Positions 1-64,000 of a DNA stretch of 64,000 bases are shown here, piece by piece. Both the position numbers and the translations under genes were made by a program. A model generated the notes under the pieces. The model ran no database searches. It had not been told where the DNA came from and saw only the letters and a program-made list of their open reading frames with translations. Position 1 is the stretch's first letter. Each line of letters starts with the position of its first letter. The stretch comes from Alphaproteobacteria bacterium. GTDB taxonomy: Bacteria; Pseudomonadota; Alphaproteobacteria; Bin65. The stretch is from assembly GCA_021776685.1 (NCBI GenBank), contig JAJFFJ010000132.1, positions 1 to 64,000 on the forward strand. Direction: 5' to 3'.

Positions 1-3000
1 GATATAGGAGATCGCCCAGCTTCTCAGAGCGAAGTAACGGGATCCGTCTTTCTGCTGATACCCCGCCGCATGCCAGGGCAGGTTCGACATGAGGCCGGGC
101 AATGCGAGCACCACTTCGGCGGCGGCGGTGTCGTCCGGATCACCGGGCCAGTTGCCTGTCTTGTCCCCCGATGTCAGACCGAGCTTGATGAGATGTTCAT
201 GGACCGGCTTCATGAACAGGTCCCACATCTCGCTCAGCGTGCTTTCGATCTGGAGGTTCCAGGCGCCGATGGCACCCCCGCTTGTGGCCAGGCTTTTTTT
301 GTCGATGGACCTCTGGAAGGCGTTGTAGCCGGGCAGCCAGCCGGTCAATTCCGGCTCATCGTTGGTATCGTCATTGAGGTCGCGGGTCAGGAGTTGGCGT
401 ACAGATGCAGTGGTGAGGTCAGGCAGGGACAGCACGTGATCGTCAGTCAGTGCTGTCTGCCCCTGCCTGACGAAGAAGACCGCACCGCCGTGTTCCGTCA
501 CGACCGGCATTACCAAAACTGAGCCCAATGGAAGGTTGGCGCTGATATCGGCAACAGACAAAGGCGCTGGCTCGCCGAGGCCGGCTTCCTCCAGAGCCTT
601 GCGGAAGGCCTCGAAGCTCCCGCGGACCTCGTCATTGATCGACTGGCCGGCGGCCTCGAGACGGGCGACTGCTGCGCGCCACACGGCGCGGAGATCCAGG
701 AGCCGTTCGCCGGTGGCGGCGTCGGCGGTGACCAGGGCGAGCGCGGAATGGGCGCGGAGCATCATCGCGCGGCCGAGTTCGGCACCGAGCAGGGCAGCCT
801 CGACACGCCCTTCCTGAAGCAGCGCCCAGGCGAGTCGATCGCCCTGGCCCCTGGCATGGCGCAGGACACCGCGGGCTTCACCACGCATAGGCGTCGCCGC
901 CACCGTCGTGGCGATGCCGGACAGCAGCTCCTGGAGGGTCTCAGCAACATTCACCCAGTCTTCCCGGGAGACCTGAAGCCGTGCTAGGTCACGTAGAGTT
1001 TCGGCCCACCGCGTCGGCACGTTGTCCTGACGGAACTCCTTCAGCGCCTCAAGATAGGCGGGCTCGGCCCGACGCAGGGTATCGATCTCGCCCGTGGCTT
1101 CGCCCAGGGCCTGCAGCAGGTTGCCGAGATTGTTCTGGGTCTCGGCCCAGACCATCGGGGCATTATCCTGACGGTACTCCTTGAACGCCTCGCCAAAGGC
1201 GGCCTCGCCCCGGCGCAGGGCGTCGATGTCACCCGTCGCCTTGCCCAGCACCCGTAGCAGCGCGCCAAGGTTGTTCTGGGTCCCGGCCCAGTCCATTGGG
1301 GAGTTGTCACGGCGACGTTCCTTGAGCGCTTCGCCAATGGCCGCCTCGGCCCGGCGCAGGGTGCCGATGTCACCCGTCGCCTCGCCCAGCACCTGCAGCA
1401 GGCTCCCGAGGTTGCTCTGAGTCTTGGCCCATTCCATGGGGGAGTTGTCACGACGACGCTCCTTGAGCGCTTCGCCAAAGGCCGCCTCGGACCGGCGCAG
1501 GGTGCCGATGTCACCCGTCGCCTCGCCCAGCTCCAGCAGCAGGTTGCCGAGGTTGTTCTGGGCCGCGGCCCAGTCCATTGGGGCGTTGTCCCGACGGTGC
1601 TCCTTGAGCGCCTCGCCAAAGGCGGCCTCGCCCCGGCGCAGGGTGCCGATGTCACCCGTCGCTTTGCCCAGCATCCGCAGCAGGCTCCCGAGGTTGTTCT
1701 GGGTCCCGGCCCATTCCATCGGGGCGTTATCCTGGCGGTACTCCTTGAGCGCCTCGCCATAGGCCGCCTCGGCCCGGCGCAGGGTACCGATGTCACCCAT
1801 GGCTTCGCCCAGCTCCAGCAGCAGGTTGCCGAGGTTGTTCTGGGTCATTGCCCACTCCATGGGGGTTTTATCCTGGCGACGCTCCTTAAGCGCCTCGCCA
1901 AAGGCCGCCTCGGCCCGGTGCAGGGCGTCGAGGTCGCCGGTGGCCTGGCCAAGGGTCTGCAACAAGATGCCGAGGTTGTTCTGGGTCCCGGCCCAGTCCA
2001 TTGGGGCGTTGTCCCGACGGTGCTCCTTGAGCGCCTCGCCATAGGCGGCCTCGCCCCGGCGCAGGGTGCCGATGTCACCCGTCGCTTTGCCCAGCATCCG
2101 CAGCAGGCTCCCGAGGTTGTTCTGGGTCCCGGCCCGCCCCATCGGGGCATTGTCCCGGCGCCACTCCTTGAGCGCCTCGCCAAAGGCGGCCTCGGCCCGG
2201 CGCAGGGTGTCAATGTCACCTGTGGCCTCGCCCAGTTCATGCAGCAGGGTCCCGAGGTTGTTCTGAGTCTTGGCCCATTCCATCGGGGCGTTGTCCCGTC
2301 GATATTCCTCCAGCGCCTCGCCATAGGCTGCCTCGGCCCGGTGCAGGGTGCCGATGTCACCCATGGCCTGGCCCAGCACCCGCAGCAGGTTGCCGAGATT
2401 GTTCTGGGTCGCGGCCCGTTCCATGGGGGCGTTGTCCTGACCCCGCTCCTTCAGCGCCTCGCCAAAGGAGGCCCCGGCCCGGCGCAGGGCATCGAGGTCG
2501 CCGGTCGCCTCGCCCAGGATCATCAACAGGATGCCAAGGTTGTTCTGGGTCCCGGCCCAGTCCATTGGGGCGTTGTCCCGACGGTGCTCCTTGAGCGCCT
2601 CGCCATAGGCCGCTTCGGCCCGGAGCAGGGTGCCGATGTCACCCGTCGCCTCGCCCAGCATCTGCAGCAGGCTCCCGAGGTTGTGCTGTGTCGCGCCAAT
2701 GGTGCGCCCATGCTCCCGCGAGTCGCCAAGCAGATCCCGGCACTGCTCTAGAAGGCAAATTTTCTCCATTAGTGCATCAGGGGTCGTCGGGGTAATCGCT
2801 TCCGCCCGGTTCCAAAGATCAATCACCTCATCCGGCAGCGGCGGCGCCTCGCCATCCGATTCTCCATTTGAACCGTCGAATTCGTCTTCGCTGGCCTTAG
2901 GTTGGGCCGCCATGAGTGCTGCCAGTTCGGCGAACGCGTTATTGATTCCGATCTTGCGACAACGTCTCAGGAGCACCGCATTTGCTAGGGCGGCTTGGTA

Positions 3001-3156
3001 CATCCCAGTGCCGTCATCAGCCGACTTCATCTCGCTGATCCAAGCCTCAAATTCAACAGACAGCAGCACTTCATGCTGGCGGACGATGCCCGGCTTCTCA
3101 TCAAGAGGCGCCTGCAGGAAGGCCAGGAAAGCATCGCTGATCAGATTTGTGGTCAT
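1..3156 (-). CDS. TPR-CHAT protein (caspase-like protease fold), C-terminus beyond window
   Basis: The minus strand is open from an ATG at 3156 to the window edge, giving 1052 codons without a stop. Residues 1-154 form a unique N-terminal region with an acidic stretch. Residues 155-718 are twelve 47-residue TPR-type repeats with the consensus TQNNLGNLL. After a helical linker, a CHAT domain begins near residue 870 (LPLGSVLVMP) and reaches the conserved LPWHAAG segment near residue 1030. CHAT domains are caspase-like cysteine peptidases fused to TPRs; their catalytic His and Cys normally follow this segment, so here they lie off the window and activity cannot be judged. A GAGGA lies upstream of the ATG. 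A small gene sits 83 bp upstream on the same strand, probably in one operon. TPR-CHAT proteins in bacteria are often linked to defence or regulated cell death; that role is inferred here. Confidence 0.85.
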   Translation of the reverse strand, partial: MTTNLISDAFLAFLQAPLDEKPGIVRQHEVLLSVEFEAWISEMKSADDGTGMYQAALANAVLLRRCRKIGINNAFAELAALMAAQPKASEDEFDGSNGESDGEAPPLPDEVIDLWNRAEAITPTTPDALMEKICLLEQCRDLLGDSREHGRTIGATQHNLGSLLQMLGEATGDIGTLLRAEAAYGEALKEHRRDNAPMDWAGTQNNLGILLMILGEATGDLDALRRAGASFGEALKERGQDNAPMERAATQNNLGNLLRVLGQAMGDIGTLHRAEAAYGEALEEYRRDNAPMEWAKTQNNLGTLLHELGEATGDIDTLRRAEAAFGEALKEWRRDNAPMGRAGTQNNLGSLLRMLGKATGDIGTLRRGEAAYGEALKEHRRDNAPMDWAGTQNNLGILLQTLGQATGDLDALHRAEAAFGEALKERRQDKTPMEWAMTQNNLGNLLLELGEAMGDIGTLRRAEAAYGEALKEYRQDNAPMEWAGTQNNLGSLLRMLGKATGDIGTLRRGEAAFGEALKEHRRDNAPMDWAAAQNNLGNLLLELGEATGDIGTLRRSEAAFGEALKERRRDNSPMEWAKTQSNLGSLLQVLGEATGDIGTLRRAEAAIGEALKERRRDNSPMDWAGTQNNLGALLRVLGKATGDIDALRRGEAAFGEAFKEYRQDNAPMVWAETQNNLGNLLQALGEATGEIDTLRRAEPAYLEALKEFRQDNVPTRWAETLRDLARLQVSREDWVNVAETLQELLSGIATTVAATPMRGEARGVLRHARGQGDRLAWALLQEGRVEAALLGAELGRAMMLRAHSALALVTADAATGERLLDLRAVWRAAVARLEAAGQSINDEVRGSFEAFRKALEEAGLGEPAPLSVADISANLPLGSVLVMPVVTEHGGAVFFVRQGQTALTDDHVLSLPDLTTASVRQLLTRDLNDDTNDEPELTGWLPGYNAFQRSIDKKSLATSGGAIGAWNLQIESTLSEMWDLFMKPVHEHLIKLGLTSGDKTGNWPGDPDDTAAAEVVLALPGLMSNLPWHAAGYQQKDGSRYFALRSWAISYI
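1003..2694 (-). repeat. Twelve tandem 141-bp repeats encoding 47-residue TPR units
   Basis: Twelve consecutive 141-bp units follow each other without any insertion or deletion, each encoding one 47-residue repeat (TQNNLGxLLxxLGEATGDIxT...). Many units are almost identical at DNA level, and a degenerate thirteenth copy begins at 1002 (ETLRDLARLQ). The strict register and high identity point to recent duplication or gene conversion inside the TPR array. Confidence 0.9.
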
Positions 3157-3239
3157 GTTACCCAATCCTCATTGAGGCACAGCCTATTTCGCCAATGATT
3201 AGACGCATGATAATGGCCGATGCGGGGCCGCCATCAGCT

Positions 3240-3656
3240 TTACCGCGCGAGCGAAAACTGAAGCTGCAAGGTTTTCGTGGGCTCCTTTTCCTCGAGGTGC
3301 CCCGGCCAATGCCGGACTAGCGGTCCGGTGGACACGCTTGAAGCCCGTGGCAAACGATCCAGAATAGCTGCCTTAAAGTCTTGAACGGACAGATCCAGCC
3401 AGATGGATACGCCCAGCCCCATTTCATCAAGGCCGAAAGCGCCATGCAGCGCCCTAACTATCCTGCAGTCCATAGGTTCCTGGCCCCGGATTTCTGCCAG
3501 TACAGCAGAAGGGTCGTACGAGGAACCTTGAGGCAGCTCCATGTAAACTTTCAACCACCGACCGAGGCTGAAATCCGACTTCAGTTCAATCAGGTCAGGC
3601 AGGCACTCTCGAGCAGCGCTCACGTGTTTAACAAGATTAAATCGGTCCGACGACAT
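3240..3656 (-). CDS. Hypothetical protein upstream of TPR-CHAT gene
   Basis: A 138-residue soluble protein with no family I recognise. The ATG at 3656 is chosen because AAAGGAAA stands just before it; an in-frame ATG at 3731 would add 25 residues but lacks such a site. The protein is mixed hydrophobic and acidic, without signal peptide or membrane segment, and contains no obvious catalytic motif. It precedes the TPR-CHAT gene by 83 bp on the same strand, so the two may be co-transcribed. A partner, adaptor or substrate role for the CHAT protein is possible but is only inferred from position. Confidence 0.6.
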   Translation of the reverse strand: MSSDRFNLVKHVSAARECLPDLIELKSDFSLGRWLKVYMELPQGSSYDPSAVLAEIRGQEPMDCRIVRALHGAFGLDEMGLGVSIWLDLSVQDFKAAILDRLPRASSVSTGPLVRHWPGHLEEKEPTKTLQLQFSLAR

Positions 3657-3961
3657 AGCGATTTCCTTTCTTTCGATCGGCGCCGAATAGGCCGGCACCT
3701 GGTTCTTGGATGGTCGCCGGATTAATGACAAAGATCATCTGGACCCAAAATAGACAGGATTTTACCTTTATTGACGACAAGCAGTCAGGAGGCGCTGTCG
3801 GATTAATGGGCATTGGCGACAGACCTGCCGCGAAAGTTGGAATCTCAAGCCACCGCGGTTTTCGCCGAGCAACAGTCGAAGGAACTGGATCGAAGTTGCT
3901 TGAAGGTCTGGTGGTTCAGAAAACGACACTGGTACTAAAAAAGTTGGATGCGGTGGCGTGA
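3657..3961. other. Divergent intergenic region, no convincing gene
   Basis: About 305 bp separate the minus-strand CHAT operon from the plus-strand terminase remnant. The frames here are short and resemble no family. The stretch is less GC-rich than the window average and probably carries the promoter for the leftward operon. I see no RNA gene or clear repeat in it. Confidence 0.4.
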
Positions 3962-4549
3962 ATGGACAAGAAGAGCTCTGTAGCGGCTGGTGGCTTGAAC
4001 CAAGGCATCTTGCGCGGCAGGTCTGTCGCCAATGAAGTCCGCCATCTGGAACGGCTACCGCTTGGCACTGCCTATCCCGCGCAAGTTGAGTACATCCGCG
4101 ATTTGTGCAGACGGTCGCCACTTGGTCGGTATGACCTGCGGGGTAAACTGAACACGTCGCTGGTGATCGACCAGACCGGTGTCGGGCGGGCGGTGTTCGA
4201 CCTGTTCCGGGAGCGTGGCATTCCGACCATCGGTATCACGATCAAGGCGGACGAAAGCGAAACGTCGACCCGCGGCGGCTTTCGGGTCGCCAAGCTGCAG
4301 CTGGTGTCCCGACTACAGGCGATGCTTCACAGCGACGACCTGAAGATTGCCGCCGGGCTGAAGGACACGCAGGCGCTGGTGCGGGAGTTGCAGGACTTCC
4401 GGGCCAGCTTTACGTCTGTGGGCCACGCCGTGTTTAATGCGCGTGAAGGCCAACATGATGACCTGGTGCTGGCCGTCGCGATTGGCGTCTGGTACGGCGA
4501 GCGGATGAAGGGCGGCAGCGGGCGGAAGGTGCGGCTGACGGGGATTTAG
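3962..4549 (+). CDS. Phage terminase large subunit, C-terminal nuclease-domain remnant
   Basis: This 195-residue protein matches only the C-terminal RNase H-like nuclease part of large terminases. It has the beta-strand Asp motif LVIDQTGVGRAVFD near residue 70 and the late HDDLVLAVAIGVW motif near residue 165, which carries the second metal-binding acidic cluster. Full-length TerL proteins are 400-600 residues with an N-terminal packaging ATPase; no Walker A or B motif is present and the sequence starts near the ATPase/nuclease boundary (VRHLERLPLGT). It is most simply a prophage remnant. The ribosome-binding site is poor. Its last ~95 bp are duplicated at 5467-5569. Confidence 0.65.
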   Translation: MDKKSSVAAGGLNQGILRGRSVANEVRHLERLPLGTAYPAQVEYIRDLCRRSPLGRYDLRGKLNTSLVIDQTGVGRAVFDLFRERGIPTIGITIKADESETSTRGGFRVAKLQLVSRLQAMLHSDDLKIAAGLKDTQALVRELQDFRASFTSVGHAVFNAREGQHDDLVLAVAIGVWYGERMKGGSGRKVRLTGI

Positions 4550-4552
4550 CTA
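4454..4552 (+). repeat. Left copy of duplicated terminase 3' tail
   Basis: This copy runs from the HDDLVLA motif of the terminase remnant through its stop codon. It matches 5467-5569 at most positions and is nearly identical over the last 70 bp, except for a 3-bp insertion in the right copy. The TPR gene between the copies ends one base after the terminase stop. Confidence 0.85.
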
Positions 4553-5410
4553 AGGCTCGACACCGAGTGAGCGAAGCTCTGCGGCGTATTTGCTCTTCCA
4601 CGGCTGCAATTTCTGGGCCGCGCGAATGTCGGCAATGGCCTGTCGGCGGTTTTTCAAAAAGTACAGATAAGTTATGCCACGGATGTAGTAGGCCCTGGCG
4701 TCCTTAGGGTTCAGGCGAATCGCCTGATCGTAGTCCAGAATGGCCCGGCGGTATTGCTTAAGAGCAAGGTAGCCTTGACCGCGATGGAAGTAGGCACTGG
4801 CATACCGCGGGTTCAGGCGAATTGCCTGGCCGTAGTCGGATATAGCCTGCCGGTACTGCTTGAGTCTGTCATAGGCGTGGCCGCGACGAAGGTAGGCACT
4901 GGCGTCCTTAGGGTTCCGGCGAATCGCCTGATCGTAGTCCTCAATGGCCCGGCGATACTGCTTGAGCCCGGCGTAGGCAATGCCACGCAAAATGTGGGCA
5001 ATTTCGAACTTAAGCCCTAGGCCGATGCTCTGGTCAAAGTCGGCGATGGCTCGGCGGTACCGCTTAAGAGTAAGGTAGACTTGAGCGCGATGGAAATAGG
5101 TCCAAGCGTCCTTCGGGTTCAGGCGGATGGCTTGGTCGTAGTCCGTGATCGCTCGGCGGTATTGCTTGAGGTGCCAGTAGTGGTCGCCGCGGTATCTGTA
5201 GATCTGGGCCGCGTGCGTCGGCCCTGTAACACCCAAGTCACTGCGCTCGCTCCTTCGCTGCCGCAGTAGCCGGGTGCAGGCGGCAATGGCAGCTTTTTTG
5301 TCGGAGGAAAAAACCGTCCGCCCGCAAATACGCTTGTCTTGCTTGATATCGGCCCGCAACGGTGACACTGCCACCAGCGCCAGAATTATCCCTGTCAGCA
5401 ATCCCCGCAT
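4550..5410 (-). CDS. Exported TPR-repeat protein
   Basis: A 286-residue protein with an N-terminal signal peptide (MRGLLTGIILALVAVSP) and about six 34-residue TPRs of the type AYxxRGxxYxxLKQYRRAIxDYDQAIRLNPKDA. TPRs are protein-binding scaffolds; the partner is unknown. The ATG at 5410 is preceded by AGGAGG at ideal spacing; an upstream in-frame ATG at 5458 lacks one and would bury the signal peptide. The stop codon abuts the terminase stop, so the genes converge. Neighbouring repeats are close to identical, suggesting recent internal duplication. It may be cargo acquired with the phage remnant. Confidence 0.8.
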   Translation of the reverse strand: MRGLLTGIILALVAVSPLRADIKQDKRICGRTVFSSDKKAAIAACTRLLRQRRSERSDLGVTGPTHAAQIYRYRGDHYWHLKQYRRAITDYDQAIRLNPKDAWTYFHRAQVYLTLKRYRRAIADFDQSIGLGLKFEIAHILRGIAYAGLKQYRRAIEDYDQAIRRNPKDASAYLRRGHAYDRLKQYRQAISDYGQAIRLNPRYASAYFHRGQGYLALKQYRRAILDYDQAIRLNPKDARAYYIRGITYLYFLKNRRQAIADIRAAQKLQPWKSKYAAELRSLGVEP

Positions 5411-5466
5411 GGCATGTCCTCCTGCCGGAAGTTTATCCAAATTGGCAGTAGGCGGCAATGTGGGCG

Positions 5467-5569
5467 CATGATGCGCCTGGTCCTAGCCGTTGCCATTGGC
5501 GTCTGGTACGGCGAGCGGATGAAGGGGGGTGGCAGTGGGCGGAAGGTGCGGCTGACGGGGATTTAGCTA
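5467..5569 (+). repeat. Right copy of duplicated terminase 3' tail
   Basis: Second copy of the 4454-4552 tail. It carries one extra base just after CATGATG, which breaks the HDD frame, and three extra bases in the Gly-rich coding stretch. Like the left copy it ends exactly where a minus-strand accessory gene stops. Confidence 0.85.
5468..5566 (+). pseudogene. Orphan 32-codon terminase tail
   Basis: The right repeat copy keeps a 32-codon frame (MMRLVLAVAIGVWYGERMKG onwards) in phase with the original terminase C-terminus and ending at the same stop. There is no upstream terminase sequence, so this is a fragment produced by duplication and is unlikely to be functional. Confidence 0.7.
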
Positions 5570-5788
5570 CTTGTCGCAATGGTCGTTTCTGACCGTGCCG
5601 TCTGGCATTCCGGTCTTGCAGGACTTTGCGCCTTTTACATTCACGCCACGCAGGTTTGCGAATAGCAGTGCCGCGCCACGCAGCTTCGTACGGCTCAGGT
5701 TCGCGCCGCGCAGGTCCGCGCGACGCCGTATTAGAGCGCATATTGGAAACACCGCCAAAGCCGATGAAGGGCCTGCGCAGGAGCGCAT
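5567..5788 (-). CDS. Pentapeptide-repeat protein fragment
   Basis: The 73-residue frame contains a short run of A(D/N)LxG pentapeptides (ADLRGANLSRTKLRGAALLF) followed by a Cys-containing tail ending NDHCDK. Pentapeptide repeats fold as a right-handed quadrilateral helix; such proteins usually have many more repeats, so this is probably the C-terminal end of a larger gene. The N-terminal 20 residues look unrelated and no good ribosome-binding site is seen. It ends immediately after the duplicated terminase tail. Confidence 0.5.
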   Translation of the reverse strand: MRSCAGPSSALAVFPICALIRRRADLRGANLSRTKLRGAALLFANLRGVNVKGAKSCKTGMPDGTVRNDHCDK

Positions 5789-5845
5789 CTAGAAAAAAAT
5801 TGGGTTCTCAAGTAGATTGGGGCTTCACGCAAAAGTGGTGGCGCC

Positions 5846-6202
5846 ATGGCAGACGACTCTGAACCTGCTTCCGAAGAAAAGCCTGAAGGCAAACCTTCGC
5901 GACTCATAGAAAGATTGGACCAAATAAGTCGCGCATGGGTGGCGGCTGGAGTAAGCGCGAATTGTGAGGTTTGCAGCCACACCAATTGGTCGGTTGAAAT
6001 TGATGAAAGTTTTGAGGGGTTTGGCCTAACGGCGCGTAATAAAAATTCGATATTGATTGGGACGCTTTTGGCGGTTGACGCGGTTGTGTGCCAGAACTGT
6101 GGCAACGTCAGAATATTTGCCTCAAACAAGATCACCGACCTTAGCCGTGAACGAGGTGATGATGATTCTGGCGGGGGAGAAGACGATGACCCCGCCCAAT
6201 AA
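5846..6202 (+). CDS. Small zinc-ribbon-like hypothetical protein
   Basis: A 118-residue protein with two Cys pairs, CEVC near residue 40 and CQNC near residue 82, the pattern of a zinc ribbon. The N-terminus is charged (EEKPEGKPSRL) and the C-terminus strongly acidic (GDDDSGGGEDDDP). No enzymatic motif is visible. It overlaps the next gene by 17 bp, implying translational coupling. Composition is more AT-rich than the chromosomal genes, in keeping with an accessory origin. Confidence 0.65.
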   Translation: MADDSEPASEEKPEGKPSRLIERLDQISRAWVAAGVSANCEVCSHTNWSVEIDESFEGFGLTARNKNSILIGTLLAVDAVVCQNCGNVRIFASNKITDLSRERGDDDSGGGEDDDPAQ

Positions 6203-6593
6203 GACTCACACCAGCTATAACCTCGTGCGGGCGGCTACGCCCGACACAATCACGTTTAGCAAACCCAAACTCCACGCAGTCACAGAAGAACAGCTTGATG
6301 CATTGGTAAAGAGCGAAAAACCATTTCAGTCGGGAATAGCTCTAACAATGCTAGGCGTAGTGCCTACCAGTTTGCCTGGGGCTTGGCCCTGCATATCCGC
6401 GATATTTACGGGGGCCGCAATTACAAGCGGGCCGGTAGCTTGGACGGTTATATTTGTGGCCGCATTGGTTGGCTGCGTGGTTTGTGGCGCGAACGCAATT
6501 AAAGGCTGGACCGATTCGGAAAAACTACTAAGGGAGCTCAAGGGGCGAGCCAGCGTCGCCCTTAATCAGGATCAGCAAACCGACGACGAATAA
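6186..6593 (+). CDS. Small membrane protein with two predicted TM segments
   Basis: A 135-residue protein starting at an ATG preceded by GGGGGAG. Residues ~50-110 are hydrophobic and glycine-rich and probably make two transmembrane helices separated by a short turn. The N-terminus is soluble and the C-terminus charged (SEKLLRELKGRASVAL). It overlaps the zinc-ribbon gene, so the two are likely a functional pair. I do not recognise the family. Confidence 0.6.
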   Translation: MTPPNKTHTSYNLVRAATPDTITFSKPKLHAVTEEQLDALVKSEKPFQSGIALTMLGVVPTSLPGAWPCISAIFTGAAITSGPVAWTVIFVAALVGCVVCGANAIKGWTDSEKLLRELKGRASVALNQDQQTDDE

Positions 6594-6619
6594 GGCGCAG
6601 GGTTAGCACCTGACGTGCC

Positions 6620-6802
6620 CTACGCCCTTGCACCAATCCGCCGATAGGTGAGGTGCTTACCCTCGATGCCCTTCATGCCGCGTTTGAAGATCGAGAAATA
6701 GCCTTCAATGGTGTTGGTGCGGATGCGATGAGCTATGGTGGAATCTGGGTGATGATGGTCTGACGAAGGCGTCAAATTCAGCAACGGCGTCGCTGTCACC
6801 AC
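6620..6802 (-). pseudogene. IS1595-family transposase remnant with internal deletion
   Basis: Residues 27-60 contain the conserved IS1595 C-terminal motif TNTIEGYFSIFKRGMKG, which includes a catalytic glutamate, but it joins directly to EGKHLTYRR, which normally lies about 40 residues further on. The missing part is the HLHRYLAEFDFRYN region. The join falls at a KGI that occurs on both sides in intact family members. The first ~26 residues do not match the family. A dead fragment. Confidence 0.7.
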
Positions 6803-7170
6803 AACGCCAACTAAGGACGCCGCCTGAACCGAAACGTCAATTCCACCAAAACCCTACCCCGACGCGCGCTGGGCGGCAATGTGGAGGCTGAGCGCTAGAA
6901 TCCGACCCGATTGGGCATCCACAATTCCATTGATGATTGATAGAGACAATTCGTCATCCGGCCAGCGGATGCGTCATTTGGACGGCATCAACGCCAATTC
7001 AAGTGTCTCAATCACTTAGCGGATGATTCGCACTATTTAGGGCTTAGCGATGCGCAGTTACGACAAAAATCAAGCCCAAATTTTGCATTTTTGTGCCCCG
7101 AATGGCGTGACCCGACCGTCAAATTCCGTCTATAAAATGGATGTTGGTGAGACGCATTAGGTCAATAAGT

Positions 7171-7217
7171 GAGGGCGGATCACGACTGCTGGAACCAGTC
7201 GTATACGATCCGCCCTC
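7171..7217. repeat. Large inverted repeat / hairpin
   Basis: GAGGGCGGATC at 7171-7181 pairs with GATCCGCCCTC at 7207-7217, and ACGACTG at 7182-7188 pairs with CAGTCGT at 7196-7202, leaving a 7-nt loop and a 4-nt bulge. No T-run follows on either strand. Confidence 0.75.
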
Positions 7218-7249
7218 ATAGACGGCCAACTGGCTCGGGTGTACCCCAA

Positions 7250-7280
7250 GTGGCAGGCGCGCCGTCTCAGCGCCTGCCAC
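7250..7280. repeat. Perfect 11-bp inverted repeat
   Basis: GTGGCAGGCGC and GCGCCTGCCAC are perfect complements around a 9-nt loop. It may be a terminator or a mobile-element end; there is no poly-T tract. Confidence 0.7.
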
Positions 7281-7451
7281 ACTATATTCAATCATAACTG
7301 AAAATCTTGCAACGGCCACGATTCGGCCTGTACGGGCGGGGCGCAACACACCTGCTGGCCACACCATTATGGGTTATTGGCCTATTCGTTGGCCTAGAAT
7401 TGAAAAAGAAAAGGACTTAATAGCAGAAATGCTCTTAAGCCTTTGTTTTTA

Positions 7452-7528
7452 TGGCGACCCCGGCAGGATTCGAACCTGCGACCTGCGGATTAGAAGTCCG
7501 CTGCTCTATCCAGCTGAGCTACGGGGCC
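7452..7528 (-). tRNA. tRNA-Arg(TCT)
   Basis: The minus strand folds as a cloverleaf beginning GGCCCCGTAGCTCAG and ending in an encoded CCA. The anticodon loop CTTCTAA gives anticodon TCT, and the T arm carries GGTTCGAATCC. The 3' end points toward the phage-derived island at lower coordinates. Confidence 0.93.
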
Positions 7529-7592
7529 CCGTGGTGGAGGCGGCTATCCTACCGGCGACGGGCGGCGGGTGGAATGGGCTCCAGCCTGAGCG

Positions 7593-7886
7593 TTAGCGGG
7601 TGGCGTCCCAGCGGAAATTGTCGGAATAGGTCTTGGGCCGCACCTGATGTTCGCGCGGCTGGCGGATCACATAGTCGAACCCGTTCCGCCGGCAATAGGC
7701 CTTCGCCGCATCCTCGCTGTCGAATTCCAGCCGCAGCTGCTGCCGGGTATCGGCGGAACTGGTCCAGCCCATAAGCCGGTCACGGGTGCGCGGCGCCCCG
7801 GGTTCGAATTCCAGCACCCAACGCGCATTCTTGACCCCGCCGGATTGCATGGCAGAACGGGACGGTCGATAGATTCTCGCCTTCAT
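7593..7886 (-). CDS. NDUFS4-like complex I accessory protein (ETC complex I subunit)
   Basis: A 97-residue protein of the ETC complex I subunit family, the alphaproteobacterial counterpart of mitochondrial NDUFS4. Visible family features are MKARIYRPSRSAMQSG at the start, RWVLEFEP, the LMGWTSSADTRQQLRL core, and the C-terminal KTYSDNFRWD. In mitochondria NDUFS4 helps assemble and stabilise the NADH-binding module. I start at the Met matching the family start; an in-frame ATG at 7916 would add ten residues. It stands alone between two tRNAs. Confidence 0.85.
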   Translation of the reverse strand: MKARIYRPSRSAMQSGGVKNARWVLEFEPGAPRTRDRLMGWTSSADTRQQLRLEFDSEDAAKAYCRRNGFDYVIRQPREHQVRPKTYSDNFRWDATR

Positions 7887-7930
7887 CGGCCCGGACACAT
7901 CCTCTGTTACATCCATTCATCTTGGCTGAC

Positions 7931-8007
7931 TGGTCGGGGCGAGAGGATTCGAACCTCCGGCCCCCGGCTCCCAAAGCCGGTGCTCTACCAGGCTGAGCTA
8001 CACCCCG
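7931..8007 (-). tRNA. tRNA-Pro(TGG)
   Basis: The minus strand reads CGGGGTGTAGCTCAGCCTGG and ends CGCCCCGACCA, with CCA encoded. The anticodon stem-loop CGGCTTTGGGAGCCG gives anticodon TGG, and the T arm has GGTTCGAATCC. All four stems pair. Confidence 0.93.
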
Positions 8008-8111
8008 CAGCAGCCTCGGGAAGAATAGGTATGCAAATCCCACGCTTCAAGCTCGCCAATGCCGCATCGGCGACCTAACTGATGGAAACACCAAACAATG
8101 GAGGGCCATCA

Positions 8112-8774
8112 ATGGGCCGCGGCATCACAAACGTCACCGACAACATTCTCGATTACATCCGCGCCACAACCCTGCGCGAGGGAGATACCTTGAACCGCCT
8201 GCGCGAGACGACTGCCGCACGCAGCAACGCGGGGATGCAGATATCGCCGGAGCAGGGGCAGTTTCTGGGATTGATCACCAACCTGATCGGCGCGCGGGTG
8301 TGCGTCGAGGTGGGCACGTTTACCGGCTACAGCGCCCTTGCCGTGGCCAGCGCCCTGCCCCCGGACGGACGCCTCTACGCCTGCGATGTGAGCGACGAAT
8401 ATACTGCCGTGGGCGTCCCCTTCTGGCAGGAGGCCGGTGTCGCCGACCGCATCGACCTGCGCATCGGGCCGGCGCTGGAGACCCTCGACGCCCTCGCAGC
8501 CGAAGGCCTGACCGGTCAGGTGGATATGGCCTTCATCGACGCCGACAAGGAGAACTACAGCGCCTATTACGAAAAACTGCTGGGCATGCTGCGGCCCAAC
8601 GGACTGATCATCGTCGACAACGTGTTGTGGGGCGGGTCCGTGGCTGACACCGGCAATCAGAAAGAGTCTACGGAGGCCATCCGCGCGCTCAATATCACGG
8701 TCGGTCAGGACGACCGGGTAGAGTGCAGCCTGGTGCCCCTTGGTGACGGCATGCTGTTGGCAAGGAAGAAGTAA
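8112..8774 (+). CDS. Class I SAM-dependent O-methyltransferase (CCoAOMT-like)
   Basis: A 220-residue member of the caffeoyl-CoA O-methyltransferase-like family (Methyltransf_3). The SAM-binding motif VEVGTFTGYSALAVA lies near residue 65, followed by YACDVSD, the FIDADKENYSAYYE metal-site stretch near residue 145, and IIVDNVLWGGSV. Such enzymes methylate catechol-type hydroxyls with a divalent metal; the substrate is not evident. The ATG at 8112 has GGAGGG six bases upstream; an in-frame ATG at 8082 lacks this. It is monocistronic. Confidence 0.88.
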   Translation: MGRGITNVTDNILDYIRATTLREGDTLNRLRETTAARSNAGMQISPEQGQFLGLITNLIGARVCVEVGTFTGYSALAVASALPPDGRLYACDVSDEYTAVGVPFWQEAGVADRIDLRIGPALETLDALAAEGLTGQVDMAFIDADKENYSAYYEKLLGMLRPNGLIIVDNVLWGGSVADTGNQKESTEAIRALNITVGQDDRVECSLVPLGDGMLLARKK

Positions 8775-8826
8775 TTTCAAATAGTTACTAGGTTTTTCTT
8801 GTGTTTAAAGTCAGCAAAATCACTGC

Positions 8827-9987
8827 CTAGATTGCCGTCAGCGCGCGGACCTCTTGCCGGATGGTCCCTGCGTGGGGGATATCCTCCAGCATGGTCAGCC
8901 AGTGGGCCGGCGGCCGGCGGCCGCGGGAGTGTGACCAGGTGATCTCATCCAGCAGCGCGACCGCATTTGCGGGCAGCAGATCGGGTTCTTCATGGCCCGC
9001 CAGAGCCGCCCAGATGCGGGACCAACACCGCCCGACCGCGTAAGGATTGTAACCACCGCCGCCCAGCACCAGCACCCGCGGCGCAAGGGGCGCCAGAGCC
9101 AACACTGCAGCCACATGGGCATTGTTCGACAGGCTGAGCTTGCTCTGCGGATCGTCGGCAAGCGCATCCGCGCCACCTTGCAGAATCAACGCGTCGGGCC
9201 GAAATTTCGCCACTGCCGGCACAATTCCTTCGTGCAGCAGCCAGCCGAATTCGTCGTCATTCAGTTCCCGCGGCGCGGCGAAATTATAGAGATGCCGGTC
9301 CGGGTCTGATATCCGCCCGGTGAACGGCCAGCGTTCCCGCTCATGCACGGACGCGATCAGGACACGGCCGTCATCGGCCAATGCATCCTCCACTCCATCG
9401 CAGTGATGGGCGTCCACATCCACATAGGCGACCCGCGTGAGTCCCTGATCCAGGAACGCAAGAATGCCCAGCACGGGATCATTGAAATAGCAGAAGCCAC
9501 TGGCGCGATCCGGCTGGCCATGGTGGGTGCCGCCCGCCGGGCTGTAGATCTTGCCGCCATCCCGCAGCAAGTCTGCCGCCAGCAAGGTTGCGCCACACGC
9601 CGTTGCCGGCCGCCGGAAAATTTCACCGAAGACGGGATTGCCGTTGGCGCCCAGGTTGTGGCGCGCCTTGTAGGCCTCGGTGGTCCGCTGCTCCCGCTCG
9701 CAGTCGATCACCGCCTCGATATAGGTCGGATCGTGAAACCGGCTGAGCTGTTCCGGCGTCGCGGTTGGACTGTCGATATAGATGTCGTCCGGCAGCCAGC
9801 CGAGGGCACGGCACAGGTCGATCACCAGTGACACCCGGGGAATGGCCAGCGGATGCTTGCTGCCATAGCGGGAGCGGCGATAGATCTCGCTGCCGATGAA
9901 ACGCGGAGCCTGCATGAGGAATGACGTAGCGCTCCGTTCGCCGGTGGGCAATGCCGCTCCCTTGCCTCCCCCTGGCGAAGCGGTCAT
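8827..9987 (-). CDS. Histone deacetylase-like / AcuC family deacetylase
   Basis: Up to 386 residues of the arginase/deacetylase fold. Visible are the active-site GGTHHGQPDRASGFCYFND segment, the zinc-binding AYVDVDAHHCDGVEDA, LQGGADALADD with the second zinc Asp, and the GGGGYNP loop near the end. Bacterial members deacetylate small amines, polyamines or proteins such as acetyl-CoA synthetase. The start is uncertain: ATG 9987, a TTG at 9951 behind AAGGGAG, or ATG 9915, which fits the family N-terminus best. It runs divergently from the thiamine-transport operon, about 10 bp from the riboswitch. Confidence 0.85.
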   Translation of the reverse strand: MTASPGGGKGAALPTGERSATSFLMQAPRFIGSEIYRRSRYGSKHPLAIPRVSLVIDLCRALGWLPDDIYIDSPTATPEQLSRFHDPTYIEAVIDCEREQRTTEAYKARHNLGANGNPVFGEIFRRPATACGATLLAADLLRDGGKIYSPAGGTHHGQPDRASGFCYFNDPVLGILAFLDQGLTRVAYVDVDAHHCDGVEDALADDGRVLIASVHERERWPFTGRISDPDRHLYNFAAPRELNDDEFGWLLHEGIVPAVAKFRPDALILQGGADALADDPQSKLSLSNNAHVAAVLALAPLAPRVLVLGGGGYNPYAVGRCWSRIWAALAGHEEPDLLPANAVALLDEITWSHSRGRRPPAHWLTMLEDIPHAGTIRQEVRALTAI

Positions 9988-9997
9988 AGTTGCGCCA

Positions 9998-10131
9998 TCA
10001 CTTGGGGGAGCCGCCCATCGGCTGAGAGGTCCTGGCGCGCTGCCGTGACGTTTAAGTGACGATCACGTGGCGTTAATCACAGGACGACCCCTGGAACCTG
10101 ACCGGGCTAAGACCCGCGTAGGGAACAGTGA
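9998..10131 (+). promoter_or_regulatory. TPP (THI-box) riboswitch
   Basis: The THI box is plain: CGGCTGAGAGG at the 5' side and CCTGGAACCTGACCGGGCTAA then GACCCGCGTAGGGAACAGTGA at the 3' side. The P1 helix pairs TCACT at 9998-10002 with AGTGA at 10127-10131. The start codon of the following gene is only three bases past P1, and the ribosome-binding region lies in or next to the P1 3' strand, so control is probably by masking translation when TPP is bound. Confidence 0.92.
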
Positions 10132-10134
10132 GTC

Positions 10135-10935
10135 ATGCTGCCGACGTTTAATCCCACCGATACGATCACCGACTCGCCAACCAACTTGCCTGGCGCCATT
10201 GGCGTGACCCTCACCGGCGCGCGCCTGGCCTATGACGGCATCGTGCTATTTGACGGCCTCGACCTGACGCTGGCTGCAGCCACCTGGACCTGCCTGTTGG
10301 GCAAGAGCGGCGTCGGCAAGTCGAGCCTGTTGCGCCTTATCGCCGGGCTCACTGCCGGCGCGACCGCGACCGACCTGAGCGCCAGCGATGGCCAGCCATT
10401 GCCATCCCGCATTGCCTATATGGCCCAGCAGGATCTGCTGCTGCCATGGCTCTCGGCACGGGACAACATCCTGCTCGGCAGCCGCCTTCGCGGCCGCAAG
10501 GCGCCCCGGGACAGGGCCGACGAACTGCTGGCTGCCGTCGGCCTGAGCGGCCGTGCCCACGCGCTTCCTGCTACCCTGTCCGGCGGTGAACGGCAGCGGG
10601 TGGCGCTGGCCCGGACCCTGATGGAAGACCGGCCCGTGGTGCTGATGGACGAGCCATTTTCCGCCCTCGATGCCTTGACCCGGCACAATCTGCAGGACAT
10701 GTCCGTCACCCTCTTGCGGGGACGCACAATTTTGCTCGTGACCCACGACCCCCTTGAGGCACTCCGCCTGGGCGACCGCGTGCTGGTGATGGACGGAGAG
10801 CCCGCGCATTTTCTCCCGGAGATTACACTGCCCCGCACACCGCCCCGCCCAACCGCTACGCCGGAGATGGCGGCCCTGCACCAACGCCTGCTTGCCCAGT
10901 TGGGGGTCGAGCAGGACTGGCCGGAGGGGGCATGA
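10135..10935 (+). CDS. thiZ: Thiamine-precursor ABC transporter, ATP-binding protein
   Basis: A 266-residue ABC ATPase with Walker A GKSGVGKS (residues 56-63), Q-loop AYMAQQDLLLPWLS, signature LSGGERQRVALA, Walker B VVLMDEPFSALD and the H-loop VTHDPLEAL. It is closest in layout to nitrate/sulfonate/taurine-type ATPases, used by the ThiXYZ uptake system for pyrimidine precursors of thiamine. The TPP riboswitch directly upstream supports that assignment. It overlaps the permease gene by 4 bp (ATGA). Confidence 0.85.
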   Translation: MLPTFNPTDTITDSPTNLPGAIGVTLTGARLAYDGIVLFDGLDLTLAAATWTCLLGKSGVGKSSLLRLIAGLTAGATATDLSASDGQPLPSRIAYMAQQDLLLPWLSARDNILLGSRLRGRKAPRDRADELLAAVGLSGRAHALPATLSGGERQRVALARTLMEDRPVVLMDEPFSALDALTRHNLQDMSVTLLRGRTILLVTHDPLEALRLGDRVLVMDGEPAHFLPEITLPRTPPRPTATPEMAALHQRLLAQLGVEQDWPEGA

Positions 10936-11720
10936 CCTGGCTTCGTCCCATCATCATTCTTGCCGGACTCATTGCGGTCTGGCAGGTCGTCATCTGGGCG
11001 ACCCAGGTGGAGCATTTCATCCTGCCCGCGCCAGCCGCAGTCGCCAGCGCCCTTGTCGATGACTGGGACCTGCTGCTCGACAACGCCGGCATCACCTTGC
11101 TGGAGATCGTGATCGGCCTGGTGCTGGGCATTCTGCTCGGGTGCCTCACGGCACTCACCATGGCGGCCTCAACGCGGGCCCGTGCCTGGGTCCTGCCCGT
11201 GGTGGTTGCCAGCCAGGCAATCCCTGTTTTCGCGCTGGCGCCCGTGCTGGTGGTCTGGCTCGGCTTCGGTCTGTGGTCAAAGGTGGCGATGGCGCTGCTG
11301 ATTATCTATTTCCCCGTGGCCGCTGCCTTCTATGACGGGTTGCGGCGAACCGACCCCGGCTGGCTCGACCTCGCCCAGACCATGCAGGCCTCACGCTGGG
11401 CCGTGCTGCGCCATATCCGGATGCCGGCGGCGCTGCCAGTGCTCGGCTCCGGCATGCGGGTGGCGGCGGCGGTGGCGCCCATCGGCGCCATCATCGGCGA
11501 ATGGGTCGGCGCCAGCGCCGGCCTGGGTCATCTGATGATCCAGGCCAATGCCCGCAATGAAACCCCCCGCATGTATGCCGCCCTGATCATCCTCGCGCTG
11601 GTTGCCGTCGCCCTTTACTTCCTCGTTGACCGACTGGCCCGGCGCATGACGCCCTGGCAATCCGTGACCGACCCCTCCCGCCCTGCCAATGCAATTACAA
11701 ACGCTGCTTCCAAAGGATAG
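10932..11720 (+). CDS. thiX: Thiamine-precursor ABC transporter, permease
   Basis: A 262-residue integral membrane protein with about six hydrophobic segments and the binding-protein-dependent transport motif (EAA loop) in MQASRWAVLRHIRMPAALP, where it meets the ATPase. It belongs to the SsuC/TauC-like permease family. It sits between the ATPase and the binding protein with overlapping or tightly spaced ends, so the three are one operon under the riboswitch. Confidence 0.85.
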   Translation: MTWLRPIIILAGLIAVWQVVIWATQVEHFILPAPAAVASALVDDWDLLLDNAGITLLEIVIGLVLGILLGCLTALTMAASTRARAWVLPVVVASQAIPVFALAPVLVVWLGFGLWSKVAMALLIIYFPVAAAFYDGLRRTDPGWLDLAQTMQASRWAVLRHIRMPAALPVLGSGMRVAAAVAPIGAIIGEWVGASAGLGHLMIQANARNETPRMYAALIILALVAVALYFLVDRLARRMTPWQSVTDPSRPANAITNAASKG

Positions 11721-11724
11721 TTCC

Positions 11725-12672
11725 ATGAAACGCTGCCTCGGACTTCTCGTCGCCGCACTTACCATCACCACCTTCACTTACCGGGCCAGTGCTGCCGAGA
11801 AGCTGACCCTGCTGCTCGACTGGTTCATCAACCCGGACCACGCGCCGCTGATCGTGGCGCAGGAGAAGGGCTATTTCAAAGCAGCGGGGCTGGAGGTCAC
11901 AATCATCGAGCCGTCCAATCCCAATGATCCGCCCCGCCTTGTCGCGGCGGGACGGGGCGATATCGCGATTTCCTACCAACCAACCCTGCATATCCAGGTG
12001 GACAAGGGGATCCCGCTGGTGCGCATCGGGACGCTCGTGGCGACCCCGCTGAATTCCGTGGTGGTGCTGAAAGATGGCCCGGTCAAGTCGATCAAGGACC
12101 TCAAAGGCCGCAAGGTTGGCTACTCCGTCGCCGGTACGGAGCAGGCCCTCTTGGGCACGATGCTGGAGCGGCACGGTCTGAGCCTCAAGGATGTGACTCT
12201 GGTCAACGTCAATTTCAATCTCTCCGCCGCGCTTCTCTCGCGACGGGTGGATGCGGTGGTCGGCGCCTATCGCAATTTCGAACTTAACCAGCTGGACATC
12301 GAGAAGCGGCCGGGACGGGCCTTCTATCCGGAAGAGCACGGTGTTCCCGCCTATGACGAACTGATCGCCGTCGCCAAGGCCGACCGGGTGGGCGATCCGA
12401 GGTTCAAGAAGTTTCTCCGCGCCTGGGAGCGGGGCGTGATCTATCTGCTGAATCACCCGAAGGAAAGCTGGAAGCTGTTCATCCGCGGGCGCAAGAAGAA
12501 GCTCGACAATGAGCTCAACCGCAGGGCCTGGCGAGACACCCTGCCCCGCTTCGCCTCCCGTCCGGCAGCCTTGGACCGGCACCGCTATCGCACCTTTGCC
12601 AACTTCCTCAAACGAAAGGGACTGATCAAGACGACTCCGCCTGTGGCGAAATACGCAGTTGAGCTCGACTAG
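11725..12672 (+). CDS. thiY: Thiamine pyrimidine precursor-binding protein (NMT1/THI5-like)
   Basis: A 315-residue periplasmic binding protein with signal peptide MKRCLGLLVAALTITTF...ASA. The mature start EKLTLLLDWFINPDHAPLIVA is characteristic of NMT1/THI5-like proteins that bind formylaminopyrimidine or HMP, and VNVNFNLSAALLSRRVDAVVG is the typical ligand-domain segment. The ATG at 11725 has AAAGGAT upstream; an earlier in-frame ATG at 11689 would hide the signal peptide. A tenA fragment follows directly. Confidence 0.85.
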   Translation: MKRCLGLLVAALTITTFTYRASAAEKLTLLLDWFINPDHAPLIVAQEKGYFKAAGLEVTIIEPSNPNDPPRLVAAGRGDIAISYQPTLHIQVDKGIPLVRIGTLVATPLNSVVVLKDGPVKSIKDLKGRKVGYSVAGTEQALLGTMLERHGLSLKDVTLVNVNFNLSAALLSRRVDAVVGAYRNFELNQLDIEKRPGRAFYPEEHGVPAYDELIAVAKADRVGDPRFKKFLRAWERGVIYLLNHPKESWKLFIRGRKKKLDNELNRRAWRDTLPRFASRPAALDRHRYRTFANFLKRKGLIKTTPPVAKYAVELD

Positions 12673-12674
12673 CG

Positions 12675-12806
12675 GTGGATGTGGCCGGCGATGCCGCGCC
12701 CGGCGATCATGACCGCCTGACCGGACTATTCCAGAATACGGTGAAGCTGGAAGTCGCCTTCTTCGATCAGGCCTACACGTTCGCCGGACGGGCGCCGAAC
12801 TTTTAG
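12675..12806 (+). pseudogene. C-terminal remnant of tenA (aminopyrimidine aminohydrolase)
   Basis: Directly after thiY a 43-codon frame reads ...DAAPGDHDRLTGLFQNTVKL, then EVAFFDQAYTFAGRAPNF and a stop. This matches the C-terminal helix of TenA/thiaminase II proteins (LExxFFDxAY). No start codon or N-terminal part exists, since the frame runs back into thiY out of phase. It looks like what is left after a deletion removed most of a tenA gene once following thiY. Its stop overlaps that of the convergent pilin gene. Confidence 0.55.
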
Positions 12807-13000
12807 CTGGAAAACAGACCCAGGGCGCCGCCAAGGCTTTGAATGGCAAACTCCACAAAGTCTGGGGGCATGACGCCCACACCAGCCAGAACTACCAGGC
12901 TGCCCAGGGTACCGAGCGAAAACATGATTGCGTAGTCGCTCGCCAACTGGCCGGACTGGTCATTTTTTATTGAGCGGATTTTCCGCCGGAGTTTCCGCAT
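12803..13000 (-). CDS. Flp-pilin-like small protein
   Basis: A 65-residue protein with a basic leader (MRKLRRKIRSIKND), the segment QSGQLASDYAIMFSLGTLG, then a hydrophobic helix. The layout copies Flp pilins (short basic leader, Glu/Asp-Tyr at the helix start) but the consensus ATAIEYGLI is replaced by LASDYAIMF, so it is a divergent pilin or pseudopilin. GGAGGAGAGC precedes the ATG at 13000. Confidence 0.6.
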   Translation of the reverse strand: MRKLRRKIRSIKNDQSGQLASDYAIMFSLGTLGSLVVLAGVGVMPPDFVEFAIQSLGGALGLFSS

Positions 13001-13131
13001 GCTCTCCTCCGAACAGGCGTTTCTCAGGCGCAGAGTGTGCGGGCACACTTCTTGCTGCGCGGTCAACGTTTGTGCCTAAGCCGTTGGCGCTGCTGCTAAC
13101 ACTGTAGTTGAAAAATTCAGGAAAACCGGCG

Positions 13132-13326
13132 CTATGGACTAGGCGCGGGGCCGACAGCATTCGACATTTTTGTCGATGTGTCTGAAAAGAATGCGTTGAG
13201 CGAGTCGCCCATCAGCTCGGCAAAGCCGAACATGGCGACAGATACAAGCGCAACAATCAGTCCATATTCAATTGCTGTGGCGCCGGATTCGTCCGACAGA
13301 AATGTCTGCAGCTTTGGCGTGATCAT
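13132..13326 (-). CDS. Flp family type IVb pilin
   Basis: A 64-residue protein with the Flp signature SGATAIEYGLIVALVSVAM. Prepilin peptidase normally cleaves before the Gly-containing helix start, and mature subunits form Flp/Tad pili used for surface adhesion. It is the most canonical of three pilin-like genes in tandem here. No tad/cpa assembly genes lie in this window. Confidence 0.85.
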   Translation of the reverse strand: MITPKLQTFLSDESGATAIEYGLIVALVSVAMFGFAELMGDSLNAFFSDTSTKMSNAVGPAPSP

Positions 13327-13439
13327 CTATTCCTCCCCCACCCCTAAGGGCGATCCCACGCCACTATCCGGCCCAATATCTTTAGACGCCGGTAAGAAAA
13401 ATAGTAAAGCTAAGAGCTGGGTTGGAAAGGATAGGTTAT

Positions 13440-13637
13440 CTACTCGTCCCCTGCTGCCGGCCTGACGTTGTCGATCTCGTTGCCGGTGCTCTCAAAAAGG
13501 CCGCTGATCGAACCACCCAGGATTTCCATTGACGCCAGCGCAGCGACCGCAACGAAGGTTATCAGGATCCCCAGCTCAACGGTGCTGGCGCCTCCTTCGT
13601 CCGACCACAGCCGGGCCAAATCCGATTTTCTGAACAT
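13440..13637 (-). CDS. Flp-pilin-like small protein
   Basis: A 65-residue protein (MFRKSDLARLWSDEGGASTV...) with the pilin-like helix start ASTVELGILITFVAVAALA. Glu is kept but the following Tyr is Leu, so this is a divergent Flp or TadE-like pseudopilin. The ATG at 13637 is supported by GGAGGG; upstream in-frame ATGs are less likely. It is the first of the three pilin genes in transcription order. Confidence 0.7.
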   Translation of the reverse strand: MFRKSDLARLWSDEGGASTVELGILITFVAVAALASMEILGGSISGLFESTGNEIDNVRPAAGDE

Positions 13638-13867
13638 TGGCATCCCTCCAGGAGCCATGGGCCACCCCACGGGCCCAGTTACGCCAAGATTGCGACAAAT
13701 GACTTAACAGATGCTTACTTTTTGCGTTTGCACCTGATTAAGTGAGGCCGGGGTTACGATTCCGGTGTGCAAATCCCAAGTTTTTCTGGCAGACCGGATT
13801 CCCTTGGCCTATTTTGCCCAACCCCGGCCCTGCCGGTGCAATTGCCCCTTCGACATCGGGAATTTCC

Positions 13868-14362
13868 GTGCTCCGCAGCTTCAGCATGTTCATGTTTCTC
13901 CTGGCGGTCTGGCTGTTGCTGTCCGGCCATTACGACATGCTGATTGTGGGCTTTGGCCTGCTGTCCTGCCTGGGTGTGGTGCTGATTGCCCGGCGCATGG
14001 ATATTGTCGATCGGGAAGGGCACCCAATCCATCTGACTTGGCGGGCGCCGCTCTACTGGCTGTGGCTCGGCTGGGAAATCGCCAAGAGCAACTGGGCCGT
14101 CATCAAGGTAATTCTAGGGCCCCGCAATCGCTTGCAACCTCAGGTGATCCGGGCGACCGCGTCACAAGAAACCGACGTCGGACTGGTTACCTTCGCCAAT
14201 TCGATCACCCTGACGCCCGGCACAGTATCGGTGCTGGTCAATCGCGACTGGATTGACGTCCACGCCCTGACACAGGAAACCGCCGACGGGTTAATGATCG
14301 GCGACATGAACCAGCGGGTGTGCCAGATGGAAGGCACCGGCGCCAAACGGAAAGGCGACTAG
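13868..14362 (+). CDS. mrpE: Mrp/Mnh cation/proton antiporter subunit E
   Basis: A 164-residue protein with two or three N-terminal membrane helices (MFMFLLAVWLLLSGHYD) and the MnhE hallmark FANSITLTPGTVSVLV near residue 105. MrpE is needed for assembly or stability of the hetero-oligomeric antiporter. I take a GTG at 13868, which gives the usual family length; an in-frame ATG at 13742 would add 42 residues that do not look like the family. It is first in the operon, 3 bp before mrpF. Confidence 0.85.
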   Translation: MLRSFSMFMFLLAVWLLLSGHYDMLIVGFGLLSCLGVVLIARRMDIVDREGHPIHLTWRAPLYWLWLGWEIAKSNWAVIKVILGPRNRLQPQVIRATASQETDVGLVTFANSITLTPGTVSVLVNRDWIDVHALTQETADGLMIGDMNQRVCQMEGTGAKRKGD

Positions 14363-14365
14363 GCC

Positions 14366-14653
14366 ATGTTCTGGGCGGCGATGATTGGCATTCTGGTGGC
14401 GCTGGCCCTTGCGCTGGTGCGCGCCATTGCCGGACCAACGGTTTATGACCGAATTCTTGCGGTGAACAGCTTCGGCACGCTCACTGTGTTGGCGCTTTCA
14501 GTCATCGGCTTTCTTATGGGCCGGCCGGACTTCCTCGATATCGCGCTGGTCTATGCGCTGATCAACTTTATCGGCACTATCGCCGTCCTGAAATTTCTCC
14601 GCTATGGCGACTTTGCGCGCGCCACTCAAGCGGATGATAACGATCTCGTCTGA
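14366..14653 (+). CDS. mrpF: Mrp antiporter subunit F
   Basis: A 95-residue protein with three membrane helices and the MrpF features RAIAGPTVYDRILAVNSFG and FLDIALVYALINFIGTIAVL. The family is a small integral subunit of Mrp antiporters. It lies 3 bp from both neighbours. Confidence 0.9.
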   Translation: MFWAAMIGILVALALALVRAIAGPTVYDRILAVNSFGTLTVLALSVIGFLMGRPDFLDIALVYALINFIGTIAVLKFLRYGDFARATQADDNDLV

Positions 14654-14656
14654 GCC

Positions 14657-15028
14657 ATGGAGATCGTCAACCACATCCTTTTCTACGCAAGTTGGGCGCT
14701 GCTGGCCGCAGGCGGTCTTCTGTGCGTCATCGGCGCCTTTGGCCTGGTGCGGTTCCCGGAAACCTATACCCGCATGCACGCCGCGGGGGTCATCGATACC
14801 GGCGGCGCCTTGCTCATCCTGGCCGGCTTGATGTTGCAGTCGGGGCTGACCCTCGAAACGGTGAAGCTGGCCTTGATTATGTTCTTCCTGCTCTTCACCA
14901 GCCCCACCGCCGGATATGCATTGGCGCGCGGCACCTGGTCGGCAGGCCACCGCCCCATTACACACACCCGGTCCGACGCCCGGACGGACGGGCATTCAGA
15001 CAGCGCCGGGATGACCGATGACGGTTGA
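14657..15028 (+). CDS. mrpG: Mrp antiporter subunit G
   Basis: A 123-residue protein with three membrane helices and the MrpG core GAFGLVRFPETYTRMHAAGV followed by FFLLFTSPTAGYALARG. The C-terminal ~30 residues are polar and extend past the family core. It overlaps the next gene by 11 bp. Confidence 0.9.
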   Translation: MEIVNHILFYASWALLAAGGLLCVIGAFGLVRFPETYTRMHAAGVIDTGGALLILAGLMLQSGLTLETVKLALIMFFLLFTSPTAGYALARGTWSAGHRPITHTRSDARTDGHSDSAGMTDDG

Positions 15029-15653
15029 GGAGATTATCAACATCGTCCTGCTGACGATGCTGGCGTTGACCGCGGTAGGCATCGCACGGCTGCGCAACCT
15101 GTTCGCAGTGACCATGCTGTCCGGCATATACAGCCTGCTGAGCGCCAGCATATTTGTGGTGCTGGACGCGGTCGATGTGGCCTTTACCGAAGCGGCGGTG
15201 GGCGCTGGCATTACGACCGTCCTTCTGCTGGGCACGTTGATGTTGACCGACCGGGAAGCCCGTGACGGCTCCCGCGCGAACCGCGCCGGCGCGATGATTG
15301 TGGTGGTGGCCCTGGGCGGCGCCCTCTTTTACGCGACGCTTGACCCGATGATGCCGCGGTTTGGCGATCCCCGAACGCCGGCCCAGACCCATGTAGCGCC
15401 GCAATATCTGAAAGACACGGTTCCGCAGGGCAGCAGCAAAGAGCCTGTGAAGGTGGGTATCCCCAATGTGGTCACAACAGTGCTGGCCAGCTATCGGGGC
15501 TATGACACGCTCGGCGAAACGGTGGTGATCTTCACGGCTGGGATTGCCGTGCTGCTGCTGCTGGGGCAACGACGCCGGCGGCGGCGGGATACCCCTGGGC
15601 AAAACCCCAGCGGCAACAAAGATGCTGATCGCGCAGCCGGGGCGGAGGACTGA
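15018..15653 (+). CDS. MrpA C-terminal module as a separate protein (MbhD/MbhE-like, DUF4040)
   Basis: A 211-residue membrane protein. The first ~80 residues are a DUF4040/MbhD domain with AVDVAFTEAAVGAGI, and residues ~150-190 are MbhE-like (PNVVTTVLASYRGYDTLGE). In classical MrpA these two modules form the C-terminus of one large protein; here, as in membrane-bound hydrogenases, they are a separate subunit. The last 25 residues are very Arg-rich. Confidence 0.8.
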   Translation: MTVEEIINIVLLTMLALTAVGIARLRNLFAVTMLSGIYSLLSASIFVVLDAVDVAFTEAAVGAGITTVLLLGTLMLTDREARDGSRANRAGAMIVVVALGGALFYATLDPMMPRFGDPRTPAQTHVAPQYLKDTVPQGSSKEPVKVGIPNVVTTVLASYRGYDTLGETVVIFTAGIAVLLLLGQRRRRRRDTPGQNPSGNKDADRAAGAED

Positions 15654-15654
15654 A

Positions 15655-16131
15655 ATGGACCACCATTTCGTAATCCGCGTCGTCGGCAAGCTGTTGATCC
15701 CGCTGGTGCTGCTCTTCGCGCTCTATGTGCAGTTCCACGGTGACTATGGCCCTGGCGGCGGATTTCAGGCCGGCGTGATCTTCGCCGCCGGATTCATCCT
15801 TTACGGGCTGATCTATGGCCTCGACACGCTCCGCCGGGTGTTTCCACCCTGGTTGGTCCGGCTGCTGGTAGCGTTCGGCGTGCTGATTTATGCAGGCACT
15901 GGCATCGCAAGCATGATCCTCGGCAGCAAATATCTCGACTATTCCGTTCTCGGCCCCACTGCGGCCAAGGGGCAGCATTACGGCATTCTGATTGTCGAGT
16001 TCGGCGTTGGCATGACCGTGGCGTCGGCGATGGTTCTGATTTTCTACTCTTTTGCCGGACGGGGACGGCAAACCGGAGAAGATTTCGGAGAAATCGATTC
16101 GGAAGACCGCAGGGACCGGCCAGATGGTTGA
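15655..16131 (+). CDS. mrpB: Mrp antiporter subunit B
   Basis: A 158-residue protein with about four membrane helices and the MnhB signature HGDYGPGGGFQAGVIFAAGF near residue 30. GGAGGACTGAA precedes the ATG at 15655. The C-terminal tail is acidic and overlaps the mrpC start by 8 bp. Confidence 0.9.
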   Translation: MDHHFVIRVVGKLLIPLVLLFALYVQFHGDYGPGGGFQAGVIFAAGFILYGLIYGLDTLRRVFPPWLVRLLVAFGVLIYAGTGIASMILGSKYLDYSVLGPTAAKGQHYGILIVEFGVGMTVASAMVLIFYSFAGRGRQTGEDFGEIDSEDRRDRPDG

Positions 16132-16483
16132 TCTGATCCTCGGCCTCTACAACTACTGGATCGTCATCGCCCTGATGATGGCCGGCCTCTATATCGTCAT
16201 TTCACGGCAGAACCTGATCAAGAAACTGATCGGTCTGAACATCTTTCAGACCTCGGTTTTCGTTCTCTACATCTCCATTGGCAAGGTCTTCGGCGGCACC
16301 GCTCCCATTCTCGATGGAACGGACCGCATCTACTCAAATCCCCTGCCCCATGTGCTGATCCTGACCGCAATTGTCGTCGGCGTGGCGACCGCAGCCCTCG
16401 GCCTGGCGCTGGTGGTCCGAATCAAAGAGGAATACGGCACCATTGAGGAAGATGACATCAACCAGATGGACGACGAGTCCTGA
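16124..16483 (+). CDS. mrpC: Mrp antiporter subunit C
   Basis: A 119-residue NuoK-like protein with three membrane helices and the MrpC signature PLPHVLILTAIVVGVATAAL near residue 75. MrpC is homologous to complex I NuoK. The ATG at 16124 lies inside the mrpB reading frame, and the gene shares one base with mrpD, so the subunits are translationally coupled. Confidence 0.9.
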   Translation: MVDLILGLYNYWIVIALMMAGLYIVISRQNLIKKLIGLNIFQTSVFVLYISIGKVFGGTAPILDGTDRIYSNPLPHVLILTAIVVGVATAALGLALVVRIKEEYGTIEEDDINQMDDES

Positions 16484-17970
16484 TGGCTGAGCATTTTCCG
16501 GTCCTGATCGTCCTGTTGCCGTTGATCGCCGCGCCCCTGTGCGTTGCGCTGCGCCATGGTGGCGGCACATGGCTGCTGGCGACGTTGGCCACCTGGGGCT
16601 CCTTCGCGATCAGCATCGCCTTGCTTGCACAGGTGTTGGAAGACGGCACCATCAAATACCAGCTCGGCAACTGGGTCGCGCCCTGGGGCATCGAATATGT
16701 CGTCGACGAGCTGAACGCCTATATCCTGCTCGTCGTCACCGCCATCGCGTCCGTGATCATGCCCTTTGCCGCGCGAAGCGTACCGGCGGAGATGGGCCAG
16801 CGCGGCGTCTATCTTTTCTACACCATGTATCTGTTGTGCCTGTCCGGCCTCCTCGGCATGACGGTTACGGGCGACGCCTTCAACGTCTTCGTCTTTCTCG
16901 AGATCTCGTCGCTGTCGTCCTATGCGCTGATCAGCCTGGGCCGGAACCGCAAGGCGCTGCATGCCGCCTATCAGTATCTGGTGCTGGGCACCATCGGCGC
17001 CACCTTCTTCCTGATTGGCGTTGGCCTGCTCTACCTGATGACAGGTACGCTCAACATGGCCGACCTGGCGGCGCGGATCGACAAGGTCGAAGACAGCCGC
17101 ATCATTTACACCGCCTTCGGCTTCATCGTGCTCGGCATCGGACTCAAGCTGGCGGTGTTTCCGCTGCACGCCTGGCTGCCCAACGCCTACACCTACGCAC
17201 CCAGCGTGGTCAGCATTTTCCTGGCGGGCACCGCCACCAAGGTGTCGCTCTATCTCCTCCTGCGTTTCATTTATTCGGTGTTCGGCCACAGCTTCACCTT
17301 CGACAAGGTGGTGGCGGGACCGCTAATCCTCGTGCTGGCGGTGGCTGCGATTGTCATCTGTTCGCTAGTGGCGGTCTGGCAGCGCAACATCAAACGTATC
17401 CTTGCTTTTTCCAGCGTGGCGCAGATCGGATACATGCTGCTGGGCGTCAGCCTGGGCACCGTCATGGGCTTGCAGGCAACTCTGTTGCATATCTTCAATC
17501 ACGCGATGATGAAGGCCGGCCTGTTCCTGGCGTGCGGCTGCATTCTCTACCGGGTCGGCTCGATGAAGCTGGTTGACCTGCAGGGCGTGGGCCGGCGGAT
17601 GCCCTGGACAATGATGGCGTTCACTCTTTGCGGTCTCAGCCTCATCGGCGTGCCTTTGACAGCCGGCTTTATCAGCAAATGGTATCTGGTCACCGCGACG
17701 CTGGAACGGGGATGGTGGGCCGCCGCCGTGCTGATTGTGCTCGCCTCCCTGCTGGCGCTCGTCTATGTGGGCAAAGTCGTCCAGGCCGCCTTCTTCAAGG
17801 AGCCCGAGACCGGCGTGGTCAATCTCGCCGAGGTGCGGGAGGCGCCGCTGTCGCTGCTCATTCCCACCTGGATCCTGGTGTTTGCGAATCTCTATTTCGG
17901 CATCGAGACCGACATCAGTGCTGATATCGCAGGACAGGCCGCCAAGCAGTTGATCGGAGCCAGCCGATGA
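16483..17970 (+). CDS. mrpD: Mrp antiporter subunit D
   Basis: A 495-residue NuoN/NuoM-like antiporter subunit with about 14 helices. The TM5 glutamate is visible in VFVFLEISSLSSYAL and the TM7 lysine in GIGLKLAVFPLHAWLPNAYT, with a further lysine in FLAGTATKVSLYLL. These residues form the proton path in the family. It overlaps the next gene by 4 bp. Confidence 0.9.
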   Translation: MAEHFPVLIVLLPLIAAPLCVALRHGGGTWLLATLATWGSFAISIALLAQVLEDGTIKYQLGNWVAPWGIEYVVDELNAYILLVVTAIASVIMPFAARSVPAEMGQRGVYLFYTMYLLCLSGLLGMTVTGDAFNVFVFLEISSLSSYALISLGRNRKALHAAYQYLVLGTIGATFFLIGVGLLYLMTGTLNMADLAARIDKVEDSRIIYTAFGFIVLGIGLKLAVFPLHAWLPNAYTYAPSVVSIFLAGTATKVSLYLLLRFIYSVFGHSFTFDKVVAGPLILVLAVAAIVICSLVAVWQRNIKRILAFSSVAQIGYMLLGVSLGTVMGLQATLLHIFNHAMMKAGLFLACGCILYRVGSMKLVDLQGVGRRMPWTMMAFTLCGLSLIGVPLTAGFISKWYLVTATLERGWWAAAVLIVLASLLALVYVGKVVQAAFFKEPETGVVNLAEVREAPLSLLIPTWILVFANLYFGIETDISADIAGQAAKQLIGASR

Positions 17971-19463
17971 CCGCCGAGACCCTGCTGTGGCTGACCCTGG
18001 CCGTCCCGGCCGCCGGTACGCTTGGTATCTGGGCCACCGGCAAGGTCGCCAACCTGCGTGAGGGCGTTACCCTCGTGACCGCCGTGGCGCTGTGCGTGCT
18101 CGTGGCCCTTCTGGCGGAGAAGGTCCTGGGCGGTGCGCGGCCAGCCCTGACATTGGTCAAGACTCTGCCCGATGCACCGCTCCACCTGGCGGTGGAGCCG
18201 CTCGGCATGTTGTTCGCGCTGATCGCGTCCTTCCTGTGGATCATCAACTCGATCTATTCCATCGGCTACATGCGCGGGAACAAGGAAGCCCACCAGACGC
18301 GTTTCTATGTCTGCTTCGCCATCGCCATCGCCAGCACAATGGGCATCGCCTTTGCGGGCAACCTGTTCACCCTGTTCGTTTTTTATGAAGTGCTGACGCT
18401 CAGCACCTATCCGCTGGTCACCCATAAGGGAAACAACGAGGCACAACGGGCAGGCTGGATCTATCTCGGCATCCTCTTGGGAACGTCAATCTGCCTGCTG
18501 CTAACGGCTATCATCGTCACCTATGTGCAGGTGGGCACCCTGGATTTCAGGGCCGGCGGCATCCTTGCCGGCAAGGCGCCGGACTGGCTGGGCGCGCTAC
18601 TGCTGTTGCTGTTCATGTATGGCATCGGCAAGGCGGCGCTGATGCCCATTCATCCCTGGCTTCCGGCGGCGATGGTGGCGCCAACGCCGGTCAGCGCCTT
18701 GTTGCATGCGGTTGCCGTGGTCAAAGCCGGCGTTTTCACCGTGGTCAAAGTCATCGTTTACATCTTCGGCGTCGGCTACCTGGCCGAACTGCCATGGACG
18801 GAATGGCTGGTCTATGTAGCGGGCGGCACGGTCCTGCTGGCCTCCATCGTCGCGCTGACGGCGGATAACCTGAAGCGCCGGCTCGCCTATTCCACCATCA
18901 GCCAACTCAGCTATGTGATCATGGCGGCCGCCCTGTTCACGCCGGTGGCGATCATGGGCGCCGTCCTGCACATCGCCGCGCACGCCTTCGGCAAGATCAC
19001 GCTCTTCTTCGCTGCCGGGTCGATCTACACCGCCGCACACAAAACCGAGGTCAGCCAGCTCGATGGCATCGGCCGGCTCATGCCCTGGACCATGGGTGCA
19101 TTCGCCATCGGCGCGGTGTCGATGATCGGCCTGCCGCCCAGCGCGGGCTTTATCAGCAAATGGTATATTCTGATGGGCGCGATGGAGACGGAACATGTCT
19201 TCGCCATCGTCGTTTTGATCGTCAGCACGCTTCTGAACGCCGGGTATTTTCTGCCGGTGATCTACCGCGCGTTCTTCCGGGCACCGCCTGCCGATGCCCG
19301 GCACGGCGAGGCGCCCCTGCCGATTGTCATCGCACTGACCGTGACGGCCGCTGGCACCATCGTGTTGTTCTTCCTGCCTGACCTGCCTCTGGCCCTGGCG
19401 GAAGCAGTCGCCCAGGCAGCGACCGGGTCATCGCCCGGCGCAGCCCCCGGGTCGGTCAAGTGA
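17967..19463 (+). CDS. Second antiporter-like subunit (MrpA/MrpD, NuoL/M type)
   Basis: A 498-residue membrane protein of the proton-conducting NuoL/M/N family. Key residues are present: Glu in LFVFYEVLTLSTYPLV, Lys in GIGKAALMPIHPWLP, and a further Lys in HAVAVVKAGVF. It lacks the C-terminal MbhD/E modules of a full MrpA, which are encoded separately at 15018-15653, so it probably stands for the antiporter half of MrpA. Confidence 0.85.
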   Translation: MTAETLLWLTLAVPAAGTLGIWATGKVANLREGVTLVTAVALCVLVALLAEKVLGGARPALTLVKTLPDAPLHLAVEPLGMLFALIASFLWIINSIYSIGYMRGNKEAHQTRFYVCFAIAIASTMGIAFAGNLFTLFVFYEVLTLSTYPLVTHKGNNEAQRAGWIYLGILLGTSICLLLTAIIVTYVQVGTLDFRAGGILAGKAPDWLGALLLLLFMYGIGKAALMPIHPWLPAAMVAPTPVSALLHAVAVVKAGVFTVVKVIVYIFGVGYLAELPWTEWLVYVAGGTVLLASIVALTADNLKRRLAYSTISQLSYVIMAAALFTPVAIMGAVLHIAAHAFGKITLFFAAGSIYTAAHKTEVSQLDGIGRLMPWTMGAFAIGAVSMIGLPPSAGFISKWYILMGAMETEHVFAIVVLIVSTLLNAGYFLPVIYRAFFRAPPADARHGEAPLPIVIALTVTAAGTIVLFFLPDLPLALAEAVAQAATGSSPGAAPGSVK

Positions 19464-19470
19464 GGAGGCC

Positions 19471-19797
19471 ATGAGAGAAAAGGAGAAGCACTGGCTGGTC
19501 CGCCCGGAAACCATCCGCTGGCTGTGGGTCGTGTTTATCGTGGTGCTCGCGGTGACCGTCGCCTGGGAGGCGCTGTTGCACCGGCACCCGCATTTTGGCA
19601 TCGACGGCATATTTGGCTTCAACGCCTGGTACGGTTTCCTTGCCTGCGCCGCCATGGTCGTCTTCGCAAAGGGCCTCGGGTATCTGATCAAGCGGCCTGA
19701 CAGCTATTACGATGCGCAGAATGGCGTGACGTCAGACGATCCGGCCGGAGCCGGCCCAGCGGGAGATGACCCAGCAGGAGACGGCAATGCCGATTGA
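19471..19797 (+). CDS. Small membrane protein in Mrp operon
   Basis: A 108-residue protein with two hydrophobic segments (WLWVVFIVVLAVTVAWEALL and GFLACAAMVVFAKGLGYLI) separated by a polar loop with HRHPHFGIDG. The C-terminus is acidic and Gly/Pro-rich. Small proteins of this type accompany some alphaproteobacterial Mrp operons, but I cannot assign a function. It overlaps the following gene by 11 bp. Confidence 0.7.
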   Translation: MREKEKHWLVRPETIRWLWVVFIVVLAVTVAWEALLHRHPHFGIDGIFGFNAWYGFLACAAMVVFAKGLGYLIKRPDSYYDAQNGVTSDDPAGAGPAGDDPAGDGNAD

Positions 19798-21553
19798 GAT
19801 CCCGCCCGGCCTGATCCTGATTGTTGCCGGCCTGCTGCTGCCGTTTGTGCCGTATCTGCTGCGCGCCGCCCTGTTGCTCATCGCGCCGCTATTGACCCTG
19901 TGGCTGATCTGGCAGGTGCCGGACGGCGCCGTTCTGCGGGTCGACTTCCTCGATCTCTCCTGGATGTTCCCGAAGGACGCCAAGGTCGATCCCAAGGCGT
20001 TCGACCTCATTCTGGTGCAGGGTGACAAGCTGAGCCGCCTGTTTGCCACCGTCTTCGCCTTTATGGCCTTCGGTGGCGGGCTCTATTCCCTGACCCAGAA
20101 GAATGTCACCGAGCTTGCCGCCGCCTTCTGCTACGCCGGCTCCGCCATTGGCGTGGTCTTCGCTGGCGATATTCTTACCGTCTTCATTTTCTGGGAATTG
20201 ATGGCGTTAGGCTCAACCCTGGTGATCTGGTGTGGCGGCCAGGCGGCATCCGGCGCTGCCGGCATCCGCTATGTCTGCATCCATCTGTTGGGTGGCGTTC
20301 TGCTGATGGCCGGCATCATGGACTATATCATCGCGACCCAATCGCTCGCGTTTGGTGTGGGCGCCATCCATCAGATATTGGGGCTCGACAGGCCCGGCAC
20401 CTGGCTGATTCTGGCGGGATTCCTGATCAATGCGGGCGCGCCACCCCTGTCCGCTTGGCTGCCAGACGCTTATCCTGAGGCGTCCTATACCGGGATGGTC
20501 TTCCTGTCCGCCTTCACCACCAAGACCGCAGTTTATGTGCTGATCCGCGGTTACCCTGGCTTCGACATCCTCATCTGGCTCGGCGTCTTCATGATTTTTT
20601 ACGGCATCGTCTACGCGCTGCTGGAAAACGACATGCGGCGCATCCTCGCCTACTCCATCATCAACCAGGTGGGCTTCATGGTGACCGGTGTCGGTATCGC
20701 CGGGTCCAGCAATCCCGAGTTCAATGCCCTGGCGCTAAACGGCGCCGCCTCTCACGCCTTCACCCACATTATCTACAAAGCGCTGCTGCTCATGTCTGCA
20801 GGCTCGGTCCTGCTGATGACCGGCAAGCGAAAGTGCACCGATCTGGGCGGCCTGTTCCAGTCGATGCCGCTGACCATGATCTGCGGCACCATAGGTGCGC
20901 TTGCAATCTCCTCTTTCCCCTTTACGTCCGGGTTTGTATCGAAGTCGATGATCTCCGCCAGCGCCGGGGAGCAGCATCTGGCTTTCGTCTGGTTCGCCTT
21001 GATGGCGGCGTCCGCCGGCGTCTTCTTGCACGCGGGAATTAAATTTCCCTGGTTCGTTTTCTTCCAGAAAGATTCCGGCCTCCGCCCACCGGACCCGCCA
21101 TGGCACATGCGCATGGCCATGTTGTTGTTTGCGGCGGCCTGTATTGGCATCGGCGTCTGGCCTGAGCCTCTCTACGCGCTGCTGCCCTATGAGGTGAAAT
21201 ATGTTCCCTACACGGCGGCACATGTGGTGGAGATGTTCCAGCTGCTGTTGTTCTCCGGCCTAGCCTTTTTCGTATTGCTCAAACTGATGAAGCGAACCCT
21301 GACCCTCAGCCTGGACCTGGACTGGTTCTATCGCGTGTTTGGCGTGTGGTTGAGTGCAGCGATTGTCAGTGCCGGACGGATAGTCGGGAGGGCCATTGGT
21401 GCCGGGATCACACGCGGCGGCGGCCGACTGATCCGCGGCCTGTTCCGTCATCATGGCCCGGAAGGCATCCTGGCGCGCACCTGGCACACCAGTTCCATGG
21501 CGGGATGGATCGCCGTGCTGCTGGGCGTCTATCTGTTGACCTTCTTCCTGTGA
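19787..21553 (+). CDS. Third antiporter-like subunit (MrpD-type)
   Basis: A 588-residue NuoM/MrpD-like membrane protein with extra C-terminal helices. The TM5 glutamate is present (VFIFWELMALGSTL). At the TM7 site the usual Lys-containing stretch reads FLINAGAPPLSAWLPDAYPE, so Lys is replaced by Asn and the nearby His by Ser; a TM8 lysine remains in AFTTKTAVY. The ATG at 19787 follows CAGGAGACGGCA. The altered TM7 site suggests a proton path unlike the other two subunits. Confidence 0.85.
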   Translation: MPIEIPPGLILIVAGLLLPFVPYLLRAALLLIAPLLTLWLIWQVPDGAVLRVDFLDLSWMFPKDAKVDPKAFDLILVQGDKLSRLFATVFAFMAFGGGLYSLTQKNVTELAAAFCYAGSAIGVVFAGDILTVFIFWELMALGSTLVIWCGGQAASGAAGIRYVCIHLLGGVLLMAGIMDYIIATQSLAFGVGAIHQILGLDRPGTWLILAGFLINAGAPPLSAWLPDAYPEASYTGMVFLSAFTTKTAVYVLIRGYPGFDILIWLGVFMIFYGIVYALLENDMRRILAYSIINQVGFMVTGVGIAGSSNPEFNALALNGAASHAFTHIIYKALLLMSAGSVLLMTGKRKCTDLGGLFQSMPLTMICGTIGALAISSFPFTSGFVSKSMISASAGEQHLAFVWFALMAASAGVFLHAGIKFPWFVFFQKDSGLRPPDPPWHMRMAMLLFAAACIGIGVWPEPLYALLPYEVKYVPYTAAHVVEMFQLLLFSGLAFFVLLKLMKRTLTLSLDLDWFYRVFGVWLSAAIVSAGRIVGRAIGAGITRGGGRLIRGLFRHHGPEGILARTWHTSSMAGWIAVLLGVYLLTFFL

Positions 21554-21570
21554 TCGGTGGAGGTCATAGA

Positions 21571-22137
21571 ATGCTCCTACGGCTTGCCCTGATCCTTTCA
21601 GTCTTCCTGATCTTCGCCGGCCCTTCGGCCCATGCGGCCCAGGACCCAAAACTGGTCGCGCGCGACTATGTGGCGGCGCTGAAGGCCAGCGCATGGGCAC
21701 GCATTGCAGACATGATGGACCCGCGGGAGCTGGCCAATGTTCACAGTTTCGTGGTCCCCGTATTGAAACGGCTGGTGATCCAGCGGCGGGCCTGGCCTGC
21801 ACCGTACAAGCAGATGCTGGCCGGGCTGGAAACGCAGGCGCAGGTGCAGAAACTGACGCCCCGGCAGGTCTTCATCCGGCTGTTGCAGGGAACAGTAAAT
21901 TCCATCGGCAGCCGTCAGGCGTTGAATACGGCGACCTTCACGGTGCTGGGACAGGTCAACGAAACGCCCTCCCTGGTCCACGTGGTCTACCGGGCGGAGT
22001 TTCTGGTCAAGGGCATACGCTTCCGCAGCCTCTCCGTCATTTCGTTGAACGAGTATGACGGACGCTGGCGGGTCAAACTGAACGAAAACATGCGTCAGGT
22101 GGCAGCCGTGTTCCGCCGGCTTGCGAAGAAACTTTAG
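21571..22137 (+). CDS. Exported hypothetical protein, end of Mrp operon
   Basis: A 188-residue protein with signal peptide MLLRLALILSVFLIFAGPSAHA. The mature part (DPKLVARDYVAALKASAWAR onwards) resembles no family I can name; the pattern of alternating short strands and helices would suit an NTF2-like or lumazine-type small fold. GGAGG precedes the ATG 17 bp after the third antiporter subunit, so it belongs to the operon. It converges on livF. Confidence 0.7.
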   Translation: MLLRLALILSVFLIFAGPSAHAAQDPKLVARDYVAALKASAWARIADMMDPRELANVHSFVVPVLKRLVIQRRAWPAPYKQMLAGLETQAQVQKLTPRQVFIRLLQGTVNSIGSRQALNTATFTVLGQVNETPSLVHVVYRAEFLVKGIRFRSLSVISLNEYDGRWRVKLNENMRQVAAVFRRLAKKL

Positions 22138-22139
22138 AG

Positions 22140-22994
22140 CTATCCGCCCAGGAAAAGGCGGCCCACGTCCGGATCATCCAGCAGGTCACTGCCGCGGCCT
22201 GCCTTGGCCAGCGCGCCGGATACCAGCACATAGCCGATATCGGCAAACTCCAGCCCCTTCTTGGCATTCTGCTCGACCATCAGGATGGTCTTGCCATCCT
22301 CCTGCTGAAGTCCGCCCAGAATGTCGAACACCATGTCGATGAAGCGCGGCTCAAGCCCGATGGAGGGTTCGTCCACCAATAGCACTTTCGGGTCCATCAC
22401 CAGCGCCCGCGAGATTTCCAGCAGCCGCCGCTCGCCGCCGGACAGCACACGGGCCGGTTGCTTGGCCCGCTCCTTCAGGCGAGGATATTTCTCGAATACC
22501 CGTTCGGCAGCGACTTTGGCGTCCGCCGGCTTGGGCATCAGGTAACCGCCCATCAGCAGGTTTTCCTCGACCGTCATGTCCGGGAAAACCGAATTGTCCT
22601 GCAGGATGTAGGCGACACCGCCATCACGCAGCTTCTGGTTGGCGGTCAACCGGGTGACGTCAACTCCATCCACGCTGATCGAACCGCTGAAGATGTTGGT
22701 GAAGCCATAGATGGAATGGAGAATTGTCGATTTTCCCGCGCCGTTAGGCCCGATCAGGCAGAGGGACTGGCCGGCACCGCATCGCAGGTTAAGCCCATGG
22801 AGGATTTCCATCCGCCCATAGCCGGCGACAAGATTGTCCATCGCCACCAACGGTTGGTCACCGGCCAGCGCATCAAGCTCCGCCACTGGCGGCGCTCCCG
22901 CCGACAGGGCAGCTGCCTCGCGTGCCACATCATCCACGGAGATGACCGTGTCGACATCGCCCAGCCCGTAGCCGGATGTGCCGTCGCGCTGCAT
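22140..22994 (-). CDS. livF: Branched-chain-type ABC transporter ATP-binding protein LivF
   Basis: A 284-residue ABC ATPase with Walker A GPNGAGKST, signature LSGGERRLLEISRAL and Walker B VLLVDEPSIGLEP, the last typical of LivF. An N-terminal extension of about 48 residues (MQRDGTSGYGLGDVDTVISV...) precedes the ABC domain and is unusual for LivF. The ATG at 22994 overlaps the livG stop. It is last in the livKHMGF operon. Confidence 0.88.
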   Translation of the reverse strand: MQRDGTSGYGLGDVDTVISVDDVAREAAALSAGAPPVAELDALAGDQPLVAMDNLVAGYGRMEILHGLNLRCGAGQSLCLIGPNGAGKSTILHSIYGFTNIFSGSISVDGVDVTRLTANQKLRDGGVAYILQDNSVFPDMTVEENLLMGGYLMPKPADAKVAAERVFEKYPRLKERAKQPARVLSGGERRLLEISRALVMDPKVLLVDEPSIGLEPRFIDMVFDILGGLQQEDGKTILMVEQNAKKGLEFADIGYVLVSGALAKAGRGSDLLDDPDVGRLFLGG

Positions 22995-23734
22995 CACCCT
23001 GCCCCAAGATATGCGTCGATGACGCGCTGATCGGACTGGATATCCTCCGGCGCCCCTTCGGCGAGCAGGCGACCGTGGGCGAGGCAATAGATGCGGGATG
23101 CAAGATTCATGATTACGCGCATGTTGTGCTCGATCACCAAAAGGGTGATGCCGAGTTGGGCGTTCGCCCGCTTCAGCCGGTCAATCAGGCCGTTGATCAG
23201 GGTCGGATTGATGCCGGCTGTCGGTTCGTCCAGCAGCAGCAGGCGCGGGCGGGCCATCAGTGCCATGGCAAATTCCAGAAGCTTCTGCTGGCCGAAGGAA
23301 AGTTCCCCGCCGCGAAGAAAGCGCTTGGACGACAGCCCCACAAAATCCAGAAGTTCCTCCGCCCGGGTCACTTCGTCAGCCGTAAATCCGCCAAACATGC
23401 TTTTCAGACCGCGGCCGGTGGGCGCGCTGATCGCCATGTTCTGCATACAGGTCATCTTGCCGTAGATGCGAGTCTGCTGGAACGTCCGCAGCAAGCCGAG
23501 CCGGGCCACCGACGGTACATTCATCCGGGTAATTTCCGCCCCATCAAACTGCACCGAGCCTTCGTCGACCGGATGGGCGCCGACGATGGAGCTGAAGAGC
23601 GTCGTCTTGCCCGATCCGTTCGGCCCGATCAGCCCGACAATCTCGCCTTCGTTGACGGTGAGCGAGATGCCTTCGTTGGCGACGACACCGCCAAATCGCT
23701 TCGTGCAGTTCGAGACCTGGAGGAGCGTTGTCAT
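22994..23734 (-). CDS. livG: Branched-chain-type ABC transporter ATP-binding protein LivG
   Basis: A 246-residue ABC ATPase with Walker A GPNGSGKTT, the LivG-type RTFQQTRIYGKMT, signature LSFGQQKLLEFAMAL and Walker B LLLLDEPTAGINPTL. It overlaps both livM and livF by a few bases. With LivF it energises uptake of amino acids or structurally related acids, amides or aromatics. Confidence 0.9.
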   Translation of the reverse strand: MTTLLQVSNCTKRFGGVVANEGISLTVNEGEIVGLIGPNGSGKTTLFSSIVGAHPVDEGSVQFDGAEITRMNVPSVARLGLLRTFQQTRIYGKMTCMQNMAISAPTGRGLKSMFGGFTADEVTRAEELLDFVGLSSKRFLRGGELSFGQQKLLEFAMALMARPRLLLLDEPTAGINPTLINGLIDRLKRANAQLGITLLVIEHNMRVIMNLASRIYCLAHGRLLAEGAPEDIQSDQRVIDAYLGAG

Positions 23735-24801
23735 CGGACTTCTCCCGCCTCAACCCGTTCACCAAAGCGGTTCGGGAAGCGCTGACGCAGCCAGCCGACA
23801 ATCCCTTCCGGGAAAAAGACGACGATGACGATCACCAGAAGGCCGAGCACCACATACTGCAAACCCAACAGATAGGTCCAAAGCAGCTCTTTGGTCACAT
23901 GGAAAAGCACGGCGCCTATCAGCGGCCCCCACAGGCTGCCCTTGCCGCCCAAGACCACCATCAGCACCATCCAGACACCCAGCCCTGCGCCGTCAAAGGC
24001 AACGTCTTCCGGGTCCACATGGATCACGAAGTTGCCGTAGAGCGCACCGCAGATGCCCAGGAAAAAGCCGCTGATCGCCCAGGCGATGATCTTGTACCGG
24101 CCGGTGGGCAGGCCCATGGCCTCCGCCTTGTCTTCGTCGTCGCGGATGGCGTTGGCCGCCAGGCCAAAGCGTGTTGAGTACAGCCATTGAAGGAACAGGA
24201 ATGTGACGCCCGCCAGCCCGAAACACAGATAATAGAAAAAGGTCGACTTGGCCTGATCGCCCGCGGCGCCTTTGCCGGGGAAACCGGGCATGGTGAGGCC
24301 GGAGCCCGCTCCCAGATACTCCCAGTTGGCAACAATTTGGGCGACGAAAATACCTGCCGCCAGGGTCCCGATGGCAAAATAGTGCCCGCGCAGCCGCAGG
24401 ATGGCGAAACCTAAAATGAGCGCGAGCAGGAATCCGACCCCTGCGGCCACCAGCAGTCCTGGCAGGAGGCCCGCAAAATACTGGGCGTTGGTCAACACCA
24501 GCGCGCCGCCCTGCTCGCCGGCCGCGGTATAGGCGGCCATATCGGTGAAGGGTGCGATCTGCAGGACCGCGGAGGCGTACATACCGGCGCCAAAGAAAAC
24601 CACGTTGCCAAAGCTGTTATAGCCGAGCTGCCCGCCCATGGTATCCCAGGTATAGGCGATGATCACCATGACCCAGAACACGGTCATCTGCTTCACCAGC
24701 GTAGGCAACGCGACGGGCGCAACCGCCGCCAGGATCGCCAACACCACGCAGGTGAGGATCAAGCCCCGTGAAAATCGGCTGGTCGCGAATCCGCTGCTCA
24801 T
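23731..24801 (-). CDS. livM: Branched-chain-type ABC transporter permease LivM
   Basis: A 356-residue membrane protein with about nine hydrophobic segments and the LivM-family cytoplasmic loop AIRDDEDKAEAMGLPTGRYK. It pairs with LivH to form the transmembrane pore. It overlaps livH and livG by 4 bp each. Confidence 0.88.
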   Translation of the reverse strand: MSSGFATSRFSRGLILTCVVLAILAAVAPVALPTLVKQMTVFWVMVIIAYTWDTMGGQLGYNSFGNVVFFGAGMYASAVLQIAPFTDMAAYTAAGEQGGALVLTNAQYFAGLLPGLLVAAGVGFLLALILGFAILRLRGHYFAIGTLAAGIFVAQIVANWEYLGAGSGLTMPGFPGKGAAGDQAKSTFFYYLCFGLAGVTFLFLQWLYSTRFGLAANAIRDDEDKAEAMGLPTGRYKIIAWAISGFFLGICGALYGNFVIHVDPEDVAFDGAGLGVWMVLMVVLGGKGSLWGPLIGAVLFHVTKELLWTYLLGLQYVVLGLLVIVIVVFFPEGIVGWLRQRFPNRFGERVEAGEVR

Positions 24802-25763
24802 CGCAGAACCTTCCGCTGGCGGCCAAGCCGCAGACTGCGCCAGAGCAGCACAACCAGAAGAAGGCCGGTGATGAACGCGGTCTGATAACTGGTACCGATA
24901 ACAATATCAGCGACCTTCTCTGCAGCACCCAGCCCCAGGCCCGCTGCGATCACGCCCGCCACGTTGCCGAGACCAGCAATGACCACAATCATGAAGGCGC
25001 GGACGGTGTAGATCAGTCCTGAGAAAGCATGGATCACCAGCGTCATTGAGATCAGCACGCCGGCGGCACCACAGATTGCCGCGTTGAGCGCATATGTGCG
25101 CGCATAAACCTGGTCGGCGTTGATACCCATGATCCGCGCCGCCCGAGCGTCCTGCGCTACCGCCCGGATTGCCTGTCCACCGCGGGTCTGGCGCAGATAG
25201 AAGGTCAGCACCGCGCCGACGATCACGGCAAAGACAAGCGCAATCACGCGCACCTGCTCTATGACCAACTCACCTGTTGTGCCGTCCACCAGAACCCAGG
25301 AGCCCATGCCGTGCTGGGCAATCACGTCTTCCGCCGTGAAGACGCCATTCATCAGCTGCTGCAGGAAAATGCTGATGCCAAAGGTCGCCAGGATGGATGT
25401 GAACAGGTCGCGATCCACCAAGCGGAAGATCACCAGCGCATAGAAGGCCCGGCCGATCCCATAGAGAATCAGCGGCGCGATCACCAAAGCCCATAACGGG
25501 CTGATCCCGCCCCATTCCAATGACACCCACGGCGACGCCGAGGGTCCGATTGCCAGAGTCCAGTCCGTCGATGTGTAATAGCCGATAAATCCGCCAAAGA
25601 TGACGAACTCGCCCTGGGACAGGTTGATGATGTTCATCACCCCCCAGACGAGCGCCATGCCATAGGCAATCAGCGCGAAAATCGCGCCGATCATGATGCC
25701 ATCCAGCAGCAGGTTCAGCAGCGCGACCGGGTTGTCGAGCAGAAGCTGGATATTCTCAAGCAT
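24798..25763 (-). CDS. livH: Branched-chain-type ABC transporter permease LivH
   Basis: A 321-residue membrane protein with about eight hydrophobic segments, the LivH motif GVMNIINLSQGEFVIFGGF near the N-terminus and the coupling loop AVAQDARAARIMGINADQVY. It follows the binding-protein gene after a ~100-bp gap with a hairpin. Confidence 0.88.
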   Translation of the reverse strand: MLENIQLLLDNPVALLNLLLDGIMIGAIFALIAYGMALVWGVMNIINLSQGEFVIFGGFIGYYTSTDWTLAIGPSASPWVSLEWGGISPLWALVIAPLILYGIGRAFYALVIFRLVDRDLFTSILATFGISIFLQQLMNGVFTAEDVIAQHGMGSWVLVDGTTGELVIEQVRVIALVFAVIVGAVLTFYLRQTRGGQAIRAVAQDARAARIMGINADQVYARTYALNAAICGAAGVLISMTLVIHAFSGLIYTVRAFMIVVIAGLGNVAGVIAAGLGLGAAEKVADIVIGTSYQTAFITGLLLVVLLWRSLRLGRQRKVLR

Positions 25764-25810
25764 GGTTCTGCAGATCGCCAGCCAAGATATGGGTCAGGAT
25801 ATGGCGGGAG

Positions 25811-25834
25811 GGCGGTGAATTTGACACCACCGCC
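25811..25834 (-). terminator. Hairpin between livK and livH
   Basis: GGCGGTG at 25811-25817 pairs with CACCGCC at 25828-25834 around a 10-nt loop. There is no poly-U tract, so it more likely protects the upstream livK mRNA or partly attenuates, giving excess binding protein over permease. Confidence 0.4.
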
Positions 25835-25864
25835 AACTCCACCGGATCAACCTGCCGAACGGTC

Positions 25865-27091
25865 CTAGCGCTTGCCCCATTTGGGGATCGGCAGACGGGG
25901 TTTGGCCGCAGCCCATTTGGTCGGCGCCACCACCACATATTTGCCGTCCTGAATTTGGTACAGCACCATCGGCTTGGCGATATTCTTGCCCGTCTTGTCG
26001 AACTTGATGTTGCCGTAGAAGGTTTGCATCTGGGTCGCCGCCAGCGCTGCCCGCACCTTGTCGGTGTCAAACGACCCGGCCCGCCGGAACGCATCAGCAA
26101 AAACCAGAACGGCCGCTGCCGACTCGGCAGCCTGATAAGGCGGCTGGTAGCCATAGGCCTTATTGAATGTCTTGGCGAAATCACCTGCCGACCCGAACAC
26201 GTCGTCCTTGTAAGTCAACGTCGGCGCCCACTGGGACGCGCACAGGGTGTATTCGGCCTTCTTGCCGTATTTCTTGATCACCTTGGCCGAATCACAATGG
26301 GTCATGGCCAGCATCGGCACGTTCAGCCGCAGCGCAGCAATCTGACGAATCGCCAGCGCCGCGCCCTTGGCGTGCCCGGAGATTACCAGCAGGTCCGGCT
26401 TCACGAGCTTCACCTTCTGCAGAATGCCCTTCATATCCGAGAGATCTCGCGGCAGCTTGCCGTCGACGACGATCTTCATGCCGTATTTCTTGGCGTCATC
26501 GATGATGCCGGCTCGGATGTCCTGGCTGAACGGATCATTCTCGAACGCCATGGCGATTTTCATGTCGCTCGGCTTTTTGCCCATGGCTTTGGCCCGTTCG
26601 GCCAGCAGCGCGACGGAGCTGGCAAGATATTGCTCAGACGTGGACAGCACCGCGAACAGGTATTTGTAGCCTTTGGTGAACAGGGAGCGGGAGGCACCGT
26701 TCGCCTCGACCATCGGGATCTTGTACTTCTCCGTGATCGGCGCAATTGCCTTGGTCAGGCCGGAACTATACGGCCCCAGCAAAAATTTGACCTTATCCTG
26801 ATTGATCAGACGTTCGGCCAGTTGTGCGCCGCGGGCGCCGCGGGATTCATCGTCATAGTAGACGATTTTCAGCTTGTAGCTCTTTCCAGCCACCTTGACG
26901 CCGCCGGCCGCGTTGATCTTCTTCACGGCAAGGTCATAGCCGTTACGGGTGTGTTTGCCGTTGGTGGAGTATTTGCCCGTAAGTGAAATGGCTGCGCCGA
27001 GGGTGACGGTATCGCCCTCGACCTTGGCGGCCGCCGGTCCAGCGGTCAGCGCCACGGACGTCGCCAGAGCAAATAACAGACCTCTTCTCAT
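25865..27091 (-). CDS. Branched-chain-type ABC transporter substrate-binding protein
   Basis: A 408-residue periplasmic binding protein (Peripla_BP_6 type) with signal peptide MRRGLLFALATSVALTAGPAAA and the family opening VTLGAAISLTGKYSTNGKHT. GGGAGGATC precedes the ATG at 27091. Ligand specificity cannot be read; liv-type systems also carry amides, short-chain amides, urea and aromatic acids. It is first in a five-gene operon divergent from the cox-type operon, so the transporter may feed that enzyme. Confidence 0.88.
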   Translation of the reverse strand: MRRGLLFALATSVALTAGPAAAKVEGDTVTLGAAISLTGKYSTNGKHTRNGYDLAVKKINAAGGVKVAGKSYKLKIVYYDDESRGARGAQLAERLINQDKVKFLLGPYSSGLTKAIAPITEKYKIPMVEANGASRSLFTKGYKYLFAVLSTSEQYLASSVALLAERAKAMGKKPSDMKIAMAFENDPFSQDIRAGIIDDAKKYGMKIVVDGKLPRDLSDMKGILQKVKLVKPDLLVISGHAKGAALAIRQIAALRLNVPMLAMTHCDSAKVIKKYGKKAEYTLCASQWAPTLTYKDDVFGSAGDFAKTFNKAYGYQPPYQAAESAAAVLVFADAFRRAGSFDTDKVRAALAATQMQTFYGNIKFDKTGKNIAKPMVLYQIQDGKYVVVAPTKWAAAKPRLPIPKWGKR

Positions 27092-27310
27092 TTTTTTGAT
27101 CCTCCCTGGATTACATGCGGTCGTGCTGCAGGTATGCGGTTGGCGCAAGTGTGCCAAGCCAAGCGACAAGCCGCAATCAGAGTCTGGCGGCGTCTAGCAA
27201 CACCTGACGGTAAGACACTGCGGTTTTATGACGTTAACTTCGCCGGCCGTCTTGCCGCGCCGCTGGCGGGTCACTAGGTTGGCTGGAGAAGGTATTCGAG
27301 GGGAGCATCC

Positions 27311-27787
27311 ATGGAGCTTAAAGGCGCCTACAAGATTCCGGCGGCGCGCGAACTGGTTTGGGAAAAACTCAATGACCCGGACGTGTTGCGCGAATCCATA
27401 CCAGGCTGTGAAGAGCTTGAGCAAAATGAAGACGGCGGCTTTTCCGCGACCGTAAAGGCCAAGGTTGGCCCGGTCAGCGCAAAGTTCAAAGGCGCCGTAA
27501 CGCTGGAAGATCTCAATCCGCCGGCCAGCTATCGCATCGTCGGTGAGGGCAAAGGCGGCGTGGCCGGTTTCGCAAAGGGCGATACGGAAGTCACCCTGGA
27601 AGAGGTGGGCGACGCCACGATCCTCCGCTATGTGGCCGATGCTCGGATTGGCGGCAAACTGGCCCAGATCGGCTCCCGGCTGATCAAGGGCACCGCACGC
27701 AAAATGGCCGACCAGTTTTTTACAAATTTCGCCCAGCAGGTCGCGCCCGGCGCAGATGTTGAAAAGCTGGACGAGGAAGACACCTAA
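27311..27787 (+). CDS. coxG: CoxG family SRPBCC protein
   Basis: A 158-residue SRPBCC-fold protein of the CoxG family, with PAARELVWEKLNDPDVLRES and IPGCEELE near the N-terminus. In carboxydotrophs CoxG helps anchor the dehydrogenase to the membrane; paralogues accompany many molybdenum hydroxylases. GGGGAG precedes the ATG. It is the first gene of the operon and is followed after 2 bp by a small membrane protein. Confidence 0.88.
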   Translation: MELKGAYKIPAARELVWEKLNDPDVLRESIPGCEELEQNEDGGFSATVKAKVGPVSAKFKGAVTLEDLNPPASYRIVGEGKGGVAGFAKGDTEVTLEEVGDATILRYVADARIGGKLAQIGSRLIKGTARKMADQFFTNFAQQVAPGADVEKLDEEDT

Positions 27788-27789
27788 GT

Positions 27790-27930
27790 ATGGCCGACGA
27801 AACCGTGGCGCCGGAACAAGATCACGACGTGGCCCGCCCGGGCCTTCGGCAGTGGATCTGGATGCCGATGCTGACTGTTTTGCTTGCCGCATTGGTGGTT
27901 TTGGTGGGCCGACACACATTCGTCGCTTGA
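27790..27930 (+). CDS. Small single-pass membrane protein after coxG
   Basis: A 46-codon frame starts 2 bp after the coxG stop. It has a polar acidic N-terminus (MADETVAPEQDHDVARPG) and one strong transmembrane helix (MPMLTVLLAALVVLVG). The tight spacing and single clean helix argue for a real gene. It could act with CoxG in membrane attachment of the enzyme; that is inference. Confidence 0.55.
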   Translation: MADETVAPEQDHDVARPGLRQWIWMPMLTVLLAALVVLVGRHTFVA

Positions 27931-28050
27931 CCCGCACCGGACCGGCATTATTGTTCTGCTGATCGGCCGGGGTCGCCGATAAAGTGTCTGCCTGCTACAG
28001 GCCAGGGAATAACAAGCCTGTTTCGGGCTACTGATATTGGGAGAATATCC

Positions 28051-28524
<474 letters not shown>

Positions 28525-28585
28525 AGACGGCCGTGACACTGCAAGACAGCGGGCAAATACCGTTGGCCCCAGGGAGGACACGGTC

Positions 28586-30979
28586 ATGACCACAGGTATA
28601 GGCGCGCGCGTTCTGCGCAAGGAAGACCGTCGCTTTATTACCGGCAACGGCAACTACGTGGACGACATCAACGTCAACGGACAGTATTACGCAGCCTTTG
28701 TGCGTTCGCCGCACCCGCATGCGGAAATCGGCAGTGTCGATATTGCCGGCGCCAAAGCGTCTGACGGTGTAATCGAGGTTCTGACCGGCGCGGAAGTTGC
28801 GGCCGATGAGATCGGTGGCCTGCCAGTTGGCTGGGGCATCACCCAGACCAACGGCGAGCCCATGGTGGAGCCCGCATGGCCGATCCTGGCTCAAGGCAGG
28901 GTCCGCTTTGTCGGCGACGCGGTTGCCGTGGTGATTGCCAAATCAATCGACGCCGCGCGCGATGCGGCCGAAATGGTCAACGTCAGCTATACGCCTATTC
29001 CCGCTGTTATCGCGACCGAGGACGCGCCCAAGGATGGCGCACCCCAGGTTTGGGACGAGGCCCCGGGCAACACCAGCTTTGATTGGGAGATCGGCGACAA
29101 GGCAGCCGCCGACCAGGCTTTCGAAGGCGCACACCATGTCACCAAACTGGAACTGGTGAACCAGCGCCTGGTGCCGAACGCGATGGAACCACGCGCGGCG
29201 ATTGCCGAGTTTAATTCGGTTTCCGGCGATTTGACATTGCATGCGACCGCGCAGGCCCCCCACGCCATACGCCTGCTGCTGGGCGCCTTTGTCCTACAGC
29301 AACCAGAGCACAAGTTTCGGGTGATCTCGCCGGATGTGGGCGGCGGCTTCGGATCAAAGATCTATCCCTACGCTGAATATGCGGTGCTCTGCTGGGCTGC
29401 CCGGCGGATGGGCTGCGCGATCAAGTGGACCGCGGATCGAAGCGAAAGCTTCATCACCGATGCACATGGCCGCGACCATGTCTCGGAGGCAGAGCTGGCG
29501 CTGGATGCGGACGGCAAATTCCTGGGCCTGCGGGTAAATACGGTCGCCAATATGGGCGCTTATCTGTCTGCTTTTGGCCCTCTTGTCCCGACTTTCCTTT
29601 ATGCGACGCTGTTCGCCGGTCAGTACACGACGCCGGCGATCTATGCCCATGTGAAGGCAGTCTTTACGAATACGACTCCCGTGGACGCCTATCGGGGCGC
29701 GGGCCGTCCCGAAGCCACCTTCCTACTGGAACGCATCGTCGAGAAGGCCGCAAAGGAGACCGGTATCGATCCAGCGGATATCCGGCGGCGCAATTTCATT
29801 CAGCCGGACCAATTTCCCTACGCCACGCCGGTGGCTTTGACCTACGATTCCGGTGAGTACGGCGCGACCCTGGACAAGGCGCTGGCGCTGGCTGATTACA
29901 CCGGTTTTGCCGCACGCCGGGACCAGAGCAAGACCAGTGGAAAGCTGCGCGGGATTGGTTTCTCCTTGCCCATCGAGGCGACAGGCGCCGCGCCATCCGC
30001 CATCGCCGGCCAGCTTGGCGCGCGGGCGGGCCTTTATGAATCTGCAGAGGTGCGCTTCAATCCCACCGGCTCGGTCACCGTCTTCTCCGGATCCCACAGC
30101 CACGGCCAGGGCCATGCCACCACCTTCGCTCAGGTGGTTTCCGATCAACTCGGTGTGCCGATCGAGAATGTGGAAGTGGTCCAAGGCGACACGTCCAATT
30201 CCCAGTTCGGCATGGGCACCTACGGCTCCCGCTCACTGTCGGTGGGTGGCAGCGCTATCGTTCGCGCTTGTGACAAGATCCTCGCCAAGGGCCGCAAGAT
30301 CGCGGCGCACATTCTTGAAGCCTCCGCGGATGACATCGAATTCGTGGATGGCAACTTCCAGGTCAAGGGCACGGACAAGGCGATGAATATCGCTGAAGTC
30401 GCCTTCGCCGCCTATGTGCCGCACAATTATCCGCTGCCGACCGGCGACCCGGCACAGGACGAGAATGCGCTGGAGCCTGGCCTGAATGAGCAGGCCTTCT
30501 TCGACCCGCTGAACTTCAACTTCCCCAATGGCGCCTATATCTGTGAGGTCGAAATTGACCCGGATACGGGCGTGGTTCAGATCGTTGATTTCAGCGCAGT
30601 GGATGACGTGGGCAACATCATCAACCCCATGATCGTTGAAGGTCAGGTCCATGGCGGCATCGCCCAGGGTGTCGGCCAGGCACTCTATGAAGGTGCTGTC
30701 TATGACAAGGAAACCGGCCAACTGTTGTCCGGTTCCATGATGGACTACACCCTGCCCCGGGCCGACAACCTGCCCATGATCAAGACCGGCACTACCGAAA
30801 CGCCCTGCCCCTTCAATCCGCTAGGGGTCAAGGGCTGTGGGGAGATCGGCACCATCGGCGCCACCCCCGCCGTCATCAACGCCATCATCGACGCCCTGGG
30901 AGACTATGGCGTCACGGATATATCAATGCCGGCAACCCCAGAGGTCGTCTGGCGCGCCATGCAGGAGGGCCGGGCGTAA
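28586..30979 (+). CDS. Molybdenum hydroxylase large subunit, form II CoxL-like
   Basis: A 797-residue Mo/MCD-binding subunit of the xanthine oxidase family with GGGFGSK near residue 250 and the conserved catalytic Glu in [15 protein letters not shown] near residue 750. The active-site loop near residue 370 reads AYRGAGR. True aerobic CO dehydrogenase (form I) has AYxCSFR with the Cys that binds Cu, so this is a form II enzyme whose substrate is probably an organic compound. Length is typical. The stop lies 23 bp before the FAD-subunit gene. Confidence 0.9.
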
Positions 30980-31002
30980 GTCCCGGCGAGAAGGAGACAC
31001 CC

Positions 31003-31800
31003 ATGTACAGCTTCGAATACGAGAAAGCGGGCAGCGTTGACGCCGCGTCCCAGGCGATCAAGTCCGACGACGAGGCCAAACTGCTCGCCGGCGGGATGAC
31101 CTATATCCCGACCCTGAAGCAGCGCCTGGCGAGCCCGACCAAGGTTATCGACCTGGCTGGCCTCGGTGACCTGAGCGGCATCAGCGTTAGTGGCGGCACC
31201 GTCACCATCGGCGCCATGACCCGCCACGCGGCAGTTGCAAATTCCGCTGAAGTGCAAAGCGCCATCCCCGCCTTGGCCAAACTGGCCGGCGGCATCGGCG
31301 ACCCGCAGGTGCGCAATCGCGGCACTATCGGTGGCTCGATCTCGAACAACGACCCGGCGGCGGACTACCCGGCGGCCCTGGTTGGCCTGGGCGCCACCGT
31401 CAAAACCAACGAACGCGAGATTGCTGCCGACGACTTCTTTACCGGTCAGTTCGAGACCGCGCTCAACGAAGGCGAAATCGTCACCTCGGTCAGCTTCCCG
31501 GTACCGGAAAAAGCCGGTTACATGAAGTTCCCGAACCCCGCCTCCCGCTATGCCATTGTCGGCGTATTTGCCGCCAAGACAGGCGACGGCACGCGCGTGG
31601 CCGTCACCGGCGCCGGTGAAGCGGGCGTCTTCCGTGTTGCGGAAATGGAAAGCGCACTCGGGTCCAACTGGTCGGCAGACGCTGTTGCCGGCGTCTCGGT
31701 AGGCCAGGGCGATCTCAACTCCGACATTCACGCCAGCGCCGAGTATCGCGCCCATCTGGTGACCGTCATGGCTAAACGGGCGGTGGCCGAAGCGGGCTGA
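31003..31800 (+). CDS. coxM: Molybdenum hydroxylase FAD-binding medium subunit
   Basis: A 265-residue FAD-binding subunit with the two family motifs AGGMTYIPTLKQRL near residue 31 and GGSISNNDPAADYP near residue 110 that hold the FAD diphosphate. AGGAGACACCC precedes the ATG. It completes the S-L-M heterotrimer. Confidence 0.92.
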   Translation: MYSFEYEKAGSVDAASQAIKSDDEAKLLAGGMTYIPTLKQRLASPTKVIDLAGLGDLSGISVSGGTVTIGAMTRHAAVANSAEVQSAIPALAKLAGGIGDPQVRNRGTIGGSISNNDPAADYPAALVGLGATVKTNEREIAADDFFTGQFETALNEGEIVTSVSFPVPEKAGYMKFPNPASRYAIVGVFAAKTGDGTRVAVTGAGEAGVFRVAEMESALGSNWSADAVAGVSVGQGDLNSDIHASAEYRAHLVTVMAKRAVAEAG

Positions 31801-31837
31801 TCTGCCGCTTTTCCAAAAATTCTGATGGCTCTATGTA

Positions 31838-31860
31838 GGGGCGGGTTCCGAACCCGCCCC
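31838..31860. repeat. Perfect palindromic hairpin between coxM and coxD
   Basis: GGGGCGGGTT pairs perfectly with AACCCGCCCC around a 3-nt loop. Only two T residues follow. It has the look of a REP-type extragenic palindrome or a partial terminator separating the structural from the accessory genes. Confidence 0.7.
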
Positions 31861-31880
31861 TTCGCCGTATCGAGATGCGC

Positions 31881-32816
31881 ATGACCGCAGTAACTGCTCT
31901 TCCAAAAAACGTCGACAATACCGAAACCCTGCTCGCCAGCGGCGAGTATGTGGCGGACCGTTCGCTGGCCACAGCGGTCTATCTCAGCCTGTCTCTGGGG
32001 CGGCCGCTGTTCCTCGAGGGCGAGGCCGGCGTCGGCAAAACGGAAATTGCCAAGGTGCTGGCAGAAACACTGGGCCGCGACCTGATCCGCCTGCAGTGCT
32101 ATGAAGGTCTGGATGTCGCAAGCGCCGTCTACGAGTGGAACTACTCCCGCCAGATGATCGAAATCAGGCTGGCGGAAGCCTCCGGCGACACCAACCGCGA
32201 CGCACTCGCCAGCGATATTTTCACTGAAGAATTTCTGATCAAGCGGCCTTTGCTGCGCGCGCTCGAGCCCCATATTGGGGGTGCGCCGGTGCTGCTGATC
32301 GATGAACTGGACCGCGCCGACGAGCCCTTCGAAGCCTATCTTCTGGAAGTACTGTCGGATTTTCAGATCACGGTCCCGGAGCTGGGTGCGATCAAGGCAG
32401 ATGAGCCGCCAATCGTGGTCATCACGTCAAACCGGACTCGTGAGATTCACGACGCGCTTAAGCGCCGTTGTTTCTACTATTGGGTCGACTATCCGGACGC
32501 CTCACGTGAGCTCGAGATTCTACGCCGCAAAGCGCCGGGTGTTGGCGAACGACTGGCCGAAGAAGTCGTCGGCTTCGTCCAGCATTTGCGCAAGCAGGAC
32601 CTCTTCAAGCTGCCCGGTGTCGCAGAAACCCTCGATTGGGCCCATGCGCTCGCGCAACTGGACGTAATTCAACTCAATCCGGACGTGGTCAACTCGACCC
32701 TCGGCACTTTGCTCAAATACCAGGACGACATCGCCCGCATCCAGGGCAGCGAAGCCATCGCCATTCTCAACGAAATCCGCACGCAAGCGGCCGCGTCGAG
32801 CGCAGGCGGCGCCTAG
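31881..32816 (+). CDS. coxD: MoxR-type AAA+ ATPase, CoxD-like
   Basis: A 311-residue MoxR-family AAA+ ATPase with Walker A GEAGVGKTE near residue 47, Walker B VLLIDELDRAD near residue 137 and the sensor stretch VVITSNRTREIHDALKRRC. CoxD acts with the VWA protein CoxE in maturing the Mo active site. An in-frame ATG six bases upstream is an alternative start. CoxE is not adjacent here; two unrelated genes lie between. Confidence 0.9.
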   Translation: MTAVTALPKNVDNTETLLASGEYVADRSLATAVYLSLSLGRPLFLEGEAGVGKTEIAKVLAETLGRDLIRLQCYEGLDVASAVYEWNYSRQMIEIRLAEASGDTNRDALASDIFTEEFLIKRPLLRALEPHIGGAPVLLIDELDRADEPFEAYLLEVLSDFQITVPELGAIKADEPPIVVITSNRTREIHDALKRRCFYYWVDYPDASRELEILRRKAPGVGERLAEEVVGFVQHLRKQDLFKLPGVAETLDWAHALAQLDVIQLNPDVVNSTLGTLLKYQDDIARIQGSEAIAILNEIRTQAAASSAGGA

Positions 32817-32881
32817 ACGCAATTCGGGATTGCAGCGGCGGTATCAAGTTGGGCAGTGCTGGCGATAGAAGGTAGTCGGAC

Positions 32882-34507
32882 ATGAAACGCAATGCCTATT
32901 GGCCTTCATCCCGCGCACTAGCAGCCCTTTTGGCAACCGGGGTTGTGCTCTCTGTTCCATGGTCAGCGGCGATGTCGAAAGACGGCGTGGAGCCGGGTGG
33001 CCCACCACCCGCTGCAAGATGCCTTCCTCGAATGACCCGTGTGTGCCTGGCTGAACTCGCGACAACCCTGAATGACCGCATCCGCGATGATAAATCGTGG
33101 ACGATCGTCGCGATAACCCTCGCCCGTGCTGGCAGATTCGCGATGGCGCACCGCGTTGTCCTCTTCCGAATTTCCAAGGGTGCCCAAAAAAACCGGCACC
33201 GCGTAATTGCCGGAATGGCGGCCGCACGCAAGAACGACGTCGAGGGTGCACTGGCTATCGCTGGAACGATCAGCGACCGTGATATCCGCATGATCATCGC
33301 CGTAGAGCTATCAAGAATGGGCCACATGGCGGCGGCTACCGGATTCCTGACATCAAAAGGCGTCAAGAACGCCCAAGGCAAAATAAGGTTCCATCTCCTT
33401 ATGGAGCTTGCGGCAACGAAACCGGCGGATGTGGAACCCGCGCTCAAGAAGATGATCGCTGAGTGGGACGGCAAATACGACGAGGGGTTTCAGCACTTCA
33501 ATAGGATAGGCAAACGCTTGCCGGCTGCCGCCCGCGTACGCCTGTATCCCAGAATGCACGCCTTGTTGGGGAAGACTGGCCATGATTTCGGGTGGGTCGG
33601 ACAAAATTGGGCCCGGGAACTGGCGGCCCGCGGCAAACGGCAGGAAGCGCTCGTTATTCTCAAGAGTTACGTCACCGTATGGTTCGGCACAAAACAATCG
33701 CCGAGAGAGCCCGCAGGCGCCCGTAAACCTGACGCCAACACCGTCATATCTCTGGCCGAGCAACTCGCCTGGTTGGGGGAGCATGATGCGATCAGGTATC
33801 TCTATCAAAGGAGTCCGCGCGGCAATCGATTCTCATGGATCCAGGTGTTCGCGCGTCTCGGAGATATCGAGCAGGTGATGCGGCTTCTGCCATCGAAGGA
33901 AAAGGCACTCCAACGTGCCCATAGCCTCGCCCTGGCAATCAATGCGCTGCGGGGGCGAGGTAAACCTGAGGCAACGGCGCGGCTTGAGAAGGCATTCCGC
34001 GCCATCGCGGGCCCAATTGGAAAGGACCGGAGGCTCGGGCTCGCCTGGACAATGGTTCTTGCTGACACACAGGCGCAAAAACAACTTTTCGCCAATGCGA
34101 AGGCGCTTCGCGGCCGCGACTATGTTTTCGCATATCTCGCGCTCCACCATGGCAGCCGTCGCAACTATCAGAAGCTTCATCGGCTATTGGATAAAAAAGG
34201 GCTTGGCGGCATGCGCGCCCACATCGTCGACTGGGCTTTCCGCCTCCATCCATGCGAGGCCGCACGGGACACCGCCCTCGCCGGGAAGCTAGAATTGAGC
34301 CGAGCAATTGCCAGGGATTGGTACAAGGCCCGCATGTATCTGATCACGAGCCCGGTAGAAGAAAAGACAACCTATGAAATGGTGGTATGCCAGATCATGG
34401 GCAATGACCTGATCGGGGCGCATCGGCAGATCTTTGACGCCAATGTCCCGGGTAAGTCCCGTCTGAAAGCGCTGGTAACCCTGATTAAGCGCACACCGGG
34501 AAAGTGA
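32882..34507 (+). CDS. Exported helical-repeat hypothetical protein
   Basis: A 541-residue protein with a signal peptide (MKRNAYWPSSRALAALLATG...). The rest is rich in alpha-helical, Ala/Leu/Arg stretches such as VIAGMAAARKNDVEGALAIA and IQVFARLGDIEQVMRLLPSK that resemble degenerate TPR/Sel1-like or HEAT-like repeats. I cannot name a family. It interrupts the accessory genes between coxD and coxE, 65 bp after coxD. Confidence 0.75.
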   Translation: MKRNAYWPSSRALAALLATGVVLSVPWSAAMSKDGVEPGGPPPAARCLPRMTRVCLAELATTLNDRIRDDKSWTIVAITLARAGRFAMAHRVVLFRISKGAQKNRHRVIAGMAAARKNDVEGALAIAGTISDRDIRMIIAVELSRMGHMAAATGFLTSKGVKNAQGKIRFHLLMELAATKPADVEPALKKMIAEWDGKYDEGFQHFNRIGKRLPAAARVRLYPRMHALLGKTGHDFGWVGQNWARELAARGKRQEALVILKSYVTVWFGTKQSPREPAGARKPDANTVISLAEQLAWLGEHDAIRYLYQRSPRGNRFSWIQVFARLGDIEQVMRLLPSKEKALQRAHSLALAINALRGRGKPEATARLEKAFRAIAGPIGKDRRLGLAWTMVLADTQAQKQLFANAKALRGRDYVFAYLALHHGSRRNYQKLHRLLDKKGLGGMRAHIVDWAFRLHPCEAARDTALAGKLELSRAIARDWYKARMYLITSPVEEKTTYEMVVCQIMGNDLIGAHRQIFDANVPGKSRLKALVTLIKRTPGK

Positions 34508-34576
34508 CGGCGCGAATCATCCCGGAATGAGCGGAGCTGGCTAGCGCCTGCCGCCAGATTCGTACCCAGATTCCTA

Positions 34577-35614
34577 CTAGGCCGCTGCCTTCGGCGTGAT
34601 GCCCTTTTCCGTCATGAAATCCGCCAGCTTCGGCGTCACTGTCGTGGCGTTGTCGGCGATGTAGTGCAACAGAGCTCTTTCACTCGGGTGGAGATCGCCG
34701 TCGGTCGCCAGCCAGTCCAACACCCACGCGGCTTCCGCGTCGTCGATGCCTTCCCTGCGGAAGGCATCCGCCATCTGTGAGGCCTGCAGCCGTTCCCGGC
34801 GCAATGCCTGGCGGCTGCCAAAGACATCGGCTTCGCGCCAGACCCGGGCATAATTCATGCTGCCCACATTCTTGATCACGCCCAGCATGACCTGGCCGAC
34901 ACCGCGGCGCTCGGCCAGCCATTCCTCACGGGTTGCGAATTCCTCGGCGTTTGGCACCGCCGGCGCACCACGCGGAAACATGAGGTAGTTGGAGACGCCC
35001 TTGACGAACAGGTCACGCCAGTCCTCGGCATTTACGGAGTTGCGTGTGGCGTCGTGCAGGGACAGCAGCATCTCGGCTTCCCAGCGTGACACCGTAAAGC
35101 CGCCGTCGCTGGCGCCCGCGAAGATCACCTTGCGGATTAGCGCCACATCGATGTCGTCAATTTGGTTGCGCTTGCGCCCGGCGCCATAGGCCGCTTCGTC
35201 GGGCTTCAGGACGCTGTCATGCACGGCGGCAACCACCAGCTCAACCAGATCTTCCGGACAGGAGGCCGCCCAGTGCACAACGTTTACCAAGAGGGCGAGT
35301 TCCGTGGCTGAGTCCACCTGGCCGTCGCTCAGGATTGCCTCGCGAATGAATTTCGCCTTCACCTCGTCCACATATTTTCGCGGCTCTGCACTCCAGACCA
35401 AAAAGTCCGTCAGTGCATCCACATAGAACTGGTCCCAGGCATCCGCTCGATCCGTGCAGGCGCCGTGCAGCGCCACGACCATGCGGGCCTCGTCCCAGTC
35501 GACGATGCCGTCGCGAAAAACACCGCGTCTGAGCGCGCCGACGTCCTCTTCCGTAATCCGTCCCGCTTCTTTCAAGTCCGAGGGACGAATCTCGGGTTCC
35601 GTACCACCATCCAT
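34577..35614 (-). CDS. Hypothetical protein with internally duplicated helical domain
   Basis: A 345-residue soluble helical protein. Residues ~25-80 (LRRGVFRDGIVDWDEARMVV then ALHGAC...WDQFYVDALTDFLVW) and ~155-215 (IRKVIFAGASDGGFTVSRWE then LSLHDAT...WRDLFVKGVSNYLMF) clearly repeat, and the EAxxVDSATELALLVNVVHW stretches resemble TerB-like helical domains. The ATG at 35614 is preceded by GGAGG; an upstream in-frame ATG at 35629 is possible. It is opposite in orientation to the surrounding cox genes, so it breaks the operon. Confidence 0.75.
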   Translation of the reverse strand: MDGGTEPEIRPSDLKEAGRITEEDVGALRRGVFRDGIVDWDEARMVVALHGACTDRADAWDQFYVDALTDFLVWSAEPRKYVDEVKAKFIREAILSDGQVDSATELALLVNVVHWAASCPEDLVELVVAAVHDSVLKPDEAAYGAGRKRNQIDDIDVALIRKVIFAGASDGGFTVSRWEAEMLLSLHDATRNSVNAEDWRDLFVKGVSNYLMFPRGAPAVPNAEEFATREEWLAERRGVGQVMLGVIKNVGSMNYARVWREADVFGSRQALRRERLQASQMADAFRREGIDDAEAAWVLDWLATDGDLHPSERALLHYIADNATTVTPKLADFMTEKGITPKAAA

Positions 35615-35807
35615 TACAGCCTCCATCAAGGGTGGCTGAAGGATGGGCCGTGGGCGTTAACATTCCGCAAACCGGCAGGCCTGTCCTGGGCAGAAAAATG
35701 CACCAATTTGCCACCTCAACCCCGACTATCTCGCCCGAAAACCTTGAGAAACTGGTGGAATATGGGTAATTGGGCGCAGCCCCCTTCCCTCCCCGCCATT
35801 TCCCTTT

Positions 35808-35822
35808 CATATTCATAATATG
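35808..35822. promoter_or_regulatory. 15-bp palindrome upstream of coxE
   Basis: CATATT-CAT-AATATG is a perfect palindrome with a 3-nt centre, 35 bp before the coxE start, in a GC-rich setting. It could be an operator or part of a -10 region for the second half of the operon. Confidence 0.4.
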
Positions 35823-35857
35823 GAAGCATCGTCGAGCCTGGAGTCGAGCGCAAAGAC

Positions 35858-37099
35858 GTGACTACGAACGGCCACAACACCCCGGAGATAGCGCAACAGG
35901 GCGCCCTGGCAGACAATGTCATGCATTTCGGCCGCGTTTTACGCGCCGCGGGCCTGCCGGTAGGGCCCGGCAAGGTGATTGATGCCATTCGCGCGGTGGC
36001 GACGGTTGGCATCACCAATCGTCAGGACTTCTATTGGACCCTGCACGCGGTATTCGTAAACCGGCGCGACCAGCGCGAGCTGTTCGACCAGGCATTCCAC
36101 GTATTCTGGCGCAATCCCCGCATCCTCGAACGCCTGATGCAGGTTGTGTTGCCTTCGGTCGACACAGGTGAAGACCAGCAACAGGAAGAACTGTCCCGGC
36201 GCGTCGCCGAGGCCCTGCAGACTATTGGCGAGCAGCAGGCGCCCGAGCCACAGGAACCCGACGTCCAGTATGACGCGGTGATGACCTGGAGCGACAGCGA
36301 AGTCCTCCAGGAAATGGATTTCGAAAAGATGTCTGCCGCCGAGATCGAACGGGCAAAGGCCGCCATCGCCCGCATGCGCCTGCCGATCATGGAAACACCG
36401 ACCCGCCGCTTCCGCGCCAACCCAGCCGGCCCGCGGGCGGATATGCGCGCGACGATCCGGAAAGCGCTTCGCGGCAATACCGATGTGATCATGCTGCAGC
36501 GGCGCACCCGCAGAACCCGGCGGCCACCCTTGGTGATCGTCTGCGATATCTCCGGCTCCATGAGCCGCTATTCGCGCATGCTGCTGCATTTCATGCACGC
36601 CATGACCAACGACCGGGACCGGGTGCATACCTTCCTGTTCGGCACGCGGCTGACCAACATCACCCGGCACCTGCGCCATAAGGATGTGGACGTCGCGCTG
36701 GCCAAGGTTGGCGAGGCGGCGGAAGACTGGTCGGGCGGCACGCGCATTGGGCATTGCCTGCACGACTTTAACCGCAACTGGTCCCGTCGCGTGCTGGCCC
36801 AGGGCGCGGTGGTACTGTTGATTACGGACGGGCTGGACCGGGACGGTGGTGAGGGGCTTTCCGATGAGATTGAGCGCCTGCACAAAAGCTGCCGCCGGCT
36901 GATTTGGCTCAATCCGCTCTTGCGCTATGACGGCTTCGCGCCAAAATCACAAGGCATACGAACAATGCTGCCCCATGTGGACGATTTCCGCACAATTCAC
37001 AATCTGGACAGTCTGGCTGACCTGACAGCGGCCCTGTCCGGCCTGGGGCAAAAACAGGAAGCGAGCGTGACCAAATGGCTACCGACCCTCAACAGCTAG
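35858..37099 (+). CDS. coxE: VWA-domain protein CoxE
   Basis: A 413-residue CoxE-type protein starting at GTG. The C-terminal half is a von Willebrand A domain with the MIDAS motif CDISGSMSRYSRM near residue 230 and LITDGLDRDGGEG further on. CoxE partners the MoxR-type ATPase CoxD in maturation of Mo hydroxylases. It overlaps the next gene by 25 bp. Confidence 0.9.
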   Translation: MTTNGHNTPEIAQQGALADNVMHFGRVLRAAGLPVGPGKVIDAIRAVATVGITNRQDFYWTLHAVFVNRRDQRELFDQAFHVFWRNPRILERLMQVVLPSVDTGEDQQQEELSRRVAEALQTIGEQQAPEPQEPDVQYDAVMTWSDSEVLQEMDFEKMSAAEIERAKAAIARMRLPIMETPTRRFRANPAGPRADMRATIRKALRGNTDVIMLQRRTRRTRRPPLVIVCDISGSMSRYSRMLLHFMHAMTNDRDRVHTFLFGTRLTNITRHLRHKDVDVALAKVGEAAEDWSGGTRIGHCLHDFNRNWSRRVLAQGAVVLLITDGLDRDGGEGLSDEIERLHKSCRRLIWLNPLLRYDGFAPKSQGIRTMLPHVDDFRTIHNLDSLADLTAALSGLGQKQEASVTKWLPTLNS

Positions 37100-37440
37100 A
37101 CCAGTCTCTCGGCCATGACGATGTTCTGGCCCAGGCGCGCCAATGGCAGGACGCCGGCCGGGGTGTTGCCATCGCCACCGTTGTCTCCACCTGGGGCTCG
37201 TCTCCCCGGCCTGTTGGCAGCCAGTTGGTAGTCAGTGACCGTCAGGACATGGTGGGCTCCGTCTCCGGCGGCTGCGTCGAAGGCGCCGTTGTAGAAGCAG
37301 CGCAGCAGGTGATGCAGGACGGCACGCCCAAATTGCTCGACTTTGGCGTCACCAACAGCCAGGCGTGGGAAGTGGGCCTGGCCTGTGGCGGCAAGATCGA
37401 GGTCTATGTGGAAAAGCTGGAGACAGCCGATGAAGCGTGA
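37075..37440 (+). CDS. XdhC/CoxI-family protein, N-terminal domain only
   Basis: A 121-residue protein equal to the N-terminal XdhC_CoxI domain: TWGSSPRPVGSQLVVSD, VSGGCVEGAVVEAA, and the C-terminal GLACGGKIEVYVEKL. XdhC proteins bind the molybdenum cofactor and help insert its sulfurated form. The NAD-binding C-terminal domain is missing here but present in the next gene, whose ATG overlaps this stop. Confidence 0.88.
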   Translation: MATDPQQLDQSLGHDDVLAQARQWQDAGRGVAIATVVSTWGSSPRPVGSQLVVSDRQDMVGSVSGGCVEGAVVEAAQQVMQDGTPKLLDFGVTNSQAWEVGLACGGKIEVYVEKLETADEA

Positions 37441-38152
37441 CCTGCTCGACAGGCTGCTGGCCGCCAAGGCGGCGAAACAGCCGGCAGTGCTGGCGACCCG
37501 CCTCAACACCGGTGAACAATCACTGCTGACCGGCGGCGCCGCGACCGGTGAGCTTGCGGTAAGTCCTTCAATCCAGTCTTCCGCCAACGACACCTTGCGC
37601 GCCGACAAGGGGCGCACGGTGGAGGCGGACGGCGGCGACATTTTCCTGCAGCCGTTCAATCCGCCACTGCGCATGGCCATCATCGGCGCTGTTCACATCG
37701 CGCAGGTGCTCGCCCCCATGTCGGACCTGACAGGTTACGATGTGACGGTTATCGACCCACGACACGGCTTCGCAAGCCCCGACCGTTTTCCACATATCTC
37801 GGTGGTGGACGATTGGCCGGACGAAGCGCTGGATGCGCTGGCGCCGGACAGCCGTACTGCCATTGTCACCCTGACCCATGACCCCAAGCTGGACGACCCG
37901 GCACTGGAGCGTGCGCTCCGGTCGGACGCCTTTTATATCGGCTCGCTCGGCAGCAAGAAGACCCACGCCGCACGCCTCGAGCGTTTGTCCCGCGCCGGCT
38001 TTGGCGACGCAGATTTTGCGCGCATTCACGGGCCGGTCGGCCTGGCGATCGGCGCCAGGTCACCAGCGGAAATTGCCGTCTCCATCATGGCGCAGGTGAC
38101 CCAGGCCCTGCGCGAGGCGCCGGCCCTGGCTGCGACCGCCGCCGCCGCATGA
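37430..38152 (+). CDS. XdhC/CoxI-family protein with Rossmann C-terminal domain
   Basis: A 240-residue protein. The N-terminus is a shortened XdhC-like region (LLAAKAAKQPAVLATRLNTG) and the C-terminal two thirds is the XdhC Rossmann domain, with YDVTVIDPRHGFASPDRFPH, AIVTLTHDPKLDD and YIGSLGSKKTHAARLERL. Together with the preceding gene it makes up a split XdhC. It overlaps both neighbours by a few bases. Confidence 0.88.
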   Translation: MKRDLLDRLLAAKAAKQPAVLATRLNTGEQSLLTGGAATGELAVSPSIQSSANDTLRADKGRTVEADGGDIFLQPFNPPLRMAIIGAVHIAQVLAPMSDLTGYDVTVIDPRHGFASPDRFPHISVVDDWPDEALDALAPDSRTAIVTLTHDPKLDDPALERALRSDAFYIGSLGSKKTHAARLERLSRAGFGDADFARIHGPVGLAIGARSPAEIAVSIMAQVTQALREAPALAATAAAA

Positions 38153-39759
38153 AGTTTGGCCTGGTTCCGGTTCAGGATGCGGCCGGTGGCATTCTCGCCC
38201 ATTCCCTCCGGCTGGATGGGCGGCGGGTCGGCAAAGGCACTCCCATTACGACCGATCTGGTCGCTCGCCTTCAGGCGGCTGGAGTAGAAGAAATCATGAC
38301 CGCCATCCTCGAGGCGGGTGACGTCGATGAAAACACCGCGGCAACCCAGGTCGCCGCCCTTTTTGCCGGTGAAGATCTTATCGCCCGCCCCGCATCCCTG
38401 GGGCGCGCCAACCTGATGGCGGCAGCTGATGGTCTGGTAACGGTCGATGCCGGCGCGCTGCTGGCAATCAATCGCCACAACGAGGCCGTGACCCTCGCCA
38501 CTGTGCCCCACGGTGCGGGGGTTCGCGCCGGCGAGTTGGTGGCCACCGTCAAGATCATCACCTTTGGCGTGCCAGACACAACGATCGGCGCGATAGAGGC
38601 AGCGGCAGCAGGCACGGCGCCTGTCGTTTTGCATCCCTACAGCCCGCTCAAAGTGGCGCTGATCCAGTCCGCCAGTAACGGCATGCGCGAATCGCTCTAT
38701 GAAAAATCTGTCGAGGTCGCCGGGCAACACCTTGCGGTCATCGGCGCCAGCCTTACCGAGAACCGCCGCTGCGGCCACACCAGCGCCGACATTGCTGCCT
38801 GCCTGACGGAATTAGCCGGCGTGGTCGATCTGATCCTTGTTCTCGGCGCATCCTCGCCCGTGGACCGTCGGGATGTCATGCCCATGGCGTTGGAGCAGGC
38901 CGGGGGCAGCATTGTTCATCTGGGCATGCCTGTGGACCCCGGCAACCTGACCCTGATTGGCCGGTTGGCGGACGCCTGGGTGTTTGGCCTGCCGGGATCA
39001 GCCCGTTCCCCACGGGCCCATGGCTTTGACCTGCTGCTGCGACGGGTGGCCGCTGGCCTGGAGATCTCCGGCGACGACATCCGCAGTATGGCGATGGGCG
39101 GCGTCCTGAAGGAGCCGCTGGTCCGCCCCACCCGCGCAATCGATCCTGGCGGGCCCAAACGGATTGGCGCCGTGATCCTGGCGGCCGGCCAATCCAGCCG
39201 CATGGGCGACCGGAACAAGCTGCTGGAGGAAATCGATGGTCAGCCCTTGTTTGCACGCACGCTGGCAACCCTGCAGACCGCCCGTATCGACGAGATTGTC
39301 GTCGTCACCGGCCACGACGCCGGCGAAATTGGCAGCCTGGCGGCCGCGGCTGGTGTCATTACTGCCCACAATGATGCCTATGCCGATGGGCTCAGCACAT
39401 CCATCCGGACCGGCCTTTCAGCCCTAGGCCCAGACCTGGATGGAGTGCTCATTTGCCTGTCGGACATGCCCGATCTGACCGCGGAGACGGTGAATCTGCT
39501 GATCGACCGTTTCAACCCTGCGGAACGTGCAGGCATTGTGGTTCCCGTGGCCGGCGGACAGCGGGGCAATCCGGTGCTGTTCGACACTATTTACCGGGAG
39601 GAAATCGGCTCGGTCACCGGCGACACCGGCGCCCGCGAGGTGATACGGTTACACCCAGACGATGTAGCCGAGGTGGAACTGGAAGACGACGCTGTGCTGA
39701 CCGACTTGGACACGCCAGAAGCCTGGGCCGACTGGCGCCAGGCACGCACCGAGCGCTGA
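38149..39759 (+). CDS. MoeA-like molybdopterin-binding / MobA-like nucleotidyltransferase fusion
   Basis: A 536-residue fusion. Residues 1-340 contain a molybdopterin-binding domain with LAVIGASLTENRRCGHTSAD and LGASSPVDRRDVMPM. Residues ~345-536 are a MobA/MocA-type nucleotidyltransferase with the NTP-binding AVILAAGQSSRMG and a downstream NKLLEEIDG, plus LICLSDMPDLTAE. MocA-type enzymes transfer CMP to Mo-MPT, giving the MCD cofactor required by xanthine oxidase-family subunits, so the protein fits the operon. Confidence 0.88.
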   Translation: MKFGLVPVQDAAGGILAHSLRLDGRRVGKGTPITTDLVARLQAAGVEEIMTAILEAGDVDENTAATQVAALFAGEDLIARPASLGRANLMAAADGLVTVDAGALLAINRHNEAVTLATVPHGAGVRAGELVATVKIITFGVPDTTIGAIEAAAAGTAPVVLHPYSPLKVALIQSASNGMRESLYEKSVEVAGQHLAVIGASLTENRRCGHTSADIAACLTELAGVVDLILVLGASSPVDRRDVMPMALEQAGGSIVHLGMPVDPGNLTLIGRLADAWVFGLPGSARSPRAHGFDLLLRRVAAGLEISGDDIRSMAMGGVLKEPLVRPTRAIDPGGPKRIGAVILAAGQSSRMGDRNKLLEEIDGQPLFARTLATLQTARIDEIVVVTGHDAGEIGSLAAAAGVITAHNDAYADGLSTSIRTGLSALGPDLDGVLICLSDMPDLTAETVNLLIDRFNPAERAGIVVPVAGGQRGNPVLFDTIYREEIGSVTGDTGAREVIRLHPDDVAEVELEDDAVLTDLDTPEAWADWRQARTER

Positions 39760-39778
39760 ACGGACGCAGGCGGCAACC

Positions 39779-41479
39779 ATGGTCAAACGCCTTCGCCTGT
39801 GGACCGGCATTATCCTGTTCGCCTATGTCACGACCCACCTGCTGAATCATGCGCTGGGCCTGATCTCCCTGCAGAGCCAGGAAGAAGGCCGCTTCGTTTT
39901 CCTCGCGGTCTGGCGAAACCTCGTTGGCAGCGCGGTGCTTGGCGGCGCGATGGTCATCCATATGGCTCTGGCATTCTGGAGTTTTTACTCCCGCCGCACA
40001 TTGCGCATGCACCCATGGGAGGCCGTTCAGCTCGGCCTTGGCTTCGCCATTCCCTACTTCCTGGTGGATCACATCATCGGCACCCGGGTGCTGAATGAGC
40101 TCTACGGTACCAACGACACCTACACGTACATGAATTGGGTTTTCTGGATCGCCGCCACGGACAAGGGCATCCAGCAATCAATCATCCTTGTGGTTGCCTG
40201 GGTCCACGGCTGTATCGGTCTCTACTACCTGATGCGCCTGAAACGCTGGTTTCGACCGGCCTCACCGTATCTGCTGGCCGCCGCCATCCTCGTGCCGACA
40301 ATCTCACTGTTGGGGATCAACCAGTCCGGGCGGGAAATCCTCGCGTTGGCGAAGAATCCGGTGCTGTTCAACAATGCGCTCGCGCAGATGAAACTGCCCA
40401 ATGCAGAGCAGTTCAAGGAAGCGCTGACCATCATTGCATGGTGGGAATACATCTTCATCGCCATGGTCGTTGCGGTCTTTGGCGCCCGGATAGTGCGTTT
40501 CCTGGTGCAGCGTGTCAGGGGCGTCGTGCGCTTGACCTATCCTGAAGGCCGCATGGTGGAAGTATTGCAGGGCATGACCGTGCTGGAAGCCAGCCGTATG
40601 GCGGGAGTACCACATGCTTCAGTCTGCGGTGGCCGCGGGCGATGTTCCACCTGCCGGGTACGGATTGGCCTGGGCAGCGATACCCTCGAGCCGCCGGAGC
40701 CGGAGGAGCAACGGGTGCTGACCCGCGTGGGGGCGCCGCCGAATGTCCGCCTCGCCTGCCAGGTCCGACCTGAAGGACCTCTGGAAATCACGCCCCTTCT
40801 GCCGCCAACGGCCACTCCGCGCGAAGCCTATCGCGCGTCACCCGATGTGCAGGGTCGAGAGCAGGAAATCGCGATCCTGTTCGCAGACATTCGCGCCTTC
40901 ACCAATTTCTCCGAATCCAAGTTGCCGTACGACGTGGTCTTCGTCCTCAACCGCTACTTCGATTCGATGGGCCGGGCGATCCGTGAGGGTGGCGGCCACC
41001 TGGACAAGTTCATTGGTGACGGCGTCATGGCGCTGTTTGGCCTTCAGGGTTCACCCGAGGAAGGTAGCCTGGATGCGCTCAGGGCGGCGCGCAACATGTC
41101 GGTGCGCCTGGCCGAGCTCAACAAGACGCTGGAAAGCGACCTGGATGAGCCCCTGCGCATCGGTATCGGCATTCACCTGGGCCCTGCGATTGTGGGCGAA
41201 ATGGGATTTGGCACAGCGACGTCGCTGACGGCCATTGGCGATTCGGTGAACACGGCGAGCCGTCTTGAGAGCATGACCAAAGAATATGGCGCCCAGTTGA
41301 TCGTGTCAGAATCCGTGGAGGCAAGATCCGGCCTGGATCTCAGCGAGCATCCGCTGGAAACGGTCAGTGTCCGGGGCCGGGAAGAAGCGTTGGGTGTGAG
41401 GGTGATCCCGGACGCATCAAAGCTTATCGTACCCGACCGTACCAGAACGCGAAGCCGCCAAAAAGAAACCGCCGACTGA
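39779..41479 (+). CDS. Membrane cytochrome b-like / 2Fe-2S ferredoxin / class III adenylate cyclase fusion
   Basis: A 566-residue three-part protein. Residues 1-245 hold about five membrane helices with histidines at 20, 24, 61, 98 and 143, like the heme anchor of succinate dehydrogenase. Residues ~250-335 are a plant-type ferredoxin with Cys 283, 289, 292 and 327. Residues ~362-545 are a class III nucleotide cyclase with metal-binding Asp in LFADIRAFTNFSE (370) and GDGVMALFG (414). The layout suggests that the redox state of the membrane or ferredoxin controls cAMP output. It follows the MobA-like gene by 19 bp. Heme binding is inferred. Confidence 0.88.
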   Translation: MVKRLRLWTGIILFAYVTTHLLNHALGLISLQSQEEGRFVFLAVWRNLVGSAVLGGAMVIHMALAFWSFYSRRTLRMHPWEAVQLGLGFAIPYFLVDHIIGTRVLNELYGTNDTYTYMNWVFWIAATDKGIQQSIILVVAWVHGCIGLYYLMRLKRWFRPASPYLLAAAILVPTISLLGINQSGREILALAKNPVLFNNALAQMKLPNAEQFKEALTIIAWWEYIFIAMVVAVFGARIVRFLVQRVRGVVRLTYPEGRMVEVLQGMTVLEASRMAGVPHASVCGGRGRCSTCRVRIGLGSDTLEPPEPEEQRVLTRVGAPPNVRLACQVRPEGPLEITPLLPPTATPREAYRASPDVQGREQEIAILFADIRAFTNFSESKLPYDVVFVLNRYFDSMGRAIREGGGHLDKFIGDGVMALFGLQGSPEEGSLDALRAARNMSVRLAELNKTLESDLDEPLRIGIGIHLGPAIVGEMGFGTATSLTAIGDSVNTASRLESMTKEYGAQLIVSESVEARSGLDLSEHPLETVSVRGREEALGVRVIPDASKLIVPDRTRTRSRQKETAD

Positions 41480-41494
41480 CGCCCGTCAGCCGGC
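41471..41494 (-). terminator. Probable terminator of the TPR gene on the minus strand
   Basis: GCCGACTGAC and GTCAGCCGGC form a stem with one mismatch and a 4-nt loop, overlapping the cyclase stop codon. On the minus strand the stem is followed by GGTTTCTTTTTGG, so it should end transcription of the TPR gene at 41516-42001. Confidence 0.5.
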
Positions 41495-41515
41495 GGCCTT
41501 CATCCGTAGGTCAGA

Positions 41516-42001
41516 TCAGGTGCCTTCGGCCCGGGCGATTGCCGCCTTCAGGCTTTCATATTCTTCGCAACCCGTGCCGCAGATCGCTCGTAGACGCGCC
41601 AATTGGGCCTTGGCCTGCTTCGGTTTGCCGGTGCGCAGGTAGAGTTGACCGAGATATTCGTTGACGCCGCGGTGATTGGCATTCTTGCGGAGCGCCGCCC
41701 GGTAGTAGACCAGCGCCCTGTCAAATTCGCCCAGTTGGCGGTGCGAATAGCCAAGGTAATTCATCGCATCCACATTGTTGCGATCCCGGCGGATAACCTT
41801 TTCCAGAATCGCAATCGCCTTGCGATACTGCTTGGCTTTGACCGCTTTTTCGGCGTCGGAATATCCCATGCGCGAGGACGAGCTGCTACTGCTGCCGGAG
41901 CTGCCGCCGCCACTGCTCATGGCGATCGAACTGCTGGCCGCACCAACGGCAAGTCCGGCGCTCACTGCCACAGCCGCGCTCATTCTTAAAATCCGGTTCA
42001 T
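41516..42001 (-). CDS. Exported TPR-repeat protein
   Basis: A 161-residue protein with a signal peptide (MNRILRMSAAVAVSAGLAVG...), a low-complexity Ser/Gly stretch of about 18 residues, and two to three TPRs (AEKAVKAKQYRKAIAILEKV, NYLGYSHRQLGEFDRALVYY, EYLGQLYLRTGKPKQAKAQL). A Cys pair lies near the end (AICGTGCEEY). GAGGAGC precedes the ATG at 42001. It is probably a periplasmic scaffold; the partner is unknown. Confidence 0.8.
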   Translation of the reverse strand: MNRILRMSAAVAVSAGLAVGAASSSIAMSSGGGSSGSSSSSSSRMGYSDAEKAVKAKQYRKAIAILEKVIRRDRNNVDAMNYLGYSHRQLGEFDRALVYYRAALRKNANHRGVNEYLGQLYLRTGKPKQAKAQLARLRAICGTGCEEYESLKAAIARAEGT

Positions 42002-42213
42002 TCGGATGCTCCTCTCGTCGCCCGGCAAAATTTGCGGGCCTGTCTGTCCACGAACGCGAGATATAGGAAGCGCGCCCGACAACACCAAATAACATTTTAA
42101 TGATACGACCAAAACCACCGAGTTATCCGGCGCATTCGACCGCCTGCAGTCTGTATACTCGTCAATCAAGAGCTTGGACCACCAACGGCGATCATCTCTC
42201 CGGGGGAATAACA

Positions 42214-43752
42214 ATGGATCGACGCCAGTTCCTGACGGCGGGCGCGGCCTCGACAGCAGCCGCCCTTGGCGCGTGTACCACCCGTGGCCTGCCGGCGCCC
42301 GGCGCGCAATTGTTTCCATTGGGCGTGGCTTCCGGCGACCCGGCGCCGGACGGATTTGTCATCTGGACCCGGTTGGCCCGTATACCTCTCAGCGGCGGCG
42401 GCATGGGACAGGCCCCTGTTAATGTGACTTGGGAAGTGGCCGCGGATCAGGACTTTCGGCGAGTGATGCAACGGGGCAAAGCGACTGCAGTGGCCACAGA
42501 TGCCCATGCGGTTCACGTAGATGTGGCAGGACTCCGGCCCAATCGGTGGTACTGGTATCGCTTCCATGCCGCCGGCACCACAAGCCCGGTCGGGCGCAGC
42601 CGCACCACGCCCGCGGCAGGCGATATGGCTGTGCCGCTCACCTTCGCCTTCGCCTCCTGCCAGCATTACGAATATGGCTATTTCGGCGGCTACCGGCACC
42701 TTTTGGCAGAGCAGCCCGACGTAATCTTCTTCCTGGGCGACTATATCTACGAGAACAACAGCGCCAAACCGCCGGTCCGCCGCCATGCTGGACCCGAGTG
42801 CCGGACCCTGGCCGATTATCGAAATCGCTATGCCCAGTACCGCATGGACCCGGACCTGCAGGCGGCGCATGCAGCCGTGCCGTGGATTGTCACCTGGGAC
42901 GACCACGAGGTGGAGAATGACTATGCCGCTGACAATTCAGGCCGCGGCGAGGCGCGAGAGACGTTTCTGAAGCGCCGGGCGGCAGCCTACCAGGCATTCT
43001 ATGAGCATATGCCCCTGCGCCGGAGGGCCCGCCCGTCTTCGGCCGGCGCTACCCTGTACCGGCAATTTGCCTGGGGTGGCCTGTTGAACGGTTTTCTTCT
43101 GGACAGCCGGCAGTATCGCGCCGATCAGGCCTGCCCCAAGCCCAATCGATGGGGCGGCCAGGTGATTACCGACTGTGCCGAACGTCTCGATCCCCGGCGC
43201 AGTAAACTGGGCTGGGTGCAGGAACGCTGGCTACATCGTCAGCTTTCTGCATCCGGCGCCCGATGGAACCTGATCGCCCAGCAAGCCCTCATGGGACAAT
43301 TCCGTCAGCGCACACGCAACGGCGGGCGCGGATTCTGGTCAGACGGCTGGGATGGCTATCCGGCGGCGCGCACACGCCTGCTTCGGCACATCGAAGCCGC
43401 CCGGATCCGAAATCCACTGGTCATCGGCGGCGATATCCATTCATTCTGGGCAACGGCCTTGAAACAGGACTTCGACCGCGCCGGCAGCCGCACGGTGGCG
43501 TCCGAATTCGTGGGCACGTCCATGACCTCCCGCGGGCTCCCCCAGTCAATCATCCGCCATGCGCAGGCGGACAATTCCCACGTACTCCTGGCGGAAGGAC
43601 GTTATCGCGGCTATGGCGTTGCACGCGTGACCGGAGCAGCCTGCCGTGTTGACTTCCGGGTCCTGGACGGCGTCGCCATCCGCACGCCAGCCGTACGCAC
43701 CCTTGCCAGTTACGTGGTGCGAAACGGAATTTCAGGCCCCGTCGCAACCTGA
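42214..43752 (+). CDS. PhoD family alkaline phosphatase/phosphodiesterase
   Basis: A 512-residue metallophosphatase. The N-terminus reads MDRRQFLTAGAASTAAALGA with Cys next, a Tat-like RR motif and a lipobox, so it is probably a Tat-exported lipoprotein. PhoD motifs are FAFASCQHYEYGYFGGYRH, FLGDYIYEN, VTWDDHEVENDY and GGDIHSFWATALKQDF, which hold the Fe/Ca site. It releases phosphate from mono- and diesters outside the cytoplasm. Monocistronic; convergent with the GST gene. Confidence 0.88.
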   Translation: MDRRQFLTAGAASTAAALGACTTRGLPAPGAQLFPLGVASGDPAPDGFVIWTRLARIPLSGGGMGQAPVNVTWEVAADQDFRRVMQRGKATAVATDAHAVHVDVAGLRPNRWYWYRFHAAGTTSPVGRSRTTPAAGDMAVPLTFAFASCQHYEYGYFGGYRHLLAEQPDVIFFLGDYIYENNSAKPPVRRHAGPECRTLADYRNRYAQYRMDPDLQAAHAAVPWIVTWDDHEVENDYAADNSGRGEARETFLKRRAAAYQAFYEHMPLRRRARPSSAGATLYRQFAWGGLLNGFLLDSRQYRADQACPKPNRWGGQVITDCAERLDPRRSKLGWVQERWLHRQLSASGARWNLIAQQALMGQFRQRTRNGGRGFWSDGWDGYPAARTRLLRHIEAARIRNPLVIGGDIHSFWATALKQDFDRAGSRTVASEFVGTSMTSRGLPQSIIRHAQADNSHVLLAEGRYRGYGVARVTGAACRVDFRVLDGVAIRTPAVRTLASYVVRNGISGPVAT

Positions 43753-43755
43753 CCG

Positions 43756-44376
43756 CTAGCCAAAGACGTGCATGCCCCGCTGCGTCCCTGGCCGGGCGCC
43801 AATCACCCCCGCCCACCGCGCGAGATTATCGTAGCCGTCCTGCAGCTGGGGCATCACGTTTCCAAGCCGCGCGTAAACCGCATAGAGCGCGAAATCGACG
43901 ATCGTCAGCGTATCGCCAATCGCGAAGGGCGCGCCGGCGAAATGGGTGTCCCAGACGCTGAAATAACCGGCCAGCCGGTCCTCAAAAATCTTCTGTGATG
44001 GCGCGTGTGGTTCCGGCGCCCGCGCGATTGCAAAGATGCTGCCAACAGTGGGACCAATGTCAGAGGCGACATTGACCAATGCCTGCACAAAGGTAATTCG
44101 TTCAACACCCGCTTGAGGTAAAAATTCTCCATGCTTTTCAGCTAGATACATCATGATGGCAATGGATTGGTCGAGCACCAAACGGCCGCCCGGCGCGTCA
44201 TCATCCACCAATACGGGTATCTGCCCGTTTGGGTTGAGCGCGAGGAATTCAGGCCGCCGATGCTCCCCCGCCATTAGGTCCACAGGATGAAGCGTATAGG
44301 CCGCCTCCAGTTCCTCGAGCATGATTGCCGCCCGTATGCCGTTGGATGTCGCTGCTGCGTAGAGATCGTAGGCCAT
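43756..44376 (-). CDS. Glutathione S-transferase family protein
   Basis: A 206-residue protein with an N-terminal thioredoxin-like domain (LYAAATSNGIRAAIMLEEL, LNPNGQIPVLVDDD with the cis-Pro, LDQSIAIMMYLAEKHG with the Gln-Ser glutathione site) and a helical C-terminal domain (FAIGDTLTIVDFALYAVY). Ser near residue 11 would be the catalytic residue, as in the YfcG/YghU-like groups. Substrate unknown. Confidence 0.88.
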   Translation of the reverse strand: MAYDLYAAATSNGIRAAIMLEELEAAYTLHPVDLMAGEHRRPEFLALNPNGQIPVLVDDDAPGGRLVLDQSIAIMMYLAEKHGEFLPQAGVERITFVQALVNVASDIGPTVGSIFAIARAPEPHAPSQKIFEDRLAGYFSVWDTHFAGAPFAIGDTLTIVDFALYAVYARLGNVMPQLQDGYDNLARWAGVIGARPGTQRGMHVFG

Positions 44377-44541
44377 TGCCCCTCCTGAATGCCTTTGTGC
44401 TCCTATCCTGTCACTTGAAACCGGGCGGAAGGATTGTCAACGCCATCCCCCTCCCGGCCTGACCAGTTTCATGGGGATAACCCGCACGTATGGCACGTAA
44501 TTCTAGCAGGGCTAAAAAAGCCCACTCGGGGATCCGTCAGG

Positions 44542-45507
44542 ATGCAAAAAATGAAAAACATGAGTCACTGGCGCAGTGCGGCTACAGCCGCCGCTGTTGC
44601 TATGGCGTTTGGCCTGGCCGCCGCGCCCGCCGCCGCCATCACCTTCAACGACGGTGAGCGCGCCTATCTTCAGCAGGATTACAAGAAATCTCTGCGACTG
44701 TTGACCCGACTGGCGCAGCGCGGCCATCCCAAGGCGCAATACCTGCTAGGCCGCCAATATCAATTTGGCCAAGGCACCACGAAAAACTACGTCCGCGCTT
44801 ACTACTGGTATAGCCGGGCCGAAAAGAAAGGCCATGTGGAAGCTGGACTGTTCCGTCATCTGCTGGTGTCAAAGCGCGGCATGACCAACGTCGAAGTTGC
44901 CCAGGCTAAAAAGCTGCTCACAGGGGGCGGCGCAGGAACACTGGCCGCTGCGAAGAAAGATATACCGCGCGCCGCCAAGAAACCCAAAAAGGCCGTGAAG
45001 GCAAAAGCCCCGGCTGCCCGCAAGCCCACGCGCACGGCAACCAAGCCTAAAAGCAGAAAATCCCCCGCCCGTGCGCTGGCGAGAAAACCGGTCAGAGCGC
45101 CGACCCACACGGCGCTGCGGACAAAACGACGGGCCCGCAAACCCACACCCTATGCCACCGCCGTCGTGCCGAATCGGGCGCGACCCCCGCGTAGTGGCTG
45201 GACCAATCCGCAGGCCTACAATGCCCAGCCTTGCACCTGGTGCCGGAGAAACGACCAACCCCGCTACCGAAACCAGCCCCGCCGGCAGCAGCAATATTTT
45301 CCGCGACAGGCCAACCGGGGGCCCGGCTATGGCCGCTATCGAAATAGGCCCCGGTTCCAGAATGTGCCGCGCTATGTCTATCGCCTGCCACCCTGGCAGC
45401 GCCGGCAATGGCTGCGTCAACACCGTTGGCGGGTGATGAACGACCCGTTCTACCGGCGCGCCTGGCGGGCCTACAGGCGATATCGCCACCAACGCCGTCA
45501 CTGGTAG
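44542..45507 (+). CDS. Exported Sel1-repeat protein with basic low-complexity C-terminus
   Basis: A 321-residue protein with a signal peptide ending AAAPAAA. Residues ~40-110 contain one or two Sel1-like repeats (GHPKAQYLLGRQYQFGQGTT, YYWYSRAEKKGHVEAGLF). Residues ~140-230 are Lys/Ala/Pro-rich and the last ~90 residues are Arg/Tyr/Pro/Gln-rich (YRNQPRRQQQYFPRQANRG). The basic tail may bind nucleic acid, peptidoglycan or acidic polymer; unknown. ATGs at 44542, 44551 and 44560 are all possible. Confidence 0.75.
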   Translation: MQKMKNMSHWRSAATAAAVAMAFGLAAAPAAAITFNDGERAYLQQDYKKSLRLLTRLAQRGHPKAQYLLGRQYQFGQGTTKNYVRAYYWYSRAEKKGHVEAGLFRHLLVSKRGMTNVEVAQAKKLLTGGGAGTLAAAKKDIPRAAKKPKKAVKAKAPAARKPTRTATKPKSRKSPARALARKPVRAPTHTALRTKRRARKPTPYATAVVPNRARPPRSGWTNPQAYNAQPCTWCRRNDQPRYRNQPRRQQQYFPRQANRGPGYGRYRNRPRFQNVPRYVYRLPPWQRRQWLRQHRWRVMNDPFYRRAWRAYRRYRHQRRHW

Positions 45508-45534
45508 CGCCAACGGCGCATCCCGACCATGCCC

Positions 45535-45557
45535 GGGCGGGCCTTTTCCGCCCGCCC
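45535..45557 (+). terminator. GC hairpin after the Sel1-repeat gene
   Basis: GGGCGGGC and GCCCGCCC pair perfectly around a 7-nt loop (CTTTTCC), 28 bp past the stop codon. No poly-T follows, so termination efficiency is uncertain. Confidence 0.5.
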
Positions 45558-45572
45558 CCGAAACGATAGTCT

Positions 45573-45600
45573 AGGTATCGCGCCAATCCAGGCGCGACCT
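45573..45600 (+). promoter_or_regulatory. Stem-loop just upstream of the MetE-like gene
   Basis: AGGTATCGCGCC pairs with GGCGCGACCT (one bulged base) around a 6-nt loop, 20 bp before the start codon. It could modulate translation or mark the 5' end of the transcript. I do not recognise a riboswitch class. Confidence 0.35.
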
Positions 45601-45620
45601 ACCGGAAGGCTGTCGTCAAG

Positions 45621-46646
45621 ATGCCGGAAGATCTCCCGCTGTTGCCCACCGTCGGTGTTGGCTCCTACGCCGCACCAGGCTGGTTCGTGGCTACCTGGCG
45701 CCTGGCGCGCAAAGGCGAACTGGGCCCCCACGACGTGGACGAACTGTTCAATGACGCCATTCAGGTGGTGATCAATGATCAGGTGGAAACCGGGGTCGAT
45801 ATCCTGACCGATGGCGAGTTGCGGCGGCAGCGCTTTGTCTACGAGATGTTCGACAAGCTTGATGGCCTCGAGCGGGTCAACCCGCGCCGCCGACTCGGCA
45901 TCGGCGGCTATGACATGGCGCCCCACTTCATCGCCCGGGACATGATCACCGCCCCCAATGGCCTGGGCGCTGTAGACGAATTTCTTGCCCTGCAGCAACT
46001 TGCGCCAGACAAACCGCTCAAGCTGGCAATCCCCGGCCCGCTCACATTTCTGATCGGCATTGACCCCGCCGACCGGGGCCTGGACGCAGTCACCACGGAT
46101 CTGATTGCTCTGGTGCGTGACGAGCTGTTGGCGCTGCAGGAGGCCGGCTGCACCTATGTTCAAATCGATGAACCAGGCCTGACAGAGCCAAGCCGCCCGC
46201 TGTCGCTGGAAGACAGCGCCGCCACCATGAACGCAAGCCTCGAAGGGCTGACGATCCGGACAGCGGTGCATATCTGTTTTGGCAACAATGCCGGACGACC
46301 TATGGGCGACCGCCGTATGGGCGTGCTGCGCGACGCGATTGAGCGCCTCGGCTGCAGCCAGCTGTTACTGGAATTCGCCAACCGCGAAATGGCGGAAGTG
46401 GACATGCTGAAAGATCTCAGCAACACATTTGAGATTGCGGCGGGCGTCATCGACGTGAAGAATTTCTATGTCGAGCCGCCGGAACTGGTCGCGGAACGCA
46501 TCGGACAGGTGCTGGAAGCAGTACCGGCCGAAAAACTGACAGTGACGGCTGACTGCGGCTTCTCAGCCCTGCCCCGCTACATTGCCCGGCAAAAACTGGC
46601 CACGATGGTCGAGGGGACAAGGCTGGTTCGGGGCCGATTGGGGTAA
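45621..46646 (+). CDS. MetE C-terminal-like methyltransferase (methionine synthase II family)
   Basis: A 341-residue protein of the cobalamin-independent methionine synthase family, only the C-terminal barrel. The zinc ligands are all present: His and Cys in VHICFGN near residue 215, Glu in LLLEFAN near residue 252, and Cys in TADCGFSAL near residue 312. Short MetE-like proteins may use methylcobalamin or other methyl donors, or act in thiol-compound catabolism. The acyl-CoA synthetase gene begins 5 bp later, suggesting a shared operon. Confidence 0.85.
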   Translation: MPEDLPLLPTVGVGSYAAPGWFVATWRLARKGELGPHDVDELFNDAIQVVINDQVETGVDILTDGELRRQRFVYEMFDKLDGLERVNPRRRLGIGGYDMAPHFIARDMITAPNGLGAVDEFLALQQLAPDKPLKLAIPGPLTFLIGIDPADRGLDAVTTDLIALVRDELLALQEAGCTYVQIDEPGLTEPSRPLSLEDSAATMNASLEGLTIRTAVHICFGNNAGRPMGDRRMGVLRDAIERLGCSQLLLEFANREMAEVDMLKDLSNTFEIAAGVIDVKNFYVEPPELVAERIGQVLEAVPAEKLTVTADCGFSALPRYIARQKLATMVEGTRLVRGRLG

Positions 46647-46651
46647 GCAGG

Positions 46652-48178
46652 GTGAATATCACCTACCTCGTGGACCGGCTGGCGGAAACGACCCCTGGGG
46701 CGCCGGCGATCTGGCTGGCGGCGGGCAAGTGCCGCTCGTGGGCGGAAGTGCGGGCGCGGATGGACCAACTGGCTGACGCGCTGCGGGACCATGGTGTGGG
46801 ACCTGGCGACCGTATTGGCCTGCTGTCCACCAATCGCCCTGAGTTCCTCGAGCTTCTGCTGGCCGCATCCCGGATGGGCGCCGTGACGGTGCCATTCAAC
46901 TATCGCCTGGCGCCGGCCGAACTCGCCTATCAGATCGACCATGCGGACCTTGCCTTATGCTTTGTGGAAGATGCCTGCCGCGGGTCCTATGACGCAGCGG
47001 CGCCGGCCTGCCCCACTGAAATCCTTGAAAGCGCGGCGATTGATGAGTGGATCGCCTGCGGCGCCCTTACACCAAATATGCAAGACCTCCCCGCCGGCGC
47101 GCCCCTCGGCATCTTCTATACCGGCGGCACGACCGGCCTGCCCAAGGGCGTTGTCCTCAGCCACGACAATTTCCTGGCCAACGCCGTCAACGTCACCGGC
47201 AGGGTGCCCTACGGACCCGCCGATGTTCACCTTCACGCCGCGCCCCTGTTTCACTTGGCCGATCTGGGCGCGACCTTCAACGCGCTGTTGGTCGGTGGCA
47301 GTCACGCATTCGCAAGCCAATTCCGTCCACCGGAGATACTGGAGCAAATCCAGGCCCATGGGGTGACAGCCATGCTGCTGGCCCCAACGATGATTGGCAT
47401 GCTGGTGCGTGATCCGGCGATCGCCACCGCCGACACAAGCTCCATGCGCCTGCTGAACTATGGCGGCTCGCCGATTACCGACGACCTGCTGCGGGAAGCC
47501 ATGGCGCGCCTGGACTGCGATTTCAATCAGGGGTTCGGCCAGACCGAGGCTACCCAGACAATCACACTGTTGTCGGCTGAGGACCACCGCACAGCGCTGG
47601 AGCGCCCTGACCTTTTGCGCAGTTGCGGGCGCCCCATTGGCAGCGTCGCGGTACGGGTGGTCGATGGGGACGACCGGCCCCTGCCCCCGGGTGAAACAGG
47701 CGAAATCGCTGTATATGGCCCAACGGTCATGACCGGCTACTGGCGACAACCCGAGATCACGGCAGAAACCCTGCGCGGCGGCTGGCTGCATACCGGAGAC
47801 ATCGGCCTGCGCGACCACGACGGCCTGCTGCGCCTTGTGGACCGGAAGAAAGACATGATCGTCAGCGGCGGCGAGAACGTCTATTCCACCGAGGTGGAGA
47901 ACGCACTCACCGATCATCCGGATATTCTGGAGGCCGCTGTCTTTGCGGTACCCGACAAGGATTTGGGTGAGCGAGTTCACGCCACCCTGGTGCTGCAACC
48001 GGGAAAATCCCTCACTCTTGAAACGGTCCAGGGTCATTGCCGCGCGCAAATTGCCGGCTACAAGATTCCCCGCAGCATCGCCATCGCTGACGCCTTGCCC
48101 AAGACCGCCGCCGGCAAAGTCCAGAAAGCTGACCTGCGTGCTGCCCACTGGAACCGCAAAGACCGGAACGTGGCGTGA
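46652..48178 (+). CDS. AMP-dependent acyl-CoA synthetase / ligase
   Basis: A 508-residue ANL-family enzyme starting at GTG. The phosphate loop IFYTGGTTGLPKGVVLSH lies near residue 152, FNQGFGQTEATQTIT near 295, TGDIGLRDHDGLLRLVDRKK near 390, and the catalytic lysine in PKTAAGKVQK near the end. It activates a carboxylic acid to its CoA ester via an adenylate. The substrate is unknown. It overlaps the EamA gene by 4 bp. Confidence 0.9.
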   Translation: MNITYLVDRLAETTPGAPAIWLAAGKCRSWAEVRARMDQLADALRDHGVGPGDRIGLLSTNRPEFLELLLAASRMGAVTVPFNYRLAPAELAYQIDHADLALCFVEDACRGSYDAAAPACPTEILESAAIDEWIACGALTPNMQDLPAGAPLGIFYTGGTTGLPKGVVLSHDNFLANAVNVTGRVPYGPADVHLHAAPLFHLADLGATFNALLVGGSHAFASQFRPPEILEQIQAHGVTAMLLAPTMIGMLVRDPAIATADTSSMRLLNYGGSPITDDLLREAMARLDCDFNQGFGQTEATQTITLLSAEDHRTALERPDLLRSCGRPIGSVAVRVVDGDDRPLPPGETGEIAVYGPTVMTGYWRQPEITAETLRGGWLHTGDIGLRDHDGLLRLVDRKKDMIVSGGENVYSTEVENALTDHPDILEAAVFAVPDKDLGERVHATLVLQPGKSLTLETVQGHCRAQIAGYKIPRSIAIADALPKTAAGKVQKADLRAAHWNRKDRNVA

Positions 48179-49089
48179 GCACAAAGGGCGCCCTGGAATC
48201 CTGGTCGGCAATGCCTGCCAACATGCGCGGGGCTATCTGGGTTCTGGTCTCCGTCTTCTTCTTTGCTGCGCAAAGCGCCAGCATCAAGAGCCTCGCCGGC
48301 GAGCTCGAGCCCTTCCAGATCGTATTCTTGCGCTGCCTGTTGGCGGCGGCCTTCATCTTCCCCTTCACTCTTTATCGGCGGGCGTTGAAAACGAGACGCC
48401 CGTTCGCCCATTTCGCCCGGGGCGCCTGTGGCGTCGCCGCCATGTCCTGCATGGTCTTCGCCATCGGCAATGCCCGCCTAGCCGACGTCACCGCTATCGG
48501 CTTCACCAAGGTGTTGTTCACGGTGTTGATCGCGCTGGTGATTTTTCGGGAATCCGTCGGCTGGCGGCGCTGGGCGGCGGTGCTGATCGGTTTCGCGGGC
48601 GCCATCATCATGCTGCGTCCGGGCTTGGATGGCGTCAACATCGCGCTGGTCGCCGCGCTGGGCGGTTCCATGCTGATCTCCGTCAACATCGCTATCGTCA
48701 AATGGCTGTCGAGCACGGAAAAGCCCGAGACCATCATCCTTTATTTCGGGCTGATTGGCGGGGCGCTGATGTGCGGTCCGGCAATGCTGGTCTGGCGCAA
48801 CCCGTCGCTCGACGGCTGGCTGTTGCTCGGTCTGGCCAGCTTCGCCGGCACCCTGGCGCAATCCTGCTCCGTCCGTGGTTGGGCCACCGGTGAGCATTCA
48901 GTTCTGGCGCCGGTGCAGTATGTGCAACTGGTTTTTGCCGCCGGTCTGGGGTTCGTCGTCTTTTCCGAGCTGCCGGACACACTGACCATCGCCGGGGCAT
49001 CAATCATTGTTGGCGCGACCCTCTATATCGCCCGCAGGGAGGCCGCTAGAAAGCAAGTCGCGCAAGCCGCAGGACCTGCCACAACCTAG
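48175..49089 (+). CDS. EamA/DMT-superfamily transporter
   Basis: A 304-residue membrane protein with ten hydrophobic segments in two EamA repeats (for example FFAAQSASIKSLAGELEPFQ and FVVFSELPDTLTIAGASIIV). Start is GTG, overlapping the acyl-CoA synthetase stop. Family members export or import amino acids and other metabolites. Confidence 0.87.
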   Translation: MSTKGALESWSAMPANMRGAIWVLVSVFFFAAQSASIKSLAGELEPFQIVFLRCLLAAAFIFPFTLYRRALKTRRPFAHFARGACGVAAMSCMVFAIGNARLADVTAIGFTKVLFTVLIALVIFRESVGWRRWAAVLIGFAGAIIMLRPGLDGVNIALVAALGGSMLISVNIAIVKWLSSTEKPETIILYFGLIGGALMCGPAMLVWRNPSLDGWLLLGLASFAGTLAQSCSVRGWATGEHSVLAPVQYVQLVFAAGLGFVVFSELPDTLTIAGASIIVGATLYIARREAARKQVAQAAGPATT

Positions 49090-49097
49090 GTCGCTTA

Positions 49098-50561
49098 TCA
49101 GTCAGCCCAGGGGATCGGGGTGTCGTTAAGGCCCCAGTAGAAGCTCTTCTGGCGCATATAGTTCCGCAAACCCAGGCGCCCTTTTTCCGCACCCCAGCCG
49201 CTGTCCTTCCAACCTGCGAAAGGCGTTGAGATGGAAAACTGCTTGTAGGTGTTGACCCACATGGTGCCGGACTGGATGCGCCGGCCCACGCGCCACGCCC
49301 GCCGGTAGTCCCGGGTCCACAGGCCGCAAGCTAGGCCGTAAACTGAGTCGTTTGCCTGAGCGATCAGGTCGTCCTCACCGTCGAACGGCAGCGCAACCAC
49401 AACCGGGCCAAAAATCTCCTCCTGGGCGACGGTTGATGCATTGGTCAGGCCATCGATCACCGTCGGTGCGTAGTAGAATCCCTGCTCGAATCCATTGCCA
49501 CTGGGGCGCGCACCTCCAACCAGCACCTTGCCGCCTTCGGAATCGGCACGGGCCACATAGGCCTCAATACTCTCCCGATGAGCCGCTGATATCTGCGGCC
49601 CCATCTGGGTGCGATCATCCTCGGGATCGCCAACCCGCAAGGTTCGGGTTTTGGCCACCAGCGCTTCGAGGAAGTCATCATAGATGGCGCGATCCACAAA
49701 CAGACGTGACCCGGCAATGCAGGACTGACCTGCGGAGCTGAAGATGCCAAAGATCACGCCGTTCACCGCGTGGTCGATTTCCGCGTCATCGAATACGATG
49801 GTGGGTGACTTGCCGCCGAGCTCCAGAATAGTCGGCATCAGCTTGTCTGCCGCCATGTGCGCGATGGCCTTGCCGGTGGTGGTGCCACCGGTGAACGACA
49901 CCATGCGCACATCCGGGTGCTGGATGATGGCATTGCCAATCACTGACCCTGCGCCGGGCAGGACGCTGACGATGCCCGGCGGGATGCCCGCTTCAAGGCA
50001 TATCCGGCCGAGCTCAAGCGCGACCAAGGGCGTATGCCCGGCCGGCTTCAGGATCACCGCATTGCCCGCAGCAAGTGCGGGCGCAAGCTTCTGCGCATCC
50101 GAGGCCACGGGCGAGTTCCACGGTGTGATCGCGGCAACGACTCCCGCTGGCTCCCATGTGCTCATGCTCAAATAGGGCCCACGTGAGGGAGTCACCTCAT
50201 CCTCCGCGGTCTCGCATGCCGCCCCGAAATAGCGAAATGTGCCAGCCGCGCTGGCGACCAGCGCGCGGGTTTCCATGATCGGCTTGCCGTTGTCGCGCCG
50301 TTGCAGCTGCGCCAGGGCCTCATGCCGCTCCTGGATGATGTCCGCGACCCGATAAAGCAGAGCCGCGCGCATGTGGGGTAGCATGTCCCGCCAGCCAGGA
50401 TCGGCCTGCGCTTTGACTGCTGCCGCGACCGCGGCGTTGACATCGTCCGGCGATGCGCCGGCCACCTCGCCGCTCACGGACCCGTCCGCTGGATATATCG
50501 ACGTCACAACGTCGCCCTGGCCGGCTTTCCAATCGCCGCCAATCAGAATGGGATCTGCCAT
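49098..50561 (-). CDS. NAD(P)-dependent aldehyde dehydrogenase
   Basis: A 487-residue ALDH-superfamily enzyme. The catalytic Glu is in LELGGKSPTIVFDD near residue 250 and the catalytic Cys in SAGQSCIAGSRLF near residue 285; the NAD-binding ITPWNSPVASDAQKLAPALA lies near residue 145. The ATG at 50561 overlaps the pirin stop (TGATG). It may belong to the same catabolic regulon as the TPP enzyme and the aspartate-dehydrogenase-like gene. Confidence 0.9.
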   Translation of the reverse strand: MADPILIGGDWKAGQGDVVTSIYPADGSVSGEVAGASPDDVNAAVAAAVKAQADPGWRDMLPHMRAALLYRVADIIQERHEALAQLQRRDNGKPIMETRALVASAAGTFRYFGAACETAEDEVTPSRGPYLSMSTWEPAGVVAAITPWNSPVASDAQKLAPALAAGNAVILKPAGHTPLVALELGRICLEAGIPPGIVSVLPGAGSVIGNAIIQHPDVRMVSFTGGTTTGKAIAHMAADKLMPTILELGGKSPTIVFDDAEIDHAVNGVIFGIFSSAGQSCIAGSRLFVDRAIYDDFLEALVAKTRTLRVGDPEDDRTQMGPQISAAHRESIEAYVARADSEGGKVLVGGARPSGNGFEQGFYYAPTVIDGLTNASTVAQEEIFGPVVVALPFDGEDDLIAQANDSVYGLACGLWTRDYRRAWRVGRRIQSGTMWVNTYKQFSISTPFAGWKDSGWGAEKGRLGLRNYMRQKSFYWGLNDTPIPWAD

Positions 50562-51442
50562 CAATGTTGTCCTGCGGTTTCCGGCAAGGGGATGAACTCA
50601 TCGGAGTCGCCGGGGATTTTTGGGAACCGGCCTTCACGCCAATCGTTCTTTGCCTGTTCGATCCGCGTCGGATCGCTGGCAACAAAGTTCCACCAGATGT
50701 TCCGTGGACCGTCCAATGGCGTACCGCCCAGCAGCATGAAGCGGGATCCTGCTGCTGCCGTCAGAGACACGTCACCACCTGGCGCGAACACTGCCATCTG
50801 ACCTTCGCCATAGGTTTCGCCGGCGGCAGCGACCGTGCCGCGCACTACATAGAGACCGCGTTCCTCATAGTCCGGCGGTAGATCGAAGGTTGCACCGTCG
50901 GGTGCTTCGCCTGCCAGATAGAACATGGGCGAAAAAATCCGCGCCGGCGCCGTCTCACCCCATATTGTGCCGGCGATCAGGTGCAGAATTGCGCCACCAC
51001 GCTCGATCTTCGGTAGCGTCTCGCGCGGGTGGTGGTCGAAGCTCGGGTCTGTCTCTTCTTCCGCTGCCGGCAGTGCAATCCAGGTCTGGATGCCTTCCAG
51101 CCGCCCGCCGGCCTCGCGCACTGTAGGGTCAGAGCGCTCGGAGTGGACAATGCCCCGCCCGGCGACCATCCAGTTGACATCGCCAGGGCGGATCGCCTGC
51201 TCCACTCCCAGGCTGTCCCGATGAATGATTTCGCCATCGAACAGCCAGGTGATAGTGGCCAGACAGACGTGAGGATGAGGTCGTACATTGATGCCCTCAC
51301 CCGGTGCAAAGTCCGCGGGGCCCATGTGATCGAAGAAGACGAATGGGCCGAGTGAGCGCCGCCGTGCATCCGGCAGAACGCGCCGCACTTCAAAGCCACC
51401 GATGTCGCGGGGCCGTGGGTTTATCACAAGCTCAACGGGCAT
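50561..51442 (-). CDS. Pirin family cupin protein
   Basis: A 293-residue pirin with the N-terminal metal-binding cupin motifs GPFVFFDHMGP, RPHPHVCLATITWLFDGEI and VHSERSD, and the C-terminal cupin. Bacterial pirins can act as quercetinases or bind metabolic enzymes. It is the first gene of a two-gene unit with the aldehyde dehydrogenase. Confidence 0.9.
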   Translation of the reverse strand: MPVELVINPRPRDIGGFEVRRVLPDARRRSLGPFVFFDHMGPADFAPGEGINVRPHPHVCLATITWLFDGEIIHRDSLGVEQAIRPGDVNWMVAGRGIVHSERSDPTVREAGGRLEGIQTWIALPAAEEETDPSFDHHPRETLPKIERGGAILHLIAGTIWGETAPARIFSPMFYLAGEAPDGATFDLPPDYEERGLYVVRGTVAAAGETYGEGQMAVFAPGGDVSLTAAAGSRFMLLGGTPLDGPRNIWWNFVASDPTRIEQAKNDWREGRFPKIPGDSDEFIPLPETAGQH

Positions 51443-51485
51443 ATGCTTTCCCCAGACCTACAGGCGGGATCGCCGAACCGGTCAT

Positions 51486-51767
51486 ATGGTGTATCTAACA
51501 CCTGAAATTCCTATGGCAACAATTGCGGCAACCATGATCTACGCCATAGCCGTTTTACTGTCCCGCCAGCTTGCTGCAGAGGCGCTGGTGCGTTTGATCG
51601 GCATCTTCGGCGCGGTGATTGTCACCAGCCTGATGAACGCACTGCGGATTCGCGATCGGCGCGACCGGGGCCTCGCTGTTGGCGTCGCCTCACACAGGAT
51701 CCGTATTGCCCGGGCATCCCAGGAGAACGAGATCGCCGGCACCTATGCCGGTCTCGGGATGGGCTAG
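51486..51767 (+). CDS. Doubtful small membrane protein
   Basis: A 93-codon frame with a hydrophobic N-terminal half (MATIAATMIYAIAVLLSRQL, LIGIFGAVIVTSLMNALRI) and a basic C-terminal half. It resembles no family I know and the ribosome-binding site is weak. It lies divergently from pirin and may be spurious. Confidence 0.3.
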   Translation: MVYLTPEIPMATIAATMIYAIAVLLSRQLAAEALVRLIGIFGAVIVTSLMNALRIRDRRDRGLAVGVASHRIRIARASQENEIAGTYAGLGMG

Positions 51768-51819
51768 AATGGCCTGCTCCCCGCAGCGTTGGTGCCGCTA
51801 CTGGTCCTGTTGCTGTAGG

Positions 51820-52614
51820 TCAGATTTCGATGGCACTGGCGTGATTGCGAATACCCCGCAGAACACAGAATGCGGTGAGGCTGGACGTCTTTGGATTGCC
51901 CGGCAGGGGCTTACCTTCCATGCGGAGAGTCATCCGACCGAAGGCTCCTGCGATATCAAGCTCATGAACATTGCCCGGTGCAGCCGGATCGGCAACAACC
52001 CGCACTTCCGTCCCATCAAACCCGGCGCCCGCCAAGGCGATCGTCGCGGCTACATTCGCGTTCTTTGGGTACAGGCGCGCAGCCTCGTCAGCAGGGCCTT
52101 CAAACAACACTGCTTCTTCCGTCAGGCCATCCAGGTCGCAGACATCCTCCGCCGGTGTCCCCTTCCAGGCCGCCGGGGGTTTACGCGACGTGTAGCTGAC
52201 GCGGTCAATCCCGCCCTCACGTGCTGCCGCCACCGCATCAATTCCGCCGATGGCGCCTGGCGCTATCCGTAGCTTGCCGCCGCCCTTTTCCGCTGCCTCT
52301 TGCAAGGAGTTCAAGAGAGCCGCATCCGTCAGGGCGCCAACCGAGACGACCATAAGATCAATTCCCTGCGCCAAAACATCGGCGCCGTGTTGCGCCAGAC
52401 CATCATGCCCAGCCACTTCAACAACAAGTGTGATTTCTGCTGGCAGGTCTGCCGCACTGGCCACTACGGCGCAGTGATCGGAGACTTCCTTCTCGATAGC
52501 ACCGACGCGTTCCGGGCGCATGATCAGCGCGCGGACGGATGCGTGGGATTGGGACTCCAGAGATTCTGTGACAAACCTTCCGATCGCGCCAAAACCGATC
52601 AGAGCAATTTCCAT
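51820..52614 (-). CDS. L-aspartate dehydrogenase-like protein
   Basis: A 264-residue protein of the aspartate dehydrogenase family (NadX-like). The N-terminal Rossmann motif is IALIGFGAIGRFV and the C-terminal domain has KNANVAATIALAGAGFDGTE, with the family's active-site His probably in NVHELDIAG. The family makes iminoaspartate from aspartate with NAD(P)+. No nadA/nadC genes are near, so a catabolic or reverse amination role is more likely than NAD synthesis. It is last in the minus-strand operon. Confidence 0.85.
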   Translation of the reverse strand: MEIALIGFGAIGRFVTESLESQSHASVRALIMRPERVGAIEKEVSDHCAVVASAADLPAEITLVVEVAGHDGLAQHGADVLAQGIDLMVVSVGALTDAALLNSLQEAAEKGGGKLRIAPGAIGGIDAVAAAREGGIDRVSYTSRKPPAAWKGTPAEDVCDLDGLTEEAVLFEGPADEAARLYPKNANVAATIALAGAGFDGTEVRVVADPAAPGNVHELDIAGAFGRMTLRMEGKPLPGNPKTSSLTAFCVLRGIRNHASAIEI

Positions 52615-52646
52615 TCCGCTCCCCCTCAGGCTCGGTGATGCTGCCC

Positions 52647-54296
52647 CTATTTTCGTACGGGAGGACCGGCAAACGGCCGCGCGAACGGCCCGATCATCCC
52701 CATATCAACCTCTACTATCGCAGGACCGGCCTCGGCAAGAGCGCGTTCGAAAGCCTGCGGGAACGCGTCGATGGTTTGTACAACTTCATGGGGTACGCCC
52801 ATCGCAGCGCTTAGCTGGGCGAAGTTCGGATTGCCCATGTCTGCATAGACCTGACGCGCGCCGTAGTGCGCATCCTGGATATTCTTGATGACGCCATAAC
52901 CGCCGTCATTCATCAGCACCATGGCAATATCGGTCTGTTCCTGAACGGCCGTTGCCAATTCCCCCACATTCAGCATGAAGCCGCCGTCGCCGGAGAGCAG
53001 CACGGTCTTGCGCGCCCCCTGCGCCAGCGCAGCGCCGATGGACATAGACAGACCCTGACCGATTGCGCCGCCCAGCGAATGGGCGGCCTGCCGTCCATGC
53101 CACAGCGGCAGATAGCGGTTGCCCCACATGCTGTTGGACAGGGTGATGTCGCGCACCCAGGCCGCATCGTCCGGAAAGGCCGCAACAATCGCATCGGCGA
53201 TAGCAGTATAAGCCGGACCCAAATTAGCACGCAGCTGATCTTCCGCCCCGGCCCGCGCAGTGGCGAGATCGGATGCGAATCCGGAATCGATCTGTAATTT
53301 GCCCCTGACCCGGGTGGCCAGGCCGTCAAGGACCAGCGCCGCATCCCCGTGAACGAACAGGTCGGTGGTATAACTGCGGGCGTCCATGGATGGATCGACG
53401 TCCACCTGCGCGCGGCGTGCGGGAATTTTCAAGGTGTATTTCAGGGTCTCATTGCCCCGCAGGCGAGAGCCGCAGACGATCATCAAATCACAGCTGTCGT
53501 AGAGCGCCTCCACCGGCGGCGAGACATTGTAAGCGCCCAGGCTGAGAGGATGATCTTCCGGCACAATGCCTCGGCCATTGGTGCTGCTGACGATGCCAAT
53601 TCCCATATCTGCCAGCGCGCGGGCCGGCGCCGCGGCGTCCCTCGAACCACCACCTAGCCACAGCAGCGGCCGCTTTGAGGCAACCAGCATCTTCGCCAGC
53701 GCGTCGAGACTGTCATCAGACGGTTTGGCCGGGGAAATGTGGGGCGGATCGAGGTCATCAGGTATCGCGACCATCGCCCCCTGCACATCAATGGGGATCT
53801 CGACACTCACCGGCCCCATGGGCGGCGTCAGTGCCACCTGCACGGCCTCCCGTAACACACCCAGGGCCTGCTCCGGCTTCCAGATGCGGAAATAGGCCTT
53901 CGACACGGATTTCAGCATGTCCGGCTGTTTGGGCGCCTCGTGGATATAGGACATGGCGCGGTCCAACCAGGGCAGCTCGATCTGACCCGTCAGGTGCAAC
54001 ACCGGCGTGCCCGCCGTCAGCGCCTCCACCAGACTGCCCGCGGCGTTGCCGGCGCCGACGCCGGTCGATGTGACGCCCACGCCCACGCCACCGGAAATAC
54101 GCGCATGGGCATCCGCCATATTGAGCGCGCCGGCTTCACCCCGCGCCGGCACGAAGCGGATGCGGTTGCGCCGGCCGAATGCGTCCAGGATCGGCATGTT
54201 GTGAATCGAGATCACGCCAAACGCGGTTTCAACGCCACAGGCCTCGAGAAAAGCGGCTGTAAGGTCACCAACCGTGGTGGTCGTCGCATCAGGCAA
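52647..54296 (-). CDS. Thiamine pyrophosphate-dependent enzyme (acetolactate synthase / benzoylformate decarboxylase-like)
   Basis: A 549-residue ThDP enzyme in the usual order Pyr-central-PP domains. The catalytic Glu is in ARGEAGALNMADA (residue 54) and the ThDP-metal motif is GDGGFMLNVGELATAV near residue 430, ending NDGGYG. I start at a TTG at 54296 overlapping the SDR stop by 8 bp, since that gives the family N-terminus; no ATG exists in the right place. Reaction not assignable: it may decarboxylate or ligate a 2-oxo acid made upstream. The upstream extension in the same frame is SDR antisense noise. Confidence 0.85.
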   Translation of the reverse strand: MPDATTTTVGDLTAAFLEACGVETAFGVISIHNMPILDAFGRRNRIRFVPARGEAGALNMADAHARISGGVGVGVTSTGVGAGNAAGSLVEALTAGTPVLHLTGQIELPWLDRAMSYIHEAPKQPDMLKSVSKAYFRIWKPEQALGVLREAVQVALTPPMGPVSVEIPIDVQGAMVAIPDDLDPPHISPAKPSDDSLDALAKMLVASKRPLLWLGGGSRDAAAPARALADMGIGIVSSTNGRGIVPEDHPLSLGAYNVSPPVEALYDSCDLMIVCGSRLRGNETLKYTLKIPARRAQVDVDPSMDARSYTTDLFVHGDAALVLDGLATRVRGKLQIDSGFASDLATARAGAEDQLRANLGPAYTAIADAIVAAFPDDAAWVRDITLSNSMWGNRYLPLWHGRQAAHSLGGAIGQGLSMSIGAALAQGARKTVLLSGDGGFMLNVGELATAVQEQTDIAMVLMNDGGYGVIKNIQDAHYGARQVYADMGNPNFAQLSAAMGVPHEVVQTIDAFPQAFERALAEAGPAIVEVDMGMIGPFARPFAGPPVRK

Positions 54297-55080
54297 ATCG
54301 AGATACTCCGCCGGCCACTTCAAGCGAGGCGCCGGTGATATAGCTGGCTGCCGGTGATGCAAGAAAGGCGACCGCCGCCGCGGCCTCCTCCGGCACACCC
54401 AGGCGGCCCAGGGGGATGTTCTTTTGCTTTGCCAACGCCGCGTACCAGTCTTCGCGGCTCTGGGACGCATCTTCGCGCGCCTCATACCGCCGCTGCCACT
54501 GGCCGGAATCGACCAGTCCCACCAGGATCGAGTTGACACGAACTGAATCAGACGCGAACTCGATGCTCAGCGACTTGACCAGATTCTGGACACCGGCACG
54601 CAAGGACGCGGTGCACACCATGTGCGGCTCCGGTTGTCGCGCAAGCAATGAGTTGACCACGACGATGCTCGGGGCCGCGCTGTCACGAAGCGCCGGCAAG
54701 AATGCGCGCGTGGGGCGGATGACGCTGAAATACTTGAGCTCAAATTCCTCACGCCAGGCATCGTCGTCAGTATTTTCGAAGGTGCTGACCCGCCCCTGCC
54801 CGGCATTGTTGATCAGAATGTCCAGGCCGCCGAACTTGGCAACTACCTGATCGCGGAACGCCGCCACCTGGGCTTCGTCGAGCACATCGCAAGCATGGGC
54901 GGCGACAGCATCGCCAAAGGCATCCGTCAGTGGCGCCAGCGCCTCCTTCAGCCTGTCGGGATTACGGCCACAGAACGCCACCCGAGCGCCGTCCTCGAGC
55001 ATCAATCGGACAGTGGCCAGCCCAATTCCGGAAGAGCCGCCTGTCACAGCGACCCGCTTACCTGTCAATCCCAGGTCCAA
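54289..55080 (-). CDS. SDR-fold protein lacking the Tyr-Lys catalytic pair
   Basis: A 263-residue short-chain dehydrogenase-like protein. The NAD(P)-binding motif TGGSSGIGLA and the NNAG motif are intact. Where SDRs have YxxxK, the sequence reads PHMVCTASLRAGVQNLVKSL, so neither Tyr nor Lys is present at the aligned positions. The C-terminus keeps the usual RLGVPEEAAAAVAFLASPAA. It may be a non-classical reductase or a binding protein. It overlaps the TPP enzyme gene. Confidence 0.85.
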   Translation of the reverse strand: MDLGLTGKRVAVTGGSSGIGLATVRLMLEDGARVAFCGRNPDRLKEALAPLTDAFGDAVAAHACDVLDEAQVAAFRDQVVAKFGGLDILINNAGQGRVSTFENTDDDAWREEFELKYFSVIRPTRAFLPALRDSAAPSIVVVNSLLARQPEPHMVCTASLRAGVQNLVKSLSIEFASDSVRVNSILVGLVDSGQWQRRYEAREDASQSREDWYAALAKQKNIPLGRLGVPEEAAAAVAFLASPAASYITGASLEVAGGVSRFA

Positions 55081-55098
55081 TGTGCCCCCCTTCCCGCG

Positions 55099-55902
55099 TC
55101 AGGCCGACTTGCGGGCGCCGGCATAGCCCAGCCACGACGAAATTTCCTTCGCCGCCGCCAACACCGCATCCAGAATCTCTGTTTCCAGCAGGTCAGCGGA
55201 TGCACTGGCTTCCGGCGTTGACACGTTCACGGCACCGATCACCCCGCCGCTGGCGTCGAACAGCGGCGCGGCTACACTGGCGATACCGGCCTCGAAGGCA
55301 GCGCGGCTGACCACATAGCCATGGTGGCGGTCGGAGTCTAGCTTCTGACGCAATGCGGCCAAAGAGACTGCCGTCTGGGATGTGAACGAGGTGAACTCTG
55401 CTCCTTCATGGAGACGCGCCACTTCATCCGGTGGCAGAAAGGCAAGTATCGCCCGCCCCATGCTGGCGGCATAGGCCGGCAGGCGGGCGCCGACCTGAAT
55501 ATTGCTGGTCAGTGTGCGGTTTGCGGCACAGCGCACCAGATAAACCACGTCCCGACCATCAAGCACGCCGAGATGAGCAGAGCATCCGGTTTCGTCGCGG
55601 AGAAGATTGAGACGCGGCTGCGCAACCTCCACCAGTTCCTGGGACGCCAGAAAGCCGAAGCCCAGGTCCAGCACCCTTGGTCCGAGGCGATAGGTCTTGG
55701 TCGGCTCGTCCCGCTGCAGATAGCCCAAGTCCACGAGGGTGTGCACCAGGCGAAACGCGGAAGAACGGGAGATGCCTATTTCCCGGCTGAGATCAACCAG
55801 GGACAGCGCCGGACGGTCGGCGGAGAACGCCTCCAGCAGCGCAAGTCCGCGGCTGAGCGCGGGCACCATATAGCGGTCATCGCTGGCCGGGGATTCTGTC
55901 AT
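55099..55902 (-). CDS. IclR family transcriptional regulator
   Basis: A 267-residue IclR-type regulator. A winged helix-turn-helix covers residues ~10-75 (LSRGLALLEAFSADRPALSL, EIGISRSSAFRLVHTLVDLG) and the effector domain follows (VGARLPAYAASMGRAILAFL). IclR proteins commonly control aromatic catabolic operons in response to a pathway intermediate. Being inside the operon it may autoregulate; a matching palindrome lies at 61104-61124. Confidence 0.92.
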   Translation of the reverse strand: MTESPASDDRYMVPALSRGLALLEAFSADRPALSLVDLSREIGISRSSAFRLVHTLVDLGYLQRDEPTKTYRLGPRVLDLGFGFLASQELVEVAQPRLNLLRDETGCSAHLGVLDGRDVVYLVRCAANRTLTSNIQVGARLPAYAASMGRAILAFLPPDEVARLHEGAEFTSFTSQTAVSLAALRQKLDSDRHHGYVVSRAAFEAGIASVAAPLFDASGGVIGAVNVSTPEASASADLLETEILDAVLAAAKEISSWLGYAGARKSA

Positions 55903-56720
55903 TCCGTGCCTGTGCCCGGAAGGCCGGCCAGGAACTCATCCAAAAGGGCGTTGAATTCCTCCGGGGTCTCCGTATAGGGCAGATGGCCGGCGCCCTGGAT
56001 GCCCCGGTAGGGCGCGCCAATAAATTCAGCAATCGCCTGGTTCGATTCCGGCGGTGTTACCACATCTTCATCACCGCAGATCACCAGTGCCGGCTGGGTG
56101 CAGCCTTCCAGATTGGCGTATATATCGCCGTTGGCCAGCATGCGTGCGGCCTGGGCGTAGCCGTCCAGGCGGATCTGCGACATGACCGCAACGATCTCCT
56201 CAAATCCCTGATCGGTGGCGCGGCTGCCACACAAGCGCCGCCCCCGCTGGCGGGCAAATTCCTCCGCGCCCAGCTCGCCTAAGGGATCGAGCCGCGCCGC
56301 CACTGTAGCCGCACGTTCGGTCTCGCTTTTCTGACCATAACCGCCGGCCGCATCCGACAGGAGCATGGAGCGTACGAGCGCAGGATGATGTTTGGCGATT
56401 GACGAGATCATCAGCGCACCCAGGGAGTTGCCACAAAAATGCGCCGCGGAGACACCCAATTTGTCGAGCAGGCCGGCCATGGCATCAGCGTAATCCTTGG
56501 TCGGCGGCGACTCGCCCACCAGATCACCTGATCCGCCGTAGCCCGGCGCGTCCCATCCAATCACCCGGTATCGGTCTGCAAAGGCGTCATACTGGTGGGA
56601 CCATCCCTGTGATCCGGAGCCGATGCCATGAAGCAGCACCAGTGCTGGGCCGCTGCCAGCTTCCCGCCATGCCAGACGCAGGCCGTTCGCCTCGGTCGTT
56701 TGAAGTTCGGGCAATGACAT
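55899..56720 (-). CDS. Alpha/beta hydrolase
   Basis: A 273-residue alpha/beta hydrolase with the oxyanion HG motif LVLLHGIGSGS, nucleophile Ser in FCGNSLGALMI near residue 97, acid Asp in GDEDVVTPPE near residue 215 and His in GAGHLPYTETPEEF near residue 247. It is similar in layout to 3-oxoadipate enol-lactonase and meta-cleavage product hydrolases. It overlaps the IclR gene by 4 bp. Confidence 0.88.
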   Translation of the reverse strand: MSLPELQTTEANGLRLAWREAGSGPALVLLHGIGSGSQGWSHQYDAFADRYRVIGWDAPGYGGSGDLVGESPPTKDYADAMAGLLDKLGVSAAHFCGNSLGALMISSIAKHHPALVRSMLLSDAAGGYGQKSETERAATVAARLDPLGELGAEEFARQRGRRLCGSRATDQGFEEIVAVMSQIRLDGYAQAARMLANGDIYANLEGCTQPALVICGDEDVVTPPESNQAIAEFIGAPYRGIQGAGHLPYTETPEEFNALLDEFLAGLPGTGTE

Positions 56721-56740
56721 TCAGGCCTCCAGAAAAAGCG

Positions 56741-57511
56741 CTAGTTGAAAACAAACCCGCCGTTCACCGGCAGGATCTGGCCAGTAACGAAACTGGCGGT
56801 GTCAGACAGCAAATGGACCACCGTGCCGGTGATATCGTCAGGATGTTGCTCCCGCTGAATAGCGCGGCCATTGACATATTGGTCGTGCCGTTCCTGGGGC
56901 ACATATTCGGTCGCCTCAACCAGGGTCAGCCCCGGCGCAATGGCATTGACGGCCACATTGTCCGGCCCCATCTCCCGCGCCAGCGATCGGGTCATAGAGA
57001 TGACAGCACCCTTGCTGCTGACATAGTGGAGCAGATTGGGCGCACCCCAGAGCGCGGTGTCAGACGCCACATTGACGATACTGGCGCCACCGGTTCTGGC
57101 CGCCCCTTTCCGAAGCCATGGCGCGGCGGCCCTGGTCATCAGCCAAGTGCCGCGGACGTTCACCCGCATCACCCGGTCCCATGTGGCGATGTCGATCTCC
57201 TCAAAGGTCTTGCCGCCAATACCAGTGGCAATGGCGCCATTGTTGACCAACCCGTCAATCCGCCCAAACCGCTTGCCGATCTTCGCTGCAGCCTCGCTGA
57301 CACTCTTGGGCTTTCCAAGGTCCAGCGGCACGAAGGCCGCGATCGCGCCAGTGGCCTTGAGGGCGCGAACGGTTGCCCGCCCCCATTTCTCGTTAATCTC
57401 GGCAACGACAATGGCTTCAGCGCCCGCACCAGCGCACGCCTCCGCAAAGGCGCGGCCGAGCCCCCGCCCGGAACCGGTGACCACCACCACCTTGCCGGCA
57501 AGATCGGACAA
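56741..57511 (-). CDS. Short-chain dehydrogenase/reductase
   Basis: A 256-residue classical SDR with TGSGRGLGRAF at the N-terminus, NNGAIATG, catalytic Ser-Tyr-Lys (Ser in VNVASDTAL, YVSSK in LHYVSSKGAVISM) and the C-terminal LLSDTASFVTGQILPVNGG. It probably oxidises or reduces an alcohol or dihydrodiol in the same pathway as the Rieske oxygenase, 3 bp upstream of it. Confidence 0.9.
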   Translation of the reverse strand: MSDLAGKVVVVTGSGRGLGRAFAEACAGAGAEAIVVAEINEKWGRATVRALKATGAIAAFVPLDLGKPKSVSEAAAKIGKRFGRIDGLVNNGAIATGIGGKTFEEIDIATWDRVMRVNVRGTWLMTRAAAPWLRKGAARTGGASIVNVASDTALWGAPNLLHYVSSKGAVISMTRSLAREMGPDNVAVNAIAPGLTLVEATEYVPQERHDQYVNGRAIQREQHPDDITGTVVHLLSDTASFVTGQILPVNGGFVFN

Positions 57512-57514
57512 GGA

Positions 57515-58528
57515 CTATTCCGCAGCGACGGCGGCGGGCGTCGTCGACTTCAGATGATCACGGGCGCGCTTCTGCAGTACCCGCCGCAATTGGGTCACGC
57601 CGATATCATGCTGATAGAGCATCTCGGATTCCGGTTGCTCCATCTGTTCGATAACCACGCGGTCCTGCTCCAGCACATTCCAGTGCCGTTCTTCCAGCCG
57701 GCTCTTGTACATGAAGCGCCACAGGTCGCGTTCCCAACCCTCGACCTGGCGCATCCGCCAGAAAAAGACCTGGTGGCTATTCTCGTCGATGGGCGTGACA
57801 AAACCGATGATGCGGAACATGCCGCCCGGCCCGGCGCCATTGGGATAAGGCAGATCGAGGCGCACCCAATCAGCACCGGTGTAGCTGTATTCGGTCCAGT
57901 CGAAATTCTCGCCGATCTGACCCTTGCGTTTGACGATGAAGCCGTCGTCGGTCTTCTCAATCTCCATCTCGTCCTGCGCCTTGCCATAGGCAAGCGTGTA
58001 ACTCTCCGCATGCAGGTAACTTCCATGCATGGGATCCAACAGGTTATCCATGGCATGCAGGTGGGAGCCCACCCACGGACCAGTGCAGATGAAATAGGAC
58101 CAGGCGGGATCATCAAATTCTTCGGGAAGTTCAACCTCGCCCGGAGCATCTTCGTCGCCAAACCAGGCGAAGACGCAGCCGCCTTTGACCACGGACGGAT
58201 AGGTCCGCACGCCCTTCATGCCTTCCAGCTGGCAACCCGGATAGGCAGGCACGCTGTCAATAATGCCTTCACAGGTGATTTGAATGCCGTGATAGGGACA
58301 GGTCACCATCCCGTCGATGACATGCCCCTGGGAGAGCGCGGCGCCGCGGTGGGGACACCGGTCATACTGGACATGGATCTGGTCCTTGTCGTCCCGCCAC
58401 AGCACCAGGCGCTGGCCCAGGCGGGTAATCCCCACGGGGGCATCCTTGACCCAGTTGGCAGGCAGCAAGGCATACCACTGGTTTGGCAGGCCGACCTTGA
58501 GGGCGTCTTCAGCAGTTTGAGCAGACAT
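57515..58528 (-). CDS. Rieske non-heme iron oxygenase, catalytic subunit
   Basis: A 337-residue Rieske oxygenase. The Rieske ligands are CPHRGAALSQGHVIDG and CPYHG near residues 59-80. The mononuclear iron site is DNLLDPMHGSYLHA near residue 160. Length and single-subunit layout resemble VanA/phthalate-type monooxygenases and O-demethylases. No reductase or ferredoxin gene is visible in this operon. AGGGGAG precedes the start. Confidence 0.9.
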   Translation of the reverse strand: MSAQTAEDALKVGLPNQWYALLPANWVKDAPVGITRLGQRLVLWRDDKDQIHVQYDRCPHRGAALSQGHVIDGMVTCPYHGIQITCEGIIDSVPAYPGCQLEGMKGVRTYPSVVKGGCVFAWFGDEDAPGEVELPEEFDDPAWSYFICTGPWVGSHLHAMDNLLDPMHGSYLHAESYTLAYGKAQDEMEIEKTDDGFIVKRKGQIGENFDWTEYSYTGADWVRLDLPYPNGAGPGGMFRIIGFVTPIDENSHQVFFWRMRQVEGWERDLWRFMYKSRLEERHWNVLEQDRVVIEQMEQPESEMLYQHDIGVTQLRRVLQKRARDHLKSTTPAAVAAE

Positions 58529-58541
58529 CGATCACTCCCCT

Positions 58542-59090
58542 CTATTTGGGCCGTTTGACGCTGGCCAACGGATGATCCGACGGATAGGTGGGCGTCTGGG
58601 GCTTGGGGGTACCAAGCATGACGCACATCAGCGCCTCCTCGTCCCACTCATTCACCAGTCCGCGATAGATGCCCGCCGGGACGGAAATCAGATCGCGTTC
58701 GCCGACCACGGTTTCCCAGGTTTCGCCCTTGTCCTCGAAAAACAACCGCACCTTGCCGCGCAGCATGAAGAAAACTTCCTCCACGTCATCGTGCACATGC
58801 AGCGGACCCTCGCAGCCCGGCGGCAGGACCATTGTCGAGAACGTAAAATGTTCCGACGGCACAGTGTTGCCGTCGCTTTTGACGCCGGTCGCGCCGGTTC
58901 CCATGTAACGCATCTGGGCGCGGCGGTATTTTGGGTCGAAGTCCGCCTGAAACTTGAGCGCGTCCCAGTCGTAGGTACGAGAATCGTAGCGCGCGATCCG
59001 CGGCTTCAATTGCTCCTCCAGCGATCCGGCGTCTCGTGCTTCCTGTTGGGCTTCTTGGGCCTTCGCCATTTGCGGCGCATCATCAGGCAT
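58542..59090 (-). CDS. Cupin-domain protein
   Basis: A 182-residue protein with a cupin core: GPLHVHDDVEEVFFMLRGKV near residue 95 carries metal-binding His, His and Glu, and the second motif YRGLVNEWD lacks a clear His. The N-terminus is a charged helix. Cupins of this kind in aromatic operons act as dioxygenases or isomerases. It lies 13 bp upstream of the Rieske gene. Confidence 0.85.
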   Translation of the reverse strand: MPDDAPQMAKAQEAQQEARDAGSLEEQLKPRIARYDSRTYDWDALKFQADFDPKYRRAQMRYMGTGATGVKSDGNTVPSEHFTFSTMVLPPGCEGPLHVHDDVEEVFFMLRGKVRLFFEDKGETWETVVGERDLISVPAGIYRGLVNEWDEEALMCVMLGTPKPQTPTYPSDHPLASVKRPK

Positions 59091-59101
59091 GGTCGGTCTC
59101 C

Positions 59102-60001
59102 TTAGTTATTCACGTCGCCGAACTTGCGTTTCGGCATGTATCGCAGCACCCAACGCTCCGCCAAGATCACCAGGCAGTAGGAGAGGATGCCAATCATGGT
59201 CAGGATTATGATGGTCGAGAACACGGCGCCGGCGTTGCCGCCCGCCTCCCCCTGCACCAGCAGATAGCCAAGCCCGGTGTTGCCGCCGACAAATTCGCCA
59301 ACGGTGACACCGATGACTGCCAGGGTCGCGCCAATGCGCAGGCCGGAAAACAATGCCGGCATCGACGCCGGAAACTCGATCTTCCAGAAAATCTGCCATC
59401 GGCTCGCGTTAAACGAACGCGCCAGGCTGACCATGGCCGGATCGACGCCCCGGACAGCGGTCAACACGTTGATCAGGATCGGGAAGAAGACGATCAGCAC
59501 CGTCACCAATATCTTCGGCGTTTCGTTGTAGCCGAACCAGAGGATGAACAGCGGCGCGAAGGCCACCTTTGGCGCGATCTGCAGAGCCAGGATGTAAGGC
59601 GAGGCAACGATCTCCGCCGTGGGCGACATGCCGAACAGATAGCCGATCAACGCCCCCAAGAGCGAGCCGAGCACAAAGCCGATGATGACAGACAGGCATG
59701 TGTTCCATGTGTGCCGAAGCAATTCACTCTCCGCCCACATGTGGACGGTTTCTTCCCAGATTTTCGACAGGCGCGGGAAAATGAAGGGCTCCACTTCCAG
59801 GATCTTCAGGCCCCATTCCCAGAAAACAAACACCACGGTGAAGATCAGGGCGCTCAGCACCCAGTTGTGGGACATGCCGCGGAAAATAAAGTTCCAGCTC
59901 CACTGACGCGCCTTGGCATCTTCCAGAGTCACGGGTTCATGCCCGGTCAGATAGGGAGCAGGCGCACAAGGCGCGCAGGGAGCGGCGTCACGTTGGCTCA
60001 T
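59102..60001 (-). CDS. SsuC/TauC-type ABC transporter permease
   Basis: A 299-residue membrane protein with about six helices and the EAA loop in LARSFNASRWQIFWKIEFPA. Its N-terminus is ~50 residues of soluble sequence with a Cys/Pro-rich stretch (CAPCAPAPYLTG). It overlaps the ATPase gene by 4 bp. The family carries sulfonates, taurine, nitrate, phthalate or pyrimidines. Confidence 0.88.
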   Translation of the reverse strand: MSQRDAAPCAPCAPAPYLTGHEPVTLEDAKARQWSWNFIFRGMSHNWVLSALIFTVVFVFWEWGLKILEVEPFIFPRLSKIWEETVHMWAESELLRHTWNTCLSVIIGFVLGSLLGALIGYLFGMSPTAEIVASPYILALQIAPKVAFAPLFILWFGYNETPKILVTVLIVFFPILINVLTAVRGVDPAMVSLARSFNASRWQIFWKIEFPASMPALFSGLRIGATLAVIGVTVGEFVGGNTGLGYLLVQGEAGGNAGAVFSTIIILTMIGILSYCLVILAERWVLRYMPKRKFGDVNN

Positions 60002-60795
60002 GCCGCCATCTCCTCCGCCGTCTTGCTGATATCGAGCAGGCTCATCAGCTCCGCCATCATCGGCCCGATGCGCTCATGCTGCCGGCGCTTCATGGGATCG
60101 TTGCGATCAGGGATATCAACGATGATTTCCCTGATGATGCGGCCAGGCCGGCGTGACATCACCAGCACCCGGTCCGACAGCGCCAAGGCCTCAACAAGAT
60201 CATGGGTGATCAGGAAGGCGGTCTTCTTTTCTTCCTGAAGAGTCCGCGCCAGATCCGCCTGCAGCACCATCTTCGTCTGGGCATCCAGGGCGCTGAAGGG
60301 TTCGTCCAGGAGCAGAACATCGGGATCCATCATCATGGTCCGGGCCAGCGCCGCGCGCTGGCGCATGCCGCCTGACAGCTCGTGCGGATAGTGATTGGCA
60401 AAGCCGTCCAGATGGTAGAGGCCGAGGAAATGCATCGCCCGGTCCCGGCGTTCGCCCGCAGACAGGCCACGGATTTCCTGGCCAAACTCCACATTCTTGC
60501 GAATGGTCCGCCAGGGCAGCAGCAGGTCTTTCTGCAGCATGAACGCAACATGCTCGCTGGGTCCGTCAACCGGCTGACCATCAACGAAGACATTGCCGCC
60601 CGAGGGCCGGTCCAGACCCGAACCGAGATTGAGCAAGGTGCTCTTGCCACAGCCACTGGGGCCGATCAGCGACACCACCTCGCCATCTTCGACCGCAACA
60701 TCCACATCCTTGATGGCCTGCACGCCTTCGCTGTCGCGGCGGCCGCGCACCGGCGGGAAATATTTGGAAACCTTGTCGAATTGAAGCCGGATCAC
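59998..60795 (-). CDS. SsuB/TauB-type ABC transporter ATP-binding protein
   Basis: A 265-residue ABC ATPase with Walker A GPSGCGKST, Q-loop FMLQKDLLLPWRT, signature LSGGMRQRAALARTM, Walker B VLLLDEPFSALD and H-loop LITHDLVEALA. It pairs with the following permease. No periplasmic binding-protein gene is present between 51820 and the window end. Confidence 0.9.
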   Translation of the reverse strand: MIRLQFDKVSKYFPPVRGRRDSEGVQAIKDVDVAVEDGEVVSLIGPSGCGKSTLLNLGSGLDRPSGGNVFVDGQPVDGPSEHVAFMLQKDLLLPWRTIRKNVEFGQEIRGLSAGERRDRAMHFLGLYHLDGFANHYPHELSGGMRQRAALARTMMMDPDVLLLDEPFSALDAQTKMVLQADLARTLQEEKKTAFLITHDLVEALALSDRVLVMSRRPGRIIREIIVDIPDRNDPMKRRQHERIGPMMAELMSLLDISKTAEEMAA

Positions 60796-60799
60796 AGGA

Positions 60800-61042
60800 T
60801 CACGCGCCCAGCCGAGCGATTTCGGTCTTGAAAGAGTCAGAGGTCCATTGGGCGCCGTCCGGTGCTTTCACCTTGGCGGTATTCAGCCCGGCCACAATTT
60901 CGTCAAGGCCATGGATGCCTTCATCAAACAGCGCCTCAAGGGCATCGCCGAGCGCCTTTGTATACGCCGTCTCTATCCAATCCCGGCATTGGTGAGCATA
61001 GTCCAAACCATCCAGAGGATGGGTCATACGGGGGCTTGTCAT
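60800..61042 (-). CDS. Small helical protein (recombinase-like helix-turn-helix type)
   Basis: An 80-residue protein, mostly helical (MTHPLDGLDYAHQCRDWIET, ALFDEGIHGLDEIVAGLNTA), ending with APDGAQWTSDSFKTEIARLG. The last part resembles the recombinase-like helix-turn-helix domain found as a small separate gene beside Rieske-oxygenase operons. It is the first gene of the operon, 4 bp before the ATPase. It may bind DNA or serve as a protein partner; undetermined. Confidence 0.65.
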   Translation of the reverse strand: MTSPRMTHPLDGLDYAHQCRDWIETAYTKALGDALEALFDEGIHGLDEIVAGLNTAKVKAPDGAQWTSDSFKTEIARLGA

Positions 61043-61103
61043 GGTGAAATTCCCTCGCGCTCCGGCAAAGCCTGCATTCGCGGCTTGCCTTTTGTTGTTT
61101 AGA

Positions 61104-61124
61104 ATACAAAACATTGTTTTGTAT
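61104..61124. promoter_or_regulatory. Perfect 21-bp palindrome, candidate IclR operator
   Basis: ATACAAAACA and TGTTTTGTAT are perfect complements around one central base. It lies in the 209-bp divergent region between the catabolic operon and the molybdenum hydroxylase operon, 62 bp from one start codon and 128 bp from the other, and is strikingly AT-rich for this window. Placement suits joint control of both operons. Confidence 0.7.
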
Positions 61125-61251
61125 ATGCACCACTTTAGAATCTTGTTATAGACGGAGTCAACCGCGATAACCTGACCACGGCCCAATCTGGGCATGACGG
61201 CCAGGCACAACGTTCCGGCTAAACCGGACACCAGCGGAAGGACAATCCGGC

Positions 61252-62070
61252 GTGTATTATGCGTCCCATCAGGCGATCCAGCCATTTTCATTGCACCGAC
61301 CTGCAACCGCACAAGCGGCCGTGGCCGCCAGAACGGAGAATGACGATGCCAGCTATCTGGCCGGCGGCGTCGATCTTATCCCGGCGATGCGTGCGGGCGC
61401 CCGCCCGGCCCATCTGATCTGGCTGAAAGACATTCCCGGCCTGGCTGACATCGTGCGTGAGGGCGACATGCTTCGCATCGGTGCCGCGGCCACCTACCGG
61501 CAGGTCGAGGTCGATCCGATCGTGCAAGGATTGCTGCCGGGCCTTTCCGATGTCTGGACCGAAGTCGCCAACATCCGCGTGCGCCTGGCCGGCTCCATTG
61601 GTGGCAACATCATGATGGGAAATCCGGCCTATGACGCCCTGCCCGCGATGATCGCCCTCGGCGCAAAGCTGGGATTCGCCGTGGCCGACGGTGTGGCGAC
61701 GGTTGACGCCGGCGAAGCCATACCGCCGGGCGCCTTGCTGATGGACATCCAGATCCCCCTCGGCAGCGATATCCGTTTCTCCATGGACAGAACCCTGAAA
61801 CCCACGATCAGCCTCGCGCTGTCCGTCCGGCAAACTAGCGGCGGATGGACGGCGCGGGCGGCTGTGGGCTGCGCCCATGAGCAGGCATGGGGCGCTGACG
61901 TCGGCACTGTGGACGACCTGGCACAACTCGCTGCCGGTGCAGAGCAACTCGCCCGGCGATTCACCGAGGCGATGCCCGAGCCTCTGTCAAACCACAACGG
62001 AAGTGCTGCCTATCGACGGCGCATGGCCGGCGTGCTGCTGGCCCGCCAACTGAAAGAGCTTGCCGCATGA
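61252..62070 (+). CDS. Molybdenum hydroxylase FAD-binding subunit (second cluster)
   Basis: A 272-residue FAD-binding subunit starting at GTG behind GGAAGGACA. The two FAD motifs are AGGVDLIPAMRAG near residue 37 and AGSIGGNIMMGNPAYDALP near residue 112. It leads a second xanthine-oxidase-family operon, here in the order FAD, Fe-S, Mo. It overlaps the Fe-S gene by 4 bp. Confidence 0.9.
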   Translation: MYYASHQAIQPFSLHRPATAQAAVAARTENDDASYLAGGVDLIPAMRAGARPAHLIWLKDIPGLADIVREGDMLRIGAAATYRQVEVDPIVQGLLPGLSDVWTEVANIRVRLAGSIGGNIMMGNPAYDALPAMIALGAKLGFAVADGVATVDAGEAIPPGALLMDIQIPLGSDIRFSMDRTLKPTISLALSVRQTSGGWTARAAVGCAHEQAWGADVGTVDDLAQLAAGAEQLARRFTEAMPEPLSNHNGSAAYRRRMAGVLLARQLKELAA

Positions 62071-62579
62071 GTGCCGCGACCGCAGATGCCACCCTCCCTT
62101 TGTCGCTGACCGTCAACGGCACTGCCTGGCAGGGCGACGTTCCTCCAAACCTGATGCTGGCCGACCTACTGCGCGACGACCTGCGATTTACCGGCGTCAA
62201 GATCGCCTGCGACCAGGCTGTGTGTGGCGCCTGCACCGTGCTGGTGGATGGCGTTCCGACCGCGGCCTGCAGCACCTTCGCCTTCATGGCCGAGGGCACG
62301 CAGGTTGAGACCATCGAAGGACAGGCCAAGGATGGCGTGCTCAGCGCCGTACAGGCCGCCTTCAAACACAACAGCGCTTTCCAATGCGGCTTCTGCACGC
62401 CGGGACTGGTCCTGCTGGCAACCGCCTTGCTGCGCGACAATCCCCAGCCGGATCGTGCCACCATCCGCGAGTGGTTGAGTGCCAACATTTGCCGCTGCAC
62501 CGGCTATCAGATGATCATCGAGGCGGTGGAGGACGCCGCCGCGCGAATGGCCGCCGGCCCCACGGGAGACAGCGCATGA
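62067..62579 (+). CDS. Molybdenum hydroxylase 2Fe-2S subunit (second cluster)
   Basis: A 170-residue protein with all eight cluster Cys: CDQAVCGACTVLVDG...C near residues 50-70, and CGFCTPGLVL plus [11 protein letters not shown] near residues 110-148. It overlaps the large-subunit gene by 4 bp. Confidence 0.93.
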   Translation: MSAATADATLPLSLTVNGTAWQGDVPPNLMLADLLRDDLRFTGVKIACDQAVCGACTVLVDGVPTAACSTFAFMAEGTQVETIEGQAKDGVLSAVQAAFKHNSAFQCGFCTPGLVLLATALLRDNPQPDRATIREWLSANICRCTGYQMIIEAVEDAAARMAAGPTGDSA

Positions 62580-64000
62580 CCAACCTGCCCCTCCGCAACA
62601 TCGGCGTCCCCGGCCATCGCGGCGACGCCAACGATAAAATCACTGGCGGCGCGGTCTACACGGTCGACATCACGCTCCCCGGTATGCTGCACGCCCGCGT
62701 CCTGCGCAGCCCCCACGCCCATGCCCGGCTGGTATCTATCAACGCCGATGCCGCCCGCGCTGTGCCTGGCGTCCACGCCGTGCTGACCCGCGACGACCTG
62801 GAAGGCACCAATCCCACCTACGGCTACTTCATCAAGGACATGCCGATCGTGGCGCTGGACAAGGTGCGCTATGCCGGCGATCCCGTGGCCGCCGTGGCGG
62901 CAGAAAGCGAAGCCGCTGCGGTGCGCGCGCTCGAATTGATCGAAGTCGAGTATGAACTGCTGACAGAGATCGGCACGGTTGATGACGCGCTGGCCGCCGA
63001 CGCCCCGGCGATCTTCGAGGAACCGCCCATGGGCATCGTGCCGGCCTATGGCAAAGGTGCAGGGGCGTCAAAGGATCCGAAGAAAAACGTCTGCTACCAA
63101 TTCACCTACACCACAGGTGAGGCAAGCGCATGGGACCGGGCCGACCATATCTTTGAGGACACGTTTCACTTTGCCCGCTGCCAGCACATGCATCTTGAGC
63201 CCTTCGTCAGCGTGGCTCAGGTCGCGGGCGACGTGATCGAGGTCTGGTCCAGCACCCAAAATCCCTTCCCGCTGCGCAAGGAACTGGCGCGCGTCTTCAA
63301 CCACCCGGAGCAGAATATCCGGATCCACGTGCCCTATGTGGGCGCGGGCTATGGCGCAAAGAATAACTGCAAGACCGAACCCATCGCCGTCCGCCTGGCG
63401 CAGATGACCGGCAGGCCCGTGCGCTTCTGCATGACCATGGAAGAAAACTTCCTGACCCAGAGCCAACATGCCGCCGTGCTGAAGCTTAAGACCGGCGTTA
63501 CCGCAGACGGTCACTTTGTAGCGCGGGAATCTGAAATCCTGCTCGACTCGGGCGCCTATTCAGACGCTTCACCCCTTGTGGCGGAGAAGGCCGGCTATCG
63601 TATCCCCGGGCCCTACAGGTGGGATTACATCGACACCGTCTGCGACTGCGTGCTCACCAACACCACGCCAGCAGGTCCCTTCCGCGGCTTCGGTGGCACC
63701 CAGGCCACCTGGGCCTCGGAATCACAGCTGGACATGATCGCCCGACGCCTCGGCATCGACCCCTATGATATGCGGGTAAAGAACATGCTGGACCTGAAGG
63801 AGCCGTTCGTGCCTGGCGAGAGCGGCATCGACAGCGACCTGAAGCAAGGCCTCGATCTGGTGATCGGCGAGATCGGCTATCACACCAGCAACCGGCCTCA
63901 GGGACGCGGCATCGGCATCAGCATCGGCTTCAAGGATTCGGGCGGCGTCAACAAACCCGCCCAGGTGCAGGTCAAGACCACCACCACCGGCGGCATCATT
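62576..64000 (+). CDS. Molybdenum hydroxylase large subunit (second cluster), 3' end off window
   Basis: The first 475 codons of a Mo-MCD-binding subunit. The N-terminal domain has GGAVYTVDITLPGMLHARVL and KVRYAGDPVAAVAAES. The Mo-domain motifs are VPYVGAGYGAKNN near residue 255 and TPAGPFRGFGGTQATW near residue 362. The FRGFG loop is of the xanthine/nicotinate/aldehyde type rather than CODH. The catalytic Glu near the C-terminus is beyond the window. Confidence 0.9.
   Translation, partial: MTNLPLRNIGVPGHRGDANDKITGGAVYTVDITLPGMLHARVLRSPHAHARLVSINADAARAVPGVHAVLTRDDLEGTNPTYGYFIKDMPIVALDKVRYAGDPVAAVAAESEAAAVRALELIEVEYELLTEIGTVDDALAADAPAIFEEPPMGIVPAYGKGAGASKDPKKNVCYQFTYTTGEASAWDRADHIFEDTFHFARCQHMHLEPFVSVAQVAGDVIEVWSSTQNPFPLRKELARVFNHPEQNIRIHVPYVGAGYGAKNNCKTEPIAVRLAQMTGRPVRFCMTMEENFLTQSQHAAVLKLKTGVTADGHFVARESEILLDSGAYSDASPLVAEKAGYRIPGPYRWDYIDTVCDCVLTNTTPAGPFRGFGGTQATWASESQLDMIARRLGIDPYDMRVKNMLDLKEPFVPGESGIDSDLKQGLDLVIGEIGYHTSNRPQGRGIGISIGFKDSGGVNKPAQVQVKTTTTGGII

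Follow-up and report, generated by a model that had tools for sequence, protein, structure and literature searches.

What does a gene for a TPR-CHAT protein that breaks off at the edge of a contig tell us about the DNA that carries it, and does the small open reading frame ahead of it belong to the same system? The DNA studied here, referred to below as the window, is a stretch of 64,000 nt from an Alphaproteobacteria bacterium (GTDB Bin65; assembly GCA_021776685.1, contig JAJFFJ010000132.1, labelled C38), and its base 1 is the end of that contig of 102,025 bases. From an ATG at position 3156, a frame of 1052 codons runs on the minus strand to base 1 without a stop, in the following setting:

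1 to 3156, minus strand: TPR-CHAT gene, open from its ATG, 3' end missing as the contig ends inside the CHAT domain
2693 to 3156, minus strand: N-terminal helical region of the TPR-CHAT protein, without a Pfam match and shared in part only with sister gene B
1020 to 2692, minus strand: tandem array of 47-residue TPR-like repeats forming helical hairpins, 11.9 copies of 141 nt (TRF score 2000), with a weak Pfam match to TPR_10
3240 to 3656, minus strand: orphan ORF of 138 aa, with the ribosome-binding-site-like AAAGGAAA upstream of its ATG, ending 83 nt before the TPR-CHAT start

By TRF the repeat array lies far beyond chance, and its helical hairpins form the best-confidence part of a single-sequence structure model that is useful for the array only. 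Pfam makes no CHAT call in the window ORF, which is too short to score at the contig end; its final 333 residues are 86% identical (E about 1e-32) to the pre-CHAT and CHAT region of gene B, a sister copy on a second contig of the genome, C120. An earlier note on this DNA had described a TPR array running into the start of a CHAT domain, and the array found by TRF, together with this match to a sister with a full CHAT domain, bears out that description: a TPR array precedes a CHAT domain, as in TPR-CHAT proteases. At least the last 100 nt at the end of C38 are identical to sister B, so the assembly broke in a repeat at window base 1.

The genome holds two further TPR-CHAT copies, both at the start of C120: the contig opens inside gene A, and gene B follows, oriented likewise. 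Both have a full CHAT domain (Pfam scores of 105 and 114 bits for A and B, against a curated cut-off of 24) with the catalytic-type motifs YTHGSG and LAACDSG, which align with the catalytic dyad of the Craspase TPR-CHAT protein Csx29; in Craspase, this His/Cys pair is the dyad needed for cleavage (PMC9729208). A CHAT profile built from five sequences, namely A, B and three distant relatives, matches the Craspase TPR-CHAT structures with E = 3e-15 and separase with E = 2e-4, the H and C motifs being aligned. The earlier note had staked its protease reading on a CHAT His-Cys pair being present; the pair is there in both sisters, while the sequence of the window copy stops before those positions. 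Identity between A and B jumps along the genes, from 0.5-0.77 in the linker up to 0.88-0.98 in one patch, back to about 0.6 and then mostly to 0.9-1.0 in the last 400 nt, with the catalytic half being the best-kept part. Overall, the window copy is nearest to B; the exception is the patch, in which B itself is like A. This patchy identity points to recombination among the TPR-CHAT copies.

The setting of the three copies looks like that of a phage-derived mobile element inserted in a tRNA gene. To the right of the small ORF, the window contains:

3962 to 4549, plus strand: C-terminal fragment of a terminase large subunit (Terminase_6C, 9.7e-5; phrog_27743, 1e-30; 81% amino acid identity to the C120 terminase part)
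4550 to 5458, minus strand: separate TPR-repeat protein of 302 aa with a signal-like N-terminus (TPR_1, 1.9e-39), no paralogue of the TPR-CHAT array
5476 to 5566, plus strand: second remnant of the terminase 3' end, 78% identical over 91 bp to C120:10386-10473
6620 to 6802, minus strand: possible remnant of an IS1595-type transposase (E = 0.12, below the cut-off)
7452 to 7528, minus strand: tRNA-Arg(TCT), target gene of the element (ARAGORN); in the relative G008 the same tRNA adjoins tRNA-Pro and a methyltransferase gene
7452 to 7499, minus strand: 48-bp att-like repeat, the last 48 bp of tRNA-Arg(TCT), with an exact copy at C120:16506-16553
7931 to 8007: tRNA-Pro (ARAGORN)

The 48-bp repeat occurs, at 100% identity, exactly twice in the window and C120, and the orientation of the C120 copy fits a continuation of C38, read towards base 1, into C120. 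About 170 bp inwards from the C120 repeat starts a tyrosine integrase of 414 aa with an arm-binding domain, so that an integrase lies beside an att repeat derived from a tRNA 3' end, as in tRNA-targeted integrative elements. After it follow an AlpA-like protein, a Prim-Pol primase, a putative small terminase subunit and a split large terminase; there is no capsid gene among the nine C120 proteins scanned. Relatives of the same family share the gene order of the window at 7.45 to 9.99 kb, and none of them shares it at 1 to 7.45 kb, left of tRNA-Arg, as judged from tblastn without sum statistics (a tblastx table, inflated by sum statistics, was set aside). A complete empty site was not found in a relative: the tRNA side is syntenic, and past tRNA-Arg G008 has another gene than C120 has past 16553. 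Taken together, the lack of synteny, the att-like repeats and the integrase confirm, and define more sharply, the accessory island beside phage remnants and a tRNA that the earlier note had proposed. Very probably, window 1 to 7.45 kb and C120:1-16.55 kb form opposite ends of a single satellite-like integrative element, which would span at least 24 kb and hold three or more TPR-CHAT genes, C38 continuing into C120. Such an element resembles phage satellites and P4-like elements in its tRNA site, its tyrosine integrase with an N-terminal arm domain, its AlpA-like regulator, its primase and its accessory cargo, but differs from them in carrying terminase genes with a split large subunit.

Several further features of the element deserve mention. 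Two copies of the terminase 3' end (window 4034-4549 and 5476-5566; cf. C120:10386-10901) flank the TPR gene at 4550-5458, as if cargo had been swapped in behind a terminase gene. On C120, two proteins with membrane segments, of 489 and 829 aa (5560-7029 and 7388-9877, minus strand), lie between gene B and the terminase and have no Pfam, PHROG or PADLOC match; by eye, a region of the larger one is reminiscent of peptidoglycan glycosyltransferases. Between the terminase and primase genes, C120:13201-13677 (plus strand) encodes a protein of 158 aa that looks HEPN-like by eye and weakly matches the candidate defence family PDC-S19 (E = 7e-5).

What, then, could these proteases do? In the TPR-CHAT family the repeat array is the sensor and the CHAT domain the executioner, and P4-like elements and phage satellites carry hotspots of anti-phage cargo. 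Most likely, the gene encodes a caspase-like protease that is mobile, senses through its repeats and serves immunity or suicide. The repeat array would bind a ligand derived from an invader or from stress, whereupon the linker would shift and the His/Cys pocket of the CHAT domain open; the opened protease could then cut a host or element protein, and this cleavage would lead to dormancy, death or another anti-phage response. There is precedent for such a course in Craspase, where a buried His/Cys pocket becomes open on activation and the product of a nearby gene is cleaved (PMC9729208, PMC10028731), and in Podospora, where a gasdermin encoded next to a TPR-bearing CHAT protease is activated by that protease (PMC12881547).

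In its entirety, this account of a satellite-like element in tRNA-Arg(TCT) with at least three recombining TPR-CHAT genes and a ligand-triggered protease has about an even chance of being right. It is favoured by the full CHAT domains of the sisters, the profile match to Craspase, the att repeat with its integrase set, the absence of the region from relatives and the jump in identity between A and B, and also by the conflict-type setting of a related gene described below, the nearby encoding of CHAT substrates and the gasdermin precedent. Anti-phage genes are known to be harboured by satellites and prophages, and with the precedents in the family this makes invader-triggered proteolysis that protects the element or its host the likeliest use. 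Against it stand the PADLOC defence models, which match neither the TPR-CHAT proteins nor the small protein, the His/Cys positions of the window copy, which fall outside the assembly, the decay of gene B, the C38-C120 junction, which lies outside the sequenced DNA, and the non-defence cargo common on mobile elements. That C38 joins C120, that the window copy is intact, that its protease is active and that it serves defence are inferences. The gene is a new member of a type already known, the TPR-CHAT proteases; what the analysis adds is its setting in an integrative element, in a notable multi-copy and apparently recombining arrangement. If the account holds, there are sets of caspase-like, repeat-sensing proteases outside CRISPR that are borne by mobile elements, in which near-identical repeats and gene conversion between copies would be a simple way to vary sensing while the cutter stays constant; the locus would also offer a compact place to find the trigger and substrate of CRISPR-free TPR-CHAT proteases.

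Does the small ORF take part in this? The earlier note had placed a 138-residue protein on the same strand ahead of the TPR-CHAT gene, and the ORF is indeed there, from 3656 down to 3240. It is probably coding: its codon score is the best of its six frames, yet weak, at 0.04 bits per codon compared with 0.26 +/- 0.16 for long native ORFs. It belongs to no family in Pfam, NCBIfam, PADLOC or PHROGs. Homologues are lacking in 11 genomes from its own family or order, in 385 genomes of the class, and in genome contigs, plasmids, phages and viral contigs, and none turned up among the genes that lie upstream of 80 CHAT genes in this class. Weak matches in the class genomes were dismissed as chance, as they fall in an outer-membrane-protein-like gene, in or antisense to a dehydrogenase-like gene, or in frames with stops. 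Such a record, with the weak codon score, fits an orphan or chance ORF unrelated to the protease, in which case the TPR-CHAT protein would act alone on a host substrate encoded elsewhere. Equally in keeping with this, B starts about 160 nt behind A with no small gene in between, and no same-strand ORF lies close before the TPR-CHAT gene of a Bradyrhizobium sp. 131 plasmid (WP_247904198.1), a PF12770 CHAT protein with a 47-residue TPR array that shares family, domain order and repeat style with ours, but whose sequence identity is low (26% over the CHAT half). Speaking against it are the shared strand, the gap of 83 nt, the plausible ribosome-binding site, the lack of a convincing terminator between the two genes, and the ORF that occupies the equivalent place ahead of the TPR-CHAT gene in the nearest relative, G157. 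On balance, an unrelated ORF comes only slightly short of an even chance. The partnership proposed in the earlier note is unsupported, as no homologues that keep the neighbourhood were found in the collections searched, sister B lacks the small gene and a single weak look-alike, beside the nearest TPR-CHAT relative, is not significant by itself. As to what the small protein might do, a co-transcribed regulator or adaptor is its likeliest role, a tentative assignment that we consider doubtful, with unrelated cargo as the other option.

A different objection concerns the proteases themselves, which could be a decaying cargo family or one with a use other than defence, for instance against proteins of the element itself or as part of the host's signalling. 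Mobile elements carry much non-defence cargo. Most of the N-terminal region is missing from sister B, whose remaining sequence falls into two frames with an ATGA overlap, so that one copy or more is decaying; the terminase remnants and the possible transposase scar are in line with this. In contrast, A and the window copy are open over long repeat arrays, and it is the catalytic half that is best kept between A and B. Decay or a non-defence use is rather unlikely.

The relatives of the gene bear on a third possibility, namely an adaptor or sensor role for the small protein as one of a fast-evolving family of CHAT neighbours whose N-terminal domain is HTH-like; the proteins next to the genes of G157 and G061 would be longer members of that family. 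CHAT domains occur in 76 of the 385 class genomes, where G157 holds the sole close relative of our TPR-CHAT by single-sequence search; CHAT profile scans of genome contigs found nothing, nor did those of viral contigs and phages. Directly before the G157 gene lies a same-strand ORF of 270 aa, whose product shares 27% identity over 49 aa with the small protein by BLASTP (E 0.003-0.02 for that single comparison). The score was reached by 5 of 2000 shuffles and ranks second among 3946 ORFs from CHAT loci, but in that set its E value is 0.86, so the G157 protein was not accepted as a relative on this alone; used as a query, it found itself only, plus weak matches. In G061, the second nearest relative, an ORF of 303 aa follows the TPR-CHAT gene and shows no similarity to the small protein, and Pfam lends no support. 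No rule of a small protein accompanying TPR-CHAT emerges, since the G157 ORF is weakly similar, the G061 ORF dissimilar and downstream, and Bradyrhizobium has none. Fast-changing CHAT neighbours are possible from these sequences, but membership of the small protein in one such family is unlikely. It is more improbable still that the locus is a satellite-borne immune system in which tandem TPR-CHAT proteases exchange arrays and catalytic halves through recombination and have in common one fast-evolving small adaptor, which heads the operon.

Could the small protein instead be a substrate or inhibitor of the protease, cut once the TPR array is triggered, like Csx30 or gasdermin beside their proteases? 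The neighbouring gene order would suit this, and CHAT substrates are commonly encoded nearby (PMC9729208); the Podospora pair likewise places a smaller gene beside a TPR-bearing CHAT protease. The neighbour here, however, is of 138 residues only and has no gasdermin match nor any recognisable effector, pore or sigma-binding domain; its single-sequence fold is uninformative (mean pLDDT 37), and it is not kept beside the sister genes or the related ones. A role as substrate or inhibitor is quite unlikely, and the earlier note's claim of a protease partner would gain weight only from a demonstration that the small protein is bound or cleaved.

Finally, membership in Craspase (type III-E), with which the locus shares the two-domain type of a TPR region followed by CHAT, has practically no probability and is ruled out for the sequence at hand: neither the window nor C120 shows a CRISPR array pattern, and the scanned element genes include no Cas7-11, Csx30 or sigma factor. 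The protein also differs from Csx29 in its much longer array, built of near-identical 47-residue repeats, and in being carried in several copies on an integrative element.

Other CHAT loci of the class are of interest in their own right. The G061 locus (L138:3333-10931) combines its TPR-CHAT gene and 303-aa neighbour with a MoxR-like ATPase and a trypsin-like protease similar to LmuA (E = 3e-11), and thereby resembles ternary conflict systems; a setting beside MoxR-like and trypsin-like genes has been described for conflict systems (PMC10907252). The G157 gene (L025:2207-8249) directly adjoins genes resembling those of lasso-peptide maturation (asparagine-synthetase-like and PqqD-like/B-protein-like). 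Several further CHAT loci (L086, L090, L094, L100, L114, L116, L134 and L135) have a very large ORF (about 2000-2400 aa) directly upstream of the CHAT gene on the same strand, a pairing that recurs in the class and is distinct from the one in the window.
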